From positions 1 through 31,615 of the IMG/VR virus record IMGVR_UViG_3300022699_000181: a DNA stretch of 31,615 nucleotides; one strand, given 5' to 3'. Below are positions 1-31,615 of the stretch, one piece after another; position 1 is the first letter of the stretch, and the number at the start of each line of letters is the position of its first letter. The position numbers and the translations under genes are program-made. The DNA is from a virus. The notes beneath the pieces were generated by a model. The model was given only the letters and a program-made list of their open reading frames with translations. It ran no database searches and was not told the DNA's origin.

Positions 1-99
1 GCGACGTGCCATTTTTTCCATGCCTACCTCACCATATGCGGTACCTTCAGCACGTTTCGGCGAATAACCAGCTTTTCTCATGACCTTATAATTATATTC
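1..99. repeat. Terminal direct repeat marking a circular assembly
   Basis: Bases 1-99 are identical to 31517-31615. A 99-base exact end overlap is typical of a circular or circularly permuted molecule assembled with a k-mer near that length, so I read it as an assembly overlap and not as a biological long terminal repeat. One reading frame continues cleanly across the join, which supports circularity. Confidence 0.93.
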
Positions 100-174
100 C
101 ATGCCTTGAGGTGTTGCTGCTTTTTTGCCTTTGATTAACATCCCTTTTTTCATTTCGTCCTTGTATCGTTTCAT
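1..174 (-). CDS. Small basic Met/Lys-rich protein, N-terminal part (gene crosses the circle join)
   Basis: The gene starts at 174 and reads leftward off the window start. On the circle it continues from 31516 to the TAA at 31457-31459, giving 77 residues. It begins MKRYKDEMKKGMLIKGKKAA and is strongly basic, with many Met and Lys residues and no membrane segment. The start codon overlaps the TGA of the preceding small gene as ATGA, so translation is probably coupled. Short Met/Lys-rich proteins of this type are common among phage late genes, but I do not know its function. It sits between an exported protein and a fibre-like protein in the late operon, so a minor virion or assembly role is possible. 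The gene is split only because of where the circle was opened. Confidence 0.75.
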   Translation of the reverse strand, partial: MKRYKDEMKKGMLIKGKKAATPQGMEYNYKVMRKAGYSPKRAEGTAYGEVGMEKMARR

Positions 175-317
175 ATATCCCTCTTCTGTTCACGTGCCTG
201 ACTGATTTGTATTGCCCTTTCCTGTGCCATGGCATCTTTTTTTGATGTATGACGTCCTAAAACTTTTTTACCATCTTTTGACTTTAAAATCCATTGACGA
301 CCTTTTTTTATAATCAT
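171..317 (-). CDS. Small basic hypothetical protein (48 aa)
   Basis: From the ATG at 317 the product is 48 residues, starting MIIKKGRQWILKSKDGKKVL and ending in a Glu/Arg/Gln-rich helix. The frame is open as far as 398, but the extra N-terminus looks unrelated to the compact basic core, and GGGA lies upstream of the ATG at 317. The pattern of a short strand, SKDGKKVLG and then a Lys/Arg-rich helix is one I have seen in small phage proteins of unknown function. It could bind nucleic acid, but no catalytic motif is visible. Its stop overlaps the start of the next gene (ATGA), and it follows the exported 186-residue protein by about 40 bases in the late operon. Confidence 0.6.
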   Translation of the reverse strand: MIIKKGRQWILKSKDGKKVLGRHTSKKDAMAQERAIQISQAREQKRDI

Positions 318-360
318 TTTAACAGTCCCATCGATTTTTTCTGACGTATTTTTTATTAAA

Positions 361-921
361 TTAATGGATAGATTGAAATCGTTTAACGGTAAGCTCACAG
401 GGTGCGCCAGTCAAATTTACTATATCACCAGATACAGCAACCGAACTAACAGCACGGAGCATAAGCGTGATATTCCTTGCGCCATAGTATTGGTCTGGTA
501 TCCAATTGGCAGGACGCAATAAAAGCTCATGATGCCTATTAAATGACGCATTACCCCCACCGCCGGCACTAATAATAAATGCACCGTTTTGTCCTGGCTC
601 ATCGTCATAATTTGAGTTAACGACAATCTTTGTCACGCAATTGACGTTGTGTCCTGTATCGTTTGTTATCTCAACCGATCCCATTACACTCAACAATTCA
701 TCCGTTCTTAAGTTATCCAAGTGAACACGCAGTACTGGAAACCATTGTTGATTAGCCCCTGTGTAAACAGGCACGCTTGTTCTGAGCAAGTCATTTTGAT
801 TGGCTTTATAAAAAGCAATTTGATTGACAGCAAATGTTTTTATATGCCCTGTTTCTGCCATGCTAGACGCTCCATACCAAATCAGGAGCATTATTAATAA
901 AATCTTCAACACTTGGTGCAT
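361..921 (-). CDS. Exported protein with signal peptide, unknown function (186 aa)
   Basis: The protein begins MHQVLKILLIMLLIWYGASS and has a classic Sec signal: a short basic start, a hydrophobic core, and a likely signal peptidase I site after SMA at residues 20-22. The mature part is about 164 residues, rich in Asn, Val and Gly, with a GGGG stretch. It contains two Cys that could form a disulphide (NCVTK and PCELT), which would suit the periplasm. An ATG at 933 is also open, but GGG is well spaced before 921. It overlaps the end of the fibre-assembly gene by about 59 bases. Exported proteins among tail genes are often morons altering host envelope properties, such as superinfection exclusion or adhesion. 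That role is inference, and I do not recognise the family. Confidence 0.7.
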   Translation of the reverse strand: MHQVLKILLIMLLIWYGASSMAETGHIKTFAVNQIAFYKANQNDLLRTSVPVYTGANQQWFPVLRVHLDNLRTDELLSVMGSVEITNDTGHNVNCVTKIVVNSNYDDEPGQNGAFIISAGGGGNASFNRHHELLLRPANWIPDQYYGARNITLMLRAVSSVAVSGDIVNLTGAPCELTVKRFQSIH

Positions 922-1300
922 TAATTTGCCCATCTTCTACTTGCGCTTGAATATCATATGCATATTGCCAGCATGCATCACGCCATGCGATAAAATCCGC
1001 TGCTTCCTGCGCCCATGTTTCATTAGTACTGTTGATATAAGTAGCGCAACTGAAGCCATTTTCATATTGCTTTTCACGCGCCATCGCATCGATGTGATTT
1101 TGAAGGACTACTCCATAATTGTCTTTTTGAAGCTTGGCAGCGCATAAAGCAGCCTGAGCATGAAAATCATTATTTGTTATATTTGAATCATCTAACACAT
1201 TAATATTTAAATTATCAAAAAGAAGCGTTTCATTGTAATCAATATCCCCTTTCACAATACACTCAACATTCATAAATTCCATTACCTGAGATATTTTCAT
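863..1300 (-). CDS. Tail-fibre assembly-type protein (145 aa)
   Basis: The C-terminal 80 residues follow a pattern known from phage tail-fibre assembly proteins. It consists of HIDAMAREKQYENG, then a Cys-containing segment, then QEAADFIAWRDACWQYAYDI and finally INAPSVEDFINNAPDL. In relatives this region often lies downstream of, or fused to, fibre proteins and serves as a chaperone or capping region. The N-terminal half is rich in Asp and Asn and is not recognisable. AAGGAAA precedes the start by a good distance. It directly follows the 229-residue fibre-like gene, which fits a partner role for that or another fibre protein. The family match is from memory. Confidence 0.65.
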   Translation of the reverse strand: MKISQVMEFMNVECIVKGDIDYNETLLFDNLNINVLDDSNITNNDFHAQAALCAAKLQKDNYGVVLQNHIDAMAREKQYENGFSCATYINSTNETWAQEAADFIAWRDACWQYAYDIQAQVEDGQINAPSVEDFINNAPDLVWSV

Positions 1301-1311
1301 AGTTATTTTCC

Positions 1312-2001
1312 TTATACCAAAAGCTCTAAGGCTAGAATAAATGCAGGACCATAAGTAGAACCGTAGAGATGTGCTGTACCTCCTCCTGATGCCCCCTGCG
1401 CAAACCTGACGACATAAGTATGTGCATTTGTATCAGGGGCTATTTCCGTTCCAATCATTGTAAACGGATTAAACGATATTCGATTAGTAGCGGAACTTAA
1501 AGAGTTACCCCATCTAACAGCACCTGTTATAGTTGCGGGGGTTCCCGAACTTCGGTATAAATCTGCATCTCCAAAATAGCTGGTAATATTATTAGTGCTT
1601 GTCATCCAAAATGGACAATAAGCCATCACAACAATGCGATTGCTTGCATCAGTTGGCGTTATAGAAACGGATAGACTGGAGTTTCCAAGCGTCATTGAAG
1701 TTGTTGAATCATCAGTGCTGGATGTAGCAACCACATACTGAACTACTTGTCCATTAGCCGCAACCTGTGAATCCACATAAGCCTTAATGCTTTCTGAGGT
1801 AGCAATACTTGTATTAGTTGCTGTAGCAAAACTGTCATCATCAAGCGTTGAATCAACAACCACTGTTGAGCCAATATCTAAACTTGTGGCGGTAGCTGCT
1901 CCTATATCTGGAGTAGTCAGGCTAGGACTCTGGTCGCCAACATATTTTCCTGTCCCTTCGTTACCTGCAAGAGGATTATTAATTGCGTCATTAGTTGCCA
2001 T
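1312..2001 (-). CDS. Tail fibre-like virion protein (229 aa)
   Basis: A Thr/Ser/Asn/Ala-rich protein without Lys clusters, typical of beta-structured fibres. Residues near 60-75 read TSIATSESIKAYVDSQVAAN, the trimeric-fibre linker seen in many phage tail fibres. It recurs in the neighbouring 301-residue protein as QQSIKAYVDNK. The C-terminal half looks like a compact beta domain, with aromatic and Gly residues and ending FILALELLV. AAGGATG lies before the start. It is one of several consecutive fibre-like genes between the main receptor-binding protein and the assembly protein, so it may be a distal fibre tip or an alternative fibre. Receptor and fold are unknown. Confidence 0.7.
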   Translation of the reverse strand: MATNDAINNPLAGNEGTGKYVGDQSPSLTTPDIGAATATSLDIGSTVVVDSTLDDDSFATATNTSIATSESIKAYVDSQVAANGQVVQYVVATSSTDDSTTSMTLGNSSLSVSITPTDASNRIVVMAYCPFWMTSTNNITSYFGDADLYRSSGTPATITGAVRWGNSLSSATNRISFNPFTMIGTEIAPDTNAHTYVVRFAQGASGGGTAHLYGSTYGPAFILALELLV

Positions 2002-2010
2002 ATTGCATCC

Positions 2011-2916
2011 TTAATTTACAGTCAGTGTTCCCTGTGGAGCAGTCAACACAGCCCAATCAGTATCAGCTGTTATACAAAGCAATTCTACTGAGTCATATTG
2101 ATTCGTGGATTCAAGAGAGCCGCCTGTGCCTGTCGTTGTATCACTTGCGCCAAAATGGATTGTTTGTCCTGCGTTTTGGGAAATCTTCCATCCTCCTGAC
2201 CCTTTACCCTGGATAATAACCGTGTCACCAATCGAAGCAGTTGCAGGTAATGTGCAATCTACTTGAGAGGCATTGTTAGCAATATATCCATTGTTAACAG
2301 CCATATTTTGAGATGTTCCTGTAACTTCCGTCCATGAGTAACCGCCCCCTGTTCCATTAATTGTAATGGAACCGGCTGCATTATCGATAGTAATACCTGT
2401 TCCAGCCGTCAGCGTACTGGCTTGCGGATCGTTTCCTGTATCTCCAATATATAATTGTCCATTGGTTAATGTTGGCAAACTAACACTGATTTTATTATCA
2501 ACATACGCTTTGATAGATTGCTGGGTAGCTAATGCGCTGGCACTGTCTTCGCTTAACGTATCGGTATCATAAATAGCGTTAATACTAGTCGTTCCATTGA
2601 CCGTATATAACCCAATAATATCTAAAACACCTGTCCCCTTTAAAACAATATCCATGTTGGCATCAGCATTGGAACTAAACAAGGTAATAGATGATGGCGT
2701 CCCTGCCTCACCACTGGTAAATTGCATATAATCAGTGGTGGCGGCACCTGATGATGCCCATCCTATTAAATAATTTCCGTTTGCGTCTTTAATTCCATCC
2801 GATGGAAAATCAAATTTATAATTTTCACCGGAACGAAGTCCGACTATTTTATCGCCAATCTGACATTCACTGCCTTCAGGAAAAGCTGTATCATCACTCC
2901 ATTTGACACCGGCCAT
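2011..2916 (-). CDS. Tail fibre protein with repeated beta modules (301 aa)
   Basis: The central region carries ATQQSIKAYVDNKI, then LTNGQLYIGDTGNDPQASTL and TAGTGITIDNAAGSITI. These modules are common in phage fibre and collar proteins. The C-terminal 100 residues, beginning YSWTEVTGTSQNMAVNNGYI, resemble a fibre head domain often placed at the end of such proteins. The N-terminus, with VKWSDDTAFPEGSECQIGDK, is likely the attachment part. The composition is acidic with few charged helices, as expected for a trimeric beta fibre. GGGAC precedes the ATG. The gene lies in the fibre block immediately upstream of the related 229-residue fibre gene, and the two probably arose from a shared module. 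Confidence 0.72.
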   Translation of the reverse strand: MAGVKWSDDTAFPEGSECQIGDKIVGLRSGENYKFDFPSDGIKDANGNYLIGWASSGAATTDYMQFTSGEAGTPSSITLFSSNADANMDIVLKGTGVLDIIGLYTVNGTTSINAIYDTDTLSEDSASALATQQSIKAYVDNKISVSLPTLTNGQLYIGDTGNDPQASTLTAGTGITIDNAAGSITINGTGGGYSWTEVTGTSQNMAVNNGYIANNASQVDCTLPATASIGDTVIIQGKGSGGWKISQNAGQTIHFGASDTTTGTGGSLESTNQYDSVELLCITADTDWAVLTAPQGTLTVN

Positions 2917-2927
2917 GTTATTTGTCC

Positions 2928-3281
2928 CTATTTAATCGCATAAAAGACGACACTGACATCAATGTCAGTGCCTGCTGTAATAAAATGTAATTCATCTTCC
3001 GCTTCTACTTCTCGACACAATTGTCCGTTCACCGGAATCATTTCACTGGATACAGCGGCAAAAGAGGCGCCGGCTGGTACTGCTGCTGTAGCATTATTAG
3101 CCACATATACCACTGCATCAACCTCCGCTTTCATAATGGCTTTAAAACGCGAAGCAGTTCCTGGAACAGTTAATTTCGTATCAGTTGATGCCGCCAAAGT
3201 TGCACTGTATTTAGTATTTGAAAAAGTCAGCCCAAAATCATCATTTTGATGAAGAGATGTAAAAGGGGTCGGAAATGCCAT
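2928..3281 (-). CDS. Small virion protein in the fibre block (117 aa)
   Basis: An Ala/Val/Thr-rich, Cys-poor protein beginning MAFPTPFTSLHQNDDFGLTF and ending FITAGTDIDVSVVFYAIK. The composition suggests a single beta-sandwich domain, and the end resembles those of small head-decoration or collar-fibre proteins (a hydrophobic strand finishing VVFYAIK). A strong ribosome binding site (AAGGAG) lies before the ATG. Its place between the large receptor-binding protein and the module-containing fibre suggests a linker or capping protein of the adsorption apparatus. I do not recognise a named family. Confidence 0.6.
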   Translation of the reverse strand: MAFPTPFTSLHQNDDFGLTFSNTKYSATLAASTDTKLTVPGTASRFKAIMKAEVDAVVYVANNATAAVPAGASFAAVSSEMIPVNGQLCREVEAEDELHFITAGTDIDVSVVFYAIK

Positions 3282-3293
3282 ATTGTAAACTCC

Positions 3294-5507
3294 TTATCCG
3301 CCTATGCGCGCATTTAATCGATAATGAAAAGTAATGGCTCCATAAATATAATTACCGCTGATAGAGCCTGATGAAATTAAATTATTGGTAGTGGCCGGCA
3401 AATAATGAACAGCCTTGGTACTTTTACCCGTTTCCGTCCAATTCGTAGAAAAGTTAGAGACATTTCCTGATGCTGCTACCGTGGAACCATTAAAAATACG
3501 CCCAAAAACACTGTTAGACCCACCCCCGCTGCCTGGTGTATAAAGCGTAATAGTGGGAGATGCCCGTTTCACCGTTTTATATTCAAATCCAAAGGCTGAA
3601 GCGCGTAAATGAACCGAGACGGCCGAGGGATTAACGATATCCGTTGATTGCCAGCGAAGCAGAGCATTAGCAGTCGTGCTTGCTGTCCCAACACTGGTGC
3701 CGGTTTCATAAGATTTTTCCCAATAATACTCACATTGTTTTAATGTTTGTTCAAAACTTAAAGGCGCAGGTCGTGTGGGAATATCACCTGGGGTCACGCT
3801 GATGGAATCAATTTGTGTTTCATAATCCGTCGTGCTTGCGGTTGGAACAAAGGATACTGCAATGGCAAATCCTAACACCCCGTTACTTACTTGCGTATTA
3901 TCCTCAATCACCCAATTATTAAACCCGATGTCATTATCTTCACTAATCACACCATTGGACGACAAAGGTGTTAAAGTGCCTTTTGCGACGTTTAAATTTG
4001 ACCTTGTAATTTCATACCAGTTATTTCCACTTGCTGCAGAAGTTAAAGTGATAGTGCCGTCATCAGCTAAATCAAATAAGGTTGTAGCTAATGTAGGAAA
4101 CTGGTTTGCCGCCGCATTGGCAAATAATTTGACCTGTACTTCGGTATTTTGTGCCGATGAACCGCCGTCTATCGTATAACCGTTAATATTAACACTTAAT
4201 CGAGTCCCAATGACCTTGGCTGCTTCTTCGTTATCAAGATATTGAATTAAGGCAAACGCTTTATCCGCATTCTGGTGATTTAAACTTAAGCCGTAAGTTT
4301 TGGCATTTTCATCATAATTGACTGTTAAACCTGATGATGTTTGTAAAATAGTCTGATCCCAAATATAAGACGCCGTTCCACCGCTGACACTGCCTGATGT
4401 GCCAAACTGTCTTGGATTGACGGGAAAATCCCACCCAATTAATAATGATGAAACGTTTTTATATTCCAATTTAGGAATATAATAATCACCCATCAATGCC
4501 TGTTCACGATTAGCAGAGCGCTCTTGATATTCGCTGACATCTCCTACTAATTGCCTGTCAGTCGGCATGACTTGAATGCTGGTAATATAACTTACATTGT
4601 TAAGCGGCAATTCAATGACAATATCAACATAGGCATCCTCGCCGCTTTGTGTGTTAGTGGAATCATCTAAATCAACACTGCCTCCATAGGCTGACCATGT
4701 GGTAGTTAGAGAGGCAGAAAAAATGGTTTCATCAGATAGAACTCCAGAGGAATCCTGATATTTCATGGTTAAAGCATTGGAGCCTGATTCAACTTGCGCC
4801 ACGATAAACCCTGATAAAAAGCTGCCTGACCATAATCCTGAGTTTTTGTGCAGACGTTGTCTCAAACGCGGCTGAGTAATGTTGGCATTTGGCGTTATTT
4901 TTAAATAATAAGCAGGGGATGTAGGAATGGCTTCATTACCGTCCACTGCCACTCTTTCTACGGTGACAGTCCCTGTACCGTTTGCAATTAAATCCCAGTC
5001 AGGCGCAATGGGATAGACTGTTTCAGAGCCAGATACCGTCAAAGATACCATATCATCTTCTAGAAAATAACGGGTAAATTGCGGGTTAGCAAGCATGTTG
5101 TCACGCCCGTTAGCATCGCCTACAGGGTCATTTGATTCATTCAAATAAGGGACAGCCTGACGGGTAAACTGAACATTTCCGGCAGAGTCTTTACATATAA
5201 TGTAATATAAATCCAATGTTGTTGAATTATCACCAGGATTTCCTTCATAGGGATAGGCAAAAATAACAACATTATCACCGCCTGAGTTTTGTGCGGTTCC
5301 CACCGCATTTAAATTAACCGGATTAGGAAGTGCTGTATATTCATAAACGCCCCCCGTTTTTACGAGTTGATAGACATTTTTAGTGGTATTGCGATTTGTA
5401 TCGCGATAAAACTCCAGCGTACCATTTGCTAAAGGCAGACCGCTGTCTTTATCGACAAAGTACTCGTTAATAGAGGTGAGCGGTATAAATTTTTCGTCCA
5501 ATGCCAT
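3294..5507 (-). CDS. Large tail fibre / receptor-binding protein (737 aa)
   Basis: The N-terminus (residues 1-130) is a recognisable phage tail-protein head domain. It has FIPLTSINEYFVDKDSGLPL, then GTLEFYRDTNR, TTKNVYQL, a proline-rich turn and VPYLNESNDP. This domain anchors fibres or spikes to the particle. The remaining 600 residues are rich in Thr, Ser, Asn and Gly, with repeated carbohydrate-binding-like beta segments and no visible glycosidase motif. Length and position fit the slot held by the tailspike (gene 9) in P22, directly after the ejection proteins. Unlike P22 gp9, I cannot see a parallel beta-helix signature or catalytic acids, so it may bind without cutting. AAGGAC lies upstream of the start. 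Confidence 0.8.
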   Translation of the reverse strand: MALDEKFIPLTSINEYFVDKDSGLPLANGTLEFYRDTNRNTTKNVYQLVKTGGVYEYTALPNPVNLNAVGTAQNSGGDNVVIFAYPYEGNPGDNSTTLDLYYIICKDSAGNVQFTRQAVPYLNESNDPVGDANGRDNMLANPQFTRYFLEDDMVSLTVSGSETVYPIAPDWDLIANGTGTVTVERVAVDGNEAIPTSPAYYLKITPNANITQPRLRQRLHKNSGLWSGSFLSGFIVAQVESGSNALTMKYQDSSGVLSDETIFSASLTTTWSAYGGSVDLDDSTNTQSGEDAYVDIVIELPLNNVSYITSIQVMPTDRQLVGDVSEYQERSANREQALMGDYYIPKLEYKNVSSLLIGWDFPVNPRQFGTSGSVSGGTASYIWDQTILQTSSGLTVNYDENAKTYGLSLNHQNADKAFALIQYLDNEEAAKVIGTRLSVNINGYTIDGGSSAQNTEVQVKLFANAAANQFPTLATTLFDLADDGTITLTSAASGNNWYEITRSNLNVAKGTLTPLSSNGVISEDNDIGFNNWVIEDNTQVSNGVLGFAIAVSFVPTASTTDYETQIDSISVTPGDIPTRPAPLSFEQTLKQCEYYWEKSYETGTSVGTASTTANALLRWQSTDIVNPSAVSVHLRASAFGFEYKTVKRASPTITLYTPGSGGGSNSVFGRIFNGSTVAASGNVSNFSTNWTETGKSTKAVHYLPATTNNLISSGSISGNYIYGAITFHYRLNARIGG

Positions 5508-5527
5508 TCGTGTAAGTCCTTTTATGC

Positions 5528-5556
5528 TTGTATTTTTTCCAGTTTGCGTATATAAT
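5528..5556 (+). promoter_or_regulatory. Sigma70-type promoter on the plus strand inside the minus-strand late operon
   Basis: The -35 is TTGTAT (5528-5533), the spacer is 17 bases and the -10 is a perfect TATAAT (5551-5556). It points opposite to all surrounding late genes. It lies 20 bases before the ribosome binding site of the 24-codon gene at 5577. Confidence 0.7.
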
Positions 5557-5576
5557 ATTCTTTTTAGGAGTCGTTT

Positions 5577-5651
5577 ATGTTACATTATATTATTCTTTAT
5601 TGTGCTATCTGTTATATTTTAGATTCTTTTTCAGAATCCGCAGACGAATAA
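5577..5651 (+). CDS. Hydrophobic 24-residue peptide on the opposite strand (moron candidate)
   Basis: ATG at 5577 to TAA at 5649-5651. AGGAG at 5566-5570 lies six bases before the start, and a good promoter lies just upstream. The peptide begins MLHYIILYCAICYIL, a hydrophobic run long enough to enter a membrane, and ends in the acidic SFSESADE. Its stop abuts, without overlap, the stop of the convergent ejection-protein gene, so the unit fills the gap exactly. In P22 the matching gap between gene 16 and gene 9 carries the immI locus (mnt, arc, ant, sieA), also independently transcribed. A membrane peptide affecting superinfection or the host membrane is plausible. No homologue is known to me, and chance cannot be excluded for so short a frame. 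Confidence 0.5.
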   Translation: MLHYIILYCAICYILDSFSESADE

Positions 5652-6929
5652 TCATTCCAATATTTCCGGTATCTTTTTATGTTTTAAAAGCTGATTTATT
5701 AATAAAGCACTTAAAGCTGTTTTTCCTCTTGCCTTCGCTTTTTTCAATTTTTCTTCAAATTGTTTTAACGTATTGTAAGCTTCAATGTCGTGGGCTACTT
5801 CAGGATGGGCGTCCAATAATGCTTTGGTACTTCTGGCATTCCTTGTTAAAGGTTTTAATGTCTCAGGATATTCCCTATTTTCTCCTACTAATTTTCTAAT
5901 TTTGGGTTCAAACGGAGACTTGTACAAGTTCTGAAGGCGTCTATAACCTTGTCTTGTGTAATCCAGCCATTGCCCTAAATCAGGATGACCGGTTTGCTTA
6001 AAATGCTCACTTAAACCATCATTAATCAATTGTTTTATTTCATTAAACACATGCGCTTTTTCCCAATCCTGTGATTTTTCAGCTTTTCTTTCAAACTCAC
6101 CTGCTCTGGAATATAGACGTCTAACCGCATCATAATCTCCTGTTTTAGCATTTTTTAACAAGAGTTTATAAGAAGGTGTTTTAAGGCCATATTCTTCAGC
6201 CATTTCAAAAACTTCGGGAGGAATTTCGCCTACTTTTTCAATCCCTCTTTGTTTTGCTTCATTGGAAACAAATTGAAAGATATCCCCTAATACATTTTTT
6301 TTATTATCATAAGCCTGTACTAATTTATCATAAGTATTTTCAGGCATAACTTTTCTGCGATGTGCCTTTAGCGCTTTAAGTAACGACCCTATCAGTGGCT
6401 CTGTCGCTTTAAACGCTGCCATAGGGGCTGCGTATTCCATCGCACCTTGCATACGCTCACCTTTTGGCGATAACGCTGCCCCAGCACCAGAAGCACTTAA
6501 CAAGGATGGTAAAAATTCACCTAAAGCAGCAGGTGCCAGCGCTTCACCTGCTGCAATCAAAGGGGCTGCAGCACCTACATTTGCACCAATGCCACCACCA
6601 ATTTGCCCGATTAATTCCTGAATATTTTGCGGAACGTATTCTTTTACCTTAGGAATATCTTCATCACTGATTAACTGAGTCAGTCCTTTTCCTGCTTTCT
6701 CTAAACTGCGTCCTGTTTGTTGACCATAACCTCGCGCCAGTCCTTGAGGCAATAGGTTTTTTGCCAATGACTCACCAGTACCACCTAACATTTGTGTTCC
6801 AATATCCATTAAAGATTGTTTTAACTGAGAACTTAATGTTTGACTTGCAGCGGCTGTATCATCAGGTAGAGATTGCTTGGAGGCGCCTTCAAGCTGTGCA
6901 AGCAGTGATTTATCAGTTACTTTTTTCAT
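5652..6929 (-). CDS. Ejection (pilot) protein candidate, gp16-like position (425 aa)
   Basis: A mostly helical protein in the position of P22 gene 16, the last internal protein before the receptor-binding gene. Residues roughly 100-175 are a long Gly/Ala-rich hydrophobic stretch (IGGGIGANVGAAAPLIAAGE is part of it). It could insert into or cross a membrane, as expected for a protein forming a DNA-translocation channel. The C-terminal 230 residues are charged and helical (Lys/Glu-rich) and end in KHKKIPEILE. The GTG at 6941 is also open, but the ATG at 6929 overlaps the preceding stop as ATGA, so I use it. The function is inferred from synteny and composition, since sequence similarity among such proteins is low. 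Confidence 0.62.
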   Translation of the reverse strand: MKKVTDKSLLAQLEGASKQSLPDDTAAASQTLSSQLKQSLMDIGTQMLGGTGESLAKNLLPQGLARGYGQQTGRSLEKAGKGLTQLISDEDIPKVKEYVPQNIQELIGQIGGGIGANVGAAAPLIAAGEALAPAALGEFLPSLLSASGAGAALSPKGERMQGAMEYAAPMAAFKATEPLIGSLLKALKAHRRKVMPENTYDKLVQAYDNKKNVLGDIFQFVSNEAKQRGIEKVGEIPPEVFEMAEEYGLKTPSYKLLLKNAKTGDYDAVRRLYSRAGEFERKAEKSQDWEKAHVFNEIKQLINDGLSEHFKQTGHPDLGQWLDYTRQGYRRLQNLYKSPFEPKIRKLVGENREYPETLKPLTRNARSTKALLDAHPEVAHDIEAYNTLKQFEEKLKKAKARGKTALSALLINQLLKHKKIPEILE

Positions 6930-7900
6930 TCCTCGTACCACTCCCCGTTAATTTTAACGTAATTAGTACCGCCTATGGATTTTCTTTGTTGGATAGTGGG
7001 TTTTTTATTTTTATCTTCTTTCTTAGGCAAATTAATGGGAAGTCCCATAGCAGTAAACAGACTTTGTGCCTTCGACAAATCATCAATGGCCAAATCATGA
7101 CGTTTTTTAACTTCATTTTGTAATTCTTTGGGTAAATTAGCGGCTATCAATGGAAGGCCTTCCGCCCATCCCTGAGTTAATGCTTCAGTTTGATGGTCGA
7201 TGGCAGGAACTGTTGCTCTTCCACCTTGTGCGTTTAATTGCATTAGTGCATATTCAGGAACTAAACGCTGTGCGACAGCCGCATTAACTAACCGCTCACC
7301 AATTTGTTTTTTTAAGTTTGGATCGTTAGTCGTATTATATAAAAAACGATCATAAGCCAATTTAATATTGCTTCCCGTTCCAACATAGGGTTGATTAAAA
7401 TGCTTACTCATAACCTCTCTGGTTTTATTGGCAACCTGTTTTTTTTGTATATCAGTTAATGCTCCTGTCGTAGGTCTTTGCACTAATTTTCCATCAACAA
7501 TTTGTGCACCGCCTCCACTTTGGCGACCTCCTTGTTGAAAACTAACTGCACCGGTGGAGGGGTCAACGGTTAGAGAGGTGCCCGTCCCTTCGGCTAATCG
7601 TTTAGCATATTGTTCAGCCATTTTAGCCTGAGGAGAATCAGCACCATATTGTTGTTGAACACGTGTAATGCCCATCAGAGCCTTTTCAAGATTCGTCCTT
7701 TCGGGTTTTGGAGGCTGTAGGGCTTTTTGAATTTGCGCTTGTTTCAATAAATTAGACATTAATTCACTTTGCGCTTTTTGACGCGCTTGAACGGGCAATT
7801 GCGCGGCTTGAAAACCCTGTGCTAACGACTGTGGTAAATTGCGAACTCCTGAATAGCCCAGAGGGTTTATACCTGCAAAATTAACCGGTTGAAAGGCCAT
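6926..7900 (-). CDS. Ejection protein candidate, gp20-like position (324 aa)
   Basis: The ATG at 7900 follows GGAG by six bases. The TTG at 7912 is open but unsupported. The protein begins MAFQPVNFAGINPLGYSGVR and continues with Gln/Ala-rich helices (QAAQLPVQARQKAQSELMSN). A Gly/Gln linker of low complexity follows near residue 140. It ends in a Lys-rich segment and a short strand, TNYVKINGEWYEE. The Gln-rich, Cys-free, helical composition is usual for DNA-ejection proteins of short-tailed phages, which leave the capsid through a narrow channel. It lies between two other ejection candidates and overlaps the next start by four bases. Assignment to gp20 is positional only. Confidence 0.58.
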   Translation of the reverse strand: MAFQPVNFAGINPLGYSGVRNLPQSLAQGFQAAQLPVQARQKAQSELMSNLLKQAQIQKALQPPKPERTNLEKALMGITRVQQQYGADSPQAKMAEQYAKRLAEGTGTSLTVDPSTGAVSFQQGGRQSGGGAQIVDGKLVQRPTTGALTDIQKKQVANKTREVMSKHFNQPYVGTGSNIKLAYDRFLYNTTNDPNLKKQIGERLVNAAVAQRLVPEYALMQLNAQGGRATVPAIDHQTEALTQGWAEGLPLIAANLPKELQNEVKKRHDLAIDDLSKAQSLFTAMGLPINLPKKEDKNKKPTIQQRKSIGGTNYVKINGEWYEE

Positions 7901-7901
7901 T

Positions 7902-8531
7902 TTATTCTCCAAAAAAATGACTAAACAGATCGCCGCCTATGGTAGAGCCACCTTGAGTTGGAAGTCCTGCGATACCTCCCACGCCTGACATTAACGCACT
8001 TAATAAGTCCTGTCCGCGTTGTTGTTTTTCACGCTCTCCCTGAAAGGCCAGCTGACCTTCTGTGCCAAAGATATTTCCTAAATCACCTGCCAACCTACCG
8101 GCCGCTTTAAAGCCTGTTCCAAACAATCCCTGTTCGCCGGCAAGCCCTTGCGTTTGTAATCCTAATACTTTGGATAAATAATCCTGCATGTCTTTAGATA
8201 ATAGACCTTCAGTAATTCCTTGCTGGGTCGTTTGTTCTTGCGGGCTTCCACGCATTCCTCCAGCAGCTGCTGTATTGCTGGCAGCCTGTGACAAGCGGTC
8301 ATGCATCATTTCGTAATATTTGGAAGGCTGATAACCTTTCATTAAGGCATCCAACACACTGGCAGGGTCTTTGGCCATTTGACCAAATTGCGATTCCAAT
8401 TGACCGCCTATTCGAGTTCCAAAACCGGCATAAGGGTCTAGGTATCCTCGTTCCGTTTCTGCGGCTTTATCAAAATAAGGTTTTGCTTTTGCCGCTGGGT
8501 CTGTTCCAAATCCAAATATATTTAATGCCAT
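7902..8531 (-). CDS. Ejection protein candidate, gp7-like position (209 aa)
   Basis: It begins MALNIFGFGTDPAAKAKPYF, followed by amphipathic Gln/Ala/Gly-rich segments (GGMRGSPQEQTTQQGITEGL) and a Gly-rich C-terminus that ends DLFSHFFGE. The pattern GYxDPYAGFGxxxxxQL with a later GGMRGSPQ is one I associate with internal virion proteins of P22-like and related podoviruses. There is no membrane segment except weakly hydrophobic Gly-rich stretches. It precedes the 324-residue ejection candidate by one base. P22 gp7 is similar in length (about 230 residues), which supports the slot but does not prove homology. Confidence 0.58.
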   Translation of the reverse strand: MALNIFGFGTDPAAKAKPYFDKAAETERGYLDPYAGFGTRIGGQLESQFGQMAKDPASVLDALMKGYQPSKYYEMMHDRLSQAASNTAAAGGMRGSPQEQTTQQGITEGLLSKDMQDYLSKVLGLQTQGLAGEQGLFGTGFKAAGRLAGDLGNIFGTEGQLAFQGEREKQQRGQDLLSALMSGVGGIAGLPTQGGSTIGGDLFSHFFGE

Positions 8532-8541
8532 CGTTTTATCC

Positions 8542-8883
8542 CTAACTTGATGTAATCGTTTCTACAGTTCCTGCAGCTGTTTTTACTTTTAATTTAGCAA
8601 TGCTGGTATCAAACCACAATGTACCTAACGCCGCATCTGGTTCCAACGTATTAATTTCTGCTGTCGTCTTATTGGGTATTTTAACCCCATCTAATACGAT
8701 AGTGCCACTTACTTGCGACCCATCTGTGATAATTTGAAGCGTTAATAAGTCATTTAAAACGGTAATGACCTGAATCAAAGTCTGATTCATTTCATCACTG
8801 TACATGGTCGCTTCAGATGTCATGTTGCCTTTTTCATCTGTCCATTGCGAATGATTAAAAGTCGGTAAATCCGCTAAACTCAT
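8542..8883 (-). CDS. Small tail protein in the tail-needle position (113 aa)
   Basis: This gene occupies the slot of P22 gene 26 (tail needle), straight after the gp10-like gene, and overlaps that gene's stop as ATGA. It is half the length of gp26. Residues 25-50 (TMYSDEMNQTLIQVITVLND) form an amphipathic helix that could be a short trimeric coiled coil. The C-terminus (PDAALGTLWFDTSIAKLKVK) resembles the small beta unit found at the N-terminus of some fibre-type proteins. It could be a short tail plug or an adaptor for a fibre. No firm family match is visible, so the call rests on position and helix pattern. Confidence 0.55.
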   Translation of the reverse strand: MSLADLPTFNHSQWTDEKGNMTSEATMYSDEMNQTLIQVITVLNDLLTLQIITDGSQVSGTIVLDGVKIPNKTTAEINTLEPDAALGTLWFDTSIAKLKVKTAAGTVETITSS

Positions 8884-10487
8884 TTTTCAATCCTTGCAAT
8901 CGCATTATTAACAACAAACCGATTTAAACCGCTAAAGGTCAATTTATAACTGATTTCATTCGTATAACCAATTTGTCGCCATTCCATTTTATTTTGAAAA
9001 AATGCGGTTGGGTTCATATCGCGTCCTACTTCATTGGAAAAGGTCTGACCCCCTGATTTAGACAATCCTAAATCTACTCGCGGCTTTGATATTTCTGCAA
9101 TACAATAACCGTCTTCTGTGAGCATCGTATCACCGCCTTCGGTAATCATCGTCTCGCTGGTATCTTCTGTTATCATAAATTCAAAGCAAAATTCACCGTC
9201 TTCCAGCAGTTTAGGGTAACTATCGACACCCTGTTCAATCCATAAGGTAAAATCGTTTACGACAAAAGGCTCGGCATTCGGCAATCTAAAAGGGCTGGTG
9301 ATACGAATTTGCGGAAGTGTATTGCCGCTGACAGCCCCTACTTCATCTATTACCCCATCTATATCCGTTGACCATTCATATAATGAACCACGTTCTAAGC
9401 CTACAAAAACCACGCGCTCGTTGAAATATGCGACTTGTCTTGCCGGATGATAATTTAATTTATCATCGGTGGCGTGATAGAATTTTTTGGTTTTAAAATC
9501 ATAAAATAACGTTAAATTATCTTCCGGTGCGAAAAAGGTAATTTGATAAAACAAATGCCCGTTTTGACGATAGAAAAAAGCCGTTGATTTTTCCGGCTGT
9601 TCAATGGTTTGTAATAAATGGTTAATGCCGTCATCAGAGATTGGCTGAGTTTGCGTGCCGTCTGTCATTAAAATAACCGGCGCATTGTTTTCATTTTGGC
9701 TTAAAAAACATAAAAACTGCTCGTTAGCTGCAATCGTTGATTTAGAGACACATCCCGAATCAATGTTAAAACTAGACGCTCGACGATAATTTTGCTCACC
9801 GCCTATATTGGTAAACACCTCACATACAGAACTGCCAATGACTAACACATGATTGCTTTTACTAGGCAGGCGTTTGACCGCCAGACACTTATCCGGTTTC
9901 GTTTGTAAGGGAAAGACACTTCCTGAAACTAATGTAATTAAATCATTATTGTTCGGGTCTGTAGGCGTTGGATTAAACTGAAATGCATACCAGTTATTAG
10001 TATTGTTTGGATCGTTTGGGGAGGGGGCGATTAAAAAAAAGGAATTGTGATAGGTCACATAGCCAGGAATCACATCAAAGCTTCCTACATTCATTTTTTG
10101 AGCTGCGAAGGTATTAGATGAATATTCATAAATCCACGCGTCATTGCCATCCACGATACAAATCTGCGCATTTAAATTTTCATCTATAAAGACCTCACCG
10201 AAACGTGTGTTAATCGTTCCGACTAGGGTTGCTCCTAAATTTTTATTAACTTTGTATACTTTATTATCAATTACAATTAATAAAAAATTTCCGCGAATTG
10301 AATGAAATAATCCACGTCCTTCATTGCCATCAATCGTGCTGTTTAAACGACGATAACCCGCATAGCTTATCATCCAGCTATCGGAGATAAACATATTGAT
10401 AGTTTTTGCAAGACTGATTTTGGGATAAATACCGAACGTTGATGAACCCACGACATCAACGGGAACTTCCTGTATTTGTGTGGTCAT
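8880..10487 (-). CDS. Packaged-DNA stabilisation protein, P22 gp10-like (535 aa)
   Basis: Length and position fit the P22 gene 10 family, the second ring of tail accessory proteins, which closes the portal after packaging. The N-terminus has the family pattern: TINMFISDSWMISYAGYRRL followed by the conserved GRGLFHSIRGNFLLIVIDN. Propeller-like beta repeats follow (VYKVN, ICIVDGNDAWIYEY, NGHLFYQITF). An ATG at 10487 preceded by AAGGA with six-base spacing is the likely start; a TTG at 10505 is less likely. It follows the gp4-like gene by eight bases. An internal run near residues 425-445 repeats MITED/MLTEDG units, a short tandem motif also known from other members of this family. Confidence 0.82.
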   Translation of the reverse strand: MTTQIQEVPVDVVGSSTFGIYPKISLAKTINMFISDSWMISYAGYRRLNSTIDGNEGRGLFHSIRGNFLLIVIDNKVYKVNKNLGATLVGTINTRFGEVFIDENLNAQICIVDGNDAWIYEYSSNTFAAQKMNVGSFDVIPGYVTYHNSFFLIAPSPNDPNNTNNWYAFQFNPTPTDPNNNDLITLVSGSVFPLQTKPDKCLAVKRLPSKSNHVLVIGSSVCEVFTNIGGEQNYRRASSFNIDSGCVSKSTIAANEQFLCFLSQNENNAPVILMTDGTQTQPISDDGINHLLQTIEQPEKSTAFFYRQNGHLFYQITFFAPEDNLTLFYDFKTKKFYHATDDKLNYHPARQVAYFNERVVFVGLERGSLYEWSTDIDGVIDEVGAVSGNTLPQIRITSPFRLPNAEPFVVNDFTLWIEQGVDSYPKLLEDGEFCFEFMITEDTSETMITEGGDTMLTEDGYCIAEISKPRVDLGLSKSGGQTFSNEVGRDMNPTAFFQNKMEWRQIGYTNEISYKLTFSGLNRFVVNNAIARIEK

Positions 10488-10495
10488 TGATGTCC

Positions 10496-11203
10496 TTAAG
10501 GCCAATAACCGCGGCCTAAATTCGCATAAGCCCAGTTAAATCCGCGCTTTTGTTTGTGAAGTGTTGATTGTTTTTTGACAGACATATCTAAACGCCTGGA
10601 TTGCTTGCTAATTAAAGCTTGAAATTCTGCTAATTCTTTAGCAATGACTGATGGGACGTTTTTAGAATATTCTGTACAAATTTTATCAGCAAGCGCAATT
10701 CTCAAATAGTTAATATAAAATTTATCTAATGTCGTGTCTAAATCATCACCCAAAGCGACATCGGCCAGACGAAAGATACCGTAAATAGTAAACGTATAGA
10801 TTTCATCCGGCAGCCAATACATAAATATTTTACAGCCGCCGAGCTCTTTGTCATACAATCCTTGATAAGGCAATGATTCAATCGTTTGTACGCGGCTTCG
10901 TCCGTGATATTGATTTCTTGGAATTAAATCAACCGGATAGCGCACTGTGTCTTTAACAAACGTTAACGTATCAGGTTTGATTAAATTAGAAATGTTATAC
11001 TCTTCCTGACCGATGATAGAGTTAAACGTTGTTGAGCCTTCGTAAGGAATTAAATCGGGTTCAATGACTTTTTTGTTCAGCAATTCATTCAGCCATCGAA
11101 GCCCGTTAGCAATTTGTGTACCGCTGACGGTTTCAAATTCCCTGCTGACAATTCCAGAGGCGTAATACGCCCCTGAAATAAGTTCATTGACCGTATAAGT
11201 CAT
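10496..11203 (-). CDS. Head-to-tail adaptor, P22 gp4-like tail accessory factor (235 aa)
   Basis: It starts MTYTVNELISGAYYASGIVS and continues ISGTQIANGLRWLNELLNKK in pattern, matching the P22 gp4 family: a helical N-terminus with a GxxxLNxLL segment and then a small beta domain (YNISNLIKPDTLTFV). A C-terminal helix runs from about residue 155 (FYINYLRIALADKICTEYSK) and ends in a basic and aromatic tail (RGFNWAYANLGRGYWP). P22 gp4 (166 residues) binds the portal and has muramidase activity. I cannot identify catalytic residues here. It lies directly upstream of the gp10-like gene, as in P22. Confidence 0.78.
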   Translation of the reverse strand: MTYTVNELISGAYYASGIVSREFETVSGTQIANGLRWLNELLNKKVIEPDLIPYEGSTTFNSIIGQEEYNISNLIKPDTLTFVKDTVRYPVDLIPRNQYHGRSRVQTIESLPYQGLYDKELGGCKIFMYWLPDEIYTFTIYGIFRLADVALGDDLDTTLDKFYINYLRIALADKICTEYSKNVPSVIAKELAEFQALISKQSRRLDMSVKKQSTLHKQKRGFNWAYANLGRGYWP

Positions 11204-11211
11204 AGCAATCC

Positions 11212-11949
11212 TTACAATTCATCAATGTATCCGGCAACGGATAAATCTAAGCTGTCGGATGCATTATCGACTTTGTATTTAACTTTTGGTGTTGCTGAAT
11301 CCAGTGCACAGGGCATTTGCTGCATACCGCGTTGTGCTGCGGCTACGCCATATCCAAACTGGACAATACCGTTGGTGGCACTGGAATTAAAAGGCAGAAA
11401 ATGTGCTTTGTTAGTTGCGCTGTTAGGCGTGTAATCAACAAGCATTAAGACATCACATTTAATGGGGGGAACACTTGATGCAATATCAACTTCTGCATAA
11501 GTTGCAGACTGGCCGTTGCTTAATTCGCTAATCGCAACATCATAATACATCATTCTGTCTTTACCAGCACCATATTGGTGAAATTCTAAAATATCGCTTG
11601 AGCCATCGGTTAAAATCGCACCTACGCGACGTTTGACATCATAGCCTTCAGGCATGGTCGGTGCGCTGAAACTGGTAGATAAAAGGCCTGCTGCGTCATT
11701 ATGTTTTGTTGAATCATCTATGACCCAAACGGCATAAAACGTACTGGCAGCCACAGAGCCTGTATCAAGGCCATTTGCACCGTTTACTGCGATATCAACA
11801 GTTAAAGCAGCATCCACTTCAATATCGGTCACATTATTTTCATCACGACATGCACCAGCAGCGATTGTGATGTTTTCATCATCTGTACGGTCTAGTTCTA
11901 AACCGTACAAGTATTCCTGTCCGGCATTTACAATAGGTCGTTGTGCCAT
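11212..11949 (-). CDS. Virion protein beside the coat gene, possibly decoration or spike (245 aa)
   Basis: It begins MAQRPIVNAGQEYLYGLELD. The middle has the pattern FYAVWVIDDSTKHNDAAGLLSTS followed by a strand and GYDVKRRVGAIL. Such a fold pattern is found in small fibre or decoration proteins encoded after phage coat genes. The protein is Cys-poor and beta-rich, and lacks a signal peptide and membrane segments. The ATG at 11949 has AGGAG seven bases upstream. The earlier ATG at 11955 overlaps the HNH gene stop but is too close to that site. The neighbours are the HNH endonuclease and the gp4-like adaptor, so it is almost certainly a structural protein of the head or neck. Confidence 0.6.
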   Translation of the reverse strand: MAQRPIVNAGQEYLYGLELDRTDDENITIAAGACRDENNVTDIEVDAALTVDIAVNGANGLDTGSVAASTFYAVWVIDDSTKHNDAAGLLSTSFSAPTMPEGYDVKRRVGAILTDGSSDILEFHQYGAGKDRMMYYDVAISELSNGQSATYAEVDIASSVPPIKCDVLMLVDYTPNSATNKAHFLPFNSSATNGIVQFGYGVAAAQRGMQQMPCALDSATPKVKYKVDNASDSLDLSVAGYIDEL

Positions 11950-11951
11950 TT

Positions 11952-12725
11952 TCATTCTCCTGATTTATGAATTTCTGCATGATGTCGTCTACATAACCAT
12001 ATCACGTCTAAGGGCTTTGTGTAGTCTTCATGATGCGCATCAACTTTTATTTTCCCGCATTTAACACAAGGTTGTTTCGTTAACATGCCGCAACGAATCG
12101 CATTCCTAACCATCTGGCGCGCATGATATTTAAATTTATTATCCGGTCGTTCACTTCTTTCTTTAGCTTTTTGCCATAACTTTCTTTTAACGTCTGGATT
12201 TCGTTTTAAATAATCACGTCTTTTAATCGTCATACAGTCAGTGCAATAACACTTACTATAAGGGGCAATTTCCTGTCCACATCGACATTTTCCAGTTCGC
12301 AACCTTAGTGTGCGCCCTGTTCTCAAGCGCCATTCTTTATCTTTTAAAGAAGTGCATTGATAACAATATCCCATATTTGGATTTTCTTTTACTTTGTTAC
12401 AATGGCAACATAGTAATTTTCGTTTTCCAGACCCCCATGGTTGCAATTTTTGTGCCAGTCTTTTTCTAGTTGTTGCATCCTTGCGTCTTTGACTTGCGCA
12501 TTCGCGGCAATACCCGCTGGTTAAATGCGTTTTATCTTTTTCCTTGCCACATTTGCTGCAATAAGGGCTACGACCAGAACCATAAGGCGGCAAACCTTTT
12601 TCTTCCCGTGCTTTCGCACGTTTTATTTTATTCGCCACACTTCGACACATCTTACATAAACTATCGTTCATGTAATTAGATTCTTTAATAGCCCCACACT
12701 CATTGCATGTTTGTTTCCTAGCCAT
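11952..12725 (-). CDS. HNH endonuclease with N-terminal zinc-knuckle repeats (257 aa)
   Basis: The C-terminus is an HNH nuclease. Cys220 and Cys223 form a CVKC zinc pair. His231-His232 (in VDAHHEDYTKP) supply the first catalytic His, and Cys245 to His253 (LCRRHHAEIH) close the fold. Before it lie at least four CxxC-type knuckles with linkers of about 30-35 residues: CNECG/CKMC, CSKCGKEK/CREC, CCHCNKVK/CYQC and CRCGQEI/CTDC. They probably read DNA sequence. Free-standing HNH genes between structural genes are usually homing endonucleases that cut phages lacking the gene. It is inserted between the coat gene and a virion gene, and its TGA overlaps a downstream ATG. Lys/Arg richness sets it apart from its structural neighbours. 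Confidence 0.85.
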   Translation of the reverse strand: MARKQTCNECGAIKESNYMNDSLCKMCRSVANKIKRAKAREEKGLPPYGSGRSPYCSKCGKEKDKTHLTSGYCRECASQRRKDATTRKRLAQKLQPWGSGKRKLLCCHCNKVKENPNMGYCYQCTSLKDKEWRLRTGRTLRLRTGKCRCGQEIAPYSKCYCTDCMTIKRRDYLKRNPDVKRKLWQKAKERSERPDNKFKYHARQMVRNAIRCGMLTKQPCVKCGKIKVDAHHEDYTKPLDVIWLCRRHHAEIHKSGE

Positions 12726-12768
12726 ATTGCCCCCAAAAAAAACGAGGGCAACATGCTACTGTATAAAA

Positions 12769-14007
12769 TTACAACGGTAAAGCCATTTTCATCGCATACT
12801 CGGGGATCAACCGTTTTCCCCATATAACATCGTGAACCATTCCGCGTGAATTTTGACCAAATTGACTACCAAAATAGGTTCTTAAAGAACATCCGGTATT
12901 TGGGTCTGTTGAGCGTGCAGTTGGAAAGGGGGCTTCATCCGGCAGCCTTGGCATCGCCAGATACAAAGGATTTCCCGCCATGATTAATCCGCAACGATGC
13001 GAAGGCAACACGGTACATTGCATACCAGCGACAATCGCATTATTAATGTTTTGGTCTTTTCCTGCATTGGCTTGAAGCGGCGGATAAATATTTACAGTCA
13101 CTTGAGAGCCTGCGGTAGATGCTGCATCAGCGGTTGCTCTGAATTGAACGGGGTTTTGAGATTGCTCGTGACCGATAAATGTTAAAAATCGCATATCGGG
13201 CTGACCTGATACACCGTCGCTGAATTGAAAACTGTCATATTGTTTGACAGAATCGGCATCGCTTGCGGCATTCGTACCGCTAAATGTAATAGCAGTAACC
13301 GCCCCGCTGGCATCAGTTGTCGTTGAAACAACGGTTAATGTAGAGCCTTGCTGTCCTTCTGTACCTGCGGTGTGAGTAGGCAATAAGTTGGACTGATACC
13401 ATTCACAATTAGAAAATTTACCTATTTCCCAGCTCATGGCTTCGCGCTCGTTTCGGTCTAGGACAAACTGATTCAGACCGGAATTTACGACACGTGGGAA
13501 GGTTAAATCATCCAATATACCCATGGTATTGTCTTTTGCAGCCCCGAAATTTCTAAACAGAGCAAGTGCATTTGCTAATTGGCTATAACTGGTTATATTT
13601 GTGACGCCATCGCCATAAAACCGAAATGGGGCTTCTTGACAGACTTTCGCAACATTGGCTTCGACTTTCGTTCCAAGCTCTGCCATTGCTGATTTGCCGA
13701 ATTTATTCATGTAATCACGGGCATTAAAAATAAATTCCTGCGCTGTGAAGTTATAAGCAACAGATTCCTGCTGGTCTACCGTCAATGTTTCAACGCGCTG
13801 CTCAACATCTTGAAAGCTTACGACTAAAGAACCGGTGGTTGTAAAACGAGGGGGTAAATCAAAGCCAACAGTATCACCCAATTGTTTTTCGATTTGATCG
13901 AAATTTTTAAACTTGGAGTTGGATATGTTTAAAAAGGCATAAGAGTTTAATAGTAATGCGAGATTACTATCGTTATAAGTTTGTACATCTTGCAAAATAT
14001 TAGCCAT
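12769..14007 (-). CDS. Major capsid (coat) protein, P22 gp5-like (412 aa)
   Basis: The length is close to P22 gp5 (430 residues), and the gene follows the scaffold gene as in P22. The N-terminus (MANILQDVQTYNDSNLALLL) is followed by the family pattern QLGDTVGFDLPPRF, VVSFQDVEQRVETLTVDQQE, and FNARDYMNKFGKSAMAELG. These fit the P22-type HK97-fold coat family, with the N-arm and spine helix in this order. A later region rich in Ser, Thr and Ala (residues 215-265) is where P22 gp5 carries its inserted domain. The C-terminus (VHDVIWGKRLIPEYAMKMAL) is consistent with the last core strand. Identification is from pattern and synteny. Confidence 0.82.
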   Translation of the reverse strand: MANILQDVQTYNDSNLALLLNSYAFLNISNSKFKNFDQIEKQLGDTVGFDLPPRFTTTGSLVVSFQDVEQRVETLTVDQQESVAYNFTAQEFIFNARDYMNKFGKSAMAELGTKVEANVAKVCQEAPFRFYGDGVTNITSYSQLANALALFRNFGAAKDNTMGILDDLTFPRVVNSGLNQFVLDRNEREAMSWEIGKFSNCEWYQSNLLPTHTAGTEGQQGSTLTVVSTTTDASGAVTAITFSGTNAASDADSVKQYDSFQFSDGVSGQPDMRFLTFIGHEQSQNPVQFRATADAASTAGSQVTVNIYPPLQANAGKDQNINNAIVAGMQCTVLPSHRCGLIMAGNPLYLAMPRLPDEAPFPTARSTDPNTGCSLRTYFGSQFGQNSRGMVHDVIWGKRLIPEYAMKMALPL

Positions 14008-14067
14008 TGCATCAGCTCCCTGCTAATGAAGAGTATTTGCAACGGCCTGTTGTTTAAAAAGAGGTGT

Positions 14068-14766
14068 TTATCCGCGAAGCCATGGTTGGCTTCGCAAATC
14101 ACTGACACTCATTTGACCGCTGCTACCAGTTTTATTAGAGGGTTGTAGACGGTCAAGAGGAGCCTGTGTCTGCGCTTGTGCTTCTTCTTCGCGTGCGGCC
14201 TGATTCGCTTTAATAGACGATGCCATGCGCTGAAGTTCTGCCTGCGCTTTTTTGGGTGAACGTTGAGATAAATAATCGACGGTCGCAAGTTTTTGCGGAT
14301 TTTTAGCCAGCTCATAGACGACATCAGCGGCATTATCCATGTTCGCGACTAAATACACGATTTGCGGGAATTCAGCGGGGTCAAACTCTTTCATGATATC
14401 ATCAAAGTCGTCATAGTTCCCTTTTCCCTGATTCAAATGGTTTTCAAACGCATTCGCGACCTGCTGCATGTGTTGCTCTAACTGTCGTTGCTGCATTTCA
14501 TGTTGAAAACGCTCATGAACCTGCTGATATAGACTGTCTACATCTATATCACGTGTATCTTCGCCTCGCGCTTGTGCTTCTTGCTTTTGAGTCTGCAATT
14601 GTTCAAGCTGACGCTGATATTCAGCTTCTGCCTGTTTCCTTGCTTTCTCTTGCGCTTCTGCTTTCGCCCGTCCGATTAGCGCATTCACTTCCGATTGTGC
14701 CAGCATTTTTTCCTGCTGTTCGGGAGTGTCTTGTGCTGTATCAACGTCCTGTTGCTCATCAACCAT
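14068..14766 (-). CDS. Scaffolding protein (232 aa)
   Basis: A highly charged helical protein, rich in Gln, Glu and Ala, without Cys or membrane segments. It starts with a disordered acidic stretch (VDEQQDVDTAQDTPEQQEK). A long coiled-coil-like region follows (residues 35-120: repeated QxxAEAEYQRQLEQLQ-type heptads). The C-terminus is basic and ends WLRG. P22 gp8 (303 residues) has the same character and a basic C-terminal helix-turn-helix that binds coat. The gene lies between portal and coat, the defining position of the scaffold. GAGAGG precedes the ATG. About 137 bases separate it from the portal gene, where I see only short hairpins. Confidence 0.8.
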   Translation of the reverse strand: MVDEQQDVDTAQDTPEQQEKMLAQSEVNALIGRAKAEAQEKARKQAEAEYQRQLEQLQTQKQEAQARGEDTRDIDVDSLYQQVHERFQHEMQQRQLEQHMQQVANAFENHLNQGKGNYDDFDDIMKEFDPAEFPQIVYLVANMDNAADVVYELAKNPQKLATVDYLSQRSPKKAQAELQRMASSIKANQAAREEEAQAQTQAPLDRLQPSNKTGSSGQMSVSDLRSQPWLRG

Positions 14767-14903
14767 TTACTACCTCTCACTGTTACCCGTGTGACGGTCA
14801 TTTCCCTGTTTTCGCACAAGTTGCGCCCATTTTACCGCATGAGTGCGTTAGCCTGATTTTAAAGAGTCAGTGCTCTATTTCTTTGAATATTAGATTAATT
14901 TTT

Positions 14904-17063
14904 TTAGTTGTTCAAGTCTTTTGCTTCTACATTTGCTTTTAACATTTCGACTAAAGTATGTAAATTTTGAACGGCCGTTCTGCTTTGCTCAGCATCGAGT
15001 TCAGCGGCTTTCATCATTTGATTTTCATCGATATTTTGAAGCTCGGCTAACATTTTTGTAAAGTCCATGTCGATTTTTTCCTGCGCTTGTTTAGCTTTGA
15101 CCGCTTCTGCCTGACCGTCTTGATTAAGTTTTAGTAAATCAATTTGTGTTTTTGTTGGGGCTTGAGCCTCTTTCATAGCTTTCACGGCTTCGGCGGTTTC
15201 TTTTTGTGTTTCAGCCTGTGCTTTTTGTTGTTGTAATTGCATCTGCATTTGCTGAAGTTGTTCTTGAATTTGTTGCATTTTTTCTTCTTGCTTGGCTGTT
15301 TCCTGCTCATATTCATACGCTTTTGCTTTTAACTCATCAATACCGCGGATATCAATGTTATCGAGCAGGGTTAAAAGCCCTTTATCGTTCATGAATTTGG
15401 CAAATTTTTCAGATGCCTGCATTAAGCTGACAATGGTTTTTAAAGCCAATTCTTTTTGCATCGCAAAGTTGACGCCAGTTTCTACTTTAACTTGCAGGCT
15501 GTTGGGGTCATAGTTCATATAAATTGACCCTTTTTTGTTAATGATTTCATAGGAGCGTTTTCCAGACGCCAGCAAAACAGGTAACGAACGCGGTGTTCGG
15601 TAGTATTTTGGAATTAAATCAATGATAATTTGTGCGACCCGATTTAAACCTTTGATATATCCCATGATGTAAGGAACACTGGCATTATTCGATTGCATTG
15701 CCCCCATAGCAATGGCAGCACCAGAGACTTCTTGTCGATTGACACCCAATGTTGAATCATATGAGCCTAAAATAACCTGCGTCATTTCATCCGACATTTT
15801 AAACGCATTCGTGACTTCAGGGGGAACGGGGGTTCGTTGTACTTCGCGAGGGGGTGGTAATGTCACCTCAGGCGAGTGCTCATCTAAAAAATGATGATAA
15901 ACAAGCGTGCTTTGTTTTTGGACATCGTTATACGCTTCTTTGTACTCTTCGGGAATCGATTCCACAGGCACAATAAATTTATGCTGCACCATGTTTTCAA
16001 TTTCATTCGCAAGACTTTGACCTGCAAAGTTTTTAAGGCGTTGAATTCCTTTAGCATGATACACGTAAGGACGTGTCATTTGCCGCTGGTTGTTTTCTTC
16101 CGTGATGTAAACACTATTGCCGTCAAAAAACACTAATGGCAAATGTTTGTAATTTGTGTCTGATACACTTAATACTTCCGTTTCACAAAAACGATAACGT
16201 ACAATTTTATCAACTGTTGTTTGTCGTTCATTAACAATGACCGGCGGCTGCTCTAAAAATCCTTGCTCTTCCCATTGCGTTAAAAAACGCTGATAGTCTT
16301 TTTTAGGCATCGTATGCCCGTTGCTTAATTTAACAATGGTTTCTTTTTTTGGTTGTTTTTCAAATAAATCACATAATAAAATAATGTCTTCGCGCTCATC
16401 ACGATATGACCAGCCAAAGCCGTTCAAGTTTTTGCTAAAACGCATGCGCTCGGTTCGTTTTTTGCCATACTGTTTTTCAAATTCTTTTTTGGTTTTTGGA
16501 TAAATCTGAAAACAATAACGCCCGTCACCCTTGTGAGATTCTCGTGCCAGCGGGTCAAAGCCGCATAATGTGGGGTCAAAGACCCTATCTACATAGATGT
16601 TTTGCTCAAACGACATATCGTTGACATAATCCGTGTAGACTTCCATGACCGAAAAGCCGCCGGCTAACAAGTCCGAATAAACGTTATATTCCAGCTTGTC
16701 ATTATTCGCATCAAAAAAAATCGCTCTTAAATGCGCCTCAATCACATCAATGGTTTTATTGAAATCAGGAGTGAGCATATTAAGCGGCACACCATCTGCG
16801 GCTCTTACCGTTAATGAGGGTTGTTGTTTAGCAAATTCGCCCCTCAATCGTGATACAAAACTCTCCAGAATATTAAATTCAATGGTGGGTTTACCTAAAT
16901 CATTTAGGGTTTGAATATCGTCTGAATCAAGCGATGTATCAAATACAAACTTAATAAATTCATGATAACGTTCATAGTTAGACTGAAAATATTGATGGGA
17001 TTGTTCGACTTTTTCTTTTAAATCATCCAGTCTTTCCCGATGTTCTTTAGCGATAACCGCCAT
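14904..17063 (-). CDS. Portal protein, P22 gp1-like (719 aa)
   Basis: The length matches P22 gp1 (725 residues). The N-terminal region (FNILESFVSRLRGEFAKQQP) is the characteristic start of the P22-type portal family. The central part has the clip and stem pattern, with KDYQRFLTQWEEQGFLEQPP and a long helix. The last 130 residues are a Gln/Lys/Glu coiled coil (QQIQEQLQQMQMQLQQQKAQ), equivalent to the extended barrel of P22 portal. The ATG at 17063 follows GGAGAGG; the frame is open upstream within the terminase gene, but that part is antisense-like filler. It overlaps the end of the large terminase by 17 bases. It forms the dodecameric ring at the packaging vertex. Confidence 0.88.
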   Translation of the reverse strand: MAVIAKEHRERLDDLKEKVEQSHQYFQSNYERYHEFIKFVFDTSLDSDDIQTLNDLGKPTIEFNILESFVSRLRGEFAKQQPSLTVRAADGVPLNMLTPDFNKTIDVIEAHLRAIFFDANNDKLEYNVYSDLLAGGFSVMEVYTDYVNDMSFEQNIYVDRVFDPTLCGFDPLARESHKGDGRYCFQIYPKTKKEFEKQYGKKRTERMRFSKNLNGFGWSYRDEREDIILLCDLFEKQPKKETIVKLSNGHTMPKKDYQRFLTQWEEQGFLEQPPVIVNERQTTVDKIVRYRFCETEVLSVSDTNYKHLPLVFFDGNSVYITEENNQRQMTRPYVYHAKGIQRLKNFAGQSLANEIENMVQHKFIVPVESIPEEYKEAYNDVQKQSTLVYHHFLDEHSPEVTLPPPREVQRTPVPPEVTNAFKMSDEMTQVILGSYDSTLGVNRQEVSGAAIAMGAMQSNNASVPYIMGYIKGLNRVAQIIIDLIPKYYRTPRSLPVLLASGKRSYEIINKKGSIYMNYDPNSLQVKVETGVNFAMQKELALKTIVSLMQASEKFAKFMNDKGLLTLLDNIDIRGIDELKAKAYEYEQETAKQEEKMQQIQEQLQQMQMQLQQQKAQAETQKETAEAVKAMKEAQAPTKTQIDLLKLNQDGQAEAVKAKQAQEKIDMDFTKMLAELQNIDENQMMKAAELDAEQSRTAVQNLHTLVEMLKANVEAKDLNN

Positions 17064-18594
17064 GCTGACCTCTCCGTGTGTTATTTCTGCGCAGCATCCC
17101 TTCACGCAATGTCTGCATTGTTGCCTGTCGATGATTGTTATTATCAACTGCTGCCAAGTGTTTTTCAATTAATGCAAAATCAACAGCATCAGCAAGCGTA
17201 TCGGCTATATCATCAAATCGGTGCGAATTATTCGCGGTGATTTTAGAGATATGTTTTAAACACATTTCTTTGTGTTTCGCATCTTTGTTAATCGAGACTT
17301 GTTTGTTTGCTAAAAAAGGCTGTGCTTTTAAAAACCGCTCTATTTTAGAACCTGAGGCGCGAGTTCGGTTAATGTCTCGAATCGCAATGCCTCTAATTTC
17401 CTGCAACGCGGACACCAACGTCACGCCTGTTGATTTTTTTTCAATGACTGCAATAGTGGGTGCTATTTTAAAGCGATTGCATTCTTGCCAAAAATCTAAA
17501 AACGCATCTTTTAAGTCTTTTGGCTCAATGCGTATCTCAAGACAATCTATCCAATGAAGACCAATAATTCCTGTTTTGCGGCCAAACGATTCAATTTCAT
17601 ACACCCCCCAGAAGCTAAAGGCGGTGGCATCATTGTAACTTTTAGCCGTTTCAGCGGTATCAGCAGTAATGAATGTATGCGTTATTTCTGGATAGTAATC
17701 GGTTTCAATAATCCATTCGGGTTTGAAAAGACCGCCGCCTGCCGGAAGCGGGTCTTGCTGAAATTGAGCCGCTGCAACGTATTCTGATTTTTCAAACAAG
17801 TCATTGATATACGCTTTATCGTTTAAATCAGGACATAAAATATTACCCGCTTCATCCCGCTCTTTTAAAATAACCAAACGCCACGGCTTAGAGTCTTTTT
17901 GCTCAATAAAAAAAGCTGCTAAATCATCTTCATGAACTCGTTGGCCAACATAAATAATCGGCACATTTTGACCTCTTGGGCGTTGTCTTATCGTTTCTTC
18001 ATAATTTCGTATGACATTTTGTCGAATCGTATCAGAATGCGCTTCATCCGGTTTATGCGCATCATCAATAATCACCGCTCCCGAAAAGCGGTTTAAATTC
18101 GGCAGTCCGGCATTGCGTCCTGTTATGGCACCACTTGAGCCGAATGCCGCCACATGGCCGCCTTTCGTCGTTGCAAAATGGTCTTTAGCACGAGAGTCCC
18201 TTGAAATTTCGACATCAAACAAATAACGATACATGTCTGAGGTCATAATTTGTTTAATAAAAGAAGTTTGTGCTGCGGCAAGCGTGTGGGAAAAAGACAC
18301 GTAAATAAAATTGCAATCAGGATAATGAGCAAAACACCAAGCTACCCACATGCACAAATGAAGAGATTTTCCAGCACCCGGACGAATGTTAATTAATAAA
18401 TTAGGCGTGTCATTATTTAATCGAAACAGCGACGTTAATTCTTTGCACAACGTAATTTGCCTAGGTTCTCGACCGCTGGGTTGAACAATATTGAAATCAC
18501 GTTGTGTAATGTATTTAAAAAAAAAGCGTGTAAACTCAAGAAGAGAGCCTTTTAATTTTGCGGCTGTCTCTTCTTTTTCCATGTCAATTTTCAA
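17047..18594 (-). CDS. Terminase large subunit (515 aa)
   Basis: This is the DNA-packaging motor. The ATPase part has Walker A at residues 71-77 (RPGAGKS) and Walker B at 174-178 (VIIDD) followed by AHKP. The C-terminal RNase H-fold nuclease begins with the first acidic residue Asp312 in FITADTAE. The linker QFQQDPLPAGGGLFKPEW is typical of the family. I keep the TTG start at 18594 because GAGGG lies eight bases upstream; the ATG at 18582 is the alternative and removes four residues. It belongs with headful-packaging terminases. The stop lies within the start region of the portal gene. Confidence 0.9.
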   Translation of the reverse strand: MKIDMEKEETAAKLKGSLLEFTRFFFKYITQRDFNIVQPSGREPRQITLCKELTSLFRLNNDTPNLLINIRPGAGKSLHLCMWVAWCFAHYPDCNFIYVSFSHTLAAAQTSFIKQIMTSDMYRYLFDVEISRDSRAKDHFATTKGGHVAAFGSSGAITGRNAGLPNLNRFSGAVIIDDAHKPDEAHSDTIRQNVIRNYEETIRQRPRGQNVPIIYVGQRVHEDDLAAFFIEQKDSKPWRLVILKERDEAGNILCPDLNDKAYINDLFEKSEYVAAAQFQQDPLPAGGGLFKPEWIIETDYYPEITHTFITADTAETAKSYNDATAFSFWGVYEIESFGRKTGIIGLHWIDCLEIRIEPKDLKDAFLDFWQECNRFKIAPTIAVIEKKSTGVTLVSALQEIRGIAIRDINRTRASGSKIERFLKAQPFLANKQVSINKDAKHKEMCLKHISKITANNSHRFDDIADTLADAVDFALIEKHLAAVDNNNHRQATMQTLREGMLRRNNTRRGQHGGYR

Positions 18595-18631
18595 TCAATA
18601 ATCCCTCTTATCGTAAAAAAAAGACTGCTTA

Positions 18632-18823
18632 CTAATACTCGTGTTGTTGTGATTTCATGCGTGTGGCAGCCGCTGCTTGAACTTTTTTTTCTCGCAATTT
18701 TTCAGCTTCAATAGACTCTTCTAATTTATTTTCCAGCTCTCTAGTAATGCTTTGAACCATGTCATCTATGTCGAGCAATATTGCTTTCTCTACTATACGT
18801 TCTAATTCTTGTCTATTAATCAT
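18632..18823 (-). CDS. Short coiled-coil protein between the terminase genes (63 aa)
   Basis: Starting MINRQELERIVEKAILLDID, it is a charged helical protein with heptad-like spacing of Leu and Ile through residue 45 and a Lys/Gln/Met-rich end. Its ATG overlaps the TerS stop by one base (TAATG), so the two are translationally coupled. A small gene between TerS and TerL is unusual in P22 but occurs in related phages. It may help assemble the terminase or bind DNA; no known motif supports either. A real gene is likely given the coupling and composition. Confidence 0.6.
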   Translation of the reverse strand: MINRQELERIVEKAILLDIDDMVQSITRELENKLEESIEAEKLREKKVQAAAATRMKSQQHEY

Positions 18824-19341
18824 TAATAATCCTTTTTATGTTTCTCATCTAACTGACTGCGCAACTCCATTAGTTCATTGCGTAGCGCATCGTTTTCACC
18901 TTCAAGTGACTCGATTTTGCGTTGCTCTCCGTATTGTTTCGGTAATAATTTGGCAGCCAGCCATTTCCTTGTGTCAACACGCAATCGTGAGCGTGCAATG
19001 TACTCGGTATTGCAAACCTCATTACCGTCTTTATCTAACTTGGAATCAAAGTCATCACTGTCAGAAATATCTAAGCATTCTTCAGCCAAAATATCAGCTT
19101 GTTCGAGCTTAGCCTGTGCATATTGGGCAGAAAACTCTGGGTAAAGTCTTCTCCAAAGATTAATTGTGCTTTTTTCTGGAATGTCTTCATAAAGTCGCGT
19201 AAGCTTGAGCAATCCATGACCAGTAGACGCAACCAAATCGCAAATACGCTGAGCCATTTCAGGCGAATAATCAGTTGGCCTTCCGCCTACGCCTTTTCGG
19301 CTTTTCTGCTTTTTCTTTGGCTTCGAATTTCTCTCTGTCAT
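18823..19341 (-). CDS. Terminase small subunit, Sf6-type (172 aa)
   Basis: The N-terminus is very basic (KPKKKQKSRKGVGGRPTDYS). It is followed by a helix-turn-helix-like DNA-recognition region (MAQRICDLVASTGHGLLKLT and IPEKSTINLWRRLYPEFSAQ). Next comes the helical oligomerisation region (YAQAKLEQADILAEECLDIS), including the common pattern ARSRLRVDTRKWLAAKLLPK and then YG, which is characteristic of Sf6 gp1-like small terminases. The end is a coiled coil. It recognises the pac site and recruits the large subunit. The ATG at 19341 overlaps the upstream zinc protein by 71 bases. A pac site has not been located. Confidence 0.85.
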   Translation of the reverse strand: MTERNSKPKKKQKSRKGVGGRPTDYSPEMAQRICDLVASTGHGLLKLTRLYEDIPEKSTINLWRRLYPEFSAQYAQAKLEQADILAEECLDISDSDDFDSKLDKDGNEVCNTEYIARSRLRVDTRKWLAAKLLPKQYGEQRKIESLEGENDALRNELMELRSQLDEKHKKDY

Positions 19342-19522
19342 CGTCTAAATCCTTTTTTTCTTTCACTTTAATTTCTGAAAAATTTGTAGGAATTATAATA
19401 GTTCCTTCTCCATTACAAAGCGGGCATATCACTTCCAGGCCGCCGCAATCGACTAAAGAATAGCCTCCGGACATTTTAAAAACTTTTTTTCTTCCCCGAC
19501 AACGCATGCAATATTTTTTCAT
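19271..19522 (-). CDS. Small zinc-ribbon protein, first gene of the late operon (83 aa)
   Basis: Two CxxC pairs are visible: CMRCRGRKKV near residue 5 and CPLCNGEGTI near residue 34. The CxxCxGxG shape resembles DnaJ-type zinc centres. The C-terminal third is a run of charged Lys, Glu and Arg residues ending KRRRRKAN. It overlaps the TerS start by 71 bases in another frame, which ties it to the packaging operon. It may bind DNA or act as a late regulator, but neither is shown. It is the first gene downstream of the proposed late promoter at 19571-19598. Confidence 0.65.
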   Translation of the reverse strand: MKKYCMRCRGRKKVFKMSGGYSLVDCGGLEVICPLCNGEGTIIIPTNFSEIKVKEKKDLDDDREKFEAKEKAEKPKRRRRKAN

Positions 19523-19570
19523 ATTAACTCAATTACTTACCTGACTTTTTATTATAGATATTTTTTTTCA

Positions 19571-19598
19571 ATTATAAAGCTTATGATTTTATCCACAA
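19571..19598 (-). promoter_or_regulatory. Probable late promoter, minus strand
   Basis: On the minus strand, TTGTGG (19598-19593) is followed by a 16-base spacer and a perfect TATAAT (19576-19571). It lies about 50 bases upstream of the first late gene. Its -35 overlaps the DnaA box at 19589-19597, so DnaA could modulate it. The -35 is imperfect, so an activator or antiterminator may be needed. Confidence 0.5.
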
Positions 19599-19611
19599 AA
19601 TCTGTGTATAA
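19589..19611. promoter_or_regulatory. Inverted pair of consensus DnaA boxes
   Basis: TTATCCACA at 19589-19597 on the plus strand and TTATACACA on the minus strand at 19611-19603, five bases apart. Both fit TTATNCACA exactly. They lie in very AT-rich DNA between the early and late transcription units. Confidence 0.65.
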
Positions 19612-19682
19612 GTCTGTGAAAAAAATCATTAAAGCAACAAACAGCGCGTATGACAAAAAATGGTCATTATTTTATCTTTAAT

Positions 19683-19699
19683 GTAAATATTTTATTGAC
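19683..19699 (+). promoter_or_regulatory. Proposed Cro operator, copy 1
   Basis: GTAAATATTTTATTGAC reads as a near-perfect dyad, GTAAATA-TTT-TATTGAC, with six of seven pairs matching. The same 17 bases, within a 21-base identity, occur at 23186-23202. It overlaps the -35 of the promoter at 19695. The 17-base size is that of lambda-type operators. Confidence 0.55.
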
Positions 19700-19722
19700 A
19701 TTTATTATGCGGCTGCTATAAT
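19695..19722 (+). promoter_or_regulatory. Strong sigma70 promoter, plus strand
   Basis: Perfect -35 TTGACA (19695-19700) and -10 TATAAT (19717-19722) with a 16-base spacer. This is the best promoter in the window. It faces the broken gene at 19775 and the 79-residue gene at 20108. Confidence 0.8.
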
Positions 19723-19774
19723 ATACACAATTCGTTAATAAACAATTTTTAAAACAACATAAGAGAAATAAACA

Positions 19775-20066
19775 ATGACAAGTCTTACAAAAAAATTACA
19801 ACTTTGAAACATATATACCTAACTTCACTTACAACTGCATTTCAGTCGCAAAATATGTAAACAAAGAGAATGAGTCCATCTTAATTGTTGCAGAAAAAAA
19901 TGGAAAAATCTTGGGGAAATATGGCTCACAGTACTCATGAAAATTTGACAATCAAGTGAGTTTTGAAAACTGGCTCTACAGCTTTGTTGATTATGAAGAA
20001 AGATACTGTAATGAATTGAATGTGTTGCTTAAAATTTTAACAAAATTGGGCGTATATAAAGACTAA
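19775..20066 (+). pseudogene. Broken early gene (frameshift and in-frame TGA)
   Basis: An ATG at 19775 with AAGAGA upstream opens a frame that stops after ten codons at 19805-19807. If one A is removed from the A7 run at 19789-19795, the frame continues as YNFETYIPNFTYNCISVAKY and onward to TAA at 20064-20066, giving about 96 residues. A single TGA interrupts it at 19938-19940, in the sequence GSQYS(stop)KFDNQVSF. Trp would fit there by one base. The codon use and amino-acid composition look like a real protein that lost function, or like two assembly errors. The product is unknown and resembles small acidic/aromatic early proteins. The strong promoter upstream suggests it was once an important early gene. 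Confidence 0.6.
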
Positions 20067-20107
20067 ATAAGACATACTAATTAATCAAAGACAACAAGAG
20101 GTAAGCA

Positions 20108-20347
20108 ATGAGCAACTTAGAACTTTACGATGTGATGGCCGAAGACATGCATATAAACGTTCGACCCACCGGACACAAAACATTAGATGTCGAAGTATTT
20201 AATGAAAACGATGAACGTGTTTTTTACGAAAATACTACAGATATTGCATGGAATAGCCTTGTTGATTTTTCAAGACAAGTATTGTGGGCAAATGACATGT
20301 TAAATCTTAAAAAAGAAATAGACAATGAACTGCAAGACATTGGTTAA
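20108..20347 (+). CDS. Early hypothetical protein (79 aa)
   Basis: AAGAGG lies before the ATG. The protein is small and acidic, starting MSNLELYDVMAEDMHINVRP. It has alternating strands up to residue 45 and a C-terminal helix (DMLNLKKEIDNELQDIG). No motif is recognisable. It is the first intact gene behind the strong early promoter at 19695 and is probably under the same operator. Its stop overlaps that of the convergent cold-shock gene by four bases, so it ends the plus-strand unit. Phage proteins of this size expressed early often modify host enzymes; that is only a possibility here. Confidence 0.65.
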   Translation: MSNLELYDVMAEDMHINVRPTGHKTLDVEVFNENDERVFYENTTDIAWNSLVDFSRQVLWANDMLNLKKEIDNELQDIG

Positions 20348-20556
20348 GTTTTGCTGTCAGATAAACGCTCAACATCAACCGCTTGTGTGCCTTTGGGTGT
20401 TTCTTCAAGATTAAATTGAACGATATCATCCGTTTCAAATTTTAAATACCCATCACCAATTGCACGGCTGTAATGAAAAAAATATTCATTATTTCCGTGC
20501 AAAATAAATCCCCACCCTTTGGGGTTGTTAAACCATTTAACCCTTCCTTTTTTCAT
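20344..20556 (-). CDS. Cold-shock domain protein (70 aa)
   Basis: A full-length single cold-shock domain that binds single-stranded RNA or DNA. The start MKKGRVKWFNNPKGWGFI contains the RNP1-like KGWGFI (residues 13-18), and YFFHYS (25-30) is the RNP2-like motif, with Tyr where host proteins usually have Val. VQFNLEETPKGTQAVDVERL completes the fold. It ends the minus-strand replication operon, about 130 bases after the P-like gene. Phage-borne cold-shock proteins could act as RNA chaperones or antiterminators. I see no Q- or N-type antiterminator, so this protein might take part in late gene control, but that is speculation. Confidence 0.9.
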   Translation of the reverse strand: MKKGRVKWFNNPKGWGFILHGNNEYFFHYSRAIGDGYLKFETDDIVQFNLEETPKGTQAVDVERLSDSKT

Positions 20557-20608
20557 AAACCCTCGTAACGCATATAAACTCTAAATTTCATTTCTAACAA
20601 GACTTTAT

Positions 20609-20625
20609 ATTACCCTGTAGGTAAT
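20609..20625. promoter_or_regulatory. Perfect palindrome upstream of the cold-shock gene
   Basis: ATTACC-CTGTA-GGTAAT, six-base arms with a five-base centre. On the minus strand it is followed by TATAAAG about 50 bases before the cold-shock start. It could be an operator or a weak hairpin. A stem this short and AT-rich is poor as a terminator. Confidence 0.4.
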
Positions 20626-20683
20626 GTCATCTTTTTTGTTTTCTCTTCTTAGAGATAAATTTTGACATACTTATTATCATAGT

Positions 20684-21331
20684 TCATGTCATATTTAACA
20701 TTTTTCTCATAGCTCTCATGGCCTGCTCGTGTGTCATTGGTTTTCCGTCAAAACGTTTTTTTGGTGGCGGAGGCGGGTTATTATCAATCTGCCTCAGTAT
20801 CTTTCCCTCGGCATGTAACTTAATCGCTTCTTTGTAATTTTTTTCAAACTCATGTCTGGTTTTAGACGCTGGAAGTGATCGCAAATCAAAGCTACCTGTT
20901 TTAGACCACGCATAATAAACAACATCATGAGTCCATCGTTTAGTTACCGTTGGATTAGAATTTCTACACGCCTCGTCATAGGCTTCGTCGTAATCAGGCA
21001 AGCCAAGGTCTTTAGGTGTTGGTTGACACCACTTAATAAACTCACCCGGACTGGGAACAAAAGGTTTTTCCATCAAGTAGCATTTATTTAAGCCGTATTG
21101 CAATTGCTCTATGGAGTTTATGCCCGCTGGTACGAAAGCTTTAAGCCAAGTTTTTTTTGCCTGTCGTAGATCGTTTTCCGTAGGCCATGCGTATTGAAAA
21201 GCAGGGAAGTTTGACCTTAATTCTTTGAATAGCCAATTAATAACCTCGGCAGTTTTATGATTATTTGGTTCTGATTGCTCAGAATTGCTCTTTACCTTGT
21301 CCAAGCTAACAAGGTTTGAAATTTTTTCCAT
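20684..21331 (-). CDS. Replication protein P-like helicase loader (215 aa)
   Basis: A lambda P family protein that would load host DnaB at the phage origin. The diagnostic stretch is at residues 48-102: AWPTENDLRQAKKTWLKAFV, then INSIEQLQYGLNKCY and FVPSPGEFIKWC. The C-terminus has a proline run (PPPPPKKRF) before the helix EQAMRAMRKMLNMT. The length (lambda P is 233) fits. Its ATG lies one base after the stop of the O-like gene, as expected for an O-P pair. The N-terminal 30 residues look disordered. Confidence 0.85.
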   Translation of the reverse strand: MEKISNLVSLDKVKSNSEQSEPNNHKTAEVINWLFKELRSNFPAFQYAWPTENDLRQAKKTWLKAFVPAGINSIEQLQYGLNKCYLMEKPFVPSPGEFIKWCQPTPKDLGLPDYDEAYDEACRNSNPTVTKRWTHDVVYYAWSKTGSFDLRSLPASKTRHEFEKNYKEAIKLHAEGKILRQIDNNPPPPPKKRFDGKPMTHEQAMRAMRKMLNMT

Positions 21332-21332
21332 G

Positions 21333-22094
21333 TCAAATTTCCTCTATCCATGAGGTGTCGTCATCGTCATAGTCGGGGTGGCTGTATGATTTACCTTTTC
21401 TTTCTTTGAAATAGTCTGGTTTTAAAGATTGCCATCCGTTTGCAACCATTTCGTCAAAGGCTTCAATGGGAGATATGCCAACCTCTTTTTCAATTTTAGC
21501 TAAAGTGGATTGCAGCCGTGACCAAGCTGTTTTAGTAACAGGGGCACGCTTTGACTTTCTATTTGTTAGCCAGTCTTTAAGGCTTTGCTCAGGGATATTG
21601 TGAGGGTTTGATTTTTTCAAGTCATCAAGGCTCAAAGTATCTTTTTCTTTCTTTCCCCCTTTTAAGGGGGTAGGGGGATTAATATTAATTTCTTTATTTA
21701 TATTCTTTATATTATGGTCTACAGCTGTAGACGTAGAAAGTCTACGCTCGTAGACGTTTAAGTCTACAGCTGTAGACGTTGGTTCAATTTCTGAACAATC
21801 GGTTTCTATGATTTTTTCTGGCTTAATTAAATACCGCTTGCCATTTTTTTTGACGCGCTTAAGTTCATTGTGACTTTCAAAAAATGATAAAGCTTTATAA
21901 ATAACCGCTCTCTTGTACCCTGTACGCTCACATAACGCATCTTCACCCAAAAAACATGTTTTATTTTTATTCCAAAATTGAAAAATAGTTTCGTAGATAT
22001 CGAGGTAGGCTAAAGTCATCCCGTGGAGGTGGCGAATATATCGGGGAATAATGTAAAAAGTATCTTGGTAATCTTTGTTACATGAAACAATCAT
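21333..22094 (-). CDS. Replication initiator, O-like winged-helix protein (253 aa)
   Basis: The N-terminal 90 residues are a winged-helix DNA-binding domain (DYQDTFYIIPRYIRHLHGMT; LCERTGYKRAVIYKALSFFE; a basic wing KRVKKNGKRYLIK). The middle (residues 100-150) is low complexity because the origin iterons are embedded there, seen as two STAVD repeats. The C-terminal region (RAPVTKTAWSRLQSTLAKIE through NGWQSLKPDYF) resembles the domain of O-like and DnaT-like proteins that contacts the helicase loader. The ATG at 22094 follows AAGGA. It precedes the P-like gene by one base. The layout, with the origin in the middle of the initiator gene, is that of lambda O. Confidence 0.82.
   Translation of the reverse strand: MIVSCNKDYQDTFYIIPRYIRHLHGMTLAYLDIYETIFQFWNKNKTCFLGEDALCERTGYKRAVIYKALSFFESHNELKRVKKNGKRYLIKPEKIIETDCSEIEPTSTAVDLNVYERRLSTSTAVDHNIKNINKEININPPTPLKGGKKEKDTLSLDDLKKSNPHNIPEQSLKDWLTNRKSKRAPVTKTAWSRLQSTLAKIEKEVGISPIEAFDEMVANGWQSLKPDYFKERKGKSYSHPDYDDDDTSWIEEI
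21655..21777. other. Replication origin inside the O-like gene
   Basis: There are three palindromic iterons: GTCTACAGCTGTAGAC (21717-21732), GTCTACGCTCGTAGAC (21740-21755) and a copy of the first at 21762-21777, centred 23 and 22 bases apart (two helical turns). Beside them lies an AT-only-like tract at 21679-21715, a likely unwinding element. A hairpin CCCCCTT-TT-AAGGGGG follows at 21655-21670. Lambda ori has the same order: iterons, then an AT-rich stretch, in gene O. Confidence 0.85.
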
Positions 22095-22169
22095 GGTATA
22101 ATATCCTTGCTTTGTGCGGTATAACCCGCGTTTTAATGAGGGCTAACCTTGGTCGGAGTCGCCCGTTTT
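22075..22169 (+). ncRNA. Candidate OOP-like antisense RNA with its promoter
   Basis: A promoter TTGTTA (22075-22080), 16 bases, TATAAT (22097-22102) points away from the O-like gene across its leader. About 60 bases downstream, GGGC (22140-22143) pairs with GCCC (22161-22164), followed by GTTTT, a possible terminator. Lambda OOP RNA lies at the same place and orientation next to O. A shorter GCGG/CCGC hairpin also lies in the transcript. Confidence 0.35.
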
Positions 22170-22231
22170 AGTTGTATTTGTACAAGATGTACCAGCTTGG
22201 GGAAGCTGTGGGGCATTATGCCCAGCAACAC
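22095..22231 (-). promoter_or_regulatory. Structured leader upstream of the O-like gene
   Basis: This stretch has no full gene. It holds several hairpins: GGGCAT-T-ATGCCC (22211-22223), CAGCTT-GGGG-AAGCTG (22193-22208) and GCGG-CCGC around 22117-22130. The frame of the O-like gene continues upstream to a TAG at 22145-22143 and beyond it for about 30 codons without a usable start codon. It may be a regulatory RNA leader or the remnant of a longer gene. Confidence 0.4.
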
Positions 22232-22393
22232 CTATTCTTCTTTACACAGAGCTATAAATTCTCCGCAGCTTGGGGCAAAAGATTGATTTAAGCACCTGGA
22301 CTTCTTCATTCCTTTTGAAATTAATTCAATCTCAGCACTTTCTTCATTAAATAATCCGGTTTCATAAAACGTTTTTAACCATACTCTCTTCAT
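22232..22393 (-). CDS. 53-residue protein resembling part of replication protein P
   Basis: ATG at 22393 to TAG at 22234-22232. It has WLKTF near the start and SFAPSCGEFIALC at residues 38-50. These correspond to WLKAF and FVPSPGEFIKWC, in the same order and at similar spacing, in the P-like protein encoded at 20684-21331. It may be a diverged partial duplication of P, or an independent small protein of the same fold that competes for the helicase or the initiator. AGGA lies rather far upstream (about 17 bases), so expression is uncertain. It lies just before the O leader in the early minus-strand operon. Confidence 0.5.
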   Translation of the reverse strand: MKRVWLKTFYETGLFNEESAEIELISKGMKKSRCLNQSFAPSCGEFIALCKEE

Positions 22394-22559
22394 TTTGTTT
22401 ATGTTTTCCTGTGTTTAAATTTCATTTTAAAAAAGTATTTTGCTTGATGATAGAAAAAACGATATACTTTTTATGGCTAAATTTATGGTCTATTTTTAAA
22501 ACATCATGAAATCCAACCTCGGGACAATATTTATTGCAGCATTTGTTAACAATGTCCTT

Positions 22560-22766
22560 TTATGTTTTAACGTTATCATTTGCTGCATTTTTCTCTTTAA
22601 AAATATGGGTAATTAATTCTTTTAAAAAATGCTCAACTAAATAAATGTCACTGATTGTAAATAAATCAATTTCTCGCCCCCGATGCTTGCCGTCACGATC
22701 ATGGTAAGCGTTTTCCAGCGCTTCAATAATATTATATGCAGTTACTTGAATATCATAAGTTGTCAT
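22560..22766 (-). CDS. Early hypothetical protein (68 aa)
   Basis: Good ribosome binding site (GAGGAAG) before the ATG at 22766. The protein starts MTTYDIQVTAYNIIEALENA and is helical. It has a charged central loop (HDRDGKHRGREID) and a second helix (VEHFLKELITHIFKEK), and ends NDNVKT. No known domain is visible. It lies 12 bases after the 63-residue gene in the Cro operon, in the place where lambdoid phages carry CII or other early regulators, but no helix-turn-helix can be argued. About 165 bases without a supported gene follow before the P-like fragment. Confidence 0.6.
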   Translation of the reverse strand: MTTYDIQVTAYNIIEALENAYHDRDGKHRGREIDLFTISDIYLVEHFLKELITHIFKEKNAANDNVKT

Positions 22767-22778
22767 TAATAGACTTCC

Positions 22779-22970
22779 TCAACATTTTATTTTTAATAAA
22801 TCGCGCAATTTATACAGGGTTATTCCGATATATTTTTTATGATTCTCGGCTTCTTTCGCGGTGTCATCTTGTAAAATAAACATGTATCTGTCTAATAATT
22901 CGATAACACGAAGCAATGTTTCTAAATCAATAGAAGACAATTGAGAGTTTTGGGTTTTGGAAAATGTCAT
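22779..22970 (-). CDS. Early hypothetical helical protein (63 aa)
   Basis: AAGGAT lies before the ATG. Residues 14-60 (IDLETLLRVIELLDRYMFIL and then AENHKKYIGITLYKLRDLL) form two amphipathic helices, suggesting a small helical hairpin that may dimerise. No DNA-binding motif or enzyme signature is visible. It is the second gene of the Cro operon, nine bases after the repressor stop. Position alone cannot assign a role; CII-like activators are longer and have a visible helix-turn-helix. Confidence 0.6.
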   Translation of the reverse strand: MTFSKTQNSQLSSIDLETLLRVIELLDRYMFILQDDTAKEAENHKKYIGITLYKLRDLLKIKC

Positions 22971-22979
22971 AAAATATCC

Positions 22980-23171
22980 TTATTTTTTATAATTAGTGTC
23001 ATTGACATCCGCTTTTAATTTTCCATTCGTTAATTTTTCAAACTTAAATTGATGATGGAGCGGAATATGTCCTGTTTTCTTCCATATATAAAATGCACAA
23101 CGTGTCAGTCCCAACTGAGATGCAGCTTTAGCACCCGAACCGTAATAATCTTTTAATTCATCTAGTGTCAT
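22980..23171 (-). CDS. Cro-like repressor (63 aa)
   Basis: From the ATG at 23171 it reads MTLDELKDYYGSGAKAASQL and has a helix-turn-helix at residues 13-31 (GAKAASQLGLTRCAFYIWKK). This is followed by GHIPLHHQFKFEKLTNGKLK. The pattern DxYGSxxKxAxxLGxxRxAxxxWxxxGxIPxxxQFxxExxTxGKLKA is that of lambda/P22-type Cro proteins. Longer starts (23231, 23204) would put the promoter elements inside the gene. It is transcribed divergently from recE, and probably represses both its own and that promoter through the dyad at 23186-23202. No CI-type partner is found. Confidence 0.85.
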   Translation of the reverse strand: MTLDELKDYYGSGAKAASQLGLTRCAFYIWKKTGHIPLHHQFKFEKLTNGKLKADVNDTNYKK

Positions 23172-23185
23172 CTTTTTATCTTCTA

Positions 23186-23202
23186 GTAAATATTTTATTG
23201 AC
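23186..23202 (+). promoter_or_regulatory. Proposed Cro operator, copy 2
   Basis: Same 17 bases as at 19683-19699 (GTAAATATTTTATTGAC). It overlaps the -35 of the recE promoter and lies just downstream of the -10 of the Cro promoter, so one bound dimer could shut both. Confidence 0.6.
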
Positions 23203-23226
23203 ATTTTAACTGAAAAGAAATAAAAT
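23198..23226 (+). promoter_or_regulatory. Early plus-strand promoter (pL-like) for the recE operon
   Basis: TTGACA (23198-23203), 17-base spacer, TAAAAT (23221-23226), 40 bases before the recE start. It overlaps the opposing Cro promoter at both ends. Confidence 0.75.
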
Positions 23227-23231
23227 AACAA
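23203..23231 (-). promoter_or_regulatory. Early minus-strand promoter (pR-like) for the Cro operon
   Basis: On the minus strand: TTGTTA (23231-23226), 17-base spacer, TAAAAT (23208-23203). Its -35 shares a base with the -10 of the recE promoter, and its -10 shares a base with that promoter's -35, so polymerase cannot occupy both at once. Confidence 0.65.
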
Positions 23232-23265
23232 CTAATTAATTAAGCAGAAAAAGGTAATTAAGAAA

Positions 23266-24171
23266 ATGAAAAAAATATTTAAAGACGGAATTTATGACAT
23301 TTCCAATGAAGATTATCACGCATCTACAGCAATTTCCCGCTCTCAATTAAAATTACTTGATAAGTCCCCTTATCATTTCTGGTATGAGGTATTAAGCGGT
23401 GAGGCTGAGAAAAAAGAGCCAACACCTGCTATGCGCCTTGGTTCGGCTTTTCACACGTTGCTTTTAGAACAACATTTGTTTGATAAAGAATACATTGTGA
23501 AACCGGATGTAGAAACCTTGCCGAAACTAGACAGAAAAAAAGATGTAGGGGCAGAAGAATACGAACGTCAAAAGGCGAAACAGGAAGAGCAGCGGGCTTA
23601 TAATAAGCGCTTGCTTGATGAGTTTGAATTAAAGAAAGACAACAAAATTGTTTTGAATCAAAAAGAATATGATACGGTTCGCGAAATGGTGTCTCTTGCA
23701 AAACGACATGAGATTGTCAAAACATTGGTAGATGAATCGCTGTATGAAAAATCCATTTTCTGGACGGACAAAGAAACAGGAATTCAATTTCGAGCACGTC
23801 CTGATATCTGGTCTCCAAATATGATAGTGGATGTAAAAACCACGCATTCGGCAAGCTTATATAAAATGACACGTTCCGCATTAGATGAAAGTTACTATTT
23901 GCAGGCAGGCATGATGTATGAAGCCTGTAAGGCCATTGGTAAACCCTTTAAAATGTTTGTCATTTTAGCTATTGAAAAAACAGCCCCTTTTGCACCTGCT
24001 GTTTTTAAACTTTCGGATGACGCGCTTCAGTATGGTATTGATATGTTTCAACTGTATAAAAAACGTTTGAAAAAATGTTTGGATTCTAAACAATGGCCAT
24101 CTTATCCCGTACAGGAATTATCTGTTCCTGAGTTTGCCGTCGAGCAGTTAAAAAATGAGGAAGGACAATGA
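23266..24171 (+). CDS. RecE-like exonuclease (PD-(D/E)XK, exonuclease VIII type, 301 aa)
   Basis: A 5'-3' exonuclease domain that resects DNA ends for the RecT partner. The N-terminus has the family pattern YHASTAISRSQLKLLDKSPY and MRLGSAFHTLLLE. The active site is visible as ARPD (Asp180) and IVDVKTT (Asp189, Lys191), followed by YYLQAGMMYEA, the usual Q-containing helix. The length is that of the catalytic part of E. coli RecE. The stop overlaps the RecT start by four bases. It is the first gene after the pL-like promoter, where lambda carries red and gam in the same operon. Confidence 0.88.
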   Translation: MKKIFKDGIYDISNEDYHASTAISRSQLKLLDKSPYHFWYEVLSGEAEKKEPTPAMRLGSAFHTLLLEQHLFDKEYIVKPDVETLPKLDRKKDVGAEEYERQKAKQEEQRAYNKRLLDEFELKKDNKIVLNQKEYDTVREMVSLAKRHEIVKTLVDESLYEKSIFWTDKETGIQFRARPDIWSPNMIVDVKTTHSASLYKMTRSALDESYYLQAGMMYEACKAIGKPFKMFVILAIEKTAPFAPAVFKLSDDALQYGIDMFQLYKKRLKKCLDSKQWPSYPVQELSVPEFAVEQLKNEEGQ

Positions 24172-25052
24172 GCAACGATTTACAAAACCCAAAAAACGAC
24201 AGCAGTTTAGTCTCGTTATTGAAGAAAATGGCGCCGGAAATAAAAAAATGTTTGCCAGCTCATATTTCTCCTGAACGACTGGCGCGTATTGCATTAACTC
24301 AGGTACGAACTAATCCAAAACTTGCTTTATGCTCTGAAAACTCTTTTTTAGCCTGCTTGATGCAGGCGGCACAATTAGGGCTTGAACCGGGTGTCTTAGG
24401 CTCTTGTTACCTGATACCGAGAAAAAACAAACAAGGCGGCTATGATTGTACGTTTATGCCGGGCTATCGCGGTTTTTTAGATTTAGCGAGACGTTCAGGC
24501 GAGGTGGTCTCTTTAGTAGCAAGAGCCGTTTATGAACAGGATTATTTTGATATTGAATACGGTATCAACAATAAATTAATTCATAGACCTGCTTTGAGGG
24601 ATAAAGGAAAAATTAAAGCAGTCTATGCTATTGCTGCTTTAAAAGATGGAGGTCATCAGTTCGATATTATGAGTGTGGATGATGTAGAAGACATCAGGAA
24701 AAAAAGCGCAGATGCAAAATCGTTCGCATGGAAAGATTACTATGATGAAATGGCCAAAAAAACAGTCGTGCGGCGGTTGTTTAAATGGCTACCCTGCTCA
24801 ATTGAAATTCAACGAGCCGTCGTATTAGATGAACAGCGCGAAGCAGGGGTACAAAATATGGTTCAGGTGGCTTCTGAGGAGTTTGGAAGCAATATCTTTG
24901 ATTCTCAAAATATGGCTTTAGGACACAACAAAAACTCAGAGCAATTAATGCAAACGATAGAAGAGGTGAAAAAATCCGATACATGGGAGTCATCAGCTTT
25001 GCAATCTACGGATGACTTTATTAATGAATTGAACAAAGAGGATAAAGAATAA
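24168..25052 (+). CDS. recT: RecT single-strand annealing protein (294 aa)
   Basis: The RecT family pattern is clear. ERLARIALTQVRTNPKLALC is followed by SFLACLMQAAQLGLEPGVLG, SCYLIPR and MPGYRGFLDLARRSGEVVSL. Later come AKSFAWKDYYDEMAKKTVVR and RLFKWLP. The protein anneals complementary strands made single by the RecE-like nuclease, for replication or recombination of the phage genome. Length and order (exonuclease then RecT, ATGA overlap) match prophage Rac. The acidic C-terminal 60 residues vary in this family and may bind SSB or other partners. The stop TAATG leads straight into a 49-residue gene. Confidence 0.92.
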   Translation: MSNDLQNPKNDSSLVSLLKKMAPEIKKCLPAHISPERLARIALTQVRTNPKLALCSENSFLACLMQAAQLGLEPGVLGSCYLIPRKNKQGGYDCTFMPGYRGFLDLARRSGEVVSLVARAVYEQDYFDIEYGINNKLIHRPALRDKGKIKAVYAIAALKDGGHQFDIMSVDDVEDIRKKSADAKSFAWKDYYDEMAKKTVVRRLFKWLPCSIEIQRAVVLDEQREAGVQNMVQVASEEFGSNIFDSQNMALGHNKNSEQLMQTIEEVKKSDTWESSALQSTDDFINELNKEDKE

Positions 25053-25201
25053 TGTATGTATATTTTCGGACTGAAACAAACCCTGATTTGTACACAGTGG
25101 GGTTTTATGACCCAAACGGTAAATGGCAGACAGAGAGCGATCATGAAACTAGGGATGAAGCTGCACAAAGAGTAAATTACCTTAACGGGGGTAAAGAATG
25201 A
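25052..25201 (+). CDS. Small early protein (49 aa)
   Basis: The start overlaps the RecT stop (TAATG). The protein begins MYVYFRTETNPDLYTVGFYD and ends RVNYLNGGKE. I recognise the pattern YFRTE...LYTVGFYDP.GKW..ESDH.....AA.RV.YLNGG as a small phage protein found in many lambdoid genomes, of unknown function. It is a compact beta-beta-helix fold, not exported. Its TGA overlaps a following ATG. Confidence 0.7.
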   Translation: MYVYFRTETNPDLYTVGFYDPNGKWQTESDHETRDEAAQRVNYLNGGKE

Positions 25202-25263
25202 ACGTACAACAAAGCAGGAAAAATAAGAATAAAACAAGATATCGTAAGTCTATGGGTTCCTAA
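25198..25263 (+). CDS. Possible 21-residue basic peptide
   Basis: An ATG overlapping the previous stop as ATGA opens MNVQQSRKNKNKTRYRKSMG plus one Ser. It is very basic and could be a real coupled peptide, or a decayed start of a longer gene. Support is only the overlap. Confidence 0.3.
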   Translation: MNVQQSRKNKNKTRYRKSMGS

Positions 25264-25276
25264 AAAAGGCTTGAAA

Positions 25277-25363
25277 ATGAAAACATTATTTTTGGGAATA
25301 ATCGTTTTAATGTTTTCAGATGAATTAAAAAGATTAAAAAAAAGCGGGGAGTTTTATAAATGA
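25277..25363 (+). CDS. 28-residue peptide with one membrane segment
   Basis: AAAGG lies nine bases before the ATG. The peptide starts MKTLFLGIIVLMF, a short hydrophobic run, and ends LKKSGEFYK. Its last codons and the ATGA overlap with the methyltransferase gene match a cassette repeated several times downstream (see the 25334-27138 repeat entry). It may be a genuine small membrane peptide, or the remains of a longer gene whose end was kept because it drives translation of the next gene. Confidence 0.45.
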   Translation: MKTLFLGIIVLMFSDELKRLKKSGEFYK

Positions 25364-25932
25364 AGGTGCTAGTAGCTTGTGAGTTTTCCGGTTTTGTTAG
25401 AGATGCTTTTACTAAAGCAGGTCATTACGCGGTAAGCTGTGACTTATTAGACACGGAAAGACCAGAGGGGATGCACTGGACTGGAGATGTATTGAAAATC
25501 ATAAATGAAGGATGGGATATGATGATAGCTCACCCCCCATGTACCTACATAAGCAACATGAGTAATTGCAGAATTCACGAGCCGGGTGGAAAAGAAAAAA
25601 GGCGTGAAGGCATGGAGTTTTTTATGAAGCTTGTAAATGCTGATATTCCGTTAATTGCAATAGAAAATCCACGCGGCTTACCGGAAAGAGAGTATAGAAA
25701 GGCTGATCAAATCATTCATCCTTATCATTTTGGGCACCCTGTTTCAAAACAAACATGTTTATGGTTGAAAGGATTACCGTTGCTTAAACATACCAACATA
25801 GTTGAGCCTGAGCGAAAGTGGGATGGAAAGCGTTGGCGAACTTGGGTGGATACTTGTAAATCACATACTGGTAAATATAGATCGGTTACATTTCAGGGCA
25901 TTGCTGATGCCATGGCAGAGCAATGGGGATAG
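25360..25932 (+). CDS. Phage C5 cytosine DNA methyltransferase-like protein (190 aa)
   Basis: A short Dcm-like enzyme of the type common in phages. The SAM site is VLVACEFSG (residues 3-11), with CDLL at 27-30. The catalytic motif IV is HPPC at 58-61, whose Cys61 would attack cytosine, and IENP at 101-104 is motif VI. The C-terminus (ERKWDGKRWRT then VTFQGIADAMAEQWG) matches the conserved end of this phage group. There is no separate target-recognition domain, so the sequence specificity is unclear. It may protect phage DNA from host restriction. No partner nuclease is nearby. Confidence 0.8.
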   Translation: MKVLVACEFSGFVRDAFTKAGHYAVSCDLLDTERPEGMHWTGDVLKIINEGWDMMIAHPPCTYISNMSNCRIHEPGGKEKRREGMEFFMKLVNADIPLIAIENPRGLPEREYRKADQIIHPYHFGHPVSKQTCLWLKGLPLLKHTNIVEPERKWDGKRWRTWVDTCKSHTGKYRSVTFQGIADAMAEQWG

Positions 25933-25992
25933 AGATGAAGGTTAGAAAAACTTTTAGACTATATTATGCAAACACTGCAAGGAGTTTTATAA

Positions 25993-26157
25993 ATGAATAA
26001 CTTTACGAAAAAAACAGATAAAGAAAAACAGCCTACACAGAAAACTAATCATCATCCAAGTTGCCCAAGATGCACCGGTAAATATAAAGCTATTGGTTCA
26101 TTGAAGGTAAAATATACTATTTGCCCTAAATGTGAAGGGGGAGTTTTTTATGAATGA
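25993..26157 (+). CDS. Small zinc-ribbon protein (54 aa)
   Basis: It starts MNNFTKKTDKEKQPTQKTNH. CPRC and CPKC, 19 residues apart, form a likely zinc ribbon, and it ends GGVFYE. AAGGAG lies before the ATG. The start resembles the MNDFTK starts of the next genes, and the end belongs to the repeated CxxC cassette. It may bind nucleic acid or a protein partner. The stop overlaps the following ATG by eight bases. Upstream (25935-25996) a decayed copy of the cassette can be read with two stops. Confidence 0.6.
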   Translation: MNNFTKKTDKEKQPTQKTNHHPSCPRCTGKYKAIGSLKVKYTICPKCEGGVFYE

Positions 26158-26650
26158 CTTCACAAAAGAAGAGTTAAAAAGTCTTTGCGAATGGTATAAC
26201 AATTCAGATACTAGAGAATATGAAGAAAAAACTAGGACTTTATACAAGAAAATCCAATCTCTAATAGATAACTATTGCGAACATGAATTTTATTTACAAG
26301 GATGTAGTGAAAGTGCATTTGTATCATTAGATGACCTTATCGTCAAACTTAAGTCACGTGTTAAAGTCAAACCTAAATATGAGGTAAAAAATATTGCATG
26401 GGTTATAGATGACGAAGACGAGCCTAAAGAAATTTACATTATTGATATCGATTCTAGTTCTGATGAAATGTACCTTGATAGTAATGACAATTGGTGGCTT
26501 GAGGAACAACTTTACCCATCACGCGAAGCATTAATCGAGAGTCAGATTGAACACTGGCTTGGAATGTTAGATATGCCTAAGCAGGTAAGGTTTTTTGCTA
26601 AGCAGGCTAAACCTATGAAGGATGAAGATAAAAAATGCGAGCACGAATGA
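26150..26650 (+). CDS. MNDFTK-family early protein (166 aa), probably cut short by a TGA
   Basis: The ATG at 26150 is preceded by GGGGGAG. The N-terminus (MNDFTKEELKSLCEWYNN) and KIQSLIDNYCEH pair with the 75-residue gene at 26861, so both belong to one phage protein family that I recognise but cannot assign. The middle (residues 70-130) is acidic and contains an inserted domain. The TGA at 26648-26650 follows CEHE; the frame continues without interruption to 26725 through GNDGKFIKCKHCGDFYR, the usual zinc-binding end. That end overlaps the next start as ATGA. So the stop is either a recent mutation (TGG to TGA) or is read through. Confidence 0.65.
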   Translation: MNDFTKEELKSLCEWYNNSDTREYEEKTRTLYKKIQSLIDNYCEHEFYLQGCSESAFVSLDDLIVKLKSRVKVKPKYEVKNIAWVIDDEDEPKEIYIIDIDSSSDEMYLDSNDNWWLEEQLYPSREALIESQIEHWLGMLDMPKQVRFFAKQAKPMKDEDKKCEHE

Positions 26651-26721
26651 AGTAAACGTACGGTAAAGGTTGGTAATGATGGTAAATTTATTAAGTGCAA
26701 ACACTGCGGGGATTTTTATAG

Positions 26722-26859
26722 ATGAAAATAGTAACAATCTATGCAGTAATTACAGCACTGGCATTGTCCGTTGTATTTTTTATAGAGCGTTATAAATTCA
26801 AAGACTGCAAACAAGTTGGACATACAACGCTTTATTGTATCTTTGATATGGTAAAATAA
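26722..26859 (+). CDS. Small single-span membrane protein (45 aa)
   Basis: The start overlaps the TGA that ends the extended frame of the previous gene. The first 20 residues (MKIVTIYAVITALALSVVFF) form one membrane helix. A basic stretch follows, then a tail with two Cys (DCKQVGHTTLYCIF). An uncleaved signal anchor with the tail outside is likely. No family is known to me. It could be a holin- or spanin-like helper, or a membrane effector made early; its place among early genes favours the latter. Confidence 0.55.
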   Translation: MKIVTIYAVITALALSVVFFIERYKFKDCKQVGHTTLYCIFDMVK

Positions 26860-26860
26860 T

Positions 26861-27088
26861 ATGAATGACTTTACGAAAGACGATCTGGAGCTATTAGAAG
26901 ATGTTTTGTTTCTTGATATTGGAAATAATCAAACAGATCAATTAAGAGTTAATAATGTTCATGCACTTAAATACAAAATCCAATCCATGATTAATAACTA
27001 TTGCGAGCACAAAGATTACAAATCAATGAGCGAAGTTGATTACATTAAAACATGTTGTGATTGCGGTGAAATATTAGATTGGGATTAA
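26861..27088 (+). CDS. MNDFTK-family early protein with CxxC end (75 aa)
   Basis: It shares MNDFTKDDLELLEDV and KIQSMINNYCEHK with the gene at 26150, in a shorter form lacking the acidic middle. It ends in a zinc-type pair (TCCDCGEILDWD). It therefore shows what an intact family member looks like: an N-terminal helical part, CEH, then a CxxC knuckle, which supports the view that the larger paralogue lost its knuckle at 26648. Small proteins of this type are widespread in lambdoid early regions and have no proven role. Confidence 0.65.
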   Translation: MNDFTKDDLELLEDVLFLDIGNNQTDQLRVNNVHALKYKIQSMINNYCEHKDYKSMSEVDYIKTCCDCGEILDWD

Positions 27089-27093
27089 AAATA

Positions 27094-27138
27094 ATGAATG
27101 ACCAGTGTAATAATTGCGGAAAAATAATAAATGAATAA
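27094..27138 (+). CDS. Possible 14-residue remnant of a MNDFTK-family gene
   Basis: ATG to TAA encodes MNDQCNNCGKIINE, the start and the zinc end of the family with nothing between. It overlaps a further tiny frame starting at 27131 (MNNFKNKSEK). It is probably a deletion remnant; no convincing ribosome binding site is seen. Confidence 0.3.
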   Translation: MNDQCNNCGKIINE

Positions 27139-27167
27139 TTTTAAAAATAAATCAGAAAAGGTTTCAT

Positions 27168-27347
27168 ATGTTAAATAATCACTCGTATAGTTTTTACCAA
27201 CGACATAAAGAATATGTCAACAAATCAAAAACATTAATGGACTGGAATCATAAAAATTATCGCAATCAATATCACTCGTTTTTTAAATTCCAAAAATGTT
27301 TAAGAAAAACGAATGTGGATACACGCCATGATACGGTGCTCTTATGA
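27168..27347 (+). CDS. Small basic aromatic-rich protein upstream of SSB (59 aa)
   Basis: AAGG lies eight bases before the ATG. The protein starts MLNNHSYSFYQRHKEYVNKS and is rich in His, Tyr, Asn and Lys. It ends TRHDTVLL, with the TGA overlapping the SSB start (ATGA). Coupling to SSB suggests it is a real gene. The composition suggests nucleic-acid binding, but I find no motif. Confidence 0.55.
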   Translation: MLNNHSYSFYQRHKEYVNKSKTLMDWNHKNYRNQYHSFFKFQKCLRKTNVDTRHDTVLL

Positions 27348-27721
27348 TTAACAAAGCCATTTTACTCGGTCGAATTGGAAAAAAAGATACAAAAAAAACA
27401 AAAAATAACAATGATTTAACATCGATTGCAATTGCTACATCCCGCAAGTGGATTGACTCGCAGGGGCAAAAGCAGGAAAATACGACCTGGCATCATGTAC
27501 ATTGTTTTAACAAGCTGGCAGAAATTGTGAAAAAATATGCGCATGTCGGTGATTTGATTTATATAGAAGGAAAAATTCATAACAATAAAATTTTTAAAGA
27601 TAATCAAGAAAAATGGGTGTATTCGGTAACAGCGCAAGAAATAAAACTATTACCGAATTCTAATAAAAAACAAACTGATGAAGAATTTAATCATAATTTT
27701 TCAAATGAAATACCGTTTTAA
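27344..27721 (+). CDS. ssb: Single-stranded DNA-binding protein (125 aa)
   Basis: The OB fold of bacterial SSB is plain. It starts MINKAILLGRIGKKDTKKTK, and the core carries SIAIATSRKW, TTWHHVHCFNKLAEIVKKYA and VGDLIYIEGKIHNNKIF. The short C-terminal tail ends NEIPF, as in the SSB tip that recruits other replication proteins. The linker is shorter than in E. coli SSB (178 residues). It works with RecE/RecT and the O/P replisome. It ends the coupled early genes; a hairpin terminator candidate follows 5 bases later. Confidence 0.92.
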   Translation: MINKAILLGRIGKKDTKKTKNNNDLTSIAIATSRKWIDSQGQKQENTTWHHVHCFNKLAEIVKKYAHVGDLIYIEGKIHNNKIFKDNQEKWVYSVTAQEIKLLPNSNKKQTDEEFNHNFSNEIPF

Positions 27722-27726
27722 GAATA

Positions 27727-27755
27727 AAAATAGATAATGGAAAACTATCTATTTT
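27727..27755 (+). terminator. Hairpin after ssb
   Basis: AAAATAGATA (27727-27736) and TATCTATTTT (27746-27755) are perfectly complementary over ten bases with a nine-base loop, ending in TTTT. The stem is AT-rich, so it is likely a partial terminator or an mRNA-stabilising element before the exported-protein genes. Confidence 0.5.
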
Positions 27756-27771
27756 AAAAGGAGCAACATTC

Positions 27772-28167
27772 ATGAAATTCAGACATTTAATCTTATCTGC
27801 TGCTTTATGCGCACCTTTAAGTTGTTACAGTGCGTTTAACGGCGTATCAGACCATAGCAGAGCCAATTGTATTAACAATGAATCGATTACCTGGGATTTT
27901 ACTAAAGTACGCGCTTTAAGCGTTGTTTCTTTTCATACAGCAGATTATCTCGATCGCGTTGGCCAATTCAGCAAGCACCGATTGCAAACCGGATGGGCTA
28001 AGACCAAGCGTTCCGCAGCCGTCCATTGGGGTGAAGGCAAAACACCTCCAGGCTATTATTTGGTACAGGGATGGCATTGGGAAGGTATCAACGGTGTAGG
28101 TGAAGTTTTACGCGCAACAACATCCGTTGATAATTGCAGTATTTATGATGGCTGGTGGGATTTTTAG
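27772..28167 (+). CDS. Exported small protein, YDGWW end (131 aa)
   Basis: GGAG lies before the ATG. A signal peptide (MKFRHLILSAALCAPLSCYS, cleavage after SA at 20-21) leads to a mature protein with two Cys (ANCINNES and DNCSIYDG). The core has RSAAVHWGEG, GYYLVQGWHWEGINGVGEVL and ends IYDGWWDF. I have an impression of similar exported proteins in Legionella genomes, but no function is known to me. It lies after SSB and a hairpin, so it may be expressed separately as a host-modifying moron. It differs from neighbours in being the first non-replication gene of this unit. Confidence 0.7.
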   Translation: MKFRHLILSAALCAPLSCYSAFNGVSDHSRANCINNESITWDFTKVRALSVVSFHTADYLDRVGQFSKHRLQTGWAKTKRSAAVHWGEGKTPPGYYLVQGWHWEGINGVGEVLRATTSVDNCSIYDGWWDF

Positions 28168-28223
28168 CTTAAAAAATGTTTTAAAAAAAAGTAATCATTT
28201 AACGAAAATCTTAAGGAAAGATT

Positions 28224-28892
28224 ATGTTATACAAAAAAATAGGTATTGGTTTATTAAGTGTTTATACTTCATGTTCTTTGGCAAACATCGATAATTTTGC
28301 ATCCAATGTTCCTGATAACGCCAAGCCATCTCAAAGTTTTCACGAGCTAATGGCAGATGCTCATAATGAAATGGCACAAAAAGGCTATATTGAAAGCTAC
28401 AGCACAAAATATGAATATTTAACTAATTTGGAAACCAAATTAAATTATGATTTAAAGGGTGATATTCGAAGTACTGGACTGAAAGAAAATGCTTCAGATG
28501 TCGTCACATATATTCAACTGAAACACGTGCAACCAGCGCTAATAGAAAAAACTTTGGGATTTGCGCCTGTTGGTTCTTTTAATAAAGACCATGGCTGGAC
28601 AGGCATTACCCAAATATTTCGTAACAAGTCAGCAGGTCTTTGTCAGTTTACCCATTTGAATTTAAAAGCCAGTGGGGGTGGTTATTCTATTAATGAAGAA
28701 CAGGCACGAACGGATGTCAATGGTCATTATACCGGCGTAGAAATTACCGGAAAAAAAGATTCTGGCTTTGATTATGAGGTGACCTGGTTTAATGATTTAA
28801 ATATGTATCGACTTAATTGTGTTCATAAAACGTTTTCAAAAGACTTTGAAAATAATGTGATTGCATTGGCTCAACAAGTTGATGAAAGTTGA
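28224..28892 (+). CDS. Exported protein of unknown function (222 aa)
   Basis: AAGGAAAG precedes the ATG. The signal peptide (MLYKKIGIGLLSVYTSCSLA, cleavage after SLA) leads to an alpha/beta mature domain with two Cys (GLCQFTH and LNCVHKT) likely in a disulphide. Recognisable stretches are FHELMADAHNEMAQKGYIES, KHVQPALIEKTLGFAPVGSF and TGVEITGKKDSGFDYEVTWF. It seems to belong to a family of secreted proteins in intracellular gammaproteobacteria, from memory only. Together with the preceding gene it forms an exported pair at the end of the early operon, a usual place for genes that alter the host or its hosts. Confidence 0.7.
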   Translation: MLYKKIGIGLLSVYTSCSLANIDNFASNVPDNAKPSQSFHELMADAHNEMAQKGYIESYSTKYEYLTNLETKLNYDLKGDIRSTGLKENASDVVTYIQLKHVQPALIEKTLGFAPVGSFNKDHGWTGITQIFRNKSAGLCQFTHLNLKASGGGYSINEEQARTDVNGHYTGVEITGKKDSGFDYEVTWFNDLNMYRLNCVHKTFSKDFENNVIALAQQVDES

Positions 28893-28942
28893 TGGTATAA
28901 AACTAATAGTGATTTTTTTTATAAATTAGCTATAATGCACAA

Positions 28943-28997
28943 GCAGCCCTCTATCCTAAATTGTTGAACGACTCATCACATCCTGAGGGAGGGCTGC
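28943..28997. terminator. Long-loop inverted repeat between convergent genes
   Basis: GCAGCCCTC (28943-28951) and GAGGGCTGC (28989-28997) pair perfectly over nine GC-rich bases with a 37-base loop. It spans the end of the VRR-NUC gene, between the plus- and minus-strand units, and may end both. No long T-run follows closely, so its strength is doubtful. Confidence 0.4.
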
Positions 28998-29348
28998 ACC
29001 AAAACAATAATATTTAATGGTTTTTATTGTTTCATCTAATCCATAAGTGACTACAGAAAAATAATTTTGTCGACGCATATCACTTAAGAAAATTCTTTGT
29101 TTTTCTGTTAGCCGACCCTTTAATGTTTTTATTTCAATAAAAGCGCCATGATATTGATGTTTGGGCATTGCTATGAATAAATCACTAAAGCCAGCACGCA
29201 CTCCAAATCTTTTTAATAAATGACCAAATGATTTTGTGCGCGGTGATTCATTCGGAACATGGATAACATAAGGTGTTATATGTGGATGTAATCTAACAAA
29301 ATCCATGACTGCTAAATGTATTTGATTTTCACTAAGAATTTTGTTCAT
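28956..29348 (-). CDS. VRR-NUC domain nuclease (130 aa)
   Basis: A compact stand-alone VRR-NUC (PD-(D/E)XK superfamily) nuclease. His30 starts HVPNESP, followed by FGHLLKRFGVRAGFSDLFIA with Asp56. GAFIEIKTLKGRLTEKQ gives Glu72 and Lys74 of the active site. Phage members are small, act as dimers and may resolve branched DNA such as Holliday junctions before packaging. The ATG at 29348 gives a 17-base overlap with the lysozyme stop; the ATG at 29363 is possible. It ends the lysis group, so it would be made late, when branched concatemers are processed. Confidence 0.85.
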   Translation of the reverse strand: MNKILSENQIHLAVMDFVRLHPHITPYVIHVPNESPRTKSFGHLLKRFGVRAGFSDLFIAMPKHQYHGAFIEIKTLKGRLTEKQRIFLSDMRRQNYFSVVTYGLDETIKTIKYYCFGAALPQDVMSRSTI

Positions 29349-29775
29349 AGATTTTATAATCATTGTTTATAAAACGTTTAGCATAAGTTTTAGAACGGCG
29401 CTCTCCAACCTGGTGCGCCCAAAGGCTGTCCATCATTTCATAAGCCGCCTTTTTATAATCTTTTTGTTTGATAGCGCGAATCATTCGTTTGAATGTTAAA
29501 AAACGTGATAATCCTAAATTAAATACCATTTCTATAATGACCGCTTTACGCGGCGTTGATAAATCATCAAACCAGCTAAAACTGTTTAATTCTGCAATGC
29601 AACGTTCAATATCATTTTGAAGCAATATCATACATTCTTCATAATCAATACCGTTGTCACTTAAGTTTCTTCCGATTCCTATTGACCATTTCCCTGCACT
29701 GCATCGATAAGGAAAAAACTTCATTCCTTCAAATTCTTTTAAACTTTTTTTAATTTGACTAATTAATTTTGACAT
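29332..29775 (-). CDS. GH24 lysozyme (endolysin, 147 aa)
   Basis: A T4-type lysozyme that cleaves peptidoglycan. Glu16 in KEFEGMKFFPY is the acid. PYRCSAGKWSIGIGRNLSDN places Cys25 and Ser31 where T4 has Asp20 and Thr26, with the same spacing (nine and six residues). Many phage GH24 enzymes have Cys at the first position. There is no signal peptide or SAR domain, so a holin is needed. The ATG at 29775 is used (the TTG at 29790 would add five residues) and overlaps the DUF1353 gene by 13 bases. FNLGLSRFLTFKRMIRAIKQ in the C-terminal lobe fits the family. Confidence 0.88.
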   Translation of the reverse strand: MSKLISQIKKSLKEFEGMKFFPYRCSAGKWSIGIGRNLSDNGIDYEECMILLQNDIERCIAELNSFSWFDDLSTPRKAVIIEMVFNLGLSRFLTFKRMIRAIKQKDYKKAAYEMMDSLWAHQVGERRSKTYAKRFINNDYKIYEQNS

Positions 29776-30236
29776 GAGCCACGTTTGCAATAACTATAAT
29801 TACCAAATAAGCGTAGTGCCAAATAAAATTTACTGGCGGTAAAATGACTAACTCCTTTTTCTAATAGTGCCGAATAAAAAATATCGTCAGCTTCTTTTCT
29901 TGTTGCTTCGTGAGAGCGATATAAATAATCATGAAGAATGCCAGGCTCAACAAATGCCGAATATTGCGGGGCTAATATTGCCCAATACCACCGCGGGATA
30001 CTTGCTAAATCCGTTTTAAAAGTCGCAGGGATATGCACTGTTTGATTGTCTATTTTGACAATCAACGGGCTACATAATTCATAGATATATCTGTTATAAG
30101 GGGAAATACAGGTTTTATTAACAAATTTTACATGATAAGTAGTTGCCGGTTTATAAGAGCAGGCTATTAATAATAAAAAAGAAATAATAGAGGAAGGAAA
30201 AGCAATAAATTTTAAAAATAACCAAAAATCTTTCAT
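29763..30236 (-). CDS. DUF1353 lipoprotein in the lysis group (157 aa)
   Basis: The N-terminus (MKDFWLFLKFIAFPSSIISF) is hydrophobic and leads to a lipobox LIAC with Cys26, so the protein is probably lipid-anchored. The mature part has the DUF1353 pattern: IPATFKTDLASIPRWYW, then FVEPGILHDYLYRSHEATRK with the conserved HDYLY, and EADDIFYSALLEKGVSHFTA. The family is common next to phage lysozyme genes and unassigned. AAGGAT lies five bases before the ATG at 30236. A lipoprotein in a lysis cassette may act as an outer spanin-like factor, or cleave or bind the wall; neither is proven. Confidence 0.78.
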   Translation of the reverse strand: MKDFWLFLKFIAFPSSIISFLLLIACSYKPATTYHVKFVNKTCISPYNRYIYELCSPLIVKIDNQTVHIPATFKTDLASIPRWYWAILAPQYSAFVEPGILHDYLYRSHEATRKEADDIFYSALLEKGVSHFTASKFYLALRLFGNYSYCKRGSCQN

Positions 30237-30273
30237 TATATCCTTATTATTTATCATCCATTCCTTTCGTTAA

Positions 30274-30297
30274 GTCTGATAATAAGCATTATCAGAC
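30274..30297. repeat. Perfect 24-base palindromic hairpin before the lysis genes
   Basis: GTCTGATAAT-AAGC-ATTATCAGAC, ten-base arms and a four-base loop, in the leader of the DUF1353 gene. It is a bidirectional hairpin or an operator. The nearest T-run on either strand is too far for a textbook terminator. Confidence 0.55.
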
Positions 30298-30320
30298 CTT
30301 AGAGGATTATTCTTTTTTAA

Positions 30321-30371
30321 AAGCATTAAGCGCCCAGAAATGGAGGAAACTGGACGCTAACATCAATGCTT
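30321..30371 (-). terminator. Terminator after the late fibre gene
   Basis: On the minus strand AAGCATT pairs with AATGCTT outside, and TAGCGTCCAG pairs with CTGGGCGCTTA (one G-T) inside. A 12-base loop closes the stem, and TTTT follows. It begins 5 bases after the stop of the 355-residue gene, so it ends the long late operon ahead of the lysis group. Confidence 0.65.
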
Positions 30372-30375
30372 GTCC

Positions 30376-31443
30376 TTAAGCAACTGTTTCAGAAAATCTT
30401 AACATAATTCCGTAGTAATCATACTCAGAACTTGCGCTGTTATTAACTGTTAATTCAATGACATACTTGCTATCTGCTGTATTGTCAAATGCAGGGCTGT
30501 CTACCGCTACATTGGTAACGTATGGATTAGCCTGTGTTGCGGTAGCTAATGTGCCAGTGATAGCGATGCTGTTCACACTTACCGCTGCATTATCAGCGTA
30601 TTCTATGCGATCTAATACAACGCTATGAGCATCTAGTGCATCAGCGGCAATAGCATAGATTACATCAAAACTATCAAGCCTAAAACCCTTGCTCGCAGCC
30701 GTTCTTATTTGAGGCGTAATATCAATGGCAATAATAGATGTCTCGTCAGCTACAGTATGCCTAGAAACATAATTACCTTGTGCGATTCTTGTGACAGTCC
30801 AGGTACCAGTTCCAAACGTTAACACAGATTCAATGCCGATAAATTCCTGATGTGACAATATATTGGCACTTCCTGAATCCAGCAAAAAATTAGCTGTGGC
30901 AGCCCCTGAGTCAGGAATAGTTATTACCTGGTCTTGACCAACAGAGGCCGCATTACTGATAGTTGTATCAAAATCTGCACCGGCATCCACAGGTTTTACA
31001 ATTAAGGTGCCATTGGCAGCTGTTGCAGGATATAAATTTAAAATCCCTTCCGTACCGGATGCGCCTAACGTCAAATCACCAAGATTTGTCACATCCGCCG
31101 CTGCACCTGACAAAGTTCCCGTCGTGTTGCTAAAGTGCGCCAATCGATTTGCCACAGTCGGTAAAACGACATCACCAGGGCTTGCAGGTGGAACTAAAGA
31201 CCAAACACCGTTTGAGTTGGAGACCTCATACCACCCTGCTTCTTGTGCAGAGCTGGCTGATTCTTGCGTGACAACGCAACACATATCGGATTCATTAAAA
31301 GTGGCCAGTCCTTTTTTGACTGCATCGGTTAAATAACCTGCGGTCGTAACAGTAGCAACTGAATCATCGGTTTCAATGCGGACAATACGCGGCACAATGC
31401 CAGCTTGCCCTGGCTCGTTTACTTGAATGTTCAAAATAGCCAT
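30376..31443 (-). CDS. Fibre- or head-fibre-like virion protein (355 aa)
   Basis: The first 50 residues carry the pattern VATVTTAGYLTDAVKKGLAT then FNESDMCCVVT, a domain common at the N-terminus of phage fibre and virion proteins. Residues 115-185 contain modules typical of tail fibres (LGASGTEGILNLYPATAANG and DQVITIPDSGAATANFLL). The C-terminal domain is beta-rich and ends YYGIMLRFSETVA. AAGGAT precedes the start. It is the last gene of the late operon across the circle join. The domain order suggests a second adsorption or decoration protein independent of the 737-residue one. Confidence 0.7.
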   Translation of the reverse strand: MAILNIQVNEPGQAGIVPRIVRIETDDSVATVTTAGYLTDAVKKGLATFNESDMCCVVTQESASSAQEAGWYEVSNSNGVWSLVPPASPGDVVLPTVANRLAHFSNTTGTLSGAAADVTNLGDLTLGASGTEGILNLYPATAANGTLIVKPVDAGADFDTTISNAASVGQDQVITIPDSGAATANFLLDSGSANILSHQEFIGIESVLTFGTGTWTVTRIAQGNYVSRHTVADETSIIAIDITPQIRTAASKGFRLDSFDVIYAIAADALDAHSVVLDRIEYADNAAVSVNSIAITGTLATATQANPYVTNVAVDSPAFDNTADSKYVIELTVNNSASSEYDYYGIMLRFSETVA

Positions 31444-31456
31444 GTTTAAAATATCC

Positions 31457-31615
31457 TTATAATTTTTTTACCATGTCCATTAGTTTGTCATGCTCTTTCA
31501 TACCCTCTGATTCATGGCGACGTGCCATTTTTTCCATGCCTACCTCACCATATGCGGTACCTTCAGCACGTTTCGGCGAATAACCAGCTTTTCTCATGAC
31601 CTTATAATTATATTC
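31457..31615 (-). CDS. C-terminal part of the small basic protein crossing the join
   Basis: This is the distal part of the 77-residue gene that starts at 174. Bases 31517-31615 duplicate positions 1-99, so the unique part here is 31457-31516. It encodes a tail rich in His, Glu and Lys ending in MDMVKKL. The stop lies 13 bases before the start of the 355-residue fibre-like protein, with AAGGAT between them as that gene's ribosome binding site. The late operon therefore runs unbroken through the join. Confidence 0.75.
   Translation of the reverse strand, partial: EYNYKVMRKAGYSPKRAEGTAYGEVGMEKMARRHESEGMKEHDKLMDMVKKL
31517..31615. repeat. Second copy of the terminal direct repeat
   Basis: Exact copy of bases 1-99. 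Removing it gives a 31,516-bp circle. Circularly permuted DNA fits headful packaging by the P22/Sf6-type terminase encoded in the window. Confidence 0.93.

Follow-up and report, generated by a model that had tools for sequence, protein, structure and literature searches.

How are two divergent early operons controlled when their promoters overlap and the only recognisable regulator is a Cro? This question is raised by the viral DNA analysed here (the window, 31,615 nucleotides; IMG/VR record IMGVR_UViG_3300022699_000181), in which a recE-like gene and a cro gene are read in opposite directions from interlocked promoters. A preliminary description took the junction to be a minimal switch consisting of a single operator, Cro and polymerase competition.

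Genome organization

The first 99 bases of the window are identical to its last 99, an end repeat which closes the genome at 31,516 bp. To the left of the interlock lie cro, small ORFs, an O-like gene with iterons, a P-like loader gene and the gene of a cold-shock protein, followed by genes for the zinc-finger protein, terminase, portal and coat. In the rightward direction the order is recE, recT, a methyltransferase gene, small ORFs and ssb. The two early operons diverge, one comprising cro-O-P and the other the recombination genes.

23266-24171, plus strand: recE-like exonuclease gene (PDDEXK; family scans), heading the rightward early operon
24168-25052, plus strand: gene for a recT-like annealing protein (family scans)
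22980-23171, minus strand: cro, N15/P22-type Cro of 63 aa from the ATG at 23171
21333-22094, minus strand: O-like replication initiator gene, in the leftward operon after cro
20684-21331, minus strand: gene for a P-like helicase loader (family scans)
19271-19522, minus strand: zinc-finger gene before terS, with weak similarity to DnaJ CXXCXGXG

Three palindromic iterons (GTCTACAGCTGTAGACGT; two identical, one with changes) occupy positions 21717-21779 inside the O-like gene and probably mark the replication origin. Upstream of O, a 53-aa ORF at 22232-22393 matches part of the lambda P family (3.9e-9) and represents a second, partial helicase loader copy. Three similar 28-bp repeats (25337-25364, 25970-25997 and 26699-26726), each holding a ribosome-binding site and start region, precede small rightward ORFs. 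A megablast search against phage records gave no match, and a RecT query of viral contigs recovered no relative.

Interlocked recE and cro promoters

Promoters were scored against the E. coli sigma-70 consensus, from which the sigma-factor preferences of the host may differ.

23198-23226, plus strand: recE promoter, TTGACA (23198-23203), 17 bp, TAAAAT (23221-23226); 11/12; predicted start ~23233
23203-23231, minus strand: cro promoter, TTGTTA (23231-23226), 17 bp, TAAAAT (23208-23203); 9/12; predicted start ~23196

The two promoters interlock within 34 bp. Base 23203 is common to the recE -35 and the cro -10, and base 23226 to the recE -10 and the cro -35, so that each -10 meets the other promoter's -35 exactly as had been described. 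No -10 is shared, and the predicted starts lie ~37 bp apart. In a genome-wide scan for opposing pairs (each promoter at least 9/12, spacer 17), this was the only opposite-strand pair with outer ends 21-60 bp apart. Simulated genomes yielded 0.005 pairs of 34-bp span scoring at least 20/24, and shuffling the 91-bp intergenic region 20,000 times never produced the score of the recE/cro pair. The interlocked geometry exceeds chance.

Because the opposing promoters overlap completely, two polymerases could not be expected to bind together, and the mutual exclusion proposed earlier agrees with this layout. Where promoters overlap and a -35 is strong, competition between polymerases has been shown to matter (Warman et al. 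2026, PMC12825309), and both the recE and the cro promoter have good -35 boxes. With a cro start near 23196, translation would begin at the ATG at 23171, an upstream ATG at 23204 falling outside the transcript.

Cro and the first operator

The cro product matches P22_Cro (PF14549) at 7.8e-10, with 38.8 bits against a cut-off of 30.2. Its AlphaFold model (pLDDT 81.5) has the predicted all-alpha fold of N15/P22 Cro and is nearest to N15 Cro, operator complex included (Foldseek: 6on0/2hin, E ~2e-4 to 8e-4; 1rzs, probability 1.00). A profile of ten Cro relatives, compared with solved structures, found N15 Cro, P22 Cro and Xfaso1 Cro. What had been called a Cro-like protein can accordingly be named a Cro, and it is the only candidate regulator found for the operators described here.

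23186-23202, no strand assigned: putative operator 1, GTAAATATTTTATTGAC, an imperfect 7-3-7 dyad (7-base arms with 6 pairs, 3-base loop)

This dyad covers five of the six bases of the recE -35, at about -47 to -31 of the recE promoter. It abuts the cro -10 and, relative to the predicted cro start, extends from about -6 to +11. The earlier statement that the 17-base dyad touches both promoters holds for the recE -35 and needs correction as regards the cro -10, which is abutted and not covered. Given that the operator spans these parts of both promoters, one dimer should block both. A larger inverted repeat at 23191-23227, with 9-bp arms, was set aside as an operator because it is absent at the second promoter described below (P2), whereas the 17-mer recurs there.

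Absence of a recognisable CI

Pfam model searches of the window found no S24 peptidase, HTH_3 repressor, integrase or resolvase, neither the tyrosine integrase nor the serine resolvase type giving a match. Family scans of most predicted genes likewise revealed no CI-like or second DNA-binding repressor. For this genome, complete by virtue of its 99-bp end repeat, the claim that CI is missing is supported, as is the more specific one that neither cI nor pRM lies between the recE and cro promoters. The phage thus appears to encode no recognisable CI, a repressor of unknown type being still conceivable. Cro is kept and lysogeny genes are absent from a complete genome, as in a CI-less virulent derivative. 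Judging from this gene content, the phage is probably CI-less and virulent, or obligately lytic; it may have lost a CI arm or never had one. A search of ~85,000 bacterial and archaeal genomes, limited to close relatives, found no relative of its TerL.

A second operator over promoter P2

19683-19699, no strand assigned: putative operator 2, an exact copy of operator 1; identity runs to 19703, making a 21-mer
19695-19722, plus strand: promoter P2, TTGACA, 16 bp, TATAAT with TG extension; the best promoter score of the genome
20108-20347, plus strand: 79-aa ORF predicted to be transcribed from P2, with an L014 homologue in the equal antisense position

The preliminary description was wrong in counting one operator, since this exact second 17-mer sits over the -35 of P2. 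A genome search with the control region also found 19663-19703. The longest exact match of the intergenic region elsewhere in the genome is 21, against an expectation of 12-14 and a simulation maximum of 16-17. P2 points away from the zinc-finger gene, and its transcript would run antisense to the late genes.

Other features lie nearby. Two perfect DnaA boxes in inverted orientation (TTATCCACA and TTATACACA) occupy 19589-19611, upstream of the zinc-finger gene and ~80 bp from operator 2; the genome has no others of the TTATNCACA form, and the close relative L036 has TTATTCACA at the equivalent place. The pair is possibly an origin or a DnaA-responsive element. The first frame after P2 (19775-20066), read by eye, resembles a gene broken by a frameshift in an A run and an in-frame TGA.

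Early regions of related phages

Relatives were gathered via TerL. Most are metagenomic contigs and several are incomplete (G004, for instance, comprises 14.6 kb); absence of CI is firm only for closed records. The exonuclease gene and cro are direct divergent neighbours, no cI separating them, in L011/G004, L047/G022, L051/G011, L052/G010 and L054/G006. In G004/L011, whose recE is 42% and Cro ~40% identical to those of the window, the junction keeps the 34-bp interlock, pairing TTGACA/17/TAATAT with TTGCCA/17/TAACAT through one common base at each end. A 36-bp version occurs in G006, and in both G004 and G006 the interlocked pair is the only such pair in the record. The promoters of G010 stand back to back with overlapping -35s, not interlocked, and those of exo and cro in G011 and G022 are separated. 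Promoter overlap is common among the relatives, its form varies, and interlocking is not universal.

L036, a close relative (TerS 91%), carries the 17-mer with one mismatch over TTGACA/17/TATTAT at the place equivalent to operator 2; its dyad has 5 of 7 pairs as compared with 6 of 7 in the window. The zinc-finger gene before terS serves as the landmark of P2 across relatives, a promoter diverging from it in the window, L036, G004, G006, G011, G022 and L014.

Some relatives carry additional regulators or recombinases. The recE operon of G004, unlike that of the window, holds a second Cro: this paralogue (L011:211-405) places Cro on both sides, and the available part of the record shows no CI. 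At least two Cro genes occur in G009. Small serine resolvases, absent from the window, are found in G010, G011, G022 and G009, near the zinc-finger gene in at least the first three. Two groups were rejected as examples of the same variant. In L057/L058 (Cro 47%) the layout differs, with a small HTH-like gene upstream of cro; in L050 and L053 a true HTH_3 gene diverges from Cro, making them CI/Cro-like relatives.

Putative operators match within genomes and differ between them

When the exo/cro region was matched against the second promoter of its own genome, the scores were 23.4 in the window, 21.4 in G004, 20.7 in G006 and 18.3 in G010, a range (18.3-23.4) reached by none of 300 shuffles. Matches between genomes were mostly ~8-14, and the highest (17.1 and 16.9) are probably AT-rich overlaps. 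The motifs themselves differ. The motif AA(G/C)TTAATTAATTAT(C/T)TGTTGACA is common to the recE promoter of G004 and the promoter that diverges from its zinc-finger gene. G006 has TGTCTAAA(A/T)TA(G/C)TTGACA at the exo/cro region and the second promoter. G010 carries ATATCAAC(A/G)G(A/G)CGTTTAG in the exo promoter and in a promoter at 7365; a perfect dyad, CTAAACGCCCGTTTAG, is present in its zinc-finger-divergent promoter, and 13/16 copies of it lie at exo/cro as well as at a third promoter. No significant match between these two regions was obtained for G011 and G022, which were rejected statistically as further cases of a common operator; in each of them, the promoter diverging from the zinc-finger gene is strong and has a dyad of its own in the P2 spacer.

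Different motifs in each genome, paired inside each, are as predicted for a phage-encoded regulator that changes together with its sites. Cro is the candidate for this co-evolving regulator.

A proposed early circuit and its alternatives

Taken together, the arrangement is probably a CI-less, lambda-like early circuit, in which Cro at two identical operators would shut off recE-recT, its own gene and one further early operon, the third, with polymerases competing at the interlock. On infection, host polymerase would fire only one of the two interlocked promoters at any moment, producing the rightward recombination operon (recE-recT) and the leftward replication operon (cro-O-P), and the separate strong promoter P2 would fire too. 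Polymerase exclusion would make the two interlocked operons alternate before Cro accumulates. Accumulating Cro would then bind the identical 17-bp operator at both sites: at 23186-23202 one dimer would cover the recE -35 and the cro start and so stop both promoters, and at 19683-19699 it would cover the P2 -35. The outcome would be a self-limiting early pulse that ends early transcription, and shutting off P2 would also halt the transcription that opposes the late genes.

The earlier view that Cro and polymerase competition form the whole switch is not supported. With no second repressor there is no second stable state, and a single regulator that represses everything gives negative feedback, here over three promoters from two sites, which produces an early pulse followed by shut-off. 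The circuit is therefore probably a timer for early genes. A broader proposal is tentative, and somewhat less likely than not: that in a CI-less lineage the immunity region known from lambda has become a distributed pulse timer run by Cro, whose operators, particular to each genome, co-evolve both at the exo/cro junction and at the zinc-finger-divergent promoter antisense to the late genes, and whose interlock forces the recombination and replication operons to fire alternately.

A two-state device is unlikely. Such a switch would hold the phage in a recombination (recE) or a replication (cro-O-P) mode through polymerase exclusion and Cro. The full overlap of the promoters and their strong -35 boxes fit this idea, as exclusion is known at overlapping promoters with one strong direction (PMC12825309), but the single regulator would repress both directions, no product of the recE side represses cro, and mutual repression is what memory would demand.

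It is improbable, too, that the 17-mer is the site of a host regulator exploited by the phage, with motifs varying as hosts vary. Among 2.9 million viral contigs the exact 21-mer has one match, L003:7859-7879, where it creates a strong promoter (TTGACA/17/TAGAAT) ahead of the terminase genes; the phage contig is unrelated to the window and gives no P22_Cro match. This leaves the host factor a small chance; the match itself was judged near the chance rate. In ~85,000 bacterial and archaeal species genomes (257 Gb), the 21-mer occurs in two, once each, which argues against repeated use in any sampled species, although the host of the window may be unsampled. Least credible of all is that operator 2 arose by recent recombination or is a -35 coincidence, of no regulatory meaning, since, although identity is confined to 21 bp with differing flanks, L036 has its one-mismatch copy at the equivalent place and three other genomes show equal pairing with different sequences.

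Relation to known systems

The proposed timer resembles the lambda/P22 immunity region in having cro first in a replication operon before O and P, a diverging recombination operon, and early promoters with a common operator sequence. It differs in that CI/Cro phages have cI separating the promoters and OL/OR operator sets of three, whereas here there is no CI or pRM, the promoters interlock within 34 bp, operators are single, and the other copy lies 3.5 kb away over a promoter reading against late genes. Two components of the lambda-type bistable switch, a CI-type repressor gene and an integrase, were not found in the window. In E. coli bioA/bioB and Tn10 tetR/tetA, a single operator governs two overlapping opposing promoters. 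Those systems control metabolic or resistance genes, not phage early operons, and are not known to have a co-varying remote operator.

The immB region of N15, PY54 and phiKO2 (PMC4488713) offers the closest solved structure and fold, that of N15-type Cro. A lone operator can be enough for Cro to act in PY54, and in N15 the sites bound by the repressor CB include remote OL sites that lie upstream of repA (PMC4488713). These phages differ in being temperate, with a prophage repressor of which none was found in the window. Virulent Streptococcus thermophilus phages, thought to derive from temperate ancestors, likewise keep cro-like genes and lack integrase (PMC5338259), in a different host group; neither promoter interlocking nor a second operator that co-varies was found described for them (PMC5338259). 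Bacterial bidirectional promoters, with a common -10, starts 7-25 bp apart and pseudo-symmetric DNA (PMC12825309, PMC10268837), are alike in that the DNA is read both ways and polymerases exclude each other. The recE/cro pair falls outside this class, as its -10s meet the other promoter's -35 and its predicted starts are farther apart.

Thus cro without integrase is already known, whereas interlocked exo/cro promoters combined with a remote, co-varying second operator were not found described in a small search of open papers. At this locus the best-studied genetic switch occurs naturally without CI, which lets the role of Cro without a lysogeny decision be asked directly. The co-varying operator pairs are natural pairs of Cro and operator specificity, useful for the recognition rules of all-alpha Cro proteins, and at the 34-bp interlock competition between polymerases could be tested in a compact natural setting.
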